Source of the DNA: Picocystis sp. L7
Taxonomy: Eukaryota; Chlorophyta; Picocystophyceae; Picocystales; Picocystaceae
Direction: 5' to 3'
Length of the DNA stretch: 64,000 nucleotides
Assembly: GCA_020975725.1 (NCBI GenBank)
Contig: QXJR01000007.1
Span: 248,001-312,000, forward strand
The position numbers and the translations under genes are program-made. Below, in pieces: positions 1 to 64,000 of the stretch (position 1 is the stretch's first letter; the number at the start of each line of letters is the position of its first letter). The notes below the pieces were generated by a model that worked only from the letters and a program-made list of their open reading frames with translations, was not told the DNA's origin and made no database searches.

Positions 1-181
1 CCGGTTTGCCCATCGAAATGCATGGACCACCGGAGCTTCCAAGGTACAATTTTGCGTACAAGTACCCCTATGTATGCACATCTTCCGCACCGAATTTCAC
101 AGCCTCGGTCGTTCTCGTTGGGGCGTAATGGAGGGTCCCTTTCACCCGTGTGTCGATTGGGGTCCCTTCAAGGGGGGAGGA

Positions 182-970
182 CCCAGTACTCCGCCACACC
201 CCCCCTGGAGGTGTTTCTCCGTGGTCTGCTCGTGGGGCGGAAGATTCTCGCGGACGTGTGGGCATGGGAATGGAAGCTGAAACTCCGGAGAAGGGCCCTG
301 CGTTGCCCGATTGGAGCTCCGTGCCTCGATACTGCCCGTAGACCCCCTTTGAAAACAGGTCCATTGGAAGGGATGGTCTGAAAACACGATTTTTTTTTAC
401 AAGTCGCTCCCGGTCCCCATGAAGGGTCTCAAGAGGCCACCTTCCGTCGGCGATCCAGGAGGCGCAAGACAACTCCTTGCCCTCTCCTTTCACGTCCCTA
501 TCCTTCCCTTTCTCTTCGGCCTGGAGACGGAGCCTTGGATCCCAAGCGGCGAAGATGGCCTGTTTCGAGGGGTCACCAACAGCCGGATGGGAATGGGTGC
601 CACAGGACACCCACCCAACTTCGACCTACGAAAATCGATGACAGTGTAGAACACATAGCGGTCGATCTGCACCCGGAGTTTCGAATCCATCCCATCCCCC
701 GCTGGGCAATGGCGAACGAAGGCGTCCGCCCAGCCGTGGCTGTGCAAAAGGGTCCCCATTGGGGCCAACCAATGGTAGGGACCAGTTCCCCCTCGTTGTG
801 TGCCACTGAGGCCGATACAGCCCCAGTGAATCCCATGAACAGAAAGAGAATTTTACAAGGAATCCGTTGGTGTGCAATGCAAGTCCTGAAACGATCGGAA
901 TGAGGGTCAAACGGGGAGGAGAAGTCAGGGGTTCGGGCAGGAACCCTGAAAGAAGTGGCGGACTACTGGG
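182..970. repeat. Family 1 long direct repeat, copy 1
   Basis: 789-bp segment starting CCCAGTACTCCGCCAC (182-197) and ending GTGGCGGACTACTGGG (955-970). The two ends are inverted repeats with one mismatch in 16. Open frames inside are short, lie on both strands and resemble no known protein, so I read it as non-coding terminal sequence. Confidence 0.75.
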
Positions 971-1198
971 TCAGCCCTGTTTCAAAATCGTGCCATGGAC
1001 AGTGTATGCACCTACGGAGAGCCACACGAAGTCCATCACTTTCACTGTTGGAGACAAGACTCCTGTAAAAAATTGGAAGGAAAGGGAACCATGGTGAATG
1101 TAGGAGGAACGATGGAAAAAAACAGCGATTTTGGCCTGGATTTTCAAATTTTCAGGTGGGTTGGGCTACTGTCCTTCAAGCCCACGTGTACTCCACTT

Positions 1199-2305
1199 TC
1201 AATAGTGAATCATTTCTCCTTTCCTCTTCCGTACTTGATCCATCCTCCGGGGCATGCTATCCATCAGTCGCCTTGGGATAGTTCCTCTTCCAAGCTCAGC
1301 CCATGCTTGGTACATGCACCTTCTCAACTCCCCAAGGGTGGTGGGCTGAGCATGCAAAACCTTCATGTCAAGCAAGGCCCAAAGATTCTCAATGGGACTG
1401 AGGTCTGGGCTCATAGAGGGCCAGTCAAACATCACATCCACACCCATGTCTTGTGTCCATTCTCTCAAGGTGGTGAGGGTGGCCTTGGCTGTGTGTGCCC
1501 CGTCACCGTCTTGTTGAAAGGTCCATGACCCCCCCTTGAACAACCTATTGCCTTCAGCCAATAAGCGAGGGAGGACATCATAGGAGTACTCCGTTGAAGA
1601 CACCCCCTTGCATGCTTGCTTCCCACGCTTGGTTTCATAAGCATTCTCCAAGTCCGTGGTCCCGGTGACCTCCACAAGTTCGGTACACCCATGCTTGGTT
1701 AACCCAGCGTACACCTTGATGCAAGGTGGGTTCTTTTGGGCAAACAACTTGGGAGTAACGCCACTTGGTGCCATGGTTCTCCTCCCCTTGGAGTGAGGAA
1801 TGCGTGACAAGCGCAAAGTGTGTGCATCCGTGAACATGACCTGTCCAAAGTCAAAGTTCATATGGTCTTGGGCAAACTGAACTCGCGCGATTTTGTGCTT
1901 GAGGTTGAGCTTGCGCTCCACCTTTTGCACCTTGAACCCCACTCCCAAATCTCGAAAGACACGTTGAAGGGTCCTCAGGGGAATGACTTTCTTGTACTTG
2001 CTGTGCCATGCACGTTGGACCTCTTCCGTGTACGTGAGCTGCCCCTTCTCGGCCCGTTGTGTAAGAAAACGCACAAGCCATTTTTCATAGCCATGTGCGT
2101 ACTCCAAGCTTCGATGGTTGCCATGACCATGGGCCTTGGAAGGCACCTCGCGGAGGAACGACTCCACCTCTGCCACGGAACGTTTCATAACCAACGCCGT
2201 AGTGGTGATGTCACCACCACATGTTTGAAAGGCATACCGAACCACTTGTTGGGTCACCTTGGAGATTTCCCTCGCTTGCTTGTCCATCGTTCCCCTCGTT
2301 TGCAT
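1199..2305 (-). CDS. DDE transposase, Tc1/mariner/IS630 type (copy 1)
   Basis: 368-aa protein, intact. The N-terminal ~130 residues look like two helix-turn-helix segments (a basic patch near 40-43 and a second ending at LRTLQRVFRDLG, 110-121). The catalytic domain shows FTDAH (D160), FQQDGDGAH (D266) and SPDLSPIENLW (E306), the Tc1/mariner DDE signature. The gap between the second D and the E is 39 residues instead of the usual 34. It should cut and join element ends in the nucleus. The start ATG at 2305 is preceded about 75 bp upstream by GAGTTAAC (2380-2387), a motif also upstream of several host genes. It is 49% or so identical by eye to the transposase at 55375-56616. Confidence 0.9.
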   Translation of the reverse strand: MQTRGTMDKQAREISKVTQQVVRYAFQTCGGDITTTALVMKRSVAEVESFLREVPSKAHGHGNHRSLEYAHGYEKWLVRFLTQRAEKGQLTYTEEVQRAWHSKYKKVIPLRTLQRVFRDLGVGFKVQKVERKLNLKHKIARVQFAQDHMNFDFGQVMFTDAHTLRLSRIPHSKGRRTMAPSGVTPKLFAQKNPPCIKVYAGLTKHGCTELVEVTGTTDLENAYETKRGKQACKGVSSTEYSYDVLPRLLAEGNRLFKGGSWTFQQDGDGAHTAKATLTTLREWTQDMGVDVMFDWPSMSPDLSPIENLWALLDMKVLHAQPTTLGELRRCMYQAWAELGRGTIPRRLMDSMPRRMDQVRKRKGEMIHY

Positions 2306-2379
2306 GGGGAGCGTGCTTGCCTTGTGGAGGGCTGATGGCTCTCCTCACGAGCCCGTCTCCTAGGGCATGTGGTAAAGCC

Positions 2380-2387
2380 GAGTTAAC
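2380..2387. promoter_or_regulatory. GTTAAC-type motif upstream of transposase
   Basis: GAGTTAAC, 75 bp upstream of the transposase ATG. It recurs at +2466 and +4932 with the other units. Similar sites precede CDK7, transaldolase and the mitochondrial carrier. A promoter role is inferred. Confidence 0.3.
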
Positions 2388-2647
2388 CCTGTACCATTTG
2401 TTTACACAAGGGGCGAATCTCCCCTTGACCCCAGGTCTCTCTATGGGTCACGGGCTGTACCACCAGCCGGTTTGCCCATCGAAATGCATGGACCACCGGA
2501 GCTTCCAAGGTACAATTTTGCGTACAAGTACCCCTATGTATGCACATCTTCCGCACCGAATTTCACAGCCTCGGTCGTTCTCGTTGGGGCGTAATGGAGG
2601 GTCCCTTTCACCCGTGTGTCGATTGGGGTCCCTTCAAGGGGGGAGGA

Positions 2648-3436
2648 CCCAGTACTCCGCCACACCCCCCCTGGAGGTGTTTCTCCGTGGTCTGCTCGTG
2701 GGGCGGAAGATTCTCGCGGACGTGTGGGCATGGGAATGGAAGCTGAAACTCCGGAGAAGGGCCCTGCGTTGCCCGATTGGAGCTCCGTGCCTCGATACTG
2801 CCCGTAGACCCCCTTTGAAAACAGGTCCATTGGAAGGGATGGTCTGAAAACACGATTTTTTTTTACAAGTCGCTCCCGGTCCCCATGAAGGGTCTCAAGA
2901 GGCCACCTTCCGTCGGCGATCCAGGAGGCGCAAGACAACTCCTTGCCCTCTCCTTTCACGTCCCTATCCTTCCCTTTCTCTTCGGCCTGGAGACGGAGCC
3001 TTGGATCCCAAGCGGCGAAGATGGCCTGTTTCGAGGGGTCACCAACAGCCGGATGGGAATGGGTGCCACAGGACACCCACCCAACTTCGACCTACGAAAA
3101 TCGATGACAGTGTAGAACACATAGCGGTCGATCTGCACCCGGAGTTTCGAATCCATCCCATCCCCCGCTGGGCAATGGCGAACGAAGGCGTCCGCCCAGC
3201 CGTGGCTGTGCAAAAGGGTCCCCATTGGGGCCAACCAATGGTAGGGACCAGTTCCCCCTCGTTGTGTGCCACTGAGGCCGATACAGCCCCAGTGAATCCC
3301 ATGAACAGAAAGAGAATTTTACAAGGAATCCGTTGGTGTGCAATGCAAGTCCTGAAACGATCGGAATGAGGGTCAAACGGGGAGGAGAAGTCAGGGGTTC
3401 GGGCAGGAACCCTGAAAGAAGTGGCGGACTACTGGG
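2648..3436. repeat. Family 1 long direct repeat, copy 2
   Basis: Second copy of the 789-bp inverted-repeat-bounded segment, offset 2466 bp from the first and apparently identical. Confidence 0.75.
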
Positions 3437-3664
3437 TCAGCCCTGTTTCAAAATCGTGCCATGGACAGTGTATGCACCTACGGAGAGCCACACGAAGTCC
3501 ATCACTTTCACTGTTGGAGACAAGACTCCTGTAAAAAATTGGAAGGAAAGGGAACCATGGTGAATGTAGGAGGAACGATGGAAAAAAACAGCGATTTTGG
3601 CCTGGATTTTCAAATTTTCAGGTGGGTTGGGCTACTGTCCTTCAAGCCCACGTGTACTCCACTT

Positions 3665-4771
3665 TCAATAGTGAATCATTTCTCCTTTCCTCTTCCGTAC
3701 TTGATCCATCCTCCGGGGCATGCTATCCATCAGTCGCCTTGGGATAGTTCCTCTTCCAAGCTCAGCCCATGCTTGGTACATGCACCTTCTCAACTCCCCA
3801 AGGGTGGTGGGCTGAGCATGCAAAACCTTCATGTCAAGCAAGGCCCAAAGATTCTCAATGGGACTGAGGTCTGGGCTCATAGAGGGCCAGTCAAACATCA
3901 CATCCACACCCATGTCTTGTGTCCATTCTCTCAAGGTGGTGAGGGTGGCCTTGGCTGTGTGTGCCCCGTCACCGTCTTGTTGAAAGGTCCATGACCCCCC
4001 CTTGAACAACCTATTGCCTTCAGCCAATAAGCGAGGGAGGACATCATAGGAGTACTCCGTTGAAGACACCCCCTTGCATGCTTGCTTCCCACGCTTGGTT
4101 TCATAAGCATTCTCCAAGTCCGTGGTCCCGGTGACCTCCACAAGTTCGGTACACCCATGCTTGGTTAACCCAGCGTACACCTTGATGCAAGGTGGGTTCT
4201 TTTGGGCAAACAACTTGGGAGTAACGCCACTTGGTGCCATGGTTCTCCTCCCCTTGGAGTGAGGAATGCGTGACAAGCGCAAAGTGTGTGCATCCGTGAA
4301 CATGACCTGTCCAAAGTCAAAGTTCATATGGTCTTGGGCAAACTGAACTCGCGCGATTTTGTGCTTGAGGTTGAGCTTGCGCTCCACCTTTTGCACCTTG
4401 AACCCCACTCCCAAATCTCGAAAGACACGTTGAAGGGTCCTCAGGGGAATGACTTTCTTGTACTTGCTGTGCCATGCACGTTGGACCTCTTCCGTGTACG
4501 TGAGCTGCCCCTTCTCGGCCCGTTGTGTAAGAAAACGCACAAGCCATTTTTCATAGCCATGTGCGTACTCCAAGCTTCGATGGTTGCCATGACCATGGGC
4601 CTTGGAAGGCACCTCGCGGAGGAACGACTCCACCTCTGCCACGGAACGTTTCATAACCAACGCCGTAGTGGTGATGTCACCACCACATGTTTGAAAGGCA
4701 TACCGAACCACTTGTTGGGTCACCTTGGAGATTTCCCTCGCTTGCTTGTCCATCGTTCCCCTCGTTTGCAT
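3665..4771 (-). CDS. DDE transposase, Tc1/mariner/IS630 type (copy 2)
   Basis: Protein identical to the copy at 1199-2305 (368 aa, DD39E). The lack of any amino-acid change indicates very recent duplication or an assembly repeat. Confidence 0.9.
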   Translation of the reverse strand: MQTRGTMDKQAREISKVTQQVVRYAFQTCGGDITTTALVMKRSVAEVESFLREVPSKAHGHGNHRSLEYAHGYEKWLVRFLTQRAEKGQLTYTEEVQRAWHSKYKKVIPLRTLQRVFRDLGVGFKVQKVERKLNLKHKIARVQFAQDHMNFDFGQVMFTDAHTLRLSRIPHSKGRRTMAPSGVTPKLFAQKNPPCIKVYAGLTKHGCTELVEVTGTTDLENAYETKRGKQACKGVSSTEYSYDVLPRLLAEGNRLFKGGSWTFQQDGDGAHTAKATLTTLREWTQDMGVDVMFDWPSMSPDLSPIENLWALLDMKVLHAQPTTLGELRRCMYQAWAELGRGTIPRRLMDSMPRRMDQVRKRKGEMIHY

Positions 4772-5113
4772 GGGGAGCGTGCTTGCCTTGTGGAGGGCTG
4801 ATGGCTCTCCTCACGAGCCCGTCTCCTAGGGCATGTGGTAAAGCCGAGTTAACCCTGTACCATTTGTTTACACAAGGGGCGAATCTCCCCTTGACCCCAG
4901 GTCTCTCTATGGGTCACGGGCTGTACCACCAGCCGGTTTGCCCATCGAAATGCATGGACCACCGGAGCTTCCAAGGTACAATTTTGCGTACAAGTACCCC
5001 TATGTATGCACATCTTCCGCACCGAATTTCACAGCCTCGGTCGTTCTCGTTGGGGCGTAATGGAGGGTCCCTTTCACCCGTGTGTCGATTGGGGTCCCTT
5101 CAAGGGGGGAGGA

Positions 5114-5902
5114 CCCAGTACTCCGCCACACCCCCCCTGGAGGTGTTTCTCCGTGGTCTGCTCGTGGGGCGGAAGATTCTCGCGGACGTGTGGGCATGGG
5201 AATGGAAGCTGAAACTCCGGAGAAGGGCCCTGCGTTGCCCGATTGGAGCTCCGTGCCTCGATACTGCCCGTAGACCCCCTTTGAAAACAGGTCCATTGGA
5301 AGGGATGGTCTGAAAACACGATTTTTTTTTACAAGTCGCTCCCGGTCCCCATGAAGGGTCTCAAGAGGCCACCTTCCGTCGGCGATCCAGGAGGCGCAAG
5401 ACAACTCCTTGCCCTCTCCTTTCACGTCCCTATCCTTCCCTTTCTCTTCGGCCTGGAGACGGAGCCTTGGATCCCAAGCGGCGAAGATGGCCTGTTTCGA
5501 GGGGTCACCAACAGCCGGATGGGAATGGGTGCCACAGGACACCCACCCAACTTCGACCTACGAAAATCGATGACAGTGTAGAACACATAGCGGTCGATCT
5601 GCACCCGGAGTTTCGAATCCATCCCATCCCCCGCTGGGCAATGGCGAACGAAGGCGTCCGCCCAGCCGTGGCTGTGCAAAAGGGTCCCCATTGGGGCCAA
5701 CCAATGGTAGGGACCAGTTCCCCCTCGTTGTGTGCCACTGAGGCCGATACAGCCCCAGTGAATCCCATGAACAGAAAGAGAATTTTACAAGGAATCCGTT
5801 GGTGTGCAATGCAAGTCCTGAAACGATCGGAATGAGGGTCAAACGGGGAGGAGAAGTCAGGGGTTCGGGCAGGAACCCTGAAAGAAGTGGCGGACTACTG
5901 GG
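5114..5902. repeat. Family 1 long direct repeat, copy 3
   Basis: Third copy of the 789-bp inverted-repeat-bounded segment. Confidence 0.75.
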
Positions 5903-6130
5903 TCAGCCCTGTTTCAAAATCGTGCCATGGACAGTGTATGCACCTACGGAGAGCCACACGAAGTCCATCACTTTCACTGTTGGAGACAAGACTCCTGTAA
6001 AAAATTGGAAGGAAAGGGAACCATGGTGAATGTAGGAGGAACGATGGAAAAAAACAGCGATTTTGGCCTGGATTTTCAAATTTTCAGGTGGGTTGGGCTA
6101 CTGTCCTTCAAGCCCACGTGTACTCCACTT

Positions 6131-7237
6131 TCAATAGTGAATCATTTCTCCTTTCCTCTTCCGTACTTGATCCATCCTCCGGGGCATGCTATCCATCAGT
6201 CGCCTTGGGATAGTTCCTCTTCCAAGCTCAGCCCATGCTTGGTACATGCACCTTCTCAACTCCCCAAGGGTGGTGGGCTGAGCATGCAAAACCTTCATGT
6301 CAAGCAAGGCCCAAAGATTCTCAATGGGACTGAGGTCTGGGCTCATAGAGGGCCAGTCAAACATCACATCCACACCCATGTCTTGTGTCCATTCTCTCAA
6401 GGTGGTGAGGGTGGCCTTGGCTGTGTGTGCCCCGTCACCGTCTTGTTGAAAGGTCCATGACCCCCCCTTGAACAACCTATTGCCTTCAGCCAATAAGCGA
6501 GGGAGGACATCATAGGAGTACTCCGTTGAAGACACCCCCTTGCATGCTTGCTTCCCACGCTTGGTTTCATAAGCATTCTCCAAGTCCGTGGTCCCGGTGA
6601 CCTCCACAAGTTCGGTACACCCATGCTTGGTTAACCCAGCGTACACCTTGATGCAAGGTGGGTTCTTTTGGGCAAACAACTTGGGAGTAACGCCACTTGG
6701 TGCCATGGTTCTCCTCCCCTTGGAGTGAGGAATGCGTGACAAGCGCAAAGTGTGTGCATCCGTGAACATGACCTGTCCAAAGTCAAAGTTCATATGGTCT
6801 TGGGCAAACTGAACTCGCGCGATTTTGTGCTTGAGGTTGAGCTTGCGCTCCACCTTTTGCACCTTGAACCCCACTCCCAAATCTCGAAAGACACGTTGAA
6901 GGGTCCTCAGGGGAATGACTTTCTTGTACTTGCTGTGCCATGCACGTTGGACCTCTTCCGTGTACGTGAGCTGCCCCTTCTCGGCCCGTTGTGTAAGAAA
7001 ACGCACAAGCCATTTTTCATAGCCATGTGCGTACTCCAAGCTTCGATGGTTGCCATGACCATGGGCCTTGGAAGGCACCTCGCGGAGGAACGACTCCACC
7101 TCTGCCACGGAACGTTTCATAACCAACGCCGTAGTGGTGATGTCACCACCACATGTTTGAAAGGCATACCGAACCACTTGTTGGGTCACCTTGGAGATTT
7201 CCCTCGCTTGCTTGTCCATCGTTCCCCTCGTTTGCAT
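6131..7237 (-). CDS. DDE transposase, Tc1/mariner/IS630 type (copy 3)
   Basis: Protein identical to the copies at 1199-2305 and 3665-4771. Last complete transposase of the array. Confidence 0.9.
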   Translation of the reverse strand: MQTRGTMDKQAREISKVTQQVVRYAFQTCGGDITTTALVMKRSVAEVESFLREVPSKAHGHGNHRSLEYAHGYEKWLVRFLTQRAEKGQLTYTEEVQRAWHSKYKKVIPLRTLQRVFRDLGVGFKVQKVERKLNLKHKIARVQFAQDHMNFDFGQVMFTDAHTLRLSRIPHSKGRRTMAPSGVTPKLFAQKNPPCIKVYAGLTKHGCTELVEVTGTTDLENAYETKRGKQACKGVSSTEYSYDVLPRLLAEGNRLFKGGSWTFQQDGDGAHTAKATLTTLREWTQDMGVDVMFDWPSMSPDLSPIENLWALLDMKVLHAQPTTLGELRRCMYQAWAELGRGTIPRRLMDSMPRRMDQVRKRKGEMIHY

Positions 7238-7579
7238 GGGGAGCGTGCTTGCCTTGTGGAGGGCTGATGGCTCTCCTCACGAGCCCGTCTCCTAGGGCAT
7301 GTGGTAAAGCCGAGTTAACCCTGTACCATTTGTTTACACAAGGGGCGAATCTCCCCTTGACCCCAGGTCTCTCTATGGGTCACGGGCTGTACCACCAGCC
7401 GGTTTGCCCATCGAAATGCATGGACCACCGGAGCTTCCAAGGTACAATTTTGCGTACAAGTACCCCTATGTATGCACATCTTCCGCACCGAATTTCACAG
7501 CCTCGGTCGTTCTCGTTGGGGCGTAATGGAGGGTCCCTTTCACCCGTGTGTCGATTGGGGTCCCTTCAAGGGGGGAGGA

Positions 7580-8368
7580 CCCAGTACTCCGCCACACCCC
7601 CCCTGGAGGTGTTTCTCCGTGGTCTGCTCGTGGGGCGGAAGATTCTCGCGGACGTGTGGGCATGGGAATGGAAGCTGAAACTCCGGAGAAGGGCCCTGCG
7701 TTGCCCGATTGGAGCTCCGTGCCTCGATACTGCCCGTAGACCCCCTTTGAAAACAGGTCCATTGGAAGGGATGGTCTGAAAACACGATTTTTTTTTACAA
7801 GTCGCTCCCGGTCCCCATGAAGGGTCTCAAGAGGCCACCTTCCGTCGGCGATCCAGGAGGCGCAAGACAACTCCTTGCCCTCTCCTTTCACGTCCCTATC
7901 CTTCCCTTTCTCTTCGGCCTGGAGACGGAGCCTTGGATCCCAAGCGGCGAAGATGGCCTGTTTCGAGGGGTCACCAACAGCCGGATGGGAATGGGTGCCA
8001 CAGGACACCCACCCAACTTCGACCTACGAAAATCGATGACAGTGTAGAACACATAGCGGTCGATCTGCACCCGGAGTTTCGAATCCATCCCATCCCCCGC
8101 TGGGCAATGGCGAACGAAGGCGTCCGCCCAGCCGTGGCTGTGCAAAAGGGTCCCCATTGGGGCCAACCAATGGTAGGGACCAGTTCCCCCTCGTTGTGTG
8201 CCACTGAGGCCGATACAGCCCCAGTGAATCCCATGAACAGAAAGAGAATTTTACAAGGAATCCGTTGGTGTGCAATGCAAGTCCTGAAACGATCGGAATG
8301 AGGGTCAAACGGGGAGGAGAAGTCAGGGGTTCGGGCAGGAACCCTGAAAGAAGTGGCGGACTACTGGG
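7580..8368. repeat. Family 1 long direct repeat, terminal copy 4
   Basis: Fourth copy of the 789-bp segment; it is not followed by a transposase. Similarity to the other copies stops right after the inverted repeat GTGGCGGACTACTGGG at 8368, where a G run and unrelated DNA begin. This copy therefore marks the true right end of the element array. Confidence 0.75.
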
Positions 8369-10438
8369 GGGGGGGAGAGGATGAAGATGGTGTGCGCAAC
8401 ACGACACAGAAGCAAGGGCGCTTGACGTGACGAGGACGTCCCATTCAGCCGGCGCGCGTACAAAGGTCCCACCCGATCGGCGCTCCACGCCCCACACTTG
8501 CTTCACGAGGGAGCCGTGCGCATTCGAGATTGCACACGAACCTTCTCACGACATGAAGAAACGAGTGACAAGGAAGGTGCAATCACCACACACGCTTGAA
8601 ATGCAGGTTTAGAGTGCATGGACCCAATCATGCGACATCCCTAGGGCAAAGCGTCCCAGGATGACAAAAAGTCGTTTGTCGTGTTGCTAAAAAGCAACAA
8701 CACGCCCTTGTGTGGGAAGAGTGCAGGCAAACGTCCATGGTCGACAGAAGCTAACGGTGACCCAACCGTCATCGAGACACATGGTGGTACTTGTGTCAGA
8801 GTGCAAAGACACATCGTATTTTAGGAGGAGTCGTGCAAGTGTGATGGATTTCGCATTGAAAGTGGAAAGAGAGGATATTGCAATCGCGAAGTTCATAGCC
8901 CACACAAAACGCTTGCATCGCTTTCGGCACGGACATGTAAGTGTTGAAGCCGTGTGCGATAATGAGCAAAGAGTAGGTTGGAATAAGGAAACGACCCCTG
9001 TGTATGCATGCAAAGGGAGGACGTAGAGGTCGTAGGTCCATGCCCCGTTCAGAATTAAAAACTCTTTCCATGATACGAAAGGTTGCTTAATCAATAAACG
9101 TGTCCAATCCAGCCAATAGGATAGATGTTGTGCGCCATCGCACAAAGATGTGGGAGAGACTCAACACGAATGTTTCGTGCAAGGGTAAAGGTAGGAGTAT
9201 GCCATACACAAAGCGTTGGGGCTACCGAGGAATAAATACGATTAATAGAAGCAAGCGTTGGACTCCAAGTTCGACGGACATTGTAAGGGAAGATTTAGGA
9301 TTGACTCTAGATGCCATACAATCGAAGCCAAGAAGGTTGCTCATCTTTTTTACGAACCTACGCAAAGCAAAACCTGACCATTCACGTGCACAAGTGCAAG
9401 ACAATTCCGAATGTGTCACAAGCTGTTGAACTAGAGTGTCCTTACTTGCAATTTTTCCATCCTCAAACAAGAAATAAGATGGCGGGACAATGCCCCGATT
9501 ACGGCAAGCATAAAAGCTGTACTTGGTTTGCCACTCTGCTCCATGGGAAAGGAGCGAATGCGCTTGGCATTCTTTAGAAACTCGAATTCAAGAAACGGAA
9601 CCGATGCCATAGCGAAAGCCCCAATCTTTAAGAGTAGATTTCACGGGAGGGTGAATTTTCACGAATGCCTTCCAAAACGCCAATGAAGCGGTCGTGCAAT
9701 ACAACTGTTTGCACTCATTCTCTACGACGAGTTTTGAAGCGTACCTCGCGAATCGAGCAAGTATAGGCATGGCATTGTTTCCCGAGATCTCTTTATGGCT
9801 TCATTGAATCCAAAGCATACGCTCTCACGCAGTGCGTGCTACCTGTTCGAGAAGTAGCTACCTTGCTTTGATGGAGTTGCGTGGGGTAGACCCATCCGCA
9901 TGGATGCACGCCCCGGCTCAATCGAGCACGGTGCACACGTTCGTCCAGTCACTCTTTTGCGTTGTCTCACATTCGATGTCCCGTCGACGTGGCTACGTTG
10001 GCTCTGTTGCCCTTGCAGTCGCCTGTCGTTTGCAGCCTTGTGTCGTTCTTCCCGCCGTCTCTTGGTGGTTTTGGTTTCCATCCCATTGGCGGAGGTGTTG
10101 GATGGTGGATCTTCTGACCCATCCTTCTTCGTTTCCCGCCCCAACCCCCCCGTTGACGACCCCAAGACGTTCAAATTTACGCCAAAGAGTCGTTCCGGGG
10201 GAAATGTACCCCCTTCCCTCCCCCCGCGCACTTCCCCTTCGTGGAGGGCTCCCTTTCCGTTCGACGCCCCTCGATCTTCGGTCCGTCCTCCGCAGCAGGT
10301 CCAGTGGCCGCAGAGGACGAGGACCGTTGCCCCGGGGGAGTCCGGCCCGCTCAAACTCGGTCCCGACAGACGGTGGATGCGGTCCGAGTCGGCTGTTGTG
10401 TCGGCATTTGGCCGTGGACCGACGAGACCAAAAGCGCC
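8369..10438. other. No recognisable gene; lower-GC stretch next to the array
   Basis: About 2 kb between the transposon array and the kinesin gene. From about 8.6 to 9.8 kb the base composition is visibly richer in A/T than its neighbours. Only interrupted open frames occur (the longest look minus-strand, about 8.7-9.8 kb) and none resembles a known family. It could be decayed coding DNA or intergenic DNA. The last ~600 bp should hold the kinesin promoter and 5' UTR. Confidence 0.5.
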
Positions 10439-13400
10439 ATGGCGGAGCGCGTGCGCGTCGCCGTGCGTGTGCGTCCTGTGATGGGGAACGAGGAAGGTCC
10501 ATGCGTCGTACGTGCCGAGGAAGGCGGGCAGGAGCTGCAGGTCTTGGACGCAAGGAACGCCACCAATCCGAAGACGAACGGCAACAGGAGCAGCGGATTG
10601 GAACGGGCCAAGTTCCTTTTCGACCGCGTCTTTTCCGACAAGGAGGAGTCCGATCGCGTCTACGAAGAGCACTGCAGGCATGTCGTGGAGAAAGCATGTC
10701 GAGGATACCATGGTACCATCTTCGCCTACGGACAAACAGGAACCGGCAAGACGTTCACGATGGGCACCATCCAGAAGAACGCCGTACGAGACATCTTCAA
10801 GAACATCAACGGAAGCTCGGAACACCAGTGGCTCGTGCGTTTTTCCATGATCGAAATCTATAACGACGCCGTCACCGACGTTCTGGGCGACAACGCCAAA
10901 ACGCTCCGACTCCTGGACGGGAGGAAGTCGGGAACGCCAGGCGTGGTCATCGAAGGACTCACCCAGCGGGTGGTTGCATCCGAAGACGAGCTGCTGCGGG
11001 TCATGCAAGAGGCGAAGCAAAAGCTTCAAGTATCGGCCACCAAGCTCAATCGGCAGTCCTCGCGATCCCACAGTGTCATGCGCATCATCGTGGAGAGCCA
11101 GAAGAAGGCCATCTTTGGCGACAGGACGAATACCCAAGAGTCCACGAACTATCAGCCCATCTTCCTATCCTGTCTCAATCTTGTAGACTTGGCAGGTTCA
11201 GAGCGGGTGTCTGAGTCCAAGTCGGAAGGACAGCGCCTCAAGGAAGCTCAGCACATCAACTCAAGCCTCCTTGCCTTGGGCAATGTGATCAACTGCTTGG
11301 CAGACAGCGCGAAACACGTTCCTTTTCGGAGTTCACCCCTTACCCGTATATTAGAACACTCTTTGGGGGGAAATTCATACACATCTATCATTTGCACAGT
11401 GAGCCCGTTGAGCGGCTTTCACCTGGAACAAACCAAGAGCACTGTCCAGTTCGCCTCCAGGGCCATGAGGGTTACAAACAAGATTGAGAGGAATGAGCTT
11501 ATGTACGACTCAGACAAAGAATTGCAGGCACAAAGCTTGCTGCGGCAGTACCAACAAGAAATAGAGGAACTCAAGACCCAATTGCAACATGCAGGCCTGC
11601 AGAAGAGGGAAGTGAAAGAGAAGGAGAGGCGTGCGAAGAACTTGGGGCGTTTCCTGCTGCAGGGATTGGCCATCGACCGTGCATTCTCGACCCCAAACAA
11701 GCGACATTCTGCTGATTCTTATGTGAAGCCAACGCCAACCAAGAGTGCCAACGGGAGGCACTCCTGGGTGGCCGACGACGCCGATTCCCAGGTCGATCGA
11801 GAGCAAACGGGCGATCTTGTGCAATTTATCAAAGCCTTTGGAAAGAGTCAGAGGGAGACCAACAACGAACTGGCGAGAAGCAAGGAGGATTTCGAGTATC
11901 TTGAAAACATTGCTTCGACTTTGCAGAGGAAAGTAAGCGATGGCCAAGATGTCATCTCGAGGCAGAAGAGGGAGGTAGAATCGCTGAAGGCTCAGCTGCA
12001 AATTGTGGATGGCCATGCATCTTCCAGAGAAATGCAAGTTAGAGATCTCGAAGAGGAACTCGAAATCCGGGAGAATGCAATGAAGGAAACGACAGAGCTC
12101 CTTGAGAAAGCGGAGGAACAAATCCGCTTAGAACGAGCCTCAGTAGAGGAAGTCCTCAAGAGCCGAGATGAAGAAGTTGCCCGTCTGGAGGCAGAACTCA
12201 AGGAATTGCACGATATGGTGGCAGAGAAAGACATGACATTAAGCGAATTGCAGGCTTCTTTGGATGGCACTCAATGTCAATTGAAAGTAGCAGAAGAAAA
12301 TGCAAAGGAAGGCTTCAGAATCAGGGATGAGCAGGTCCTTTCCTTGGAGAATCATGCTAAGGAAATGGATTGCAAGATGGAAGCTCAACTTTCAAAACTT
12401 GAGGAGACCGACCAACTTCTTCGAAAGACCATGGAAGAACTTGAGGCCGAGCGCTGTGCAGCAGTAGCTGGTCTTGAAAGTCGCAGCTCAGAAGTTTGCA
12501 CATTGCAAGCACAGAAGGAAGAGCTGTCACAGAACTTGGCTGAAAAGGAAGCGGCATTGGAAGATGCAATGAAGCTTCTAGAGAGGACTGAAAAAGAACT
12601 TGCAACAGAGCGGAATGCGAGTGCAGCTGCGCTCGAGACCCACGAATCTGGCCTCAGCACACTTCAGGCTGAGATCGAAACACTCTCTCAGAAGTTGGAA
12701 GAGCAAGACTCTGCCTTCGTGGAAGCAAGACAGGAGTGGGAGAGAACAAAGGACGAGCTAGAGGCAGAGCACAAGAAAGACGTCGAAGATCTTGGTAGCC
12801 AGATAGTAGCTTATCAGGCTGCGCAAGTCCAACATGAGGAGCTGGTGGCCCATCTGACACAGAGCGAGACAAAACTAAAGGAATCTTGCGCATCCTTTGA
12901 GAAGGCCATGCACGACCTGCAAATAGAACAGAAGGAACAGGTAAATGGCCTCCAGCAAGAGAATGAAGCATTGGCCCAGAAGCTGCATCTGGAGCAAGCT
13001 GAGCTCCAGAAAACTGCTGGGTTGCTGGCAACAGTGCAAGCAGAGCTTGCGTCGGAGAAGTCTTCCGCCATGCAGGGTATCGACAGCTTGGATCAACAGA
13101 ATGAAGCACTCCGGGCCAAGCACGTCGAACTCGAGAATACCCTCTCCGAACTTCAGACCCAGCACGCCAAGGTACTGCAGGAGCGTTCCAACGAGCGTGA
13201 TTTTGCATCGGCTGGGTTCAGCAGCCGGGATCGCGAGATCCGCGTTCTCCAAGATCACAATAAGGAGCTGCTCGAAAAATTGCAAGCAAACGAACTGCGC
13301 TTGAAGAAGAGTGGCGAGCTGGTGGACAAGCTGAAGCAAGACCTGGAATCAGAGAGGGCCGCCGCCGCAGATGGTATTTCAAGTCGAGATGCAGAGATGG

Positions 13401-15259
13401 TATCCATGCAAGCAGTTTTGGCCCAGTCAGAGGGCAGGCTGCAAGAAACCGAAGATTTATTGAAAAAAACTCAAGAAGAACTGGAGAAGGATCGCCTGGC
13501 AGCAAAACAGCGCATCTGTGGCCTAGAAGAGGAGCTTGAATCCCTCCAAACGTCTAGCGCGGCCAACATGGAGAAACTGCAAGCTGTGGAACAGGCCTTA
13601 ATCGAGAGAGACAGACTGTTGCAAGTCACAAACGAATCCCTTGAATCAGAGCGTCTTGCCTCTTCTTCGGGGATGGAAGCCCGGGATAAGGAGATAACAG
13701 ATCTGAAAGATATGCTCCAGAACGCTCGCACCAAACTGCAGCAGAGCCAAGCAAATTGCGAAAATCTCCGCAGCGAGATAGAAGAGATCAGCGTCGAATG
13801 GGAGGAGTCCAAGTGTCAGCTTCAAGTGCTTGAAAAGCAGCTGGAGGCCTCAAAGCAGAATGAACATGCAAAAGAGGAGCAACTCTTGCTTCTTGGGCAG
13901 AAGCTAGACAGCACTCGAGCACAGTCCGAATCCATCAATGAGGAGATGAAGAGGGATGCAGAGGAGTCTAAAGTTCGATACGCAGAGCTGGAATCGTTCA
14001 CCCAAAAGCTCATGGAGCAGAAGAAGCAGGTTGAAGAGTCTCACCAAAGGCTGGTGCTTGGGCGCATGAGCAAGAATGGTGCTAGCAATGACCGCTACTT
14101 TGGGATCCTCTCATCTATGCAGGTAGAAATCGACGAGCTCCTAGTCCTTTCGCCCATTCATTCAGGCCACAAGGGTGCTTTTGCTTCTGAACCTAAACGA
14201 GTGTCCATTCGTATTGCTGAAATTGGAGGGACGCTGTCTGAACTACTGGCCAGCCTGCAGGAGGGACTATCAGGATTGATCGTATCAGCCTCCAAGGAAA
14301 GGGAGATGAGCACAGCGCTGGAGCGGCTCCAAAGTGAAGCAGAGGGAATTGGCTTGGAGCTGCAGGAGGTCCGGAGCAAGTATGAACAGACTGCCAAGGT
14401 GAAGGAGGAAGTATCTGACCGGAACACCAAGCTCCAGAAGCATGTAGAAGCATTGCAGCGCCGCCTCAAGCACCTGGAACAGGAGTATGCAGAAGCACGC
14501 GAGGTGGCAGAGTCCCAGGTTCGTTCCTATGAGCATCGCATGATGGCCGCCGAGTCTGCTCTCAACGATCAGACAGTCCTCCTCGAGAACTTGCGCAAGA
14601 AAACAGGTAGGCACAGCATGGACGACGAGGGGTGGACCAGCGATCGATTCGACCAAAGCAGTGTCTCCTCAAGGATGGAGGCGCCCATCTTGGCCACTCT
14701 TTTCAACCCAGACCCCAGCGCGCAAGTCCCAGACAGCCGGAATATGGAGAAGATCCTGAGACTGTGGGATGAGCTGTGCGTCCCCCTGTACCATCGATCG
14801 AGATTTTACGGTGGGATGACCGGCATTCATGGCCTACGATTCAAGGAGGAGTGTTGCCAATTGGAGCTTAATCGCCTAAGCTGGTTGAAGGAGCGCTTTT
14901 ACGGCCCCTCAGAGGAGCAAGCAACTTCGATGCTGCGCATCGCCGCTGCTGGGTTGGTACGGGAACGACAAGAGCTGCTCAAGCTCCTGCGGAACCTGTC
15001 CCGGAGGACGAAGAACCTCATCTTTGCTGGATGGGGCATCGATGTGAACTCCAAAAATCGCAAGAATATCCTGATGAGCATGCTTTGGACCACGGAAAGC
15101 AAGGTCCAGCAGTCCGCCAGCCTGGTCCTGTTCTTGGCGGACGGTGGTCACAGCCCAGACACCGAGCCCGCAGGTTTATTTTTCCGGTCCCAATATGCCA
15201 TGGCCTCTTTGGGTGCTGCCATGGAAGCCGCGCCAGGTGGTATCTCTTGGCAAGGTTGA
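10439..15259 (+). CDS. Kinesin-7 with plant NACK-like C-terminal domain
   Basis: 1606-aa intronless plus-end motor. The N-terminal motor (about 1-340) has P-loop GQTGTGKT (98-105), switch I NRQSSRSH, switch II DLAGSE (D250) and the neck-proximal HVPFRSSPLTRIL block. A very long coiled coil rich in E/L/K follows (about 350-1390). From about 1436 the C-terminus reads LRLWDELCVPLYHRSRFY, then LELNRLSWLKERFY, RERQELLKLLRNLSRR and GWGIDVNSKNRK. This pattern matches the C-terminal domain (DUF3490) of plant NACK/kinesin-7 proteins, which act in cytokinesis. The start is the ATG at 10439 in GCCATGG context, directly before the motor; the frame is open further upstream. It converges on the patatin gene. 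Role in division is inferred from family. Confidence 0.92.
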   Translation: MAERVRVAVRVRPVMGNEEGPCVVRAEEGGQELQVLDARNATNPKTNGNRSSGLERAKFLFDRVFSDKEESDRVYEEHCRHVVEKACRGYHGTIFAYGQTGTGKTFTMGTIQKNAVRDIFKNINGSSEHQWLVRFSMIEIYNDAVTDVLGDNAKTLRLLDGRKSGTPGVVIEGLTQRVVASEDELLRVMQEAKQKLQVSATKLNRQSSRSHSVMRIIVESQKKAIFGDRTNTQESTNYQPIFLSCLNLVDLAGSERVSESKSEGQRLKEAQHINSSLLALGNVINCLADSAKHVPFRSSPLTRILEHSLGGNSYTSIICTVSPLSGFHLEQTKSTVQFASRAMRVTNKIERNELMYDSDKELQAQSLLRQYQQEIEELKTQLQHAGLQKREVKEKERRAKNLGRFLLQGLAIDRAFSTPNKRHSADSYVKPTPTKSANGRHSWVADDADSQVDREQTGDLVQFIKAFGKSQRETNNELARSKEDFEYLENIASTLQRKVSDGQDVISRQKREVESLKAQLQIVDGHASSREMQVRDLEEELEIRENAMKETTELLEKAEEQIRLERASVEEVLKSRDEEVARLEAELKELHDMVAEKDMTLSELQASLDGTQCQLKVAEENAKEGFRIRDEQVLSLENHAKEMDCKMEAQLSKLEETDQLLRKTMEELEAERCAAVAGLESRSSEVCTLQAQKEELSQNLAEKEAALEDAMKLLERTEKELATERNASAAALETHESGLSTLQAEIETLSQKLEEQDSAFVEARQEWERTKDELEAEHKKDVEDLGSQIVAYQAAQVQHEELVAHLTQSETKLKESCASFEKAMHDLQIEQKEQVNGLQQENEALAQKLHLEQAELQKTAGLLATVQAELASEKSSAMQGIDSLDQQNEALRAKHVELENTLSELQTQHAKVLQERSNERDFASAGFSSRDREIRVLQDHNKELLEKLQANELRLKKSGELVDKLKQDLESERAAAADGISSRDAEMVSMQAVLAQSEGRLQETEDLLKKTQEELEKDRLAAKQRICGLEEELESLQTSSAANMEKLQAVEQALIERDRLLQVTNESLESERLASSSGMEARDKEITDLKDMLQNARTKLQQSQANCENLRSEIEEISVEWEESKCQLQVLEKQLEASKQNEHAKEEQLLLLGQKLDSTRAQSESINEEMKRDAEESKVRYAELESFTQKLMEQKKQVEESHQRLVLGRMSKNGASNDRYFGILSSMQVEIDELLVLSPIHSGHKGAFASEPKRVSIRIAEIGGTLSELLASLQEGLSGLIVSASKEREMSTALERLQSEAEGIGLELQEVRSKYEQTAKVKEEVSDRNTKLQKHVEALQRRLKHLEQEYAEAREVAESQVRSYEHRMMAAESALNDQTVLLENLRKKTGRHSMDDEGWTSDRFDQSSVSSRMEAPILATLFNPDPSAQVPDSRNMEKILRLWDELCVPLYHRSRFYGGMTGIHGLRFKEECCQLELNRLSWLKERFYGPSEEQATSMLRIAAAGLVRERQELLKLLRNLSRRTKNLIFAGWGIDVNSKNRKNILMSMLWTTESKVQQSASLVLFLADGGHSPDTEPAGLFFRSQYAMASLGAAMEAAPGGISWQG

Positions 15260-15511
15260 TGCTCCCGAATTGAACTCAACACACATACGCATTCGGCTGC
15301 AAGGCCAGGAACCGAAGGTGGGGCTTCTGGGCGTGGTTAATTATTATTTTCCCCTTTGTCATCCAGTTCTGGAGGTGTCAAGGTAGAAAGCTACGTCGGC
15401 AAGGGAATCCTGCAAGCATAATCTTGCATGTTTGCCAACCCCCTTCGTTCCCTCTCTTCAATACTATCTCGCATTCCAGCACTTCTTGATTCTTTTCCCC
15501 CCTGCACTTTT

Positions 15512-18500
15512 CTAGTGTCTTTGGTCTGGGAATTCACCACCTTGTTGGGTGCTTGTGTGTGCATAGGTGTGCATCCGACAGCATGCGTTCTCTTGGTCTG
15601 TCCCCAGGCACCAGCACGTCTCCTTGTTCTGCGATGGACTCAGGAGTTCAGTGAGTTCGGCGAGATCTTCACCTCTGGAGGCCATATATGCGGCCGTGTC
15701 TCGTACGAGCGCTTCAAGGACATCTTCTCGGACTTCGTCAAGCGCGCACCCGAAGGCTTCTCCGACGGGATGGAATCGATAATACCGATCCTGGGACGCG
15801 AGCATTTCCCTCACGGTTGCATCCACCACATCCACATCAAAGGAGGCCGCCATGGCGTTCTGCAGCCAGGTGGGGGCACTGGTTGCCGGTGCTGGTTCTG
15901 GCAATCCGACGCCGGTTCCGACGCTCACCACTACCAGTGGGCGTTCCTTGCCATAGATTCGCCTGGCTTCTTGCACTGCCACGCTGGTGGGATTGTTCAC
16001 GGAGAAGGCGCCGTCTACGTATCTCAACTTCGTGCGTGCACGCACCACCGCCGAGTCCTTGTTCTTCTTCGTGGTCGAATGGGCAGGAGGGTTGGTCTTG
16101 CCGTTGGACGTAGCCTTGGACGATGCCTCTTCTTGGCTGGGCCCATCCTCTTCTTCCAATTCCTCTTCATCCTCCAGGTCTTCGTGCACGATTCCACCGC
16201 ACACGTCTCTTCTCACTTTGGCTTCTTCCATGTACCAAGGCGCAGCGGAGGTGGCGCGCATGGCTTGCAACAAGGACACGTCCCTGTCTTCAGACAAGAA
16301 GCTCCTTCGATCCATCCCCCCTCCCCACTCTTCTCGGCATTGCTGCTCGGAGGTCTTGGCATTGCGCATGGCGACGACGCAGGCAGGATGCCTGGACACC
16401 AAGCACGTGGTGACGCACACGTGAGGGCATCCGACGTGCATGGCACCATCCAGGAGTGCCTGGTCGGCCTTGTCCCCGCCCAGCAGGCGTCGGACTGCGG
16501 TTTCGAACCTCTTGGATGCGCTTCTGCCCGGTCCATGCCACATCCGGAAGGCGTTCCATGCGTCTTTGCCAAACACTTGGGCGCAGGCTTCTCGGAAGTG
16601 GGTGTCGAGCTGCTTCGCCTCCACGCCTGCACACACCGCCAAGGCCAGCAATCCACCGGCCGAGTTTCCCACCACCACGTCGAAGAGATCCCACAGCGGA
16701 CGTCCACATGCACGGGAGAGCTTCTGCAGCACCTGCACCGACACCAGTCCTCGTATGCCTCCGCCGTCCAAGGAGAGCACCCGTACGGGGGTTTCCACGT
16801 GTCCTGTTCCACCCTCCCCTCCCAGCCGGGACAGGATCTTGGCGGAGGGACGGGTGCCCCGTCCGTACCGTTCCAGGTAGGATCGACACGTGGCACGCAC
16901 CTCCGGGGCCGAGGCGGTCTCGTGGGGGTGCAGTTGCACGTGCACTTGGCATGGTTCCTTCACCTTCGCCATGTGCGCCAAGGCTTGGTTGTGCGGCACC
17001 GAATACGAGGGGATGGACAGGACGGTGTCGTAGTTGGGATTGGGACGGAGGTGCTGCACGTAACGACGTGGCCACACGAACACCACGGCGTGTGCGCCAC
17101 GCGACTCGGCCACGCGGACCAATCGAGGCGCACGCAACGCCATGGCGACGAAAGAGCGCAGGTCCGAACCCTCCAAGAACACCACCGATGCGAACACGTC
17201 CACGTCGTCGAACCACACCGAAGAGGGGGAGGTGCGAAGCTCCTTCTTCCGCTCGTCGAACGTGCATTCGCACCAGCGCATGCGTCCCGAAGCGCCTGCA
17301 CGTCCGCGCATGGGCGCCAGGCCCGTGGCCAACGCGTGCAGATGCAAGATGTCGCCTTCGTCGGAGCTGGGATTTGTCGAAGGGACCGTGAGCGTCATCC
17401 TGGCGCGGCGATAATCGTGGTCGGACAAGCGACAGACCGATTCCGTCCACACGTCGCGGGTCCACTCCACGTCGACCTCTTCCTCGTCGCGGAACGCGCC
17501 GACGCGTCGCTCGCGCACCTCGTGCGCGTACTTGGCCTCTGCGTCGGACGCGGGATCTTCCCTGGCCATGGCGTGCAAGAACGAGCGCAAGACGGCATCG
17601 GTTCCGTTCCGACGCACCATCTCGGCCAGAAGGAATCCGTCCTCCGACGCCACCAATCCACACAGGACGGTCCAAGCACAGGCGAAACGGCGTCGAGATG
17701 GACCCTCGTCTTCACCGCCTTGTTCGACGTGGCGCAGGTGCTGATGGAGCAGGTGAGAGAAGTACTCGACGGCACCGGCCACCACCAATTGCGACGCCAC
17801 GTCGGGTGTGGACCAAGGGAACACCAAGGTGGCAAGGGTGTCCTCGACCTGGTCGCAATACGCATGCATCCAATCCTCGCCATGCGCCATGCGCCGGAAC
17901 GACATGGACCAATCCAGCACCACGCTGGTCAAGCCGACGAGGTCGACGCTCGCTTCTCCCATCCGTCCATCCAGGACGAAATCCACCATGCCTCGATACA
18001 GACGTGCGTACTCCTCCAAGGTCTCCCTTCCTGGCCATGCCGATGCCATGCGATCGTCCAACAGAACAGGAACGGTCACCACCGTCTCCACTTCCACGGG
18101 TTGCGACTCTCGTGGCTCTCCACCGGAATTGCGCGGTTCTTCCACGTGCAGGGCGCGTCCACCCACGACGTTCGGCTGGTTGTTGCGTTCGCATCGGCGT
18201 CCTTCTTCCGAAACCTTCACCAACCTTGCGGCCTCTTGGAAGGCCGTGTGAGCGCGCTGGAGCTTGGAGATGGGGATCCAGGACTCCCAGCGATTCCCAC
18301 GAGCGTTCACCACCAATGGACGCCAGCGCACCCCGTCGTAGGACAGGGCCAGCTTCACTTCCGCAGGCGCTTTCTGCTTGAGGCTCAAAGCGTGCCAACC
18401 AATGCGTCCCGGCAAGCCCACGAAGGCCATGGGATAACCTCCATTGAATGGTGTGTCAAGAAGGGTGGCATAGCGGTACATCGTGGCCCAACGCTTCTTA

Positions 18501-19393
18501 GACAGTCCCAGCGCCATCAAAAAGTCGGCAAATGCAGCGCCATATCCCTGGTGATCGAGCTCGAACGCCCGCTGAGACGTGACGACGAACATAAACTGTC
18601 TGTTGGGATCCCGGCACAGGAAGCTGTTCGGTCCCAGCTCCCCTTGAGCAGAGACCGCGGACATGAAGAGTTCCGCACCGAGCGGAAGGTTGCCTCGAGA
18701 GCTGAAGGTGTCGAACGTGCGATCGTACACGACCTTCAGATTGAAACAATCCAGGACCAGGACGTTCAGACCACTCTCTCTTGCAAAATTGGTCCGTTCT
18801 TCCAACGTCCCATCACCCACTTCGAACGTGCCGCAATTGTGAAAACCGGCACAAGGACCTTTCCGAATGTACGAGCTCAGGTCGCCCAGACGGAGCGCGC
18901 GCGTGGGCGTGGTACAGTAGTATCCGCTTCCACGCGCCTGCAGCACGACGAAGCCCATCTGGAACTTGATCGGACGGCTCTTCCATTCGACCCAAGGCGC
19001 TCCGTTCTGCTTGGCCAACATTCGAACGCAGTAAAATCCGTTGGGTTCCAGGACGAACTTGGTTTCTCCGGATCGCGCCTCGTGTTCGGTGCACCGATGT
19101 CGGGCCATGAGTTCGTAGCAGAGGTCTTGCTTCTTCTTGTAGATCCTGATCTCGGCGTCCCAATCTCCGTCGAAGAGATCTTGGGCCCATTCGAGCCTCA
19201 TCTCGTGGGCGTTGATCCTTCGGTGTCGCAAGGGGTCGACGACGCAGACGACTGCCTCGTCCACGCATCGCTTGTCGTCCTCGCTGGACAAAACCAGCTG
19301 GTACACGTCGCATGGAAGGTTCCTGTCCACTTCCCATTCGACAGGTCTCTTTTCCTCGCTTGTGGCGTCCATTTGGCTGGCGAGGACTTGCAT
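15512..19393 (-). CDS. Patatin-like phospholipase with long N-terminal region
   Basis: 1293-aa protein. The patatin domain begins near residue 870: DGGGIRG oxyanion loop (~876), nucleophile elbow GNSAG (Ser ~911) and DGA (Asp ~1127), the Ser-Asp dyad of calcium-independent phospholipase A2/galactolipase. The ~860-residue N-terminal part has no clear domain; residues about 560-680 look helical and armadillo-like. Plant pPLA-I enzymes also combine helical repeats with a patatin domain, so this may be a relative, but no leucine-rich repeats are visible. An acidic insert (EDLEDEEELEEED) lies between the two catalytic residues. The start is taken at the ATG at 19393; another in-frame ATG is at 19372. 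The frame is open much further upstream but would run into TRM13. Confidence 0.82.
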   Translation of the reverse strand: MQVLASQMDATSEEKRPVEWEVDRNLPCDVYQLVLSSEDDKRCVDEAVVCVVDPLRHRRINAHEMRLEWAQDLFDGDWDAEIRIYKKKQDLCYELMARHRCTEHEARSGETKFVLEPNGFYCVRMLAKQNGAPWVEWKSRPIKFQMGFVVLQARGSGYYCTTPTRALRLGDLSSYIRKGPCAGFHNCGTFEVGDGTLEERTNFARESGLNVLVLDCFNLKVVYDRTFDTFSSRGNLPLGAELFMSAVSAQGELGPNSFLCRDPNRQFMFVVTSQRAFELDHQGYGAAFADFLMALGLSKKRWATMYRYATLLDTPFNGGYPMAFVGLPGRIGWHALSLKQKAPAEVKLALSYDGVRWRPLVVNARGNRWESWIPISKLQRAHTAFQEAARLVKVSEEGRRCERNNQPNVVGGRALHVEEPRNSGGEPRESQPVEVETVVTVPVLLDDRMASAWPGRETLEEYARLYRGMVDFVLDGRMGEASVDLVGLTSVVLDWSMSFRRMAHGEDWMHAYCDQVEDTLATLVFPWSTPDVASQLVVAGAVEYFSHLLHQHLRHVEQGGEDEGPSRRRFACAWTVLCGLVASEDGFLLAEMVRRNGTDAVLRSFLHAMAREDPASDAEAKYAHEVRERRVGAFRDEEEVDVEWTRDVWTESVCRLSDHDYRRARMTLTVPSTNPSSDEGDILHLHALATGLAPMRGRAGASGRMRWCECTFDERKKELRTSPSSVWFDDVDVFASVVFLEGSDLRSFVAMALRAPRLVRVAESRGAHAVVFVWPRRYVQHLRPNPNYDTVLSIPSYSVPHNQALAHMAKVKEPCQVHVQLHPHETASAPEVRATCRSYLERYGRGTRPSAKILSRLGGEGGTGHVETPVRVLSLDGGGIRGLVSVQVLQKLSRACGRPLWDLFDVVVGNSAGGLLALAVCAGVEAKQLDTHFREACAQVFGKDAWNAFRMWHGPGRSASKRFETAVRRLLGGDKADQALLDGAMHVGCPHVCVTTCLVSRHPACVVAMRNAKTSEQQCREEWGGGMDRRSFLSEDRDVSLLQAMRATSAAPWYMEEAKVRRDVCGGIVHEDLEDEEELEEEDGPSQEEASSKATSNGKTNPPAHSTTKKNKDSAVVRARTKLRYVDGAFSVNNPTSVAVQEARRIYGKERPLVVVSVGTGVGLPEPAPATSAPTWLQNAMAASFDVDVVDATVREMLASQDRYYRFHPVGEAFGCALDEVREDVLEALVRDTAAYMASRGEDLAELTELLSPSQNKETCWCLGTDQENACCRMHTYAHTSTQQGGEFPDQRH

Positions 19394-20101
19394 CTTCTTC
19401 CCACGCCTGGCACGTCTCCTCTCTCCGCCTACCAGGGTCGCACGCGTCGCACGCACCCCCCACGAGCTCCATTCCAGCGCCACTCGATTCCCACGTTCTA
19501 CGGACACCGTCCTGCGCCTCCAAGACACGCTCGATTCCTTTTCGTGCGCGGTCGCTTCGCTTGCGACGTCTCCATCCGCGTCGTCCATCCCACCATTGGC
19601 GACGCTTCGCCTCGGCCGGGAAGCTTTGAACCCGAGACCCCGTCCTTTCAGACCCGGATGGGAACGGGTTCGATCCCGAAACGCACCCGGGTTCCTTCCG
19701 GGAATCCTCCTCCTCCCCCCGTCAAGGAGTTTCTTCTCTCCCGAGGGGAAGGGAGGGAAGGTGAACGGATGAACGATCGAATCGTGCGAACCGTCTCCCT
19801 CTCCTCCGCTTCCAGGAGGTCGTGCACTTCCGAAGAGCAGGTCTCTTCCGACAGGCAGAGGGCGTCGATTGCCTTGGACTTCCGGCATCGCTCCTCGACA
19901 GCGACGCGTGGGCTTGCCGATTCGGACAGGTCCACGTCCTTCGCGACCTTCCTTCAGTTGGATCCATGCCGCTTCCGACGGAGAACCATCCCTTACGAAA
20001 GGACCCGTTGATCCCGGATCGATCCGGGTTCGAAAACGAAACGAACCCGGGATGGAGATCCGGAACCGAGGAACGAGGTCGAAGCTGCAGCGCACGCTCG
20101 C
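19394..20101. promoter_or_regulatory. Divergent intergenic region, patatin / TRM13
   Basis: 708 bp between two divergent start codons. It contains several GATCCGGGTTCGAA-like and GGGTTCGATCCCG palindromic stretches (about 19.66-19.70 and 20.01-20.06 kb). No gene is seen; it is presumably a shared promoter region. Confidence 0.4.
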
Positions 20102-21373
20102 ATGGACGTGCCATGCGCCTTCTACCTCGAAAAGAAGCGAAGAAGGTGCAGGTTCAAAGCCAAGTTGGGGAGCTCGTTCTGTGGAAACCACCAGCCGAAT
20201 GCCAAACGCGTGCCTTGTCCCATCGATCCCAGGCACGACGTCAACGAAGCGGAGTTGGAAGCGCACTGCGCCAAGTGTCCCGCACTGCGAGATCGATTGG
20301 CGAAGCTCGAAGCGTCGCATTACCGGAAAGGAATCAATCGGTGTCCCCGAGACGAAAGGTTCGACCCGCCCAAATGCGGGAGCGATCCAAAGGCGAGACG
20401 GGAAGCGTTCGAAGCGCTCGGAAGCGACGGCGCTGTACAACTCGTGCGCCGAGTGGAAGCCGCCTGGCGAGAAGCGTGTGGACGAGAACCGGAAACCAGC
20501 ATCGTGTGTAGGGAGGACGTGGTCCAGAACCGGCAGGGAAGGGCCAACGTGAAGCTGAACGAAAAGCACGTGACGCAGCAGGTCTCCATCGTCGGCAACG
20601 TAGAGCGGTGGGCCGGCGGCGCCACCTCAAGACGGACCGGCATCCAGTGCATCGTCGAATTCGGCGCTGGAAGGGGATACTTGGGCTCCATGGCGGCGGA
20701 TATGCTTCGTCCCGACAAAGTTCTGTTCGTGGAGAGGAAATCCTACCGCTTCAAAGCAGAGAGGGAGCTCCGACAGATCCCTTCTCTGGAATGCAAGCGC
20801 GCAAAGGCGGACATCATGGATTTCGACCTTTCCAACCACGAATGGTTCGGACCCGAGGAGGAGAAGCATTGCGTAATAGGATTGGCGAAGCACTTGTGTG
20901 GCAGCGCCACGGATCTGGCCATTCGTTGCTGTCTGGAGACAAGCCGAGCATGGGAAGAGGGGAACAGGCACGTGCTGCAGGGCTTTGCATGTGCCGTGTG
21001 CTGTCACCACTTGACGAATTGGGAAAGCTACGAGAACAAGCGGTTTTGGATAGATCTTGGCTTCACGTCCACCGAGTTCGAACTCTTGTGTTGGATGACT
21101 TCTTGGGCCATATGCGGTTCGGAACACTGTTGCAACGGTGTGGGCGATGGATCCGCTCCTGTGCAGGGGACCGTCCGGGAGGTGCCTTCCACGTCTCGCG
21201 GTCTTCTGAGTCGACGGGAGAGGTTGGAATTCGGCCGCAAATGCAAGCAGCTGATCGACGAGGGTCGCGTGCGTCTGTTGCGACGCGCGGGTTACGCGGC
21301 GGACCTGTTGACCTACGTCCCTCGCTCCGTCTCGGAGGAGAACCGTTTGATCAACGCTCGCCGTCTCTCGTGA
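20102..21373 (+). CDS. TRM13: tRNA 2'-O-methyltransferase TRM13
   Basis: 423 aa. TRM13 methylates the ribose 2'-OH of position 4 in the acceptor stem of certain tRNAs. The N-terminus carries a short Cys/His motif (C...RRRCR...FCGNH, about 5-30), then a CHHC-type zinc finger (CPIDPRHDVNEAELEAHCAKC, about 39-59). The catalytic domain has the SAM-binding loop EFGAGRGYLG (about 186-195) and the family-typical KHLCGSATDLA (about 262) and CCHH motifs. Single exon. Order and length match the eukaryotic family. A few longer frames in other phases overlap it and are spurious. Confidence 0.9.
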   Translation: MDVPCAFYLEKKRRRCRFKAKLGSSFCGNHQPNAKRVPCPIDPRHDVNEAELEAHCAKCPALRDRLAKLEASHYRKGINRCPRDERFDPPKCGSDPKARREAFEALGSDGAVQLVRRVEAAWREACGREPETSIVCREDVVQNRQGRANVKLNEKHVTQQVSIVGNVERWAGGATSRRTGIQCIVEFGAGRGYLGSMAADMLRPDKVLFVERKSYRFKAERELRQIPSLECKRAKADIMDFDLSNHEWFGPEEEKHCVIGLAKHLCGSATDLAIRCCLETSRAWEEGNRHVLQGFACAVCCHHLTNWESYENKRFWIDLGFTSTEFELLCWMTSWAICGSEHCCNGVGDGSAPVQGTVREVPSTSRGLLSRRERLEFGRKCKQLIDEGRVRLLRRAGYAADLLTYVPRSVSEENRLINARRLS

Positions 21374-21515
21374 CGTCTTCCATCCTCACCTTTCCATCCT
21401 GCGTTCCACATCCACCTTCCCTCCATCGTTCCTGCTTCCCTTTCCGAGGCATCCCGTCCCACTGGCTTCGAACCGTCGGACCTGTCCCTGGACGTCCGGG
21501 TCGATGTTTTTGCAC

Positions 21516-21523
21516 GAGTTAAC
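21516..21523. promoter_or_regulatory. GAGTTAAC motif upstream of CDK7
   Basis: GAGTTAAC in GAGTTAACCCCG, about 100 bp upstream of the CDK7 start. One of a set of similar upstream sites in this window (see findings). Confidence 0.3.
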
Positions 21524-21616
21524 CCCGTGGGGTCGGGCCAGGCCCAGAGCCACCTCGACCGATTCGTTCGAGTCGATTCCTCGTCGGTGTCGGATTGGCC
21601 GTCGGTGTGGAGCGCC

Positions 21617-22924
21617 ATGGAACGGTACGAGAAAGGAGAGAAGCTGGGCCAAGGACAGTTCGGAGAGGTGTTCCGTGCCGTGGACAAGGAAACGGGAAAG
21701 GTGGTGGCCATCAAAAGGGTGGGCGTCGGCAGCCAAGAACAAGGGATCAACTTCACGGCGCTGCGAGAAATCAAACTGCTGAAAGAGCTCCAAGGGGAAT
21801 ACATCGTGCCGCTGGTCGATGTGTTCCTGCACAAGAGGAACCTCAACCTCGTCTTCGACTTCATGGAATGCGACCTCGAAGCCGTGATCAAAGACACGAG
21901 CCTGAAGCTGGCGGACGCAGACGTCAAGTCGTACCTCCAGATGACCCTGAAAGCGTTAGAACATTGCCACAAGAACTGGATCGTGCACAGAGACGTCAAA
22001 CCCAACAACCTCCTGGTGAGCTCGGAAGGGATGCTGAAGCTCACGGATTTCGGATTGGCCCGCCTGTTCGGTAGTCCGGACCGAAGGTTCACCGCCCAAG
22101 TGTTCGCCAGGTGGTATCGACCCGTGGAGCTCCTGTGCGGGAGCAAACAATACGGCCCCGCGGTAGACATGTGGGCTTGTGGATGCGTGTTCGCCGAGCT
22201 GATGCTGCGAAAACCTGTCTTTCCTGGCACGTCGGACCTCGATCAGTTGACGAAGATCTTCACCCTCCTGGGGACTCCAACGGAAGAGCAATGGCCAGGC
22301 ATGAGGTGCCTGCCTCAGTTCATGGAGTGCAGGCCTTGTCCTGCCCCGCCCATGCGAAAGTTTTTCCCCACCGCACCTGATGCAGCACTGGACCTTCTTT
22401 CCAAGATGCTCTGTTTTGATCCGAATCGGCGGATATCCGCCAGGGACGCACTGAATCACCGTTATTTCAAGGAGGGGGACGTGCCACGCCCTCTGGATCA
22501 GTTGCCGCGACCGTCCAAGAAGGTTGCGCTCAATCCTCTGATGAAGCGCTCCGTTCCCAGCGGCATGCTTGCACCGCACGTCCATGACAACGGCAAGGAG
22601 AAGGCGGAGGAGATCTTCTCGGAGGACGATCCACCAGAAGCACCCCCCACCAAACAACGCATATCTTCCCTACCGGATGGCACGCCTGCTGCCATGCCCA
22701 GGAGATCCTTGGCACCACCCTCCACTCGTCCAGGCGCAGGGATGATGAGCGTGGAGGAGGCCACCGTGCCTCCGTCCGTGACGATGTTCACGCCCATGTC
22801 CACAGAAGGAATGCGGGATCACAAGCCCATGTTGAACACGGTGGATCGCAACTACCTCTTGCAACGAAAGCTGCAGATGGACGAGGAACTCGACGGCGCC
22901 AACGAAGAGGACATGAAGGGGTGA
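21617..22924 (+). CDS. CDK7: CDK7/CDKD-type cyclin-dependent kinase
   Basis: 435 aa with start MERYEKGEKLGQGQFGEV; 30 extra in-frame residues upstream (ATG 21527) look like 5' UTR. It is the catalytic subunit of the CDK-activating kinase, working with cyclin H, and with TFIIH on the RNA polymerase II tail. Diagnostic features are the cyclin-binding helix NFTALRE (the CDK7 version of PSTAIRE), VAIK lysine, HRDVKPNNLL, DFG and FGSPDRRFT before the T-loop. The kinase domain ends near YFKEGD. A ~135-residue Pro/Ser-rich tail follows, as in plant CDKD. Odd: the APE motif reads PVE (WYRPVELL), so the usual Ala-Pro pair is replaced while the Glu is kept. Tight head-to-tail spacing with the next gene. 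Confidence 0.92.
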   Translation: MERYEKGEKLGQGQFGEVFRAVDKETGKVVAIKRVGVGSQEQGINFTALREIKLLKELQGEYIVPLVDVFLHKRNLNLVFDFMECDLEAVIKDTSLKLADADVKSYLQMTLKALEHCHKNWIVHRDVKPNNLLVSSEGMLKLTDFGLARLFGSPDRRFTAQVFARWYRPVELLCGSKQYGPAVDMWACGCVFAELMLRKPVFPGTSDLDQLTKIFTLLGTPTEEQWPGMRCLPQFMECRPCPAPPMRKFFPTAPDAALDLLSKMLCFDPNRRISARDALNHRYFKEGDVPRPLDQLPRPSKKVALNPLMKRSVPSGMLAPHVHDNGKEKAEEIFSEDDPPEAPPTKQRISSLPDGTPAAMPRRSLAPPSTRPGAGMMSVEEATVPPSVTMFTPMSTEGMRDHKPMLNTVDRNYLLQRKLQMDEELDGANEEDMKG

Positions 22925-23051
22925 TACTCATAAGGTGCGTTCGCGTGTGTTGGACGCGCAGGAGACGGGCAACCTGGCTTCTTTCCTTCCACGAGGCTCT
23001 TCCAGGTCCATCCAGGGGAGCCCGCAGGGGGTCCACTCCTTTCGGGCAGGC

Positions 23052-24005
23052 ATGGCCGAAGTGCGCGCCTCGCAGGTGGCAGAATGGCGCGCTCACGAAG
23101 GCGCATGCCTGGGCGCATGCTTCAGCCACGACGGTGCGTACGTCTTGACGGGTGGACAGGACCGCGTGGTTCGACTGTGGACGGCGCGGGAAGGCTCCGC
23201 CTCGCCCAAGGCGCTGCAGACGTTCGTCGGACATGGACGGAGCGTGCGCGGCGTCGCGTGCAGCGTCGACGGCGACCGCGTGGCCTCCTGCAGCGCAGCA
23301 GGCGAGGCACGGGTGTGGGACGTGCGCACGGCACGTTCCCTGCGCGTCTTGCGCGGTCACGTGGCTGCGGCGCACGCGGTGTCCTTCGTCGGCGTGGACG
23401 ACGCCATGGCCGTCACGGGAAGCGAAGACGCTTCGGTGATGCTGTGGGACCTTCGTGCGTCGAGCCACAAGCCTGTGCAGACCATGCGAGAGGCTTCGGA
23501 TTCGGTGACGTGCGTGTTTGGATGGAAGGACGGCGTGGTGGCCGCCGGCGCCGACGGTTGCGTGCGCACCTACGACGTGCGACGGGGAAAGTGCGTCGCC
23601 GACGCGTGCGGCGCGCCGGTGTCGTGCGTCAGCTTCGCCGAGGACGGCGTGCGTGCCGTCGCGGCCTGCCTGGACCATCGGATGACGATGTACGATCGGA
23701 GCGACGGGATGCACCTCGCGACCTTCCGCGGCCATCGCAGCGAATCCGTGCGCACGGGTTGCGCCTTCGTGGCTGGAGATCGACACGTGGCCTGTGGATC
23801 CGAGGACGGACGCGTGTGCGTGTGGGACGCCATGCCTGCATGCCGAACTGGCGCTGGAGGTGGGGAAACGCCGGTCTTGGACCTGCAGGCGCACGTCCCT
23901 GGTCGTGCGGTGTGTGCGGTCGTGTCCCATCCCACCCGTCCCAAGCTGCTTTCCACCGCGGAAGACGGCATGGCGTGCATCCATCGCCTCCATCCAGGTC
24001 CTTGA
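23052..24005 (+). CDS. WDR83: WD40 protein WDR83/MORG1
   Basis: 317 aa, the usual length for this family. WDR83 is a seven-bladed propeller that scaffolds MAP kinase signalling in animals and also associates with the spliceosome. Repeats are visible as GH-WD-like blocks, e.g. HEGACLGACFSHDG, RVVRLW, GHGRSVRGVACS and VMLWDLR. Family-specific stretches are DGCVRTYDVRRG, VSCVSFAEDG and ACGSEDGRVCVWD. The start is the ATG at 23052 (GGCATGGCC), only ~127 bp after the CDK7 stop. The upstream open frame reads into the CDK7 end and is not needed. Confidence 0.85.
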   Translation: MAEVRASQVAEWRAHEGACLGACFSHDGAYVLTGGQDRVVRLWTAREGSASPKALQTFVGHGRSVRGVACSVDGDRVASCSAAGEARVWDVRTARSLRVLRGHVAAAHAVSFVGVDDAMAVTGSEDASVMLWDLRASSHKPVQTMREASDSVTCVFGWKDGVVAAGADGCVRTYDVRRGKCVADACGAPVSCVSFAEDGVRAVAACLDHRMTMYDRSDGMHLATFRGHRSESVRTGCAFVAGDRHVACGSEDGRVCVWDAMPACRTGAGGGETPVLDLQAHVPGRAVCAVVSHPTRPKLLSTAEDGMACIHRLHPGP

Positions 24006-24165
24006 TGCGCTTCTCCAGCGGTCCATGGTCGATGGCCAGGATCCTTCCGACACGTGCCCAGTGGTTGTCCTTGCCTCTCCTCTGGTTTTGGGGTTCGAAC
24101 CGAACCACCAACCCCCATTCGTGCCAGCTGGATCGAACCGACACGTCGTCGACCGCACCGCCGAC

Positions 24166-24366
24166 ATGGACGGAGACGAGGCGCGCCGCAGAGCGGCCAA
24201 ACGAGCGAAGGCAGGCGTGCGTGCAGTAGACAAGCTGGGTGCGGTGCTGCTGGTGGCAGCAGCGGCCGCCGCATGGATGTATGCGCGAGGAGGAGACGAA
24301 AGACGTGCCCAAGGATCCGACAAGCAAGCCGACGAAGCTCTGCACCACAAAGAAACGTCCCCATGA
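24166..24366 (+). CDS. Small single-pass membrane protein (66 aa)
   Basis: Short frame beginning at the ATG at 24166 after a Lys/Arg/Ala-rich helix (EARRRAAKRAKAGVRAVDK). A single hydrophobic segment, LGAVLLVAAAAAAWMYA (about 25-41), is followed by a charged tail ending HHKETSP. The layout fits a small integral membrane protein of mitochondria or ER. I recognise no family. It sits 160 bp after WDR83 in the same direction. It could be 3' UTR noise, but the basic helix, membrane segment and polar tail are coherent. Confidence 0.45.
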   Translation: MDGDEARRRAAKRAKAGVRAVDKLGAVLLVAAAAAAWMYARGGDERRAQGSDKQADEALHHKETSP

Positions 24367-24831
24367 ACCTTGGGAACGAAAGCCAATGCACGAGCCGCAC
24401 TTGAGTCGGTCAGGAAGAAAGCGAAAGGAACGTCATCCGCAAGAGAAGTGGACGTGAAACGCGTGCCGTGCGGTCGCGGTGCGGATTCCGGTCTCGAACG
24501 GTGGAGACGCGTCGGACGGCGTGAACTCGTGCGTTGTTGATGTGAACCGACAGCCTTGAAATAAAAGCGTCGCTTCATTACTTGTTGTCGTGCACAAAAC
24601 TGGACGTGCCGTTCGCGAGAAAAAAAGAAAATGGCAAGTGGCGGGTAAAAGACACGGTCGTCGAAAGAGGCGTGGACGTTTCCACGTCCTCCCGTCCTGG
24701 CGAACGCCGTGCACGTGTCCTCTGCTGGCGAAACAAGACCTTTCCGATCCGCGTTTCGCGACCAACCTTCTCCATCAGCACGTTGTCGGCGAAAACCGTC
24801 GACGACGAAATCGAACGTTTCGTTCCTGCCG
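24367..24831. other. Intergenic, convergent 3' ends
   Basis: 465 bp between the small membrane protein and the TPR gene. AATAAA-like GAAATAAAAGC lies at about 24558. No further gene seen. Confidence 0.4.
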
Positions 24832-25764
24832 TCAGCCGGCACGGCTCTCCAGGTTCAGAAGGCTTTCGAGTCCATCCACCAGCACGGATGGCCATTTGCG
24901 CGTTTCTCGGAGCCATTGCGGATCTTTGTACCTGGCATCATCCACGCGATTCCATTGTGTCTCCGCTTCACCTTCGTTGCCTCGTCGCCAGAGGGCAGCT
25001 GCCAGAGCGGCACGGACGTCGTCGAAAGCCGCGTACCGACGCAAGAGAGAACGCATCTCCTTCATCGCCACGTCTTCATCACCAGCAGCGTACCTTGCAA
25101 TCGCTGCGTTTGCGGCCGCGAAGGCGAACTGCGGAGAGAGCTGGTAGGCGCGATCGTACTGGTCGGCAGCTCGACGGTACTCTCTGCGTGCGAGCGACAC
25201 GTTTCCCAGATTGTTCCACGCGGCCGGATCGTCCGGAACCGCCTCCAGCACCGCCTCGTAATCCGCCTGAGCATCGTCGAGCCTTCCGAGTGCTTCCATG
25301 GCCACGCCGCGGTTCAGCCTCGGATCCACGGCTTCTGGAAGCTCTTCCAACGCCCGTCCGTAATCGTCCACGGCGTCTTTCAGGCGTCCCATGCGCGCAC
25401 GAGCGTTACCTCGGTTTCCAAACGCCCTTCCGCGCGCTTCCTTCGCCCACGGCGCCCTGGAGGAGCGCAGCACGTCCAGCAGGTCCGTCCATTCCTCCTC
25501 TTCTTCGACCACGGTCGTGGCCCCCAAAGCGCGCTCGAACCGCGCCGATACGCCTCGCAGGAGCTCCACGTCTTCCTGCTGGCCTTCCTCCGCCCGAGCC
25601 AGACGCGTTTTCCGCAGTCCGATCCCCGCCACCGTCGTGAAGATGGCCAAACGCCGCGTGGCGCATGGCGTCGGACACGCACGCATGTCCCACCGCCACG
25701 TCCTACGTCCCCCCCCCTTTTCGTCCTTCCCGCCATCTCCCTTTCCCCCTCCACCAATCAGCAT
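24832..25764 (-). CDS. Thylakoid-lumen type TPR protein
   Basis: 310 aa from the first ATG (25764), or 284 from the second (25686). The signature is that of a TPR family found in cyanobacteria and plant chloroplasts: GRAFGNRGNARARMGR, RLNRGVAMEALGR, PDDPAAWNNLGNVSLARREY, FAAANAAIARYAAG and LLRRYAAFDDVRAALAAALW, ending WPSVLVDGLESLLNL. The N-terminus has RRLAIFTTVAGIGL followed by ARAEEG. This looks like a twin-Arg thylakoid signal with an AxA cleavage site, so location in the lumen is likely. The Gly-rich first 26 residues do not look like a classic transit peptide, so the exact start is open. Molecular role unknown; probably photosystem assembly or protein-protein scaffolding. Confidence 0.8.
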   Translation of the reverse strand: MLIGGGGKGDGGKDEKGGGRRTWRWDMRACPTPCATRRLAIFTTVAGIGLRKTRLARAEEGQQEDVELLRGVSARFERALGATTVVEEEEEWTDLLDVLRSSRAPWAKEARGRAFGNRGNARARMGRLKDAVDDYGRALEELPEAVDPRLNRGVAMEALGRLDDAQADYEAVLEAVPDDPAAWNNLGNVSLARREYRRAADQYDRAYQLSPQFAFAAANAAIARYAAGDEDVAMKEMRSLLRRYAAFDDVRAALAAALWRRGNEGEAETQWNRVDDARYKDPQWLRETRKWPSVLVDGLESLLNLESRAG

Positions 25765-25981
25765 GCGTCCCGGGGCCCTCCCCGAACCGGATGAGGACAG
25801 CTCAGCACCCCCCCGCCCGAGGAATCCCTCTTCGGCGACCTCCGTTTTCGGTCCTTTCGGTGCAGCTCGTGACGGGGATGTCCGTCCATTCCGAACGCGT
25901 GCCTGTGAGGAAGTGTGAGACCAACCAAGGCGAGCGGCATGGGGGAATGGAACCCGTCACAGAACCGAAAAGCGAACGAGG

Positions 25982-27100
25982 ATGCACCGACGCGCGTGCA
26001 CGAACACACGAAAGGAAGTCCTGGGCACGCGTAGGGTGCGTGCCCCGAGGCGTTTGGAGGTGAACAGGAAGGCTTCGGACGGAACTCTGGTGTCGGTGGA
26101 CGTGGAACCCCTGCGACATGGCGTGGCTGCCCGCCAAGGACCGAGGGAGGAGATGGAAGACGAAGCCGTGGTCATGGACGAGAGCATGTGTGGATTCATG
26201 TACGCAGCTGTGTTCGATGGACACGGTGGACTGTCAAGTGCGGACTACCTGAGGCTCACGCTCTTCGAGACCTTCAGGGATGTCGTGGAACACGACTTGT
26301 CGCTTGGAGGATCCAAAGGGATCCTAGACCACGAAGGAACGGATCTGTGCTGCCCTCGCTCCTTCACACCGTCCCTGGTGCAAGCATTCCACGATACCGA
26401 CAAAAAGCTTCTCGGTTGGCTGGCTACAGAGAAGAAAGGGACCATGGAGGCCCTCTCCGGTGCTACCGCTACTGTGCTGCTCGCTAGGAAGGACCGCCTG
26501 GTGGTGGCCAATGTAGGGGACAGCAGAGCAGTTCTGTGCAGAGGAGGGAAGGCCGTGGACCTCTCCTCCGAACATAGGGTGCACGGCGGCGGAGAAATGG
26601 TAGAACAAGAACTGAAACGGATCCAAGCAGCCGGCGGGTGGGTCGACGATGGCCGTGTTCTGGGTGTATTGGCCGTCAGCAGGGCCTTTGGGGACGTCGA
26701 GTTCAAGGGAGATGGGTTGAACATGCTGATGGCAAGCGGGGTCAAGGAAGGCTTGTGGTCCAGGGAGTTCGCCGAAAAAGCATCCTTCAGTTCAGATCCC
26801 GTGATTCCAACTCCAGATGTCACGGAAATCGTGCTGGGGGACGACGATGAGTTCGTGATTGTTGCCAGCGATGGGTTGTGGGACGTGATGCCGAGCCAGC
26901 AGGTTGTGCAGCAAGTGCGAAAGGAGCTCCAGAAGCACGGAGATATCCAGCTTGCTGCAGACAATATCGCAGACCTGGCCGTCAAGCGATACACGCAAGA
27001 CAATGTGGCCGTAATCATCATCGATCTTGACCGCGGTCTACGTGGTTCCTCAACTGGTGATGCCGTGGGAAAGAAAAAAGGTTTGTTTGGAATGTTTTAA
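25982..27100 (+). CDS. PP2C phosphatase of TAP38/PPH1 (LHCII phosphatase) type
   Basis: 372 aa. PP2C metal-site motifs are present: MEDEAVV, VFDGHGG, SGATATV, NVGDSRAV, ASDGLWD and QDN. Outside these the sequence tracks the plant chloroplast LHCII phosphatase, e.g. ELKRIQAAGGWVDDGRVLG, AVSRAFGDVEFK, KEGLWSREFAEKASF and IPTPDVTEI. That enzyme dephosphorylates LHCII to reverse state transitions. The first ~35 residues are basic and Ser/Thr/Arg-rich, like a transit peptide. The plant protein ends in a membrane segment; here the C-terminus is short and basic (KKKGLFGMF) with no membrane helix. It converges on the REXO4 gene with 105 bp between stops. Confidence 0.82.
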   Translation: MHRRACTNTRKEVLGTRRVRAPRRLEVNRKASDGTLVSVDVEPLRHGVAARQGPREEMEDEAVVMDESMCGFMYAAVFDGHGGLSSADYLRLTLFETFRDVVEHDLSLGGSKGILDHEGTDLCCPRSFTPSLVQAFHDTDKKLLGWLATEKKGTMEALSGATATVLLARKDRLVVANVGDSRAVLCRGGKAVDLSSEHRVHGGGEMVEQELKRIQAAGGWVDDGRVLGVLAVSRAFGDVEFKGDGLNMLMASGVKEGLWSREFAEKASFSSDPVIPTPDVTEIVLGDDDEFVIVASDGLWDVMPSQQVVQQVRKELQKHGDIQLAADNIADLAVKRYTQDNVAVIIIDLDRGLRGSSTGDAVGKKKGLFGMF

Positions 27101-27205
27101 AAGTTCCTCTTTTATTGCAGCGTGGGTCATCGTAGGAGTGGGCGAATGCACAGGATTGCCTTCGTTCTTCCCCCTTGGATGCCTTTTGTGATGAATGAAC
27201 ATCCC

Positions 27206-28060
27206 TCACTTTCTCTTCCTTTTCCTCCTGGATAAGACTAGCATCTCCTTCTCCCAAGTTTGCCTGAACTTGTGGTACAGGTACAATGCTGCACGTGCAT
27301 CGTCTACCGACGAGTGTTCGCCGCCTTGGATCTGGAATCCCAAGTGTTCTTTCGCAAGGTGACGCAGAGGTCTCGGTCGTCCGCGGCTTCCATCCCTTCG
27401 TTTGATGCAGAGCGGTTTGAACCTAGCCGTGTCCCGTGTCAACGAACCTGGATGCTTCAAGAGGAGCACTTGGAAATCGTTCTTCAAGGCGTGTCCTACC
27501 ACCGTTTTTCCTTGGAGGATCTTCGCCACTTGCTTCTGCACTTCGTGAAAGGTGGGCGCTTCGCGCAGGTCGCTGGGACGCACGCCGCTGTACTCGGTCC
27601 TGTAGTCGGTTACCTTCTCAATGACTTTGACGAAGGTGTCCAGCAGCACGTTCCCGTAGTAGTTGACGACGGAGACGCGGGCGAGTGCGCTTCGCACGCC
27701 GCCTTCACCAACGCCGACCATCTCGCAGTCCAAGGCGACGATGTGGGTATCGGAGAGGTCGCCAGACAGCGGTCTGGGAAGCTTCGCCGGTGGTTTCTGC
27801 GCTTCTACTTCTTCGCCTTCCAATGGTTCGTTCCTCTTCCTCTTTTTGCTACCCGCTCCGATCTCTCGCTTCAACCTCTCCCAGTTGCTTCCGGCCGCGA
27901 CCACCCCGTCGGCATGCGTCTTCTTCCCTTTCCCGTGCGTTCGTGCAGCTTCCTCAGCCCTTTTCAAGCCTTCCTTGCCTCGTTTCCGCCTCCTCTTGCC
28001 GTCCTCCTTCCCTGATTTGACGCCGTTTGGCGCCTCTGTCGAGTGCGCCGTCGAGGCCAT
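27206..28060 (-). CDS. REXO4: REXO4-like DEDDh 3'-5' RNA exonuclease
   Basis: 284 aa from the ATG at 28060. A basic N-terminal region (about 1-100, Lys/Arg-rich, probable nucleolar targeting) is followed by the exonuclease domain. Exo I is ALDCEMVG, Exo II VVGHALKNDF and Exo III HSSVDDARAALYLY, giving all DEDDh residues. The block YSGVRPSDLREAPTF is characteristic of the REX4/REXO4/ISG20 group. Expected role is nucleolar rRNA processing. The C-terminus ends in SRRKRKRK. The start lies directly against a pyrimidine-rich minisatellite. Confidence 0.9.
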   Translation of the reverse strand: MASTAHSTEAPNGVKSGKEDGKRRRKRGKEGLKRAEEAARTHGKGKKTHADGVVAAGSNWERLKREIGAGSKKRKRNEPLEGEEVEAQKPPAKLPRPLSGDLSDTHIVALDCEMVGVGEGGVRSALARVSVVNYYGNVLLDTFVKVIEKVTDYRTEYSGVRPSDLREAPTFHEVQKQVAKILQGKTVVGHALKNDFQVLLLKHPGSLTRDTARFKPLCIKRRDGSRGRPRPLRHLAKEHLGFQIQGGEHSSVDDARAALYLYHKFRQTWEKEMLVLSRRKRKRK

Positions 28061-28062
28061 GC

Positions 28063-28413
28063 CGCCTCTCCCTGTCAATCCCTGTCAATCGCTCTCAAGC
28101 TTCCTCTCAGTCCCTGTCAAGCTCCCTCTCCCTGCCAATCCCTCTCAATCTCCCTCTCCCTCTCAGTCCCTGCCAATCCCTGTCAACCTCCCTCTCCCTC
28201 CCAGTCCCTGTCGATCCCTGTCAATCTCCCTCTCCCTCTCAGTCCCTGTCGATCCCTCTCGATCTCCCTCTCCCTCTCAGTCCCTCTCAATCCCTGTCAA
28301 TCTCCCTCTCATTCCCTGTCGATCCCTCTCGATCTCCCTCTCCCTCTCAATCGCTCTGAACCTCTCTCCACCCCTCCCACTCCCACTGGCACTTCCTCTC
28401 ATTCTCACTCTCA
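28063..28413. repeat. Pyrimidine-rich minisatellite
   Basis: About 350 bp of degenerate tandem repeats built from CCCTGTCAATC, CCCTCTCAATC and CTCCCTCTC variants; nearly all pyrimidine on the + strand with isolated GTC, GAT or AAT. It begins just upstream of the REXO4 start codon and lies between two divergent genes. Confidence 0.85.
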
Positions 28414-28752
28414 ATGACTTCTCACAGGCTCCATGCCACTCACTCCATGTGCCGGTCCCACACGCAAGACTTCGAGGTCCCTGTCTTTCTCCTTGGTGTT
28501 CCTTCCTCCACTCTGCTCGTGAACTGCCCCATCCGTCCGGTACCGCGCCGAGGCGTGCGACTCCTACTGAAACCTTCGAGGCTCTTCCATAGCATTCCCT
28601 TCCTATCCATGTGCTTCTGCAATCCCTCTTCCCTTGCATTTCCACCTTCGTGTTCGATGTGGATGGATCGGATGCAGGATCCGTCCATCCATGTCTTTCC
28701 CCAAGCTGGTTGTGTCTCCTTCCGAGGACAACCCACGCCTTGCACACCACCC
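28414..28752. other. Upstream region of the MtnA-MtnK gene
   Basis: 339 bp between the minisatellite and the MtnA-MtnK ATG. An open frame runs through it in phase with the gene, but its residues are unlike MtnA. I see nothing else in it. Confidence 0.4.
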
Positions 28753-31170
28753 ATGGAGATGGCCGAACAAAGGGGGGCAGTGAAGGTGCACCGAAAGGGG
28801 GGCATTGACTTGGAGATGGCGCTGGAAGCGATCCGCTACCGCGATGGAGAATTGGCGCTCTTGGACCAACGCCTGCTGCCGCACGAGATGGTGTACACGA
28901 CAGTGAAAGGTGCAGAAGACGCCAAACAAGCCATTGCCACGATGGCGGTGCGTGGAGCGCCCGCCATCGCCATCACAGCGGCACTCGCCATGGCCGTGGA
29001 GCTCCGACAGGCGCAACACGAAGACGTCGAACGAACGGTGCAGCACGTGGAGGAAATGGCGAAAAAACTCGTGGAATCGAGACCTACGGCCGTCAACCTC
29101 GCCCATGCGTGCGATGCGCTCGTCCAAGAGGCCATTGAAGCTGCCGGAAAAGAAGGAGCCGACGGCCAAAGTGTCCGCCGACGCGTGTCGGCGCTCGCCG
29201 AAAAGATGCTTGCAGAAGACGTCGAGTGCAATCGCGAAATCGGCAAAGTGGGAGCAAAAGCCATTGCTGATTCGGCACAAGTGGCCGAGGCATGGACTGT
29301 GCTTACCCACTGCAACACGGGAAGTCTCGCCACCGCAGGCTACGGGACGGCTTTGGGAGTCATCCGAAGGCTTTACGAGGAAGGGAAGCTCAAGAATGCC
29401 GTGTGCACTGAAACGAGACCCTATGGTCAAGGGGCCAGGCTGACAGCATTCGAGCTGGTGCATGATGGGATACCAGCGACGCTGATTGCAGACTCCGCTG
29501 CTGCAGCTCTCATGAGCCAAGGGAAAGTACATGCAGTGGTGGTGGGAGCGGATAGAATAGCAGAAAATGGCGACACTGCGAACAAAATTGGGACGCTGTC
29601 CCTAGCAGTGATGGCAAAGTATTACAGTGTTCCGTTTTTTGTAGCTGCGCCTGTGTCTTCCATTGACACGAAGATGGCCAGCGGAAAAGAGATTACCATA
29701 GAAGAAAGGTCTCCAGAAGAACTGACACATTACAAAGGAGCCAGAGTTGTGGTGGAAAATATCAACGTTTGGAACCCAGCATTTGATGTCACGCCGTATG
29801 ACCTCATCAGCGGAATCATTACGGAAGTTGGACTGATTACCAAGCCGGATTCGTCCGGGGGGTTTAAAGTCCGGGATTTCTTGACTGCACACGGATTGTT
29901 TCTTCGTGAAAGCTCCCCATCTTTAGAGACAGCATGTGCTGCTTTAGACGAGGCTTCCCTGAAGGAGTATCTAAACAGCCATTCCAGCCTGGCGGCTCTG
30001 CTTGGAGGTAGTCCATCGGAATGGAATATTCGAGAGATTGGGGATGGAAACATCAATTTTATATTCGTGGTGAAAGGACCAACCGGCGGGCTAGTGGTGA
30101 AGCAGGGCTTACCATATGTCAGAAGCATGGGGGATTCATGGCCGCTATCATGCGACAGGCTCAGATATGAAGCGCACTGCCTTCGGCGTCACAGGGAATG
30201 CTGTCAAGAGCATGTTCCAGAGGTGCACTTGCTCGACGAAGCTCGGGGTTTGATTGTGATGCAGTATGTAGCCCCACCTCATATTGTGCTTAGGAAGGGA
30301 ATAACAGCGGGGAGGATATTCCCAAAGCTCGGGAGGCAGATGGGAAAGTACTTGGCAAACGTAGCGTTCAAGACAAGTCTCATCGGTAACCAAACTGAAG
30401 TTCACAGAGAGCAAGTGCTCTTCTACAATCGAAACATTCAAATGTTCAAGATCACTGAAGATCTTGTTTTCACTGAACCATACATGGAGGCGGAGCACAA
30501 CTGGTGGACCAGCCCACAGCTGGATGAAGAAGCTCTGTTCATGCGTACGGATCCTGAGTTGAAGTTAGCGATTTCGAATCTTAAAAGGAAGTTTTGCGAA
30601 CACACACAAGCATTGATCCATGGCGATCTTCATACAGGAAGCCTCATGGTAACCAAGGAGAGTGCATGGGTGATTGATGCAGAATTTGCAATGTACGGTC
30701 CCATTGGATTCGATGTAGGGGCTTTCCTTGGAAACTTGCTTCTGGGCTACTTTGCACAGGACGGCCACCGTTCGCTCGACAACGATCGAAGTTCTGCCAA
30801 GCACTGGCTCCTAAGTTGTGTATCAGAGACGTGGGCTTTCTTTGAGGAAGAGTTCAAGCGGTTGTGGGATGTTGAAGGAGCGAATGGTGACGCTTTCTCT
30901 CCGAAGTTATTTGCAGAAGATAGCTTGAAGAAAAGCGCTCAGCAGGTCTTTCTCCAAGAGATTCTTCAAGATGCGCTTGGTTTTGCGGGGGCCAAGATGG
31001 CTCGTCGCATTGTGGGCCTCGCCCACGTTGAAGATTTCAAAAGTATCGCTGATGCAGAAGTGAGGGCTCGCTGCGAGAAGAAAGCCCTCCGTTGCGCTTG
31101 GCAACTGCTGAAATTGCACCACAAGGTCACCAAGATGGAGGAGGTCTTAACCCTGGCAAAGTCTTGCTAG
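28753..31170 (+). CDS. Methylthioribose-1-P isomerase / methylthioribose kinase fusion (MtnA-MtnK)
   Basis: 805 aa, two consecutive steps of methionine salvage in one chain. Residues about 1-370 are MtnA (5-methylthioribose-1-phosphate isomerase): TMAVRGAPAIAI, LTHCNTGSLATAGYG (catalytic Cys), ETRPYGQGARLTAFE, GADRIAENGDTANKIGT (catalytic Asp) and NVWNPAFDVTPYDLI. After a short linker, about 400-805 are MtnK (5-methylthioribose kinase): IGDGNINFIF, LVVKQ lysine, HGDLHTGSLM catalytic loop (~622) and DAEFAMYGPIGFDVG. The kinase product is the isomerase substrate, so the fusion could channel the intermediate. The start is chosen at CCCATGG (28753). Intronless. Confidence 0.93.
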   Translation: MEMAEQRGAVKVHRKGGIDLEMALEAIRYRDGELALLDQRLLPHEMVYTTVKGAEDAKQAIATMAVRGAPAIAITAALAMAVELRQAQHEDVERTVQHVEEMAKKLVESRPTAVNLAHACDALVQEAIEAAGKEGADGQSVRRRVSALAEKMLAEDVECNREIGKVGAKAIADSAQVAEAWTVLTHCNTGSLATAGYGTALGVIRRLYEEGKLKNAVCTETRPYGQGARLTAFELVHDGIPATLIADSAAAALMSQGKVHAVVVGADRIAENGDTANKIGTLSLAVMAKYYSVPFFVAAPVSSIDTKMASGKEITIEERSPEELTHYKGARVVVENINVWNPAFDVTPYDLISGIITEVGLITKPDSSGGFKVRDFLTAHGLFLRESSPSLETACAALDEASLKEYLNSHSSLAALLGGSPSEWNIREIGDGNINFIFVVKGPTGGLVVKQGLPYVRSMGDSWPLSCDRLRYEAHCLRRHRECCQEHVPEVHLLDEARGLIVMQYVAPPHIVLRKGITAGRIFPKLGRQMGKYLANVAFKTSLIGNQTEVHREQVLFYNRNIQMFKITEDLVFTEPYMEAEHNWWTSPQLDEEALFMRTDPELKLAISNLKRKFCEHTQALIHGDLHTGSLMVTKESAWVIDAEFAMYGPIGFDVGAFLGNLLLGYFAQDGHRSLDNDRSSAKHWLLSCVSETWAFFEEEFKRLWDVEGANGDAFSPKLFAEDSLKKSAQQVFLQEILQDALGFAGAKMARRIVGLAHVEDFKSIADAEVRARCEKKALRCAWQLLKLHHKVTKMEEVLTLAKSC

Positions 31171-31396
31171 TTTCTTCCACGGTACGTGCTCATGCAAGCG
31201 AATTTCATTAACGGGACACATTCATTATTCGATTTTTGGTACGCGTCCCAGTGAACACAGCGTTGGGTCCGCTTTACTTTAAGATTGCTGTTACTCTCGC
31301 GGGCTGGCATACGTCGTTCCGATTGCGAGGGGCGATGTTTTCGAGCCGGCAATGTTCTCCTTCCTTCCCACCGCTCCCGTTCGTGGGATCATCGCC

Positions 31397-31759
31397 TCAC
31401 TCGAGGGTGGCAAGGATGCTCTTGTCCTCCACGAAGAAGAGTGGCTGTCCTTCGAACTCCACTTCCGTGCAGGAGAACTTGGCGAAGATGACTTTCTCTC
31501 CTGCTCCTGCGCCTTTCGCGTCGGGTCCAGCCGCAATCACTTCGCCGAACACCACTGCGGCGCTTTCGTCCTTGGCCGAGCCAGGCAGCACCAGACCCCC
31601 AGACGTCACACCCGTGCTTTCTTCCGGCTTCACGAGTAGGCGCGTGCCGAGCGGCGCCATCGCGGCCAGCTTCGCAGGTGCGGCGGCGGCGGAGGCACGC
31701 ACCTGGCGACGCGAAAACGGCGTCGCTCGAGACGTTCGGATCGTCGCACAGGCGTGCAT
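31397..31759 (-). CDS. Chaperonin 10 (CPN10/GroES), probably organellar
   Basis: 120 aa. An N-terminal ~33-residue Arg/Ser/Ala-rich presequence (MHACATIRTSRATPFSRRQ...) is followed by one GroES domain: APLGTRLLVKPEE, GGLVLPGSAKD, GEVIAAGP, GEKVIFAKFSCTEVEFEGQPLFFVEDKSILATLE. It caps the CPN60 folding chamber. The mobile-loop region TGVTSGGLVLP is intact. A single domain means it is the 10-kDa form, not the double-domain chloroplast CPN20. Plastid rather than mitochondrial targeting is inferred from presequence composition. Confidence 0.85.
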   Translation of the reverse strand: MHACATIRTSRATPFSRRQVRASAAAAPAKLAAMAPLGTRLLVKPEESTGVTSGGLVLPGSAKDESAAVVFGEVIAAGPDAKGAGAGEKVIFAKFSCTEVEFEGQPLFFVEDKSILATLE

Positions 31760-32283
31760 GGCGTGCTGGAGCGTCTCTTGGGTCCCGCAGAAGGGTCGAA
31801 TGCGGTCCAAAGCCTCGTCTATGCGCGTCACGAAGCGAGCAGAACACGTGAATGCGACGAAATGTCTCGCGTTCCAGCGTCGATCGTGCCCGTTTCGTCG
31901 ACTTCGATCCAAAATATCGATATCTATCGAGGTAGGATCGCAATCTGGGGGCGATGGGATCGAGATCTTTCCTCCTCGTGGAGAAGGGCGGGCTCCCTGG
32001 GTCGGTGAAAGGGACGAATGCCGGATAGAAAGGAGATGCGAAAGGGAAGGATCCGGGATCCAAAGGGGGTGACCGTACGGGTTCGTCCAACTGGGCCGAA
32101 CGTTCCAGACGGGATGGATGACCTCGACACGTCTTGGAAAGATCGCGAACACAGGTGGAGAGATCTCGGAGGGAGAAAGGAGAGGTCTGGCACGTGGACG
32201 TTGTGGGCTGGGGGTGGGCAGGTTCAGCAGAGGATCGGGCAGAGAAGAGGAGGCAAAATAACAGCAACAATAGCAAGTTCAGG
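31760..32283. promoter_or_regulatory. CPN10 upstream region with ATCGAT cluster
   Basis: 524 bp between CPN10 and the KH-domain gene. It holds ATATCGATATCTATCGA at 31914-31930, about 155-170 bp upstream of the CPN10 start, resembling motifs upstream of the LHC and HAD genes. No gene seen. Confidence 0.4.
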
Positions 32284-33222
32284 CTAGTGAGTGGATTGCA
32301 TCAGCGCCGTTATTTGCTGATCCATCAACCACTGGGCGAAGGCGCAACCTTCTGGGCTACCCGTTATGCGTATGGTTCGCTCCCTCGTGCTAGCTGACAT
32401 CTCTTCTCTCCTTGACACTGTGATCCTGGTGTTGGAAAGTTTCATGATCTCATGGAGATTTCTGCCTCCCTTTCCAAGCACTGCACCCACATACTGATCG
32501 CTGACCATGATGGTCGCTGACTTCTCTTGGGCATTGGGCTCGTCAGCACAGGAGACACTTTCCTCCACAGAAGAAATCCCTGATGGAAGACTTGCTGGCG
32601 TAGACCTTGCCCCGGGCCCAAGACTTGCATACAAGGGAAGATTGACGATACCATCATAGGTGAGCGAAAAATCTGTCTCAATGTAGTTCACGTCTTCAAG
32701 CAGGATGGAGGAGATCAGCGCAAGTGCCCGCAAAATTTCATTGACCTGTCCTGTGCAAGATACGACTCTCTCGTGTAAGCCAGGTACCATGTCCCTATGA
32801 GAAGAGACGGCGACTTTTGCTCCAGAATCCTCCGCAATAGCCTGGATCGTTCCTCCCTTTTCACCAATCAAACCACCACAGACCCTGTTCGGAACAACCA
32901 TTCGAAAGGTGATTGGGTCATCATCTACACTTTCTCGGTCATACGTTCGAATTCTTTGGAGGAGCAGGTGTACCGATGTCAAGAAAGCTCCGACTGTGCC
33001 AGATATGAGGAGCAACCGATCAGATGTGCCAGGAAAACATTGATTCGTGCGTGACATCCGTAGTCTAGCTCCGGACTGTAGTTGAAGCTCATTTATGGCG
33101 GCTCCGGCTTTTCCAATTACCGATCCTGCATCCATGCTTCGGATGAGCGCCTTCACGGTGATCTCTTCATTGCTGACGTCTTTCTCTCCAAAAATCGGTC
33201 GTTTGTAGGTCGGCTCCTCTTC
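32284..33222 (-). CDS. Triple KH-domain RNA-binding protein (PCBP/Nova-like), 5' end unresolved
   Basis: 312 residues are visible. There are three KH domains with GxxG loops: VIGKAGAAI, LIGEKGGTI and VLGKGGRNL. A ~60-residue Ser/Pro linker lies between KH2 and KH3, as in PCBP, Nova and plant PEPPER-like proteins that bind single-stranded C- or U-rich RNA. The first visible residues EEEPTYKRPIFGEKD follow a TAG that is plausibly the 3' splice site of an upstream intron (ACGCGTAG/GAAG, 33225/33222). A start exon must then lie further upstream, but I could not identify it. KH1 itself is complete. Confidence 0.8.
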   Translation of the reverse strand, partial: EEEPTYKRPIFGEKDVSNEEITVKALIRSMDAGSVIGKAGAAINELQLQSGARLRMSRTNQCFPGTSDRLLLISGTVGAFLTSVHLLLQRIRTYDRESVDDDPITFRMVVPNRVCGGLIGEKGGTIQAIAEDSGAKVAVSSHRDMVPGLHERVVSCTGQVNEILRALALISSILLEDVNYIETDFSLTYDGIVNLPLYASLGPGARSTPASLPSGISSVEESVSCADEPNAQEKSATIMVSDQYVGAVLGKGGRNLHEIMKLSNTRITVSRREEMSASTRERTIRITGSPEGCAFAQWLMDQQITALMQSTH

Positions 33223-34289
33223 CTACGCGTCCAATTGCAACACCCTCTTCATGTCAGTGATACGAAGGTCGTTTCGATTGGTACGTATTACGATGGCAGG
33301 ATCTTCGTGCACGCGAAGAAGCAGGCGTGCACTCGGACTCGCGAAAAGCACCTCGGGAAACTCACCAAAATTTCGGCTGCGCGAGTCGACAGATCCAAAT
33401 CTACGTCATGTCCATCGTATGGATCGAATATCATCGAGCAAACGGACAAGAAGGGCGACTCCTGTTCCGACGGTGGATCGATACGTTCAGCGTGGACGAG
33501 TGCGTCTGTATGACAGCAGGATGCGAGAAGGAAGAAGCGACGGCTGCGTCGGTCAGCAACGGGAAACGTACGACTCCCTCGTTTTCTGCATCCTTTTCGA
33601 GCCACACCCAGCGAAGTTCTTCCTGCAATCTCACCGCCGTTCACTGCAAGTGACTCTGTGAAGGTGCTTTCGGAGACGCAGAGTCTTTTGCAGTTGGCGG
33701 TCGCGAAGGCGGTGGACAGTTTTCGTCTTGAATACCCCCCTCCTTTGTCGATTCCCGTCCACGTGGCGTCTGGGTTTGAGGGGCGGTGACCGCCGACCCT
33801 CTCGCCAAAAGGGGGGCATTCGGGTTCACCGGTGCGTTTCCACCCTTCCATGGCCTGGTTGGTGGAGCTCTGGGACGACCACGCCTGGTTCATGCGAGGC
33901 ATGCACGACGGAACGAATGGACGGATGCTCGTAGGGAGGTGGGCTGGCTCACAGACCCACGAATATCCTATCCGATCTCCAGGTCCCGTCACCACCCTAC
34001 TCTCCCACCTCCTCCCGGCTCGAATGGTCGCGGTGTTCCCACGTCTCCTGGCTCGTCCTGCCCATGCCTTGCTCATCCGTTGTGCCTGGTCCTCAGGTCT
34101 TCCACCATCCAACCGTCGCACATGGTGGACCCTGCCACCTCCACCTCGAAACGACGGACCAAGCCCCCCCCTCGAGTTTTCGTCCGTTTTAACCGCCGCC
34201 CTCGACCCCCACGAATTAAGCGTCGAATTAACCGAATGGATCGGATCTGCTGGACGTGAGAGAGCAAAGCACGGACATCTCGAGCCAGG
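33223..34289. other. Intergenic / probable 5' exon region of the KH gene
   Basis: About 1.07 kb. It should hold the missing first exon(s) of the KH protein on the minus strand and the promoter of the 34290 gene. GAATTAAG/GAATTAACC motifs occur at 34213-34233. A 336-codon minus-strand frame (33288-34298) has no recognisable domain and runs over the start of the next gene. Confidence 0.4.
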
Positions 34290-35948
34290 ATGGCGCACGC
34301 TTCGTCGACGATGGCGCGGCCCACGAGGTGCCTGAAACGGTTCCCGAAGCGAGAAGGGAACCTAAGGTGCAACGAGAGACCCAAGGTGGAACGGAGGGTG
34401 CGCGTGACGGCCGTCCAACACTCGGAAACGTCGTCCGAGTTCGGGACCACGGCGAAAAAAGCGCTCTCCATCAACTTGGAACCGACCAAGTACGGAACGC
34501 TGGCCGAGATTGGTGCTGGACAGGAAGTGGCGAGGTGGTTCTTTCGAGTCGGAGGTGCAGCAGGCACGGTGGCCAAGTCGATCTCCGCGTACGACATGAC
34601 CATCTCCGACACCGTCTACGGTGCCTGCGACCGTTATGTCACGCAAGAGAGGCTCGAAGCCATGCTCGAGTACGAGTACCTGCAGTGCACGCTTCCCCTC
34701 AAAAACGCCAGGGGAGAAAACACCGCGTTCTTCAGCTTCGCCGACACCGTCGTGGCGAAGGCGTACGGGAGACAAAACGAATGCCACGGTTGGATGGGCC
34801 TCAAGTACCAGATTTCGCCTGGAAAGCCTCCCAGCCGCATCATGCTTCACGTGAGGATGATGGATCCCACAGCAGAGCAGCAACAGGAGGCGCTGGGAAT
34901 CTTGGGTGTCAATCTGCTGTACGGCGCGTTTAACCTATGGGACAGCCCTCAGGATCTGCTGCTTGGCCTCATGGATAACCTTTCCAGAGACAGCATCGAG
35001 ATCGACCTGATTCGATTCGACGGACCGGCATTCAAGGAAGTGGACGATCGCGTGATGGCACTGCGACTTGTAGAGTACAATTTTACGGAGGCATGCCTGT
35101 TCAATGCGGTGGGAGAAGTGGTGATCCCGTCCGACGTGATGAGGAAAAAGAATGTGTTGGTTCAACGCGGAAGGTTCAGACCTTTCACCAACATTCACAA
35201 CGATATGATCGTCGGGGCAGCATCACAATTTTTCTGTGGGGACGTGGATGAGAGCGACAGCTGCGTCTTGCGCGAGGATACCATAGTCCTCTTAGAAATG
35301 ACGACGAAGGACATGTACGAGAGCGGGGACATGCTGGACTGGACGTCCAAAAACGGGGTGAACGATCAAGAATTCCTCAAGCGTGCGGATGCCCTTCAAA
35401 GTCTTGGTCACACCATACTGATCAGCAATTTCACGAGGTATTGGGAGATAGCCAGTTTCCTGACTCGGTCTACGAAGGAGTCTATTGTGATCACTTTGGG
35501 CGTGCCAGCTGTGAAGGAGCTTTTCAAGGAGTACTACTACCAAGACATGGACGGGGGTATACTGGAAAATTTCGGGCGCCTTCTCAAGTTCGATTTGAAG
35601 CTGTACGTCTATCCAACTTTGGACGAACGTGGGAACTTGATCACGGCAGAGGACGTGAAAGTGGACCCTGAGGTGCAGCTCCTGTACGACTTTTTGTTCC
35701 AGAGGGGTTGCATTTTGCCCATCACGATGTACGATCCGGCCGTTCTTTCGAGCAGGTCTGCTTCACAGATCGTGTTGGATTCTATCCGCAACGGCACGGA
35801 GGATTGGGAGCGTTACGTTCCGGAGGCTGTGGCCAAGCAGATCAAGAAGGACCGCCTCCTGGGGTATCGTCCTCCCAAGTCCAAAGACAACGGCAACGGC
35901 AGCGGCACCTCCCCTGCCACACGTCCATCCGTGGTCCCACGTGCTTGA
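34290..35948 (+). CDS. Plastid-targeted conserved protein of cyanobacterial type
   Basis: 552 aa, single exon. The first ~40 residues are rich in Arg/Ser/Lys and look like a transit peptide. The body begins INLEPTKYGTLAEIGAGQEVARWFFRVGGAAGTVAKSISAYDM. I recall this sequence type from conserved hypothetical proteins of cyanobacteria, sometimes labelled nicotinate-nucleotide adenylyltransferase-like without proof. Other well-formed blocks are ISDTVYGACDRYV, LGILGVNLLYGAF, VQRGRFRPFTNIHNDMI and LISNFTRYWEIASFLTRST. No membrane segment. The last ~25 residues are low-complexity Asn/Gly/Ser/Pro. Function unknown; plastid (endosymbiotic) origin is inferred. Confidence 0.75.
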   Translation: MAHASSTMARPTRCLKRFPKREGNLRCNERPKVERRVRVTAVQHSETSSEFGTTAKKALSINLEPTKYGTLAEIGAGQEVARWFFRVGGAAGTVAKSISAYDMTISDTVYGACDRYVTQERLEAMLEYEYLQCTLPLKNARGENTAFFSFADTVVAKAYGRQNECHGWMGLKYQISPGKPPSRIMLHVRMMDPTAEQQQEALGILGVNLLYGAFNLWDSPQDLLLGLMDNLSRDSIEIDLIRFDGPAFKEVDDRVMALRLVEYNFTEACLFNAVGEVVIPSDVMRKKNVLVQRGRFRPFTNIHNDMIVGAASQFFCGDVDESDSCVLREDTIVLLEMTTKDMYESGDMLDWTSKNGVNDQEFLKRADALQSLGHTILISNFTRYWEIASFLTRSTKESIVITLGVPAVKELFKEYYYQDMDGGILENFGRLLKFDLKLYVYPTLDERGNLITAEDVKVDPEVQLLYDFLFQRGCILPITMYDPAVLSSRSASQIVLDSIRNGTEDWERYVPEAVAKQIKKDRLLGYRPPKSKDNGNGSGTSPATRPSVVPRA

Positions 35949-36489
35949 GCTTGCTGATCCATGCCAATAAACAGTTTCTTCGTTTGCTTCCACCGTGCCT
36001 TTGCGTCCTCACGTTCCGACACGGGCACCGAGTCCGTGGCTCTTGCGACCCCGAAACGCCACCTGGACGGGTCGGACTACGGTTTCGTTTGTGAAGTTCA
36101 CACCCAGGGTCGTGTGGTACGGGGATGGGAGGGACACGTCCCCTTGGTCCTCGAGGGTGCGCCGCCATGGTCACGTGGTGGATCCAGTCCGGGCTTCACG
36201 CCCTTCCAACCCAGCCGGACATCGGTTTTCCTCCACGTTCTTCCCCTTGCCGCGCCGTAAGACGCGGAGAAACCACCTCCACCAAGCCCAGGGAGAGAAA
36301 AAACTCCCTTGTCCGTTCCTTTCCCCCTCTCCCTGCAACGCCGAGGAAGGGGGGTGGGTTAACCCACGAGTTCACCCCACCCGGATCGAGGGGCCGTTGC
36401 GACGTGGAAGAGGGATTAACCCCAAAGTTAAGCAAAGGGGGGAAGGCAGGAAGCCTGGCAGTTACACGTGCATCGCGACGCGAGACGCC
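35949..36489. promoter_or_regulatory. Transaldolase upstream region with GTTAAC motifs
   Basis: 541 bp. GGGTTAACCC (36356-36365), GATTAACCC (36415-36423) and AGTTAAG (36426-36432) cluster 60-135 bp upstream of the transaldolase start. No gene seen. Confidence 0.35.
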
Positions 36490-37629
36490 ATGCATCACGT
36501 CGCACCGATGCGCTTCAGCAGCGCCAGAAGAGCGAGGGTGTGGGTCGAAAGAGGGAAGGGACGAGTCGGACAGGGAACGAAGAAGACCGCGTGCAAGGCA
36601 ACGGCGCTGCCGCAGTGCGACCTCGACAACATGCTGCTCCCGTGCTCGCTGGTCGCGGAAAACCAACTCGATGCACTGCGAAAGGTGTCGGTGGTGGTGG
36701 CGGACACCGGAGACATCGAACAAGTCAAGAAGTACAAGCCGGTGGATTGCACCACCAATCCAAGCCTCATGCTCAAGGCTGCCTCCATGCCCGAGTACGA
36801 ACACCTCCTGCGCTCGGTGCTCTCCACCCCCGAAAAGTACCTGCCAGAAGACAGGCCCATGAGCGGTGCCATCGACCTGCTCTCCGTCGAATTCGGGTCC
36901 GAACTTCTCAAGAGCGTACCTGGTAGGGTGTCCACCGAATGCGATGCGCATCTCAGCCACGACACGCAGAAGACCATCGACAAAGGTCGCAAGCTGATCG
37001 ATTTGTACGCGGCCAAAGGAATCGAGCCCTCTCGTGTCTACATCAAAATCGCTTCCACGTGGGAAGGGATCAAGGCATGTGAAGTGCTCGAGAAAGAGGG
37101 AATAAATTGCAACATGACACTTCTGTTTTCAATGGCGCAGGCCATGGCTTGTGCAGATGTGGGGGCAACTTTGATCTCTCCTTTTGTTGGTAGGATCCTG
37201 GACTGGCACAAGAAGGCATACAACAGGGAATACGAGCCCTGGGAAGATCCAGGAGTGCAGAGTGTGAAGCGGATCTACAAATATTACAAGCTGAATGGCT
37301 TCAAAACTATCGTGATGGCAGCATCCTTCAGGAATGTGGGGGAGATCAGGGAGATCTCTGGCTGTGACAACATTACCATCTCTCCAGCGCTCCTGAAGGA
37401 ACTTGAGGATTGCACGGATCCCTTGGAAGTAAAATTGTTGTCTGCCGATGCGGCCAACATACAGTGTGATCCAGAAATTCCTGCGTATACGGAGCTGGAC
37501 AGTAGTACGTTTCACGCAATGCACTCTGCAGACCAGATGGCGACGGACAAGTTAGCCGAAGGAATTGAAAGTTTCAGTAAGGACCAGGAGAAATTGGAGG
37601 CCCTTTTGCAGTCCATGAAAGCGGCGTAG
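36490..37629 (+). CDS. Transaldolase, probably plastid-targeted
   Basis: 379 aa. Enzyme of the non-oxidative pentose phosphate pathway; it moves a dihydroxyacetone unit between sedoheptulose-7-P and glyceraldehyde-3-P. The N-terminal ~40 residues (MHHVAPMRFSSARRARV...) are basic and Ser-rich, like an organelle presequence. Then VSVVVADTGDIEQVKKYKPVDCTTNPSLM, VSTECDAHLSHD, RVYIKIASTWEGI (Schiff-base Lys ~186), NMTLLFSMAQA and TIVMAASFRNVGEI give a complete classical TalB-type enzyme. TTGTAATAC follows the stop by ~7 bp, similar to a TGTAA-type polyadenylation signal. Confidence 0.93.
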   Translation: MHHVAPMRFSSARRARVWVERGKGRVGQGTKKTACKATALPQCDLDNMLLPCSLVAENQLDALRKVSVVVADTGDIEQVKKYKPVDCTTNPSLMLKAASMPEYEHLLRSVLSTPEKYLPEDRPMSGAIDLLSVEFGSELLKSVPGRVSTECDAHLSHDTQKTIDKGRKLIDLYAAKGIEPSRVYIKIASTWEGIKACEVLEKEGINCNMTLLFSMAQAMACADVGATLISPFVGRILDWHKKAYNREYEPWEDPGVQSVKRIYKYYKLNGFKTIVMAASFRNVGEIREISGCDNITISPALLKELEDCTDPLEVKLLSADAANIQCDPEIPAYTELDSSTFHAMHSADQMATDKLAEGIESFSKDQEKLEALLQSMKAA

Positions 37630-38837
37630 TTTGTAATACTTTAATTTTACTGCTTTTGTGCGTCAAGCAATGCCGTGTTCTCCATGCTTCGTCTCGATTG
37701 CGAAGAATGGAGCCTGGTTGGCACATGTTTCAGTACAGACCATGCCACCCCCTACTTGGTGTCTACGTACAATGTCCGCGAACATGGGCGTTTTGGTGCT
37801 GATCCCGAATTCTTACCAGTTTCTGATTTTTTGCCAAAATCAAGAGCCCCGTGCTGCTATCCTAGGAGTCATGAAGAATCGGCATGAATATACCTAAATA
37901 GTACGGGAAGAGCAACAGATCAGTTTGATTTTTCATTTACTTTCCCCCTTTGGAATCACGAAACAGCAGCCGGTCCTGAGTGAAAGTCGAACATGAATGC
38001 ACGTTGCTTACACAGCCAAGCTAGATGGCAACGTTGAACTTTCGAGACAGATCTTGCACAAAGGCAACAGCATGCTGGTGCATCCGCTGCCGTTTGCTTG
38101 TCACGTCAAATAGAGGGACATATCATGAGCGTGCGTGAATGGAATTTGTCATGTACTGTGAAGCATTCGAATTCCGGGATAGCAAGTTTCGACAGAGCAA
38201 ATAACTGTCAAACCTTGCGTTCACCTGCAATGCTCTTGCTAGACGCAGTCGGATTGTATTGGTGATGCTGTGGGTGCCTCTGCTGACTGCAAGCGTTGAA
38301 ATGAACCACGGCGGCTTTACGGTGCTTCCAACGAATCGTCAGGTCCCCAGAAGGCCGCTTGCCCAGCATAGCCGAACAGATTTGTCTGCTGTTCGTCTTC
38401 CATCCCTTTCCAAGCTGTGCGGGTCGTAAGGAACGCCTCGTTTTTGCATGGATTGCTTGTGTGTGTAAGTGGAACCCTTCCTACACCAGGACCAGCCTGC
38501 ACTAGTACCCGTCCATCACACATGTCGAACCCGGTGCCTTCCGATCTCACAACGCCCCGACTTGCATCACTTCCATACCTTTCAGGCTTGTTGTCATCCA
38601 TGTTGCCCCCTTGTACCAGGTGGGGTGTTGTTCCATCCGATCGTTGGATCTTCGGGGTCCAGCATGGGGCTTCGATCCCTGGGAGAAGGTTAAACGAAAT
38701 CGAATTAACTCGAAGGACCGCCATTCAGCTGCGGTTGCGCCGCCATTCGACGACGCGAAGCCGCCACCAACGCACTCGAAACGGGACCCACGAGGGTTTT
38801 CGAAGCGAGAAAAAGGGCAAAGAAGGATAGCACGAAG
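37630..38837. other. Intergenic, no gene recognised
   Basis: 1.2 kb of lower-GC DNA with only short frames. Near the right end GGTTAAAC (38688) and CGAATTAACTCG (38701-38712) lie about 130-150 bp upstream of the next gene. No tRNA-like T-arm was seen. Confidence 0.4.
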
Positions 38838-40355
38838 ATGGGAAGCGGTCCGAGGGGTGCCGGGTGGCTCGTGGCGACGATGCTGCTGCTCCTGGCCCAC
38901 GTAGCACCAAGCTTGGCTGCTACGTCACCAGGAACGTTGGACGGTGGATGTGTGCCGGGCGGATCCTTCGATCAAGACCGCGATTACTTCGAATCTCCCG
39001 TACAGATTTCGCCAGATTTTTCACAAGGAGGAACGGCGAATGTGATCGTGGCCCAAGACTTCCAGGTGCTATATGCCAACAACTTCAAAGTCCTAAGAAA
39101 CACGATGAACAACGAGACGACTGTGCTGGTGTTGTGTGGAACTCCAGCACCCGACGCAGAATTGTTTCCTGAAGGTGCACACTTTATCGAGGTCCCTGTG
39201 GAAAGATATGCCTCCACAAGCACGGTGCAGGTCGGATACTTGGAAACCCTTGGAATGCTGGGAAGGGCCAAGTACATGCCAACCTTTGTGACTAGCGCTT
39301 GTGCTCAGAAGTTGGTGCTTTCGTGTGGAGTGGAGATACTGGACTTCTATGATGGATCTCAAGAATTTGAAAATGCTACTGCAGTGTTTCTGGATCGACC
39401 AGATCCATCCGACCCAAGATCTGTTACGTTTGATGCCTCTACGGATCCTGGCCCCCTCAACCGAGCAGAGTGGCTGGTTTTCATGAGCACTTTCTTCAAT
39501 TTGGACCGTCATGCATCTGAAATTTTCCTGGACATTGAGGACTCCTACCGAAGAACAAAGGCCGATGCAGAGGCTACATCAACGACTCCGCTTGTTGCTT
39601 GGATATCGTACAGGGGAGATTTTGGAGAAGATTTTCCTGAAGCTTACATTGTAGATTTTGCTGAGTATAAGATGGATCTTGTTGAGGATTCAGGGGCCCG
39701 GAACCTGGACAAAAATGCAGATGCCTTCTCTGATGCGGTTGATGTAGATGGTGACATGGAGTTTAGGATTGCTGATTACGAGGATCGCGCTGCTGCATCC
39801 CAAGCGCTGGCAAATGCTTTGCGTGAGGTTGACGTGGTGATTGACGAAGCATATCCGTCAGATGGCAACTACTCCACGTATGACATGGATTCCTTCTTTG
39901 AGATGTATGGCTTCTCACGCGAGGATACAGATCTCAGGTTCCTTGAGACCGGCAGCATTTGGAGGAACGACAAACGGATTGGAGCAGCCAACGAAAAAAG
40001 GCAAACACAAGGCAATGACTGGTTTGAAAGTGCTCTGAGTAGGCCAGACGTTGTGCTGAAGGACATGGTCTACATGTCTGAACCGGACCTCCTACCTGAA
40101 GGCTACGAGACCACGTACTTCCGCAACATCGCAGAGGGCGAAGGGGTGGTCCTGGTCACAGCTGAGGAGTGTGCCTACAGCTGTGAAGAACTCTCCACAA
40201 TGTCACCATCTACCGACTCGCCATCGCCATCTGGTGCATCGCCTTCACCCAGTGAATCGCCATCGCCTCCTGACCAGGCGTCTTGCAACTTGTCCGCGGA
40301 AGGGATACTGATAAGTCTGGTGGCCCTTTGGTCTTCTGTCTTGTTTCTCTGTTGA
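38838..40355 (+). CDS. Secreted, probably GPI-anchored substrate-binding-like protein
   Basis: 505 aa. A signal peptide is clear (LVATMLLLLAHVAPSLA, cleavage near 27). The body resembles class III periplasmic binding proteins that capture iron chelates or cobalamin. It has FKVLRNTMNNETTVLVLCGTPAP, then FIEVPVERYASTSTVQVGYLETLGMLGRAKYMPTFVTSACAQKL, the usual position of the conserved 'leaLG' block. The C-terminus has a Ser/Pro-rich stalk (SPSPSGASPSPSESPSPP) and a final hydrophobic tail ILISLVALWSSVLFLC, typical of GPI addition. I infer a cell-surface ligand-capture role, perhaps metal uptake. The ligand is not shown by the sequence. Confidence 0.7.
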   Translation: MGSGPRGAGWLVATMLLLLAHVAPSLAATSPGTLDGGCVPGGSFDQDRDYFESPVQISPDFSQGGTANVIVAQDFQVLYANNFKVLRNTMNNETTVLVLCGTPAPDAELFPEGAHFIEVPVERYASTSTVQVGYLETLGMLGRAKYMPTFVTSACAQKLVLSCGVEILDFYDGSQEFENATAVFLDRPDPSDPRSVTFDASTDPGPLNRAEWLVFMSTFFNLDRHASEIFLDIEDSYRRTKADAEATSTTPLVAWISYRGDFGEDFPEAYIVDFAEYKMDLVEDSGARNLDKNADAFSDAVDVDGDMEFRIADYEDRAAASQALANALREVDVVIDEAYPSDGNYSTYDMDSFFEMYGFSREDTDLRFLETGSIWRNDKRIGAANEKRQTQGNDWFESALSRPDVVLKDMVYMSEPDLLPEGYETTYFRNIAEGEGVVLVTAEECAYSCEELSTMSPSTDSPSPSGASPSPSESPSPPDQASCNLSAEGILISLVALWSSVLFLC

Positions 40356-40681
40356 TGAACAGTCTTCAGCTCAAGCCCCGTAGCGATTAGGGTTACCGTT
40401 TGTATCTGTATGGTACCCGATGCAAGCTGCAGATCCCAAGCCATTCGACGTCCATGTGCTTTCCAACCATAGGATTCCATGTGTACTTCTCTTTATGTAT
40501 TTGATCTTTGACTTCCTGGACCTCCCATCCTCCCCTTCCCACATCCGTGTCCGTTTCTCCAAGCACGGTTGTGGTTCCCACATCCGCGCTCCCTCCCCAT
40601 CCTCAGGATGGTGCAGGGAAGCATTGGCGATGTCTCCAAAACCACCATCGACAGCGTCGGACGAGGCGCACTTCAACGGCG
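40356..40681. other. Intergenic upstream of APC8
   Basis: 326 bp, with a telo-box-like GATTAGGGTTACC near 40387. The APC8 frame is open into it from 40508, but those residues are low-complexity and unlike the family. Confidence 0.35.
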
Positions 40682-42247
40682 ATGGTGCGGGTTTCACGAG
40701 CGGAACTCGCGCGTGCGGCGTCCCAGATGCGAGAAAGAGGACTTCTGGAAGCCTCGCAGTTCGTGTCTGCGTTGGCAACGTCCCTGCCGCGCGTCAAACC
40801 TCGCACCAAGCTGGTCGAAGAGGAAGAGGACGATGCTTCCTTCGAACTCGCACGCATCTTCTTCGAAAAAAGGCAGTATCGACAATGCGCATCGTCGCTG
40901 AAAGATGCGAGTGATACCAAGTCTTGCTTCCTGAGATGGCATGCATTGGCGCTGGACGCAGTCGGCAAGCCGGAAGAGCTGCAAGCTCTACGTGCGTCGC
41001 TCGCCTTGGCGAGTGACACCGATGCCTTCCACGCTTATCTGCACGGAACGGTACTGATAGAATGCGAAGCGTACGAGGAAGCAAAGGTCGAACTTGTCAA
41101 AGCCATTGGGAAGTTCCCACTGAACTGGTCTGCATGGACGGCCCTGGCCAAGCTGGTCACCGGACCAGGAGAGCTAGCAGGACTGGAATTGCCTAAAGAA
41201 CATTTCATGGCGGATTTTTTCCTCGCTTATTTGTCTGTGGAGCTTCAAGATTGTGCGAAAGCACTTGAAATCTACCAAAATCTTGCGGCTGATTTCCCAA
41301 ACTCAGACTATGTTGTGGCACAAGCTGCCTTGGTGCATTACAACCTGCGCAATTTTGACAGGGCACAGGCTCTATATGAACAGCTCCTGAGTAAAGATCC
41401 AGATCGTATCCAGGGAATGGATGTCTACTCCAACATTCTTTACGTCAAAGAAGCGTTTGCAGAATTGTCTTATCTTGCTCACCGTGCCATGGAGACGGCA
41501 AAATATACACCAGAGGCTTGCTGCATCGCTGGGAACTACTTCTCGCTTCGCCAGCAGCACGAAAAAGCTGTTTTGTATTTTAAGAGGGCCCTTAAATTGA
41601 ATCCGGACTACTTATCCGCATGGACATTGATGGGCCACGAATACTTGGAGCTGAAGAACCCTCCCGCGGCCATTGATGCATACAGGAGGGCGGTGGGTGT
41701 GTCTCCTAGGGATTATCGGGCATGGTATGGTTTAGGTCAAACATATGAATTCCTGCAAATGCCATACTATGCGTTGTATTATTATCGCAGGGCCGCGCAG
41801 CTGAGACCCACAGATGCACGCATGTGGTGTGCTATGGGCCAGTGCTACGAAAGTGAAAAGCTGGATATGACCAGTGCAGCCATCAGGTGCTACCGTAGAG
41901 CATATGTGAACGATGACCGGGAAGGGGTCGCCTTGCATAAGCTAGCCAATTTGCACAAGCAATTGGGCCAGGACGAATATGCTGCGCACTATTTCCGAAA
42001 AAACTTGATTAGAATCAATGAGGAAAAAGCCACGGGGAGCGATGCAGTTGAAGCCCTTCTGTTCCTGGCAACGCACTGCAAAAATATAGGTTCACTATCG
42101 GAAGCAGAAGAATATTGCACACAGCTTCTTGACTTTGGAGGTCCGGCGAAGGAGAAGGCCAAGTCGCTCTTGATGGAAATAAGAAACATGCAGGACCTCC
42201 ACGATGCCCCCTCTCCTGGTGGTATGGATATTTCCTATTCTCCATAA
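40682..42247 (+). CDS. APC8: Anaphase-promoting complex subunit 8 (APC8/CDC23)
   Basis: 521 aa from the ATG at 40682. APC8/CDC23 is a TPR scaffold of the APC/C ubiquitin ligase that drives mitotic exit. An N-terminal helical domain (ELARAASQMRERGLLEAS) leads into a TPR superhelix. Family-specific blocks are DVYSNILYVKEAFAELSYLAH, YTPEACCIAGNYFSLRQQHEKAVLYFKRALKLNPDYLSAWTLMGHEYLELKN, AIDAYRRAVGVSPRDYRAWYGLGQTYE and MWCAMGQCYE. Single exon; AATAAA-like AAAATAAAATC follows the stop. With CDK7 and kinesin-7 it is one of three cell-cycle genes here, but they are not adjacent. Confidence 0.93.
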   Translation: MVRVSRAELARAASQMRERGLLEASQFVSALATSLPRVKPRTKLVEEEEDDASFELARIFFEKRQYRQCASSLKDASDTKSCFLRWHALALDAVGKPEELQALRASLALASDTDAFHAYLHGTVLIECEAYEEAKVELVKAIGKFPLNWSAWTALAKLVTGPGELAGLELPKEHFMADFFLAYLSVELQDCAKALEIYQNLAADFPNSDYVVAQAALVHYNLRNFDRAQALYEQLLSKDPDRIQGMDVYSNILYVKEAFAELSYLAHRAMETAKYTPEACCIAGNYFSLRQQHEKAVLYFKRALKLNPDYLSAWTLMGHEYLELKNPPAAIDAYRRAVGVSPRDYRAWYGLGQTYEFLQMPYYALYYYRRAAQLRPTDARMWCAMGQCYESEKLDMTSAAIRCYRRAYVNDDREGVALHKLANLHKQLGQDEYAAHYFRKNLIRINEEKATGSDAVEALLFLATHCKNIGSLSEAEEYCTQLLDFGGPAKEKAKSLLMEIRNMQDLHDAPSPGGMDISYSP

Positions 42248-42331
42248 CAAAATAAAATCTTTATTGACAATTCGGGCCTACTTAATACCACTAAATGTAT
42301 CTGGCTCCGTGCGGCTGCTCCCCGACCAAAT

Positions 42332-43204
42332 CTATACACTAAGAACTTCCTTGAGCCTGTCGATGGTCAGTTCATCACCAACTTGCGGCAGCACAAGTTC
42401 TGCCCCATCGAAATCTTGGGATGCCGTGGAGGGTGTGTGTGTCACTACACATTTCATTTTGGCCCCTAGAGCTGCCTGCAATCCAATCAGAGAGTCTTCG
42501 ATCACCAGGCACTCCGAAGCATCGACACCCAGTTTTTCTGCTGCAAGGACGTAGATGATAGGATCTGGTTTTTTCTTGGGAACATCATCACCAGCCATGA
42601 ACAGATCTAAGTTGTCGAAACGGTCCTGTCCAATGAGGGCCTTCAGGGTCACTTCGACGGAGGATTTGGTGGCTGCGCTGCACACAGCCACCTTCAAGCC
42701 TGCCGCTCTGGCTTCATCCATCAAGCGCACGATCCCTGGACGGGGTGGGACTTTCCCACTCGTGATGAATTCCTGGTATTTGGTGGACTTCCAATCTTGC
42801 AGGTCGTCAATGAGCTTTTCCTTGTCTTCGTCAGTCGTAGGTTTCGGTGCGAGTTTGGAGGTGGGCCATCCGTACTTGTTGAAGTACCAGCGCATCTTGG
42901 GTTTCCCGCCTCCCACCAAGTTCTGGAATTCGTTGTAGAACTCTTCCGTCCACACGATTTGATCCGGACTGTCATCTTCGTTTCGTACGTCAAACTCCTC
43001 GAAGGTCGCGTTGTAAGCCACACGATGGAGGTCTTCCGACTCCAGGATCACCCCGTCGCAATCGAAGACCACCGCGCGGAGCGTCGCGTGTGTGGCGACC
43101 GTCGATCCCTTGGACCTTCTTGAAGCCTTCGCATGCCTCTTGTGCGATCCTGACGCTCGCGAGGCGGCGTGAAGGGACGTGGAGTGCGCTCGCATCGTCG
43201 CCAT
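42332..43204 (-). CDS. Chloroplast HAD-type phosphatase, CbbY-like
   Basis: 290 aa. A transit-like N-terminus (~45 residues, Ser/Ala/Arg/His) precedes the HAD core. Motif I is VVFDCDGVILESEDLHRVAYN, motif II AVCSAATKSS, motif III KKKPDP and motif IV VIEDSLIGLQAALGA. The cap contains FYNEFQNLVGGGKPKMRWYFNKYGWPTS. This is close to the plant chloroplast HAD protein group of Arabidopsis At4g39970, a relative of CbbY phosphatases that dispose of misfire products of Rubisco. Substrate not proven. It converges on APC8 with only 84 bp between stops. Confidence 0.87.
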   Translation of the reverse strand: MATMRAHSTSLHAASRASGSHKRHAKASRRSKGSTVATHATLRAVVFDCDGVILESEDLHRVAYNATFEEFDVRNEDDSPDQIVWTEEFYNEFQNLVGGGKPKMRWYFNKYGWPTSKLAPKPTTDEDKEKLIDDLQDWKSTKYQEFITSGKVPPRPGIVRLMDEARAAGLKVAVCSAATKSSVEVTLKALIGQDRFDNLDLFMAGDDVPKKKPDPIIYVLAAEKLGVDASECLVIEDSLIGLQAALGAKMKCVVTHTPSTASQDFDGAELVLPQVGDELTIDRLKEVLSV

Positions 43205-43287
43205 AGAAAGCGGCACACGTGATCCAATCGAGTCGCCTCCACCCCTCCCCCGATCCGATCGAACGAACGATCGAGATCTTCCTCAAG

Positions 43288-43309
43288 CTATCGATAAGCG
43301 ATCGAGATC
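43288..43309. promoter_or_regulatory. ATCGAT/GATCGAGATC cluster upstream of HAD gene
   Basis: CTATCGATAAGCGATCGAGAT and a second CGATCGAGATC at about 43268-43278, 65-105 bp upstream of the HAD start codon. Similar to sites upstream of the CPN10 and LHC genes. Confidence 0.3.
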
Positions 43310-43477
43310 TCTTGGGGGAGGAGGGGCGAAATCTCCCGAATGGACCTGGACAGGATGCCAGAGTCAACAGTAGATGCTACAAACCACGTGTCAACGCAAA
43401 GAAACGCAAAGAGGATGCGGTACACAAGCTTGGATTTGAATTTGCAGGTAGCACAAGCACCAAACACGAGCGACTCC

Positions 43478-43983
43478 TCAACGGAAGTCAAAGTACTCCC
43501 AGTCGTCAGAGTCCATTGGAATCGAGACATCTTGCAGGTCCCATAAGGTACACAAGTGAAAGCCGTACGTGCATGCTTGCTGGTCCCTGAATAGGTTTCT
43601 ATGGCTTGCACCAGCCTTGAGAGAATTGACCTGAATACCAGCTTCTGCATGTGATGCAGGATACTCACTCTGCAGATACCGGAAGTTCACACAACCTTGT
43701 CGTCACAGTGAGCATTGAAAAAAATTGAACCCAACTGCTGCGCTTTCGTACCAACCCTGGCAATTGCAGCCAAAGCCCTTCGTACCTCCCAGTCCACCAT
43801 GGGAAAACCAGCCTGAAACAGTATCGTTCTCTTGGCCGAATTTGGTCGAAGTTTTTGGGTCCATTCTCCCTGATCGACAACACTTTGCCAGGCCTGCAGT
43901 GCCATTGACTGGATGGCTAAGATGTATGACATGTCACGCAGGAAATTACTTACCTGCAAGTAGAACCCCAAGCAGAGGTTCAT
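43478..43983 (-). other. Possible small spliced gene of unknown function
   Basis: Two minus-strand open stretches (about 43687-43983 and 43478-43690) read as ordinary protein: SMALQAWQSVVDQGEW, RTILFQAGFPMVDWEVRRALAAIARVG, then SEYPASHAEAGIQVN and ending DSDDWEYFDFR. A consensus donor CAG/GTAAGT sits at about 43953, and a GT...CTGCAG pair between the two stretches would join them in phase, though that intron would be only ~26 nt. It begins just after the BSD gene stop, so it could also be spliced 3' sequence of that transcript. No family recognised. Confidence 0.25.
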
Positions 43984-44915
43984 GGCTCTACTTGCTCTCC
44001 ATCCAGTTCTCCTCCAGCCTCCGGCGTAGGACTTGCAGGAGAGTGTATCGGTTCTTCCGGTTTCGCTGCTCCTTCTCCCGTGATGTTTTCGAATTCCTCC
44101 TTCAATTTCTGCAGTTTATAAAAGTAGTGGGTCCAAAACTCATCGTATTCTACCACCAATGGTACAATTCGAGACTGCAGTTCATTCATGAACGAGTTGT
44201 TTCTCAAGATATCTTCCACCTCCCCTTTCCTCTCCTCAAGGTTGAACGTTTTCAGCCACTCCTGAAAATCTTCTTCATCTTCCGGTTCATCGCAGTACGT
44301 TGCGCTATCCCTCTGCATCGCCTCGACACGTTGTTCGAACTCCTCCTCTGCGGCTGTCCTTGAGCTCGATTCCACCCCTTCCTTAGGCTCTGGGGGTGGC
44401 TGCAGTTCCTCTCTAGCAAGATCGGACCGCAAATCGTCCTCTACGGCCTGTTTGATTTGACCGAAGAATAGCCTGGTGCTAGAATACACCGTTTTCCCGA
44501 TGTCTTCCAAGGATTTCCCAACGGTATCGAAGCTTTCGTGCACCTGGCTGCTGGCACGAGCGACCTCGCTCGTTCCGGCCTCGTTCTCCGAGCCCGAACG
44601 TCCGGCCACATCTTCCTTGGCTTCTCCTTCTCTCACGGATTCGTCGTGGGCTGCAGGTCGGAACTCGACGAGGTCTTTGAGGCAGGTTTCGAGCACGTCG
44701 TTGTAGTCGACTTTGCTGACCCTGGACGCCATCTGGCTCACGCTTCGGAACCAGCTTTCGGCTGATGTCATCGTTTCTTCTCTTTCCTGTCCGGATCCAT
44801 CTTCCTGGGTCCTTTCTGCCATCGTTTCGACCTCCTGTCGCTCGCTTCGCGCGTCGGAATGCGCTGGTGCGACGGTGTACGTGCCGAGTCCACTCGATGC
44901 GTTTCTTAACTCCAT
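43980..44915 (-). CDS. BSD-domain protein (BSDC1-like)
   Basis: 311 aa. BSD domain at about 215-280: EDFQEWLKTFNLEERKGEVEDILRNNSFMNELQSRIVPLVVEYDEFWTHYFYKL, including the invariant Phe-Trp pair. An N-terminal helical segment WFRSVSQMASRVSKVDYNDVLETCLKDLVEF resembles the start of BSDC1-type proteins. The intervening and C-terminal parts are acidic and disordered. Function of the family is poorly known. GAGTTAAG lies immediately upstream of the start codon (44919-44926). Confidence 0.8.
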   Translation of the reverse strand: MELRNASSGLGTYTVAPAHSDARSERQEVETMAERTQEDGSGQEREETMTSAESWFRSVSQMASRVSKVDYNDVLETCLKDLVEFRPAAHDESVREGEAKEDVAGRSGSENEAGTSEVARASSQVHESFDTVGKSLEDIGKTVYSSTRLFFGQIKQAVEDDLRSDLAREELQPPPEPKEGVESSSRTAAEEEFEQRVEAMQRDSATYCDEPEDEEDFQEWLKTFNLEERKGEVEDILRNNSFMNELQSRIVPLVVEYDEFWTHYFYKLQKLKEEFENITGEGAAKPEEPIHSPASPTPEAGGELDGEQVEP

Positions 44916-45151
44916 CGCTTAACTCGTGGGGGGGGGCATTTCCCCGAGGAACCCCTGGTCCTGTCCATCTCCACCGGGTCTGTTCCTTTTTCGAAAGGGG
45001 GAGAGGTCCGGGTTCCATCGGGGGAAGGGTCGGGTTCCCCCAGGGATGGGGCAGGCTCGGAGACATCGAGGGGTGGCGACGATCGACGCCAACGGACAAG
45101 TGTGGTGTTGCCGTCGATCCTGATTTGCTGCGCTTCTGGCCGCATCCATCC

Positions 45152-45811
45152 ATGAGGAACAGCAAAAAGGTCGCAGCAGGAGGATGGTGGTCAGTTGCGG
45201 CGGTATGTGCCCTTTCTGGCCTGGTCACACTCGTCTGTATACTCGCACAGACACTCCTCCATGACCTGAACGCGGTAACGCTTCGTGAAGGAAGGGCGTT
45301 GCCGCGTGTCCCATCCCAAACAGAAGAATCCCGACATTCGTTCTCGAAACATGGAGACGGAGAGGATCTACAGGAAAAAGTTTGGTGTCGCAAGGAAGAA
45401 AGGAAGTACAGGTGTCGGACTGAAATCAAAGATCTCAATGGTACTTGCAACTTGCTGCACCAGACCAAGTTGACATCGAACACGGAACCACTCGTGGTAG
45501 GATCAACGATGAGGGTCATCACCGAAGAAGAGTGCTGTTTGGCATGCCGAAGACTCTCCTCCAAAGCTGGCCAGGAGAATAAATGCAACAGCTTCAGTTT
45601 CTGCCCCTCTCCTAACTGTTGGACTTACGGAGAGATGGCACAGTACGGTGAATGCTGGTTGTATCGCCAAGAGGATCCAAGACGACCGGAGATCGAGCTG
45701 ATCGGAATATTTTCCTCAAGATTCAGGTCCGAATACACAGATGCACCCCCAGCTACGCAGTGGATATCTGGCATAGTCACGAGCGGAAGCGAATTTCGTA
45801 AACGCAGGTGA
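45152..45811 (+). CDS. Type II membrane protein with PAN/apple-like Cys-rich domain
   Basis: 219 aa. A short cytosolic N-terminus, one membrane segment (WWSVAAVCALSGLVTLVCILAQTLL, about 12-36), a charged stem, then a Cys-rich domain with spacing C-x-C...CNLLH...EECCLAC...CNSFSFCPSPNCW...ECWL. The pattern ITEEECCLACRRL...CNSFSFCP resembles PAN/apple modules that bind protein or carbohydrate. Likely Golgi or cell-surface. The start is the ATG at 45152, the first in frame before the membrane helix. Confidence 0.65.
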   Translation: MRNSKKVAAGGWWSVAAVCALSGLVTLVCILAQTLLHDLNAVTLREGRALPRVPSQTEESRHSFSKHGDGEDLQEKVWCRKEERKYRCRTEIKDLNGTCNLLHQTKLTSNTEPLVVGSTMRVITEEECCLACRRLSSKAGQENKCNSFSFCPSPNCWTYGEMAQYGECWLYRQEDPRRPEIELIGIFSSRFRSEYTDAPPATQWISGIVTSGSEFRKRR

Positions 45812-46067
45812 AAAGAAAGACAATGCCAGTAAGCAGGGGTGGAGGAAGACACCTAGAAACGTTTCGCTAACCGATTTTTACCTACAGCTTCGTTGAAGCT
45901 CCTGCGATGGTTTTCACGCTCCTTTTGGGAAATCACAGAAGGCTTGCCAACGACTAGCTAATAAATTATTAGGCAATTGCACCGAAAATTTTGTTGAATG
46001 CAACGTTTTTCCGACTATTATTTTCGTAAGCTCGATAAGTGAAAGGCCTAGGCGGATGAAAGTGCCA

Positions 46068-47099
46068 TCAATTCATCCAAGCACCTACCGGGTTGAGTGA
46101 GGGACTGACTCCCCGTCTGTTAATAACTTTCAGTGTCTGCAGCAAGGATGACATTTCCTCACGATAGACACTGTCACTCGCAGCATGCTTGTTCAAAATG
46201 TTTCGAACTTCATCGTTTGCTTGGGTAAGGTATTGCAGAATGTCTCCTACACTTTTGAAATTTTCGGCAACGATTGGGCTGCTATGACCTACCAAAGAAT
46301 AACGGCTGCAAGATCGAGAAGTTTCGTGCTCTTCGTAGAACTCTATGGCTCTTGACAAGGACGCTTTGGTGGAGTGGATTGCTGGGGCCAGTGTGGACCT
46401 GCACTTCCGCAAATAATGCTCCGAGAAAAGCATATCACCAACAGCACACACGGCTCTGTGCAGTTTCTCGAGCTGCTCTTTACACTCGTATTTTGCAACA
46501 ACCTGTTTCTTCAATCGAGTGGCATGGGCAGCATCGTCGCTTTTCTGGATTCTCAAGCAAAGCTTGGACAAGTGACGCCAAGTTCCGGCAGTGATCCTGA
46601 GTGTTTCGCCTGCAACTGTCGACAAGCTCCGCTTCAAAGCAGTTTCGGCGAGAGATTTGGCATCGATTTGCGGTATGTCCACCATCACAACGCGCTTCAA
46701 TTCTGCAATTTGTTCGGCGACTTCCTCGTGTAGGAGTTCCAGTGTGGCCAGTAGGGCTCGTTTGCTGGAGGGGGAGAGCGAGTCGTCCTCCAGCTCCCAA
46801 TGTACTGATTCGATCACTTGAGCGTATTGAATGATGGCGACGTTGATCCTTCCTTTCAACTCCATCGTTTTACTCCCCGCCTGCTGCAGCTGCTTCGCTT
46901 GTGGACTTTCTTTCGGCGTCCTTCGACGCCGACTCCGACGCTTCCAGTTCGCCTGTCTCCTGGCCGCGAATTCGGCGCTTCGATCTCGGGTGGTTCCTTC
47001 CACTTCCCTCGCCCGACCCTTGACCGATCGTTTCGGTCTCTTCTCGACCGCCAAGGCCTCTCGGATGGCGTTCGCGAAGCGTGCGAGTGCGCTGCTCAT
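46068..47099 (-). CDS. Unknown helical protein
   Basis: 343 aa from the ATG at 47099, or 265 from the ATG at 46865 (MELKGRINVAIIQYAQVIES). The first ~75 residues are very basic (KRPKRSVKGRAREVEG, WKRRSRRRR), possibly a targeting or nucleic-acid binding region. The rest is predicted all-helical with no domain I recognise: ALLATLELLHEEVAEQIAELKRVV, LCLRIQKSDDAAHATRLKKQVV. If the second ATG is the start, the basic part is 5' UTR. No membrane segment. Confidence 0.55.
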   Translation of the reverse strand: MSSALARFANAIREALAVEKRPKRSVKGRAREVEGTTRDRSAEFAARRQANWKRRSRRRRTPKESPQAKQLQQAGSKTMELKGRINVAIIQYAQVIESVHWELEDDSLSPSSKRALLATLELLHEEVAEQIAELKRVVMVDIPQIDAKSLAETALKRSLSTVAGETLRITAGTWRHLSKLCLRIQKSDDAAHATRLKKQVVAKYECKEQLEKLHRAVCAVGDMLFSEHYLRKCRSTLAPAIHSTKASLSRAIEFYEEHETSRSCSRYSLVGHSSPIVAENFKSVGDILQYLTQANDEVRNILNKHAASDSVYREEMSSLLQTLKVINRRGVSPSLNPVGAWMN

Positions 47100-47620
47100 G
47101 ACGTTCCGAGTGGACGTGCGCCTTTTCGAGACGACACCTCTTCCACCCTGTTCCCCCACACGGTCTTTTGGCGATCTTTCTACGGTCCACGCTATCCTCC
47201 AACCTCGACCCTGCGTTTCCCGACGATCCTTTCGTCAGGGATTGAGAGATGGACCGACGGTCTTTTGCGGTCCATGAGGTCCCTTCGGGTCGTGGCGCGG
47301 ACGATCCCCCCGCTCCTCCCTGCATACCGGATCCTCTCGTCTGCGACCCGCAGAGGACCCCGCCCAGAATCTCCCGACCGGGACAGAGCCTTCTTCCCGT
47401 TCCTCGGCGGGGTATGAAAGGACACGGGCACCTCCAGGGCGAGTCCTTGGCGGGCATCCAGACGTTCGAACGTTCAGAAAAAGGAAGCCTGGCGCACACA
47501 CGCCTGCTGCGCTCCCTTTTCCCTGCCGGAACAAGCCCGAAAGACGCAGAGCGTCGAGGAAGAGAGGAGTAGGACGCCTTCCCACACGCCAGGTGTCCGA
47601 AGCGCGCAGGTGCGAGCGAG
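47100..47620. other. Divergent intergenic region
   Basis: 521 bp between the unknown helical protein and the reticulon. No gene or clear motif seen. Confidence 0.35.
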
Positions 47621-48736
47621 ATGGATCTCCTGAGCCCGAACACCAAGCCAAGGAAGCCGTTGTCCGACGTGAACGAGGACGCGGCGGATAAGTTCATCAA
47701 GATGATGGACTTCGCTTCCAGGAAAGAGAAGGAAGGATTCGATGGAGAGATGGGGAAACCCGAAGAAGAGATGGCCGAAACGCGTGCAGAAAAGGAGAAT
47801 TCTACAGAAGCAGACCAGGAGGACGGACAAGCCCCGACTTTTGCAGAGACATCGCCTTTCGAAGACCAAGCCGATTCTCCCGTGATGGTCAACGAAATCG
47901 AAGACATCAGGACACCCATGGCACAAAAGGTTCCGGAAACTCCTGCACCCTACCACCATCGCGACAACTGCAAAACAGATCCGCTGGAAGCAATGCTGGT
48001 ACAGGAAATCTTCGACTTGGTCGAGTGGAAACGCCCCGAAAAGACAGGGCTGGTGTTTGGAGTGGGATTCGTCTTTTTGCTGGTCCAGCCATTGAGCATG
48101 GTATCCTTCAGTACAGTAACCGCAGTGTCATATTCCCTGCTTACCGTGTTGGGTTACAACAGCGCAAAGACCTTTATGTATCCTTCCGAGTCACCAAGGG
48201 AGTATAGGGTGGGCGTGGAGCGAGTTCGGAGCGTGACTGAGAGGATTGTTCCATTCCTAAACGTAGCCATTGCCCTGGCCTCCAAGCTACTGTCAGGTCA
48301 GGATGAAAAGAAGACGCTGAAGCTGGCAAGTCTTCTTTGGCTGTGCGCATCCATCGGAAGCTACATGTGCACCAGCACATTCTTGACTATTGCATGGGTG
48401 GCAATCTTTTCTCTCCCTACCCTGCTCAATCACGACTTGGTTACAGATCAAACTAGAACTTTGATGGACACGATCTCCAGCGAGTGGGCTGCGCAGTCAA
48501 AGGCCCTAGGATTGACATGGAAGCACAAGCTTGCTGCCGGTGCCTTCGTCTACTTCCTGATTGCCAGGCTCTGCACTTACACCACCTTCTTGTTCGCAAT
48601 TTTCGTATTGCTTAACCTTGTCAAGTTGAACCTTCAGCCATTGGAGGCGGAAAAAGTCAGGGTTCGTGCTCGCAGGGTGCAGGAATTCGCATGGCAGCTG
48701 GCCACACCCGTAAGCCACTTCAAAAAAAGGCTTTGA
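47621..48736 (+). CDS. Reticulon-domain protein
   Basis: 371 aa. An acidic, disordered N-terminus (1-125) is followed by a reticulon homology domain: FDLVEWKRPEKTGLVFGVGFVFLLV (first hairpin), SVSYSLLTVLG-like second half, a ~65-residue loop, then LKLASLLWLCASIGSYMCTSTFLTIAWVAIFSLPTLL (second hairpin). An additional hydrophobic segment (FVYFLIARLCTYTTFLFAIFVLL) follows before a short basic tail. Reticulons curve ER tubules. The extra C-terminal hydrophobic segment is unlike the simplest family members. Confidence 0.82.
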   Translation: MDLLSPNTKPRKPLSDVNEDAADKFIKMMDFASRKEKEGFDGEMGKPEEEMAETRAEKENSTEADQEDGQAPTFAETSPFEDQADSPVMVNEIEDIRTPMAQKVPETPAPYHHRDNCKTDPLEAMLVQEIFDLVEWKRPEKTGLVFGVGFVFLLVQPLSMVSFSTVTAVSYSLLTVLGYNSAKTFMYPSESPREYRVGVERVRSVTERIVPFLNVAIALASKLLSGQDEKKTLKLASLLWLCASIGSYMCTSTFLTIAWVAIFSLPTLLNHDLVTDQTRTLMDTISSEWAAQSKALGLTWKHKLAAGAFVYFLIARLCTYTTFLFAIFVLLNLVKLNLQPLEAEKVRVRARRVQEFAWQLATPVSHFKKRL

Positions 48737-49019
48737 CGAATGAGGGCAGCTTGTTAAAGCACGTTTTTCTACACCTTGAAAGAAGGCGTAGTCTCTGTAG
48801 CTTTGAAGTGCAGCTTTTGAATTGAACACACACCGTCTGATCCCCTTTTTCATACAAGTTGCTTCCATCCGTGCCCTGTTTCTGTCGGTCCTGGTCTGGG
48901 ACCCTTTAGAGAGCCTCATTTTGTCGCCGTTGTCCTGGGTCGAACCAGGGAGGGAATCCAACCGACGAACCAGAGGTGTGGTTTAGGGTTGCAGGTGACC
49001 ATCTGGGAGCGCGGTTACC

Positions 49020-49598
49020 ATGGCCGCACGTCGGGCCGTGATGCGGTGCGCCAGACCCATTGCGACGGCCCTGGCGGGTCCCTGCGCAGCATGGACGGTC
49101 AACGGGGTGGTCTTGAGGCAGCCTGCGAGGATGGATGGCGCCTTGGATTCCGCAGAGAGGACGGCACGTGGCGTGTGGACCACGGTGCGTGGGGTGTTGG
49201 CTCGAGGGAACGAGAACGAGCCACCGCCTTCGTGGATCAAGTGGGCGAGGTTGGCGCTGCTGTGTCTGGCTTTCACCACCGAAGCGTTCGCCACTCCTTT
49301 CCTCGGCCTGATCAACCTGGTCATCATCGGAGTCCTCACGCGACCCAAAGAGAGGTCCATCTACCCTTGGTTGAGGAGATGGCAGGAGGAGCAAGCCGCC
49401 CAACGAGTGGGCGATTTGGAGAAGCTGGGTGCCAAATACAACCCCATCGGAAAGATTAGCTCTGTGGAAGTGCACAACCTGTTGCTCTTCAATGTGGCCT
49501 CGGCCACCACCCTGCTGGATGATCTCTGGTTGGTGGGTTTCTTGGGCGATTGGTGGTTGATCAGGAGCAGTAGCCGCTCCGTGTTCTTCAATGGATAA
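49020..49598 (+). CDS. Unknown membrane protein, probably organellar
   Basis: 192 aa, start at ACCATGG. An Arg/Ala-rich N-terminus (MAARRAVMRCARPIATALA) looks like a mitochondrial or plastid presequence. One clear hydrophobic segment (WARLALLCLAFTTEAFATPFLGLINLVIIGVL, about 73-105) may span once or twice, then a conserved-looking tail YPWLRRWQEEQAAQRVGDLEKLG...NLLLFNVASATTLLDDLWLVGFLGDWWLI. I do not recognise the family. GTTTAGGGTTGC (telo-box-like) lies about 40 bp upstream. Confidence 0.6.
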   Translation: MAARRAVMRCARPIATALAGPCAAWTVNGVVLRQPARMDGALDSAERTARGVWTTVRGVLARGNENEPPPSWIKWARLALLCLAFTTEAFATPFLGLINLVIIGVLTRPKERSIYPWLRRWQEEQAAQRVGDLEKLGAKYNPIGKISSVEVHNLLLFNVASATTLLDDLWLVGFLGDWWLIRSSSRSVFFNG

Positions 49599-49765
49599 CG
49601 ATAACGCGCTACGCGTGTTCCTATCAAAGGTACTGACACACTGCACAGCTGGCACACCACATCGAGAATAAGTTGGGATTCGGAGCTTCCAGCCTGCTCT
49701 CGCACGGCTGCATTGAGGCAATGGAATAGTGAGATTTGTTTTTTTTACAGAAGCTGCATGAAAGC

Positions 49766-50686
49766 TCAATCTTCCTCTTCGTCATCGCCGTTACTGCCCT
49801 TGGACTTCATGCTCCTACGCTTCACACGTCCTGGACGACCACCGCCGAATGGAGAGTCCAGGTCAAAGTCGATGTGCTTCTGCGACTCCACGCGCACCAA
49901 GAAGGACGGCACGTTCACCAACTGCTTTCCAACGCGGATGTGGCGCTGCTTGATGAGCACACGTGCGTGGTGAATGGACTTCGCCAGTCCCAACTTGAAA
50001 ACAAGCGTCTGCAAGCGGCGCTCCAAGAAATCCTGAGGCTTCAAGGTCAAAACGTTATTCAAATCGTTCTGATCGTCGGCCAATAGCCCGTAGCGGTGCA
50101 TACGACGGAGCAGTGCATCTCCTTCGAACATGCGACGAGGATCGTCGTCGTCCAGGGTCAACAGCGTCCTGGCCGCGTTACGGATCTTGGACAGAGCCAT
50201 CTGCACGCGCCAGAGCTCACGCTTGTTGCGTAGACCGTATTCGCCCACCAGCTTCAGCTCCTGGTCCAGACGTTCCTTCTCGAAAGGCCTACGTGGCTTG
50301 AAGGAGGTCTTGCCATCTGGTTCGTCGGACCATCACAGACACGTCGGTGCGATTTTGCGGCAAACCCCGTCGAGGTCCCAAAAAAGCGTCCAGGCGCGTT
50401 CATCCGTCAGTTTCCTTGTCATTCGATCGATTTCTCCTACCTTCGTCTCCTCGTGCGTCCCATCGATCGTCCCATTCCATGTCCAACGCTCCCACGAAGC
50501 CGCCTTTTGCGCTTCTACATGTACATCCCAAACCCTCGTCCGCCGCGGCGGCGCCTGTTGCGTTCGCACGTGCCATCCGTTCGTCCCGTTTCCATCCTTT
50601 CGTCCATCTCCATTCCTTCCTCCCTCTCTTCCCACCCCTGGATCGCGTCCGAACGTACAGTTGCGGTAGTACGCGTTGTGCGGCAT
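49766..50686 (-). CDS. RPS9: 40S ribosomal protein S9 (uS4)
   Basis: 192 aa from two exons: 50686-50659 (28 nt) and 50316-49766, with a 342-nt intron having GTACGT donor and CCAG acceptor. The intron splits the Tyr codon of [13 protein letters not shown], restoring the plant-like N-terminus. The rest is classical uS4: [47 protein letters not shown], the S4 RNA-binding domain [36 protein letters not shown], and [11 protein letters not shown] with an acidic end. It binds 18S rRNA near the decoding centre in the cytosolic small subunit. Confidence 0.95.
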
Positions 50687-52029
50687 CGCGCACTTCGAGG
50701 CTCGACGTCGGCGGCGGCGCAAGAGAGACGCAGGCAGTGGATCCAAGGAGACCCCATAGAGGCGGGGTGTATGCCCCCCTTTGCTCAGAAACCCCGGGGG
50801 ATGGGGAGGGGGACGCGAATGCCCCCCTTCTCGGGGTGGATGGGACCCAGGGGTGCACAGGGAGTGTCCATCGTGGGTACGTACAGTGCAGGGGGAGTGG
50901 AACAGAGGGATGCAGAGCCGTCTTCCCTTGGAGAAAAAGGTGGTCGGAACATCGAACCCGCGGATGGGAGCGATGGAGGCAACAGAGCTCCCCACTCACT
51001 TTGGTCCCATAGGAGGTGCAGTGAAGGCGTGGGAGGTCGTGCATCCGCACAAACACGGGACTGTTCTCTCGGAATCACCGAGTCGTGTGGGCCTACCCGA
51101 TGGATGACGTGGAGAAGACACCAGCGCACGACGGGAAGGAATGGCAGGAAATCACGAGCAAGTGGTGTGCATCCCACCCAAGGTCACCCAGGGACAGGCC
51201 GGTGAACAGGCACGACGACGAGCTCTCAGGGGCGGCAAGGAATGGCCATGCCACCATGATAGCCGGGGACCAATCCACTGACGGGAGTCGCCCAGATGAA
51301 ATAACCTTGTCCTGCCCGCTACCAGAGGTCCGCCAGCTGCTTGGAAAGTCAACCGTATCGTTCGTGTGCGGGCGATGACGGTACCAGACCTCCGGTCGAT
51401 CGTCCCACCTCCTGACACTCTCTCGATCGAGCGATTCGCCGCGGTTCGATGCCGTCACCAAGTCGCGACGTCGACATCCAAGTTGTGGAGGAGAGGTGGA
51501 GTCGGCGTCGTCGCGTTGCCAAGGAATCTGGCTGAAGCAAGTCGTCGACGGTACGAGGAAGCCTCCATCACTGACCTTCCTCGAATCCCCGATCCATGCC
51601 TACTCCAGACCCATCGAATGTGGGAGAATTTCTGACCATCGCCCGATTCTGTGGGACAGATGGGGGGGTCTCCGAATATTCTCGGTTCCCCTTCCATCTC
51701 GTCGATCTCGACCAGGGAACGCATTCGACCGTGATTGGTCGAGAGAAGATCGTCCGATCCGGGAGAGAGCCGGTCTATCGGGGCGTCGAGGTATCGATAT
51801 CGATCGATATCTGTTCCCCGAACGATTGCGATGACCATCGATATCTTTCTACCGGATCCATCCTCCGATCGACCGGGCTTCGAAGGGAACTCGTCGATCG
51901 GCCAATTGGAAGGTTTCACTGGGAAGCCTCCTCCAATCGTTGGGTTCGAACCTTCGGTTGCATCAGGAGAAGCAGATGCCACACGCCCAGGGTCAGTTGT
52001 GTCGTGCGCAGCCTGCATCGTCCGACGTC
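50687..52029. other. Intergenic between RPS9 and LHC
   Basis: 1.34 kb shared by two divergent, presumably strongly expressed genes. Open frames here lack recognisable domains. 51.4-51.9 kb is dense in CGATCG and ATCGAT words, described separately. Confidence 0.4.
51793..51811. promoter_or_regulatory. ATCGATATCGATCGATATC motif upstream of LHC
   Basis: Perfect tandem of ATCGAT units about 220 bp upstream of the LHC ATG, with CATCGATATC again at 51837-51846. Candidate transcription-factor site; related sites precede two other probable plastid-protein genes. Confidence 0.35.
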
Positions 52030-53091
52030 ATGGCGCTCTCCACCTCGGCTCTCCGCGCACCTGTTCTCAGCCGCTCCGTCAGGAGCGTGCGTGGCACACG
52101 CTCCACCGCCGGACGCGGCAATGTGGCCGCTCAGGGTACGATGCACGACGAGCACGGAGACGAACGTCGCGAGCGAAGGCGTTCCGAGGGGATGGAAGGG
52201 AACAACGCACTGCGCAGGAACCTGGACGGAAGTAAACGATCTGAACGGGTTTGTCTGTGCCAGATTCGTCTGTCGAAGCGGGATAGGGATGGTAGAGGAG
52301 CCCTCGACGGTGTCGATTGGAGTAGAGGTCGGCGGAGAGGAGGACGAACGGCTGGTGGGATCGATCCGTCTTTGCCATGCCAGAGCCAACGCTGACACGG
52401 GTGTGGTCTTGCATGCGACGCGTAGCTGCCAAGCAATCTTGGATGCCCGGTGTGAAGCACCCGGAATACTTGGACGGAACTCTCCCAGGGTAAGTTGCGG
52501 TTGTCGCATCCTTCGTGAACGAGCTGGTTCAGTGAGTCTGACACGAAATGTGACCATGTGTTGTTTTGCAGTGATTACGGTTTTGATCCCCTTCGCCTGG
52601 CTGAGGACCCCAAGCTCCTGCAGAGGTACACCGAAGCCGAGCTTCAAAACGGACGTTGGGCAATGCTTGGTGTGGTTGGTATGATCGCTGTGGAGGTGCT
52701 AGGACAAGGCAATTGGATTGATGCAGCTGTGAAGTCTCCCCAGACTTACATGGGCAAGGAAATCCCCCTGTCATTGCCCGTGCTTTGCTTCGTTGAATTC
52801 CTTGCTTTTGCCTTTGTGGAATCCAAGCGTAACGAGGAGACAGATCCGGTCAAGCGATGCTATCCCGGAGGTGCTTTTGATCCACTAGGCTTCTCCAACG
52901 ACCCTGCCAAGTTCGAGCAGTACAAGATCAAGGAGGTTAAGAACGGGCGTCTTGCCATGCTTGCTTTCCTTGGATTCCTCTCTCAGCAGGTTGGCACCGG
53001 CACCGGTCCTGTCCAGAACTTGCTTGACCACATTGGGGACCCATGGCATGTGAATGTGTCCCTCAACAAGGTGGCCTTGCCGTACCTGTGA
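52030..53091 (+). CDS. Light-harvesting chlorophyll a/b-binding protein, LHCI (Lhca) type
   Basis: 229 aa from three exons: 52030-52135, 52426-52489 and 52572-53091, with GT-AG introns of 290 and 82 nt. The spliced reading is continuous: a Ser/Arg-rich transit peptide (MALSTSALRAPVLSRSVRSVRG), then [27 protein letters not shown]. Helix B is EAELQNGRWAMLGVVG, helix C FVEFLAFAFVESKR, and helix A EVKNGRLAMLAFLGFLSQQ, with the Glu/Arg pairs and Asn chlorophyll ligands. The end GPVQNLLDHIGDPWHVNV closely resembles Lhca4-type proteins of green plants. It is a thylakoid membrane antenna of photosystem I. Helix-B ligand position holds Asn-Gly-Arg where many Lhca have His. Confidence 0.93.
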
Positions 53092-53162
53092 AGTCTTTCA
53101 ACATGAAGTAATCATAAACCTTGAAGCTTCCAGTGTCACCCTCTGCTTCGTTCTTAATTTCC

Positions 53163-53852
53163 TCAAAGCATCCCATCTCGGAGATGTCCCATGAAATCGT
53201 TGGTCCTCGGGCGTTGGTCTCCGTGTGTGATGATGTTGTAGAGTATGGTGTACAAGATGACTGCAGTGAGACCCCAGATCCTGTTGTTGGGGTCGTTCGA
53301 ATTGAACACAGGGAGATCAAACCCACGGGGGTGCTTCCAAGTCGACTGCTTGGTAGTGTCCAGAAGTTCGGACAAGGACAACGTGAAAACTTCGTCCACT
53401 TCGTCCTGGTTGGCTTGCTTTTGGATTTCATCCACTTCTATCTCGCCCAAGTAACCGACATAAGTAGACACCACAAGGTGGCCCTTCCCGGGGAAGTCGT
53501 GATACCGTCCTAGCATTTCTACGTCGAGCTCAGATCCGAGTTCCTCCCGACACTCCCTCAGCGCAGTTTGTGCGAAGCTGGTGTCTTTCTCATCCGCCAT
53601 ACCGCCTGGGAAGCATACCTCTCCCGCGTGATTGTTCAGTGCGGTGCTTCGTCGTGTGAACAGGACGCTGGGCACGCCACACACGGTGCAAAGGGGCACG
53701 AGGACGGCCGCTCTCCTCGTCGGGACGTCCAATGGACCCGTCCCTCTCGAGGCTGCTTTCAAAAACTCCTTTTTCTCCACGTCCACTCTGTCCAACTGCC
53801 TCCTGATTCGCATTCGACCTGCGTCGTCCAGAAGACTGCGCACCAGCGCCAT
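53163..53852 (-). CDS. Nudix hydrolase, coenzyme A pyrophosphatase type
   Basis: 229 aa. Nudix box GGMADEKDTSFAQTALRECREELG preceded by LFTRRSTALNNHAGEVCFP, the UPF0035/CoA-type arrangement of NUDT7/8 and plant NUDT11/15/22. It would cleave CoA or oxidised CoA to phosphopantetheine and 3',5'-ADP. The motif Glu residues (REELG) are intact. No obvious targeting peptide or peroxisomal SKL end. It converges on the LHC gene with 71 bp between stops. Its upstream region is where the second transposon landed. Confidence 0.88.
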   Translation of the reverse strand: MALVRSLLDDAGRMRIRRQLDRVDVEKKEFLKAASRGTGPLDVPTRRAAVLVPLCTVCGVPSVLFTRRSTALNNHAGEVCFPGGMADEKDTSFAQTALRECREELGSELDVEMLGRYHDFPGKGHLVVSTYVGYLGEIEVDEIQKQANQDEVDEVFTLSLSELLDTTKQSTWKHPRGFDLPVFNSNDPNNRIWGLTAVILYTILYNIITHGDQRPRTNDFMGHLRDGML

Positions 53853-53980
53853 GTCCTCCTCTGCTGTTCGATCCGGGATGTCTTCCTCGGGTCATCCCCC
53901 GACTCCATCGATCAACCGAACCAGGGCTCCTCCTTTCAACCGATCCACGATCCCCATCAAAGACACCGGACCACCCCGTT

Positions 53981-54764
53981 CACCCCACCGCCACTTCGGG
54001 GAAGCGTGAGTCCTCTGGCTTTTTCTTCACATCAGGCCTGTTCCCCCTTCGTTTTTGTGGTGTTTCTGGGTGATTCGACGAGGAGAATCCGAATCTGAGC
54101 TTGGTTGGTCCTGGATCGTTCGTCTTTCCGGTGAACTCGGCGCGGCTGGCTCGGGGGTGTTCCAAAATTCACCCTTTTTGGGGCGTTTTGGCCAGGCGGT
54201 TGAACATGCGCTTCATGGCACCAGGAGCATCGACTCTCGATGTGCTTTTTCTCATGAAGGTGTCCTATCTCTCCGTCTTTCCTCTCCTAAAGTTTGGCGG
54301 TCCGGTTCCTCGTGGATGCCTGGCTGCCGTTGGGAAGGTGCGAAGAAGCGGTGCCGTTTGGGCTTCCCACCACCTGCCGGTGGGTATTTCCTCTATAAAT
54401 CGCGTCAGGCAGAATTTGGGCAATTTGAGAGTACCATTCAAAAGAACGCGCCGAAACCTATCCAACGAGCCATCGTTTGTTGGATTTCAACCGATATTCG
54501 AAGAGATACGCGCATCGAAAGAAAGGAGAACCCGCCAGGGGAAACGAGCCAGGATCCAGGACCCAAAGACCCTGGGACGTACGCGGGCCTCCCGGCGCTT
54601 GCACGGGCCGAACCAGGCCGGGATCCATCGATCAAAACCGTGCAAAACAGAGTGCTCTACAACTTCGATTGGAACGGCAACGTCCGGAAAGGCCCTCCCG
54701 AGGCTCCACGGATCCCGCAGCGACACCCCCTCTCTCCCTATGAAGAAAAAGTGGCGGTGGGGTG
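53981..54764. repeat. Family 2 direct repeat, left copy
   Basis: 784 bp, ends CACCCCACCGCCACTT / AAGTGGCGGTGGGGTG. It contains CTCTATAAATCG (54391-54402), a TATA-box-like site on the plus strand, pointing into the element interior but opposite to the transposase. A 264-codon frame crosses it but looks non-coding. Confidence 0.75.
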
Positions 54765-55374
54765 GGTAAGGGCTTGCTGCCGAGGCCACCGCGGACGTAT
54801 GGCGCCTTGGATGGCTACGAAACTCTGGGAGACCTATGAAGTGAGCTAGAGGAATACTGTACCGGATGGGTAGCTCCTGAAACGCTGTGGTGGCTGAGAA
54901 AGGACGACCACAGTTTGGTGCTGAAAACAGGCCGAAACTCAGTGATTCAGGCCTGTCCTCCAGGGAGAGGCTTTTAGGCATACCGTACGAACCACGACGT
55001 TTTTGGCCACAAAAACTGGAGGGTAGTTGAATCACATGTCAGGAGTAGTGCTCACGGAGTTTGGTTACGATCCGCTTTCGCAAGGATCCCCGAGAGCCTG
55101 GGGAGGGAAGCCTGGGGGTGTGTCTTGAGAGGTCCCATGAGTCCCATCAACGGGGCCGAGCCCCAGGCTGGCCTTCTCAAGCCGTTTCAGCTGCATGCAA
55201 GCGTTCACAGGGGCTCCATTAGTTGATTTGAGCTACGTGGAGCAGCTACAAGTCCGTAGGAGCCCAACACACGACTCCATGGGGGTGACTGGTTTTGAGC
55301 GAGAAACGGAAGGAAGAACAGACAGAAACTTTCAAGTCAAATTACAAGACAAGCCATTTTCTCATGGGAGGCAA

Positions 55375-56616
55375 TCAATACTTGGTGAACTCCCCACGGT
55401 TGAGGATGACCTCTTCAAGCCTCTTGGGCATGGTTTTGAGGAGCTTTGATCCAAGCCCCTCTTTGGAGAGCTCCTTCCATGCACGAAAGGTGCAGGTTTT
55501 GAGCTCTTCCAAGGTGGTGGGTCCCATGGCTTCCACCCTCCTGTCCAAGCAAGACCACACGTTTTCAATGGGACTAAGATCAGGGCTGAGAGAGGGCCAA
55601 TCCAACATGAGATCCACGTGAGCTTGAGTGGAGAGCTCCACCAACTTGAGAATGGTGGCCTTCGATCGATGGGCCCCATCCCCATCCTGTTGAAAGGTCC
55701 AAGGGGCCTTCTTGTACAACCTGGTGCCCTCCTTCATCAGCCAAGGGAGGACTTTTTCTGCGTACTCCTGCTGTCCTACACCCTTGGACACCTTCCCTTG
55801 TCCATCCTTGAAGTCACTGGGCTGCCCGGTGGTCCCCGTGACTGTCATTAGGCCTGTGAGTCCACGAGCACACACCCCACCATACACTTTGATTCGTGGG
55901 GGGGCCTTGTTGTACTCCACGAGGGGTGTGGTACCAGGAGGGACTAGGGTTCGTTTGGAGCCTTTGTGCTTGGTGGTTCCCAGGTAAATTTGGTGGGCAT
56001 CCGTGAAAAGAACCCGCTCAAAACCATCCCCCAAGTGCCGTTCCGCAAACTTCACTCTATTGGCCTTGTGTGAGGCTTGCAACTTCATCACCTTTTTTTG
56101 GACCTTGGTCTTCACCCCCAAATCCTTCAACAGCCGTTGCAAGGTCCTCAACGGTACTCTCCGTCCGTACCGTGCTTCCCACTCGTTCATGACGTCCCTT
56201 GTCCCCATGGCCTGGCCTTCAAGTGCACGAGACTTGAGCAAGTTGCACAGCCACTTGTCATGACCACGGGCATAAGAGAGGGAACGGCGTTTCGAAGAGG
56301 GGGAAGCTTTGGGCTTACGATCCTTCACCCAAGACTTCACTGTCACCCAACTCCGCTTCATAACCTTGGACGTGGCGGAGAGATTCCCACTCAGCACCTT
56401 GTACGCCGCTTTGGTGGCCTGGATGGCCGCTTCCTCCATGAGGCCTGGTGATGGCTTTTTTGTGCGCTTCTTCCCCATCACGAAGCGCTTTGCCTTGAAC
56501 TCCGGTCGGTGCTGTATTTGGTCTTTCCTCTTTCGATTCCACCCCATAATCCTCCCTTGCTCACCCTGTGTGCTGGGGGAGGGGAGTTGACAGCACCCCC
56601 CCTCCAAACCTGCCAT
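55375..56616 (-). CDS. DDE transposase, Tc1/mariner/IS630 type (family 2)
   Basis: 413 aa, intact. The N-terminal ~55 residues are extra and basic relative to the family 1 protein. Helix-turn-helix segments follow (AIQATKAAYKVLSGNLSATSKVMKRS; LRTLQRLLKDLGV). Catalytic triad: FTDAH (D206), FQQDGDGAH (D311), SPDLSPIENVW (E351), again 39 residues between second D and E. About half the residues match the family 1 transposase, including DLGV, FTDAH, VTGTT and QQDGDGAH blocks. No intron. The start may instead be the ATG of MGWNRKRK (56547). Confidence 0.9.
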   Translation of the reverse strand: MAGLEGGCCQLPSPSTQGEQGRIMGWNRKRKDQIQHRPEFKAKRFVMGKKRTKKPSPGLMEEAAIQATKAAYKVLSGNLSATSKVMKRSWVTVKSWVKDRKPKASPSSKRRSLSYARGHDKWLCNLLKSRALEGQAMGTRDVMNEWEARYGRRVPLRTLQRLLKDLGVKTKVQKKVMKLQASHKANRVKFAERHLGDGFERVLFTDAHQIYLGTTKHKGSKRTLVPPGTTPLVEYNKAPPRIKVYGGVCARGLTGLMTVTGTTGQPSDFKDGQGKVSKGVGQQEYAEKVLPWLMKEGTRLYKKAPWTFQQDGDGAHRSKATILKLVELSTQAHVDLMLDWPSLSPDLSPIENVWSCLDRRVEAMGPTTLEELKTCTFRAWKELSKEGLGSKLLKTMPKRLEEVILNRGEFTKY

Positions 56617-56800
56617 ACCTACCAGCGGTGACTCTCGGGGGCACTGCCACTCGCTGAGTGACGGCAGGACAACGAGATTTGGCAGGTGAATTGTACATCG
56701 TCCAGATCAACTACGGTTTGAATTTCAGGACCAGAAACCTCGTACTTCGGGCGCCACGCCCCCCCCAATCCAGCAGATCCCGAAACACCCCCCGCGTACC

Positions 56801-57584
56801 CACCCCACCGCCACTTCGGGGAAGCGTGAGTCCTCTGGCTTTTTCTTCACATCAGGCCTGTTCCCCCTTCGTTTTTGTGGTGTTTCTGGGTGATTCGACG
56901 AGGAGAATCCGAATCTGAGCTTGGTTGGTCCTGGATCGTTCGTCTTTCCGGTGAACTCGGCGCGGCTGGCTCGGGGGTGTTCCAAAATTCACCCTTTTTG
57001 GGGCGTTTTGGCCAGGCGGTTGAACATGCGCTTCATGGCACCAGGAGCATCGACTCTCGATGTGCTTTTTCTCATGAAGGTGTCCTATCTCTCCGTCTTT
57101 CCTCTCCTAAAGTTTGGCGGTCCGGTTCCTCGTGGATGCCTGGCTGCCGTTGGGAAGGTGCGAAGAAGCGGTGCCGTTTGGGCTTCCCACCACCTGCCGG
57201 TGGGTATTTCCTCTATAAATCGCGTCAGGCAGAATTTGGGCAATTTGAGAGTACCATTCAAAAGAACGCGCCGAAACCTATCCAACGAGCCATCGTTTGT
57301 TGGATTTCAACCGATATTCGAAGAGATACGCGCATCGAAAGAAAGGAGAACCCGCCAGGGGAAACGAGCCAGGATCCAGGACCCAAAGACCCTGGGACGT
57401 ACGCGGGCCTCCCGGCGCTTGCACGGGCCGAACCAGGCCGGGATCCATCGATCAAAACCGTGCAAAACAGAGTGCTCTACAACTTCGATTGGAACGGCAA
57501 CGTCCGGAAAGGCCCTCCCGAGGCTCCACGGATCCCGCAGCGACACCCCCTCTCTCCCTATGAAGAAAAAGTGGCGGTGGGGTG
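56801..57584. repeat. Family 2 direct repeat, right copy
   Basis: Same 784 bp as the left copy, offset 2820 bp, apparently identical. TATA-like CTCTATAAATCG at about 57211-57222 here points toward the SDR gene. Confidence 0.75.
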
Positions 57585-58002
57585 GTTGGACGTGTCGGAA
57601 CCCGATCCACAAACCCCACGTCCATCGAACCTTGCTAAACCCTAAGCTTAACTACTCGACCGACCGACACGTGCAGACGAGCGTCGGTGCCGCGTCGCAA
57701 AGCAGGCCGCCGTCGCTTCGCGAGGATCGCTTGCAGTACATCAAGAAGGGAAGCTCTCTGGAAGGGCGTTGGATTGTTTGGGATCGAAGGAAACGAGCGA
57801 AAGAAAGTACGACGGGACCGCAGAGCCATCCCGTCCTCGCTCCTTCGTCTCGGACCAATTCGCCTAGGCGACAAACTCGACGATCGAAGACGAACCGTAA
57901 GGACGATTACGTGCACAGGAAACACTTCAAGAGAGACAATCAACCCGGATTTGTGCTTCTTACTTTCGAGGGTGGAGTCGCGAAGCGGGAGTGAACTGCG
58001 AA
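57585..58002 (+). promoter_or_regulatory. SDR upstream region with telo-box
   Basis: 418 bp between the transposon and the SDR start. AAACCCTAA (57637-57645), the plant telo-box, is followed at once by GCTTAACTACTCG. The insertion separates this region from the Nudix promoter. Confidence 0.35.
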
Positions 58003-58904
58003 ATGGAGGTCTCGTCACTGTTCAACGTTTCGGGAAAACAAGTGGTGGTCACGGGAGGTGGGCGAGGTATTGGACGGATGATCGCAGAAGGATTCGCAGC
58101 CAATGGTGCGAAACTCGTCCTATGTTCGCGTAACGTCCAGCAGGTAGGGGCACCAGAAGCGAAACGCGTGGAAATGCACGTTGAAAGGTACTGACTGACC
58201 GAACGGGACAGTGCGCCGCGACAGCAGAAGACATCAACTCGAGATATCCAGGGAGTTGTGTGGGCATCCAAGCTGATTTGAGCACGAGGGAAGGGTGCAT
58301 TGAACTTGCGAAACGAATCGGGGAAGTTTTCAAAGAGGTACAAATCCTTGTGAACAATTCTGGAACATCATGGGGCGCCCCCTTGGAAGAAACTCCAGAC
58401 GAGGCCTGGAACAAGGTCTTGGCACTCAACGTGAAGGCTCCGTTTCATCTAACCGTGGCCCTTTTGCCACTCCTTGACAAGGGATCCAAGCCAAATGACC
58501 CAGCGAGGGTCATTAACATTGGATCCTCTGCTGGCATCCGGCCACAGGCATTCCCTACCTTTGCATACGATACCTCGAAAGCGGCAATTAATTTCTTGAC
58601 ACAAAAGCTTTCCTACTGGCTCGCGCGCAGGATGGACAAGGGAGGGTGCTCCATAACTGTCAACTCTATTGCACCAGGGTATGTTCCGACGAAAATGTCG
58701 AAACAGCTAGGTACGTACGGCATGTCGGGCGATCGTCTGAACTCTGTTCAGCCGTTGCCAAGGACCGGGGGAGCAGAAGATATGGCCGGAGCGGCCCTGT
58801 TCTTGTCATCACGCGCAGGGGCATGGATCACTGGGACAGTCCTGGTCGTGGATGGTGGACTGCTGGCAACGCCACCAGGAGTTTCCTTGAGTGCCAAGCT
58901 GTAG
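58003..58904 (+). CDS. Short-chain dehydrogenase/reductase
   Basis: 277 aa from two exons: 58003-58143 and 58212-58904, joined in phase across a 68-nt GT-AG intron (CAG/GTAGGG...GACAG). NADP(H)-binding GGGRGIGR near residue 20, NNSG, catalytic Ser in IGSSAG and YxxxK in FAYDTSKAA, then PGYVPTKM and the DGG end typical of classical SDRs. It resembles 3-oxoacyl-ACP reductase-like or RhlG-like members. Substrate cannot be assigned from sequence. No obvious targeting peptide. Confidence 0.88.
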
Positions 58905-59057
58905 CTATCCTCCTTCTGTAGTCGAGCCACAATCTGCATGCGAATATGCAGTAGAAGGTTCTGCTCATGACGCATTCGAAAGGTACCAGCATTAAAGATA
59001 CGAATACTTATTTGTTACTTTATTGGATGTTGTGCTGTGCAATCGTACATTTCGCTA

Positions 59058-59903
59058 TCAATTCCTCCCAATCAAATGCCGTACGGTCTCGTACGTGGCA
59101 AACATGGTTGCATTGACAGGAAAGGCACGGAGTAGACATGGCCCAAGCCCCGAATAAAGGGCTTTTACCCCCCCTTCCTGCATCACAGCACGGGCAACGC
59201 TTGGGATGGAGGGTGGACGGCCCACCTTTTTCTCTCGCAAGTTTACAGCTTGGATTTTGGACTTCACCATGTCAAACGGGAAGCTGCAGCACCAGGCAAT
59301 GATGCCAGCAGTGCCTCCGGCCAGCACTGCTTCCAATGCACCAGCGCCATTCCTTTGGGGATGGAGCTCCCCAGATGCCTTCCTGATTGATTTCACCACC
59401 AAATCGTAACTCACAAGCCACATGGCAATGGCTGGGCCATCTCGAGCAGCTGTCGCACCGATACCATACCAGAGCCCTCTCCATCCCTGCGTATTGACGA
59501 TGGTGCGTGCGCAAGCGAACGCACCCCCCTCTTTGTTTCCTTTCGTACTGAGCTGCAATTGCACCTTGATCAACTCTGCCGGGCAAGTGATGAAGGATGC
59601 AAGGACGCCCGAAGATGCGCCTGCAACGGCTTGTACGGCCGCTCCACTGGCCCTCTCTTGTCGTGCTCCGAAATGCACCGCTTTGTCTGCGGCTTTGGCA
59701 ATCACGGGGAAGGTCACTCCGGCCATCAAGCCTCCCCTCAGACCCCTTTCGGCCACGGTGAGACGCGCGCAATGAAAGGCGGAGGTGTATAGTCCACGTG
59801 GTGCGGTCTGGATGCGAGTTTTGATGGTGTCGAGTGGGTGTCCGACGGCCATCCCCGCTGCTCCGGAAGCCGCACCTGCCAGTGCGTCTTGTGTGCCTCC
59901 CAT
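59058..59903 (-). CDS. Mitochondrial carrier family (SLC25) transporter
   Basis: 281 aa. Three tandem ~95-residue repeats with carrier signatures PLDTIKTRIQ, PAELIKVQLQ and PFDMVKSKIQ, each after an odd-numbered helix. The start MGGTQDALAGAASGAAGMAVGHP puts repeat 1 at the N-terminus. The overall pattern suits the carnitine/ornithine/basic amino acid branch, but the transported solute is not certain. In repeat 2 the signature reads PAE instead of PxD, a known variant. GGGTTAACTC lies ~140 bp upstream of the start (60044-60053). Convergent with SDR. Confidence 0.88.
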   Translation of the reverse strand: MGGTQDALAGAASGAAGMAVGHPLDTIKTRIQTAPRGLYTSAFHCARLTVAERGLRGGLMAGVTFPVIAKAADKAVHFGARQERASGAAVQAVAGASSGVLASFITCPAELIKVQLQLSTKGNKEGGAFACARTIVNTQGWRGLWYGIGATAARDGPAIAMWLVSYDLVVKSIRKASGELHPQRNGAGALEAVLAGGTAGIIAWCCSFPFDMVKSKIQAVNLREKKVGRPPSIPSVARAVMQEGGVKALYSGLGPCLLRAFPVNATMFATYETVRHLIGRN

Positions 59904-61389
59904 GATCCCACGCCTCCCAGAGCAATCCCAGGAGATCCCAGCGACGCGAACAAGCACGCAGCGGCCGTACGGAGTGCGCCTCGGTCGGCCACAGGCGTCG
60001 ACGTGTGTGGACCCAAAGCGTCGAAGCTCTCCATTCCACCCCATGAGTTAACCCAAATGTAAGGAGGAGGGGACCCTGCCGAAGCACCGTCTGAGATCCC
60101 CCAAAGAGCCGAGGGCCTCCGGAAAGGTTCCAGACGAGAAGGGACGGACACGGGGGAGGATGAGACGGAAGCGATGCCGGGTGGGGATCGAAGGTTCGAA
60201 GTTCAGCTCGATGTTCACTGGGGGAGGAGACTCGGGTCCAGCTGGACAACCGTACCGTGTCGGAACGGTTCGTGTCTCTCCTCCGCAAGGACAAGTTGTC
60301 GCTTGTGTCGATGCGTTGTTGCGAAAGGCAATTGGACAGAACAGGAGAACGCGAGTGCAGGCCGGACGTTCCGCGGTTCAGGTACACGACCTGAAAGAGG
60401 CTTGAAACGAGTGCCGCTGGCGACGGTTCGAGAATTCGAGAAGGGGGTCTGACGTGCCAGGGGAGGCGAACAGCATCTGTTGAACCGTGAAATCATTGAT
60501 AGCAGCTGCTCAAACGATCGTGCAGGCTTCTAAATCCCACAATTCAAGACAACTCGTGCAGTGCGAAGGCGGCGGTTGCTCTCGCAAGCAGCATGTTGCT
60601 TCCGTTTGCACCCAAGCAAGCTTTGGAGAGTACCTGTCGATCAAAACGACCGGGTACGTTAGATCTTCACACTCTTCCATATTGCCAAGACCACCCATAT
60701 ATCCTGTCGATTGATGGTTTAATTTGAAGAACCCACTAGCATGTTGCAAAGTCGAACCCAGAATCCCAACGCTCCCAAGTGCGCGTTCGAATCTTGCTTT
60801 GTATATGCAAGGGGGTCACCTTGGGCGACCCGCGTTGCCAACAAAATGCGATGGCGTTTTTCAGAGTCTTCATGTGCTGGAACTGAATCATTCCTTCATA
60901 TCTGCTCACACATCGGTCAAGCAGGAGGAGACAACCGTACAAGCAGAGCAGCGGAAAGGTAGGGAGACACGCACCGCTTCGCACCCAATACTAACACATC
61001 CATGTTCGTTTCTGAAGCTAGCGCACATGCCAACTGGTGACAATCCAGCGTACGAATGAGGAAAGCACACATACCAGGTATGCAGCATTGAATGGCAGGT
61101 TGTTGCACCAGAAGAAAGCAGAGGAAAAACTCTACACGAGCACCACCACTCAACGCTGACAGCAGAGGAGTGCCAACCAAGGCGTGCAAAGAAATCGCGC
61201 CTTCCATAAGATAAATGGGATGGAGTTTCTACGCAGTTCTGTCTGAGAGATAAGAAACGTGGTGCTACTCAGCCATTATTTATTGTTTAGAAGGGATCAA
61301 ACGGACTTGGTTGTTTTCCTTGTGCAGGCTTTCCTGCACAAAGGGTGCGTGCACTTTTTGAATGGCTGTCGGCTGTATGCAAAAGTCCT
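59904..61389. other. Intergenic, no gene recognised
   Basis: About 1.5 kb. The GTTAAC motif at 60044-60053 belongs to the carrier upstream region. From 60.45 kb on the DNA is lower in GC and has only short, unconvincing frames on both strands. Confidence 0.4.
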
Positions 61390-63318
61390 CTACCCAGCCG
61401 GAGCAGGTGGTGTCACAGATGGTACTGTGGGTGACGCAATCAGCCCCCCAACTCCTGTTGACGTGCCGGGGGACATGCCTTGACTTGCCATGGCCACCAC
61501 TGTGCTGTCTGATCCTTGCACGGCACAAGACGCCTGCAAAACAGTGTCCACTGTGTTCACTGGGCCATTTAGGAAGTCAATGCATGTAGATATTGCATTT
61601 TTATCAGGATGGGGATATTCACCAGTAACCCCATTCGCCGTCTCCTCGTCAATACACTTTTCCTTCGTTTCCGGGGCTCTGCACGGAACATCCGACCCAT
61701 CTGCAGGTGTTTCATCATGATCCCCATCAATAGTGCTACCTGGAAGCTCACCAGCAGGGGTGGGAAGTACTTCTGCAGATGCTAGTTCATCCTTTTCTAT
61801 GCCGGCTGGATTGCAATCTGCCACGAGTCCCGTCGCCATACTTCCGATTCCAAATACTGGAGGGTAAGTTATACCCAAGACCCTCATGACGTCTTCCTCT
61901 TTTACCTGTGGTTTTTTCCAGGAAGGAGCTTCTCCGCGTCTATAGTCATAGACACTTCTCAGCTCAGTGAGCATTGACCAGTTTAAAGGAAAAGGCCACT
62001 TGTACTCCAGCATTCCCATCTCTAGGAGGACAGCCGTGTCTGCTACGTAAGGACTGCCTGCCCTATAAGGCACTGCCTCTTCTGCTTGTTCAACAGAAAC
62101 AACAATGACATAGCCTTTCTTTGAGTGCACAGCGCTGAGGATCCAAGAGAGCACAAACGCCAAACCTTGATACTGCCCTCCTGGGCACCCCCAGGTCATA
62201 ACTGGGAACTTCCCGACGGAAAAACCAAGACGAGTGAGATAGCTCTTGATCTGTTCCTCTGTGTAGCGATTCAGATCACGACCCACCAACGAATCCTGGG
62301 TGAATATTGCATTGAACAGACGCAGGAGTGCTCTCATCTCTTGCGTTGGGCTGCGCTTGCAAAGCTTCTTCCTCCTCTCACTCTCCATCCTGTGGTGGAT
62401 CAATCCATGCTCATCTGGTTCCGGATCCAGCGTAATACCTGGGACCGCCTGTCTACCCATTCCTTGGGACCCGGTCGAAGGCAGGACTGGCATGATCGGA
62501 CGCCACTGTTGTCCAATCGCTCTTCCTACCAGTGGTTCGACTTGCGTGCCACCCATACCTGTACCTGCTGAGGCCACATTGTATGACGAATCTGGGGCAT
62601 TGGATGCAACTTGAGGCTGAACAAATGCCCCACGGGCGGAAGAGTAGGGGGGGTATTGCAGTCCCTGATGAGGTTGTCCAAAGAGTTGAAGTCCCTGGTA
62701 AGGCGATGCTTGCTGATTGTAAGAAACGTTGTATCCCTGCATTCCATTGTACCTTTGGTAGGATGGCACTGTCTGTTGTGTCACGCCCATGGGTCTGGGC
62801 ACTGCGAGATTCAGAGAGAGGTCAAGGGAGGGTGCTTGTTCACCCCTGTCCAGCTGCCCTTGCAAGGAAGATTGTGTGGCGAAGTTCCACGGTCCTAATT
62901 GCGCCGATTCCAACCCCATCATTCCTCCCTGCTGCATGAACGTTCTCAACGCTTCGCTGTGTTGCATTGCGGCTTGTTGGGGTTGGTAAGTGTACGGTTG
63001 CCAGTTCCCATACGTTTGCAGGTATTGCACGGGAACCTGCATCCCCGCTCCTCCAACCGCTTGTATACCATGCGAAAGGTTGGTTTGGCTGTTCCATCGT
63101 CGTCGCCGGGTCCACGTTTCTCCCATCATCAGCACGTGGTTTCGGCCAGCGCTTCCGTCGTCCACTTTCTCTCCCCTTCGCGTCGCGTCCCCGCCGTTTC
63201 TTCCCGTTTCGCTTCTCCTGCACCCGCACCTGTTCCTTGGCGGTCGAAACCCGCCTTCGCTGTCCCGTTTGCGCTCCATCGCTTCGCGTGCGACGCGTCC
63301 ATCGCTCGGCGGTTCCAT
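61390..63318 (-). CDS. Gln/Tyr/Pro-rich protein with a conserved-looking central domain, function unknown
   Basis: 642 aa from the ATG at 63318 (MEPPSDGRV); the frame is open to 63960, but that part looks like 5' flank. Residues about 90-310 are low-complexity Q/Y/G/P-rich (QYLQTYGNWQPYTYQPQQAAM, YNQQASPYQGLQLFGQPHQG), prion-like. A folded-looking part follows (about 330-490): MESERRKKLCKRSPTQEMRALLRLFNAIFTQDSLVGRDLNRYTEEQIKSYLTRLGFSVGKFPVMTWGCPGGQYQG, then WILSAVHSKKGYVIVVS and YKWPFPLNWSMLTELRSVYDY. I do not recognise it. The C-terminus is acidic to low-complexity. A nuclear or RNA-granule role is a guess from composition only. Confidence 0.6.
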   Translation of the reverse strand: MEPPSDGRVAREAMERKRDSEGGFRPPRNRCGCRRSETGRNGGDATRRGEKVDDGSAGRNHVLMMGETWTRRRRWNSQTNLSHGIQAVGGAGMQVPVQYLQTYGNWQPYTYQPQQAAMQHSEALRTFMQQGGMMGLESAQLGPWNFATQSSLQGQLDRGEQAPSLDLSLNLAVPRPMGVTQQTVPSYQRYNGMQGYNVSYNQQASPYQGLQLFGQPHQGLQYPPYSSARGAFVQPQVASNAPDSSYNVASAGTGMGGTQVEPLVGRAIGQQWRPIMPVLPSTGSQGMGRQAVPGITLDPEPDEHGLIHHRMESERRKKLCKRSPTQEMRALLRLFNAIFTQDSLVGRDLNRYTEEQIKSYLTRLGFSVGKFPVMTWGCPGGQYQGLAFVLSWILSAVHSKKGYVIVVSVEQAEEAVPYRAGSPYVADTAVLLEMGMLEYKWPFPLNWSMLTELRSVYDYRRGEAPSWKKPQVKEEDVMRVLGITYPPVFGIGSMATGLVADCNPAGIEKDELASAEVLPTPAGELPGSTIDGDHDETPADGSDVPCRAPETKEKCIDEETANGVTGEYPHPDKNAISTCIDFLNGPVNTVDTVLQASCAVQGSDSTVVAMASQGMSPGTSTGVGGLIASPTVPSVTPPAPAG

Positions 63319-64000
63319 GGCATGCCAAGCGAAAAATGATCCCCTCTCAGGAGCACGTCCTTGCAGGGACAGGGCCCGAGGAGGGCCTCGACGGGCCTCG
63401 ACGGAACCGCCCGGAAAGCCAAACGATCGTTTTTGCGGTCTGGGGAGGGATCGGGCGAGGTGCGCAGAGGCAAGAGGGACGGGGTCTGGGGGGGTGCTGA
63501 TGCTGAGTTCCAATCGAAGTGGGACCAGCCTGTCCAGCCTAGCACGTGTCTTCTGAACATCGTCGAAGGGGGTCGGGGAAGGAAGGGGGGAGACCGAGAA
63601 ACTCAGACACACCGGGGAGGTGGATGGGAGGGCGGAGGAGGACCGCAGAGGACACGAGGCACGTGAATCGGACATCGGACGCCTCCGAGGCAGGAGATCC
63701 TCCACGGCAATCGCACGAAGGGTGGCGATGAGCCACAGCTCGAAAGAAAGCATCGGGAAGGCACAGACGACGCCGTGCCCACGACAAGCAGATGCAATCT
63801 CAACTTGCAATGCTCGCTCCGGTCGAATCCCACGATCGTGAACGTGTGGATGACTTCTGGACGCAACGCAAGCTTCTTTTTTTAATCGTACAACACTGTA
63901 AGGAACCCGGGTCGAATGGTACCTGGGAGCATGGTCGGCGGTGGACAACATCACAGACAATAATGCGTGCAGCTTTACCCGAGATGAATGGGATCAATCG
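63319..64000. other. Upstream flank, no gene recognised
   Basis: 682 bp; presumably promoter and 5' UTR of the Gln-rich gene. Open frames here lack recognisable sequence. Confidence 0.35.

Follow-up and report, generated by a model that had tools for sequence, protein, structure and literature searches.

Long direct repeats with inverted tips around IS630/Tc1/mariner-type transposase genes: two element families in a green algal contig

Anatomy of the two elements

The window, meaning the whole stretch of 64,000 bases that was analysed (55.5% G+C), holds two elements built on the same plan. The first, element 1 (53981-57584), consists of an internal region, INT1, enclosed by two direct copies of a long repeat, R1. 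The copies are identical across 784 bp, and one extra G matches beyond this length, which brings the raw exact match to 785 bp. The ends of each copy form a perfect 16-bp inverted repeat (CACCCCACCGCCACTT / AAGTGGCGGTGGGGTG), and INT1 contains a single intact transposase open reading frame on the minus strand. Both outer sides of the element read GTT. The sequence-only reading had described this locus as a cut-and-paste element with an LTR-resembling, composite-like layout, in which TIR-bounded 784-bp direct repeats enclose one intact Tc1/mariner-type transposase between two GTT triplets. The anatomy below agrees with that description throughout.

53978-53980: GTT on the left, which with the right-hand GTT forms the presumed 3-bp target-site duplication of element 1 (two 3-mers agree by chance with probability 0.017)
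53981-54764, plus strand: R1 left copy, 784-bp long terminal direct repeat with CA...TG tips and a perfect 16-bp TIR
54765-56800: INT1, 2036 bp between the two R1 copies, starting with GGT and ending with ACC
55375-56616, minus strand: transposase T1, 413 aa, HTH_Tnp_Tc3_2 and DDE_3 domains, D206 D311 E351
56801-57584, plus strand: R1 right copy, exactly equal to the left copy
57585-57587: GTT on the right, presumed target-site duplication of element 1

Element 1 is the one insertion with both outer flanks in view. Because the case is single and two 3-mers picked elsewhere in the window are the same with a probability of about 0.017, the GTT duplication is suggestive, not proof. Directly before the left GTT, within 53971-53980, the outer flank reads CCACCCC, which is like the element's own tip CACCCC; the likeness may be accidental, the DNA being rich in C, or may hint at targeting near ends. 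A Nudix gene (minus strand) lies on one side of the element and an SDR gene (plus strand) on the other. The gene content looks eukaryotic: the chlorophyll-binding protein encoded at 52558-53091 has as its best matches multi-domain 9vfj chains, followed by Lhca1-type chains (the best single-domain matches), which are green-lineage proteins. A red algal host had been considered and was set aside. Low-complexity tandem repeats of the TCCCTCTCAA type at 28069-28412 are apparently unconnected with either element, and an Rfam search of the window returned nothing at the gathering threshold.

The second family occupies positions 1-8366 and follows the same plan in the form of a tandem multimer, (R2-INT2)n-R2, with n at least 3. 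The left end of the array lies outside the window, and the unit count is thus a lower bound. From the left edge, the order is INT2 tail, R2, INT2, R2, INT2, R2, INT2 and R2, with an exact period of 2466 bp and a self-match free of mismatches over 5902 bp. The array stops at 8366, the right tip of R2 copy d, and the raw periodic match is 2 G longer, reaching 8368. R2 measures 785 bp, and its four copies in the array are identical, with inverted ends CAGTA[C/G]TCCGCCAC.

1-183: INT2, tail of the unit that leaves the window at the left edge
184-968, plus strand: R2 copy a, 785 bp, CA...TG tips, 14-bp TIR with one mismatch
969-2649: INT2 unit 1, 1681 bp, starting with GGT and ending with ACC
1199-2305, minus strand: transposase T2, 368 aa, 43% identical to T1, D160 D266 E306
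2650-3434, plus strand: R2 copy b
3435-5115: INT2 unit 2, with a T2 copy at 3665-4771 (minus strand)
5116-5900, plus strand: R2 copy c
5901-7581: INT2 unit 3, with a T2 copy at 6131-7237 (minus strand)
7582-8366, plus strand: R2 copy d, last repeat of the multimer

Several features recur in both families. A scan of both strands of the 64-kb window finds the motif CAnnnnnCCGCCAC (pattern CA.{5}CCGCCAC) at 12 places, all of them R tips. Solo R copies are absent from the window outside the two elements. Both INT1 and INT2 start with GGT and end with ACC, and ACC directly precedes the CA tip at nine of nine inner junctions and at none of the three outer flanks. Since the array units are identical, these nine junctions amount to four independent ones (two from family 1 and two types from family 2). 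GGTA/TACC, the sequences that flank R1 on its inner side, had been considered as a TA duplication. This reading was dropped because family 2 shows GGTC/GACC, so that the common feature is the inverted GGT...ACC. With the CA...TG tips taken as ends, the repeats are 784 bp (R1) and 785 bp (R2) long; the raw repeat and inverted-repeat matches give 785 and 789 bp, respectively.

The transposases

Profile searches place both enzymes in one group. T1 passed the Pfam cut-offs for HTH_Tnp_Tc3_2 (34.6 bits, cut-off 31.5) and DDE_3 (29.3 bits, cut-off 28.6), whereas T2 stayed under both, with 28.0 bits for DDE_3 and 26.7 bits for HTH_Tnp_Tc3_2. The NCBIfam IS630 model matched T1 at E 1e-14 (54.8 bits) and T2 at E 1e-13 (51.2 bits), each below the equivalog cut-off of 100 bits. 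When T1 was compared by sequence with solved structures, Sleeping Beauty was the sole chain at E 0.01 or better (E 5e-17). By these matches, T1 is an IS630/Tc1/mariner-type transposase, and by enzyme both elements belong to IS630/Tc1/mariner. The AlphaFold model of T1 had a mean pLDDT of 38, too poor for use.

The T1-T2 alignment puts 39 residues between the last D and the E in both proteins. From the motifs and what is known of the superfamily, we take D206, D311 and E351 of T1 to be the catalytic residues. A narrow word search of the literature found no transposase labelled DD39E. Across 367 codons, the two genes differ at 146 second positions, compared with 164 and 226 at the other two, and the NG86 estimates are dN 0.60 and dS 3.5 (dS saturated). 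Since second positions differ least and dN lies well below the saturated dS, the genes evolved under constraint. As far as the sequence tells, both elements are autonomous.

Relatives of T1 and T2 were sought in viral, prokaryotic and plasmid collections, which by their descriptions do not include algal nuclear genomes. Viral contigs yielded 30 stretches with the alignment query and 3 and 2 with the single proteins, and prokaryote genomes yielded 58 stretches, none of which was confirmed as a relative. Codon patterns for DGDGAH were present at 46 loci in viral contigs and one in genomes, and the best tblastn E value of the 47 was 0.092, with no relative confirmed. The plasmid search, carried out with T1 only, confirmed none. 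Given this outcome in collections without algal nuclear genomes, the architecture described here rests on two loci in one window.

Shared plan and origin of the repeats

The ends of the repeats are alike in the two families. In a comparison of 19 bases at the inner ends, R1 shares 14 positions with the right R2 end, a level reached in the background at 2 of 102,764 positions against the R1 end and at 0 against the R2 end. Agreement with the left R2 end amounts to 13 of 19, which the background equals at 23 and 13 of 102,764 positions. The interiors gave a different picture when scored against copies shuffled in two-base blocks. R1 and R2 reached a local score of 18 (shuffles 14.6 +/- 1.9; 19 of 300 reach it) and a global score of -75.5 (shuffles -94.4 +/- 10.3; 10 of 300 reach it). 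Against reversed R2, 82 of 300 local and 25 of 300 global shuffles did as well. The transposase genes, used as a positive control, scored 164 against 16.9 +/- 2.3, with 0 of 60 shuffles as good. Judged by these scores, the interiors of R1 and R2 do not convincingly align; the slight excess of the global score may stem from a distant relationship or from base composition. The non-coding segments of INT1 and INT2 do not align with each other, as 266 and 158 of 300 shuffles reach their scores.

Apart from the transposase genes, the frames scanned in the two elements showed no recognised coding content. None of seven open reading frames situated wholly or partly in R1 or the remainder of INT1 scored above the Pfam cut-off (one sub-threshold match, DUF1569, E 0.25), nor did any of the 9 frames scanned out of 12 listed for R2 copy b and the first part of the INT2 that follows it. 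A His-Me finger endonuclease had no Pfam match in the R1/INT1 frames (5 + 2) or the nine R2-copy-b frames scanned. Among the frames scanned, there was also no reverse transcriptase/integrase polyprotein, the Tc1/IS630-type transposase being the only product recognised. Two open frames of R1, of 264 and 222 aa, were considered as part of a transposase and rejected: they have no Pfam match, and the translated comparison of R1 with R2 (best tblastx E 1.4) shows no meaningful similarity.

Repeats of this kind invite the view that element 1 is a fortuitous composite, formed when a 784-bp MITE was duplicated around a transposase gene whose own ends were lost, with no stable R-INT-R lineage behind it. 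The absence of recognised coding content in R, by Pfam in the frames scanned, is what such a history would leave. Yet family 2, with a transposase only 43% identical, shares with element 1 the plan, the end motif, the GGT...ACC internal ends and, to within 1 bp, the R length. Independent accidents are hardly the cause of so much in common, and we regard a chance composite as improbable.

The exact identity of the repeats points to a further alternative. Plain tandem duplication, or an assembly artefact, of R+INT would produce both R-INT-R and the 2466-bp array; identical repeats are also expected from assembly duplication, and the 5902-bp self-match without mismatch fits this origin as well. 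Against it, the duplicated stretch stops exactly at TIR tips, both at the left and right of element 1 and where the array ends within the window. Moreover, element 1 has GTT on either side. Repeated agreement of this kind is not expected from random breakpoints. Duplication or artefact therefore appears very unlikely.

Both features are likely to be composite-like DNA transposons with an R-INT-R plan, an internal IS630/Tc1/mariner-type DDE transposase and R copies whose tips are inverted. In this plan, the ends of the direct repeat coincide to the base with the inverted-repeat tips, and GTT flanks element 1. A heritable composite-like architecture is the best reading because two families with diverged enzymes share the end motif, the plan and a near-equal R length, and because both monomer and multimer occur. 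The second family in the same window makes such an architecture likelier than a one-off accident.

Comparison with known systems and possible mechanism

A comparable design has been reported for KolobokP. According to Kojima and Bao (2022; PMC9587614), these elements are organised as LTDR-INT-LTDR, with a DDE transposase in INT and short TIRs on each LTDR. Solo repeats and multimers, (LTDR-INT)n-LTDR, occur in several genomes, the LTDRs are constrained in length and measure about 450 or 660 bp, duplications measure 3-5 bp, and in one family INT starts and ends with TATA. The same authors describe a Kolobok-superfamily transposase together with a His-Me finger nuclease, a distribution over seven animal phyla and a design unlike any other DNA transposon, and they tie the multimers to the homing endonuclease.

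The elements described here resemble KolobokP in the TIR-bounded long direct repeats around an internal transposase, seen in both families (the left end of family 2 lying outside the window), and in the repeat-sharing multimer at 1-8366. They differ in carrying an IS630/Tc1/mariner-type enzyme, as judged by Pfam and NCBIfam profile matches, in having no endonuclease recognised in the frames scanned, in their repeat length (784/785 bp) and in a host with a green-type light-harvesting gene. Beyond the transposase, INT2 has only 230 and 344 bp to spare. Since the transposase superfamily is another one, no endonuclease was recognised and INT2 leaves so little room, the elements work like KolobokP yet stand outside that group. 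The interpretation offered by the sequence-only reading is supported in part. The LTR-resembling, composite-like layout with a cut-and-paste enzyme stands, and the second family makes a heritable plan more likely. A new element architecture in the absolute sense is not supported, because in KolobokP (PMC9587614) TIR-bounded direct repeats enclosing an internal transposase, along with solo repeats and multimers, are already on record.

Comparison with Tc1/mariner (IS630) elements gives likenesses in the HTH_Tnp_Tc3_2 and DDE_3 transposase, the sequence match to Sleeping Beauty and the short TIRs. For this group, PMC4054914 describes a TA target-site duplication directly outside the TIRs and, in moss Tc1-like elements, tips that begin with CAGT; R2 tips start in the same way, and R1 tips start with CACC. 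The departure from the Tc1/mariner norm that had been pointed out for element 1 is evident at its outer ends (GTT, GTT), and TA is absent from all three outer tips in view, the third being followed by a run of G. A repeat of about 785 bp, itself TIR-bounded, separates the transposase gene from each outer end, and the D-E spacing is 39, with E, in T1 and T2. Only the outermost tips form an inward-facing TIR pair around the transposase gene, with an extra TIR-bounded repeat on each side. Narrow word searches of open-licence PubMed Central papers found no element of the Tc1/mariner group that carries such repeats.

Bacterial composite transposons and IS26 translocatable units share the direct-repeat mobile ends, the internal segment and the repeatable R+INT unit. 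In composite transposons, the flanking IS encodes the transposase (as summarised in PMC9587614), whereas here its gene lies in the part between the repeats, and in the repeats themselves no coding content was recognised. LTR retrotransposons are similar in that their direct terminal repeats could recombine to yield solo repeats and arrays. The present elements differ from them in a DDE_3 transposase, with no reverse transcriptase recognised, and in repeats bounded by TIRs of 14-16 bp.

A mechanism for the R-INT-R plan may be outlined from these features. The inverted tips CAnnnnnCCGCCAC of the roughly 785-bp R are presumably recognition sites of the transposase. Pairing of the two outermost tips would move the whole R-INT-R, and insertion would probably duplicate 3 bp of target sequence. 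Homologous recombination between the direct repeats could then build multimers, either by unequal crossover or by entry of an R+INT circle into another R. It would also release R+INT circles, predict solo R copies and help to hold the R copies identical. The inner GGT/ACC may set the inner tips apart from the outer ones, either by blocking the release of a lone R or as a nick site on the circle.

Part of this scheme can also stand as an explanation of its own. If an R+INT circle had recombined homologously into an earlier solo R, the GTT duplication would be that of the solo R and not of the composite. Such a history accounts for a monomer and a multimer that share R copies while the outer duplications stay unaltered, and it is among the models set out in the KolobokP paper (PMC9587614), with a parallel in IS26 translocatable units. 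On the other hand, it requires a solo R, and the window contains none outside the two elements. We hold it to be possible, in a tentative sense; its confidence overlaps with that of the preferred reading, composite-like transposition of R-INT-R, because it can be one of the steps of the latter.

A more speculative variant, to which we assign little likelihood, takes a circle of one R and one INT as the mobile form and converts it to R-INT-R in a single step. The transposase would nick one strand at each tip of this R, the two nicks lying on opposite strands and at the conserved inner junction (TG^GGT). R would then be melted or resected to leave two R-long 3' tails, both tails would be joined to the target three bases apart, and host repair would copy R twice. 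If this were true, the two repeats would stay identical, and the TIR-bounded R, an R length kept without its sequence and the conserved GGT...ACC ends of INT would all be explained. Such an element would generate its terminal repeats by itself, in the manner of an LTR element, but as a DDE transposon and with no reverse transcription involved.

A KolobokP-like layout with a Tc1/mariner-type enzyme in a green alga suggests a separate origin of this design, and multimers without a recognised endonuclease suggest that the endonuclease is not needed for multimers. The elements are small, with 2.5 and 2.8 kb for repeat plus internal region and one recognised gene each, and would offer a simple test system. 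The question for such a system is how a composite is kept together by a cut-and-paste enzyme, though each repeat could leave alone.

Two smaller features of R1 concern its possible function. A further 11-bp inverted pair, CTTTTTCTTCA, lies at 54019-54029 and 54741-54751, with one arm extending into the right TIR at its inner edge, and is possibly a second, putative binding site; the same inverted-repeat search listed no such additional pair in R2. At 54394-54399, the plus strand of R1 reads TATAAA, oriented opposite to the transposase gene, a possible candidate promoter within the repeat.
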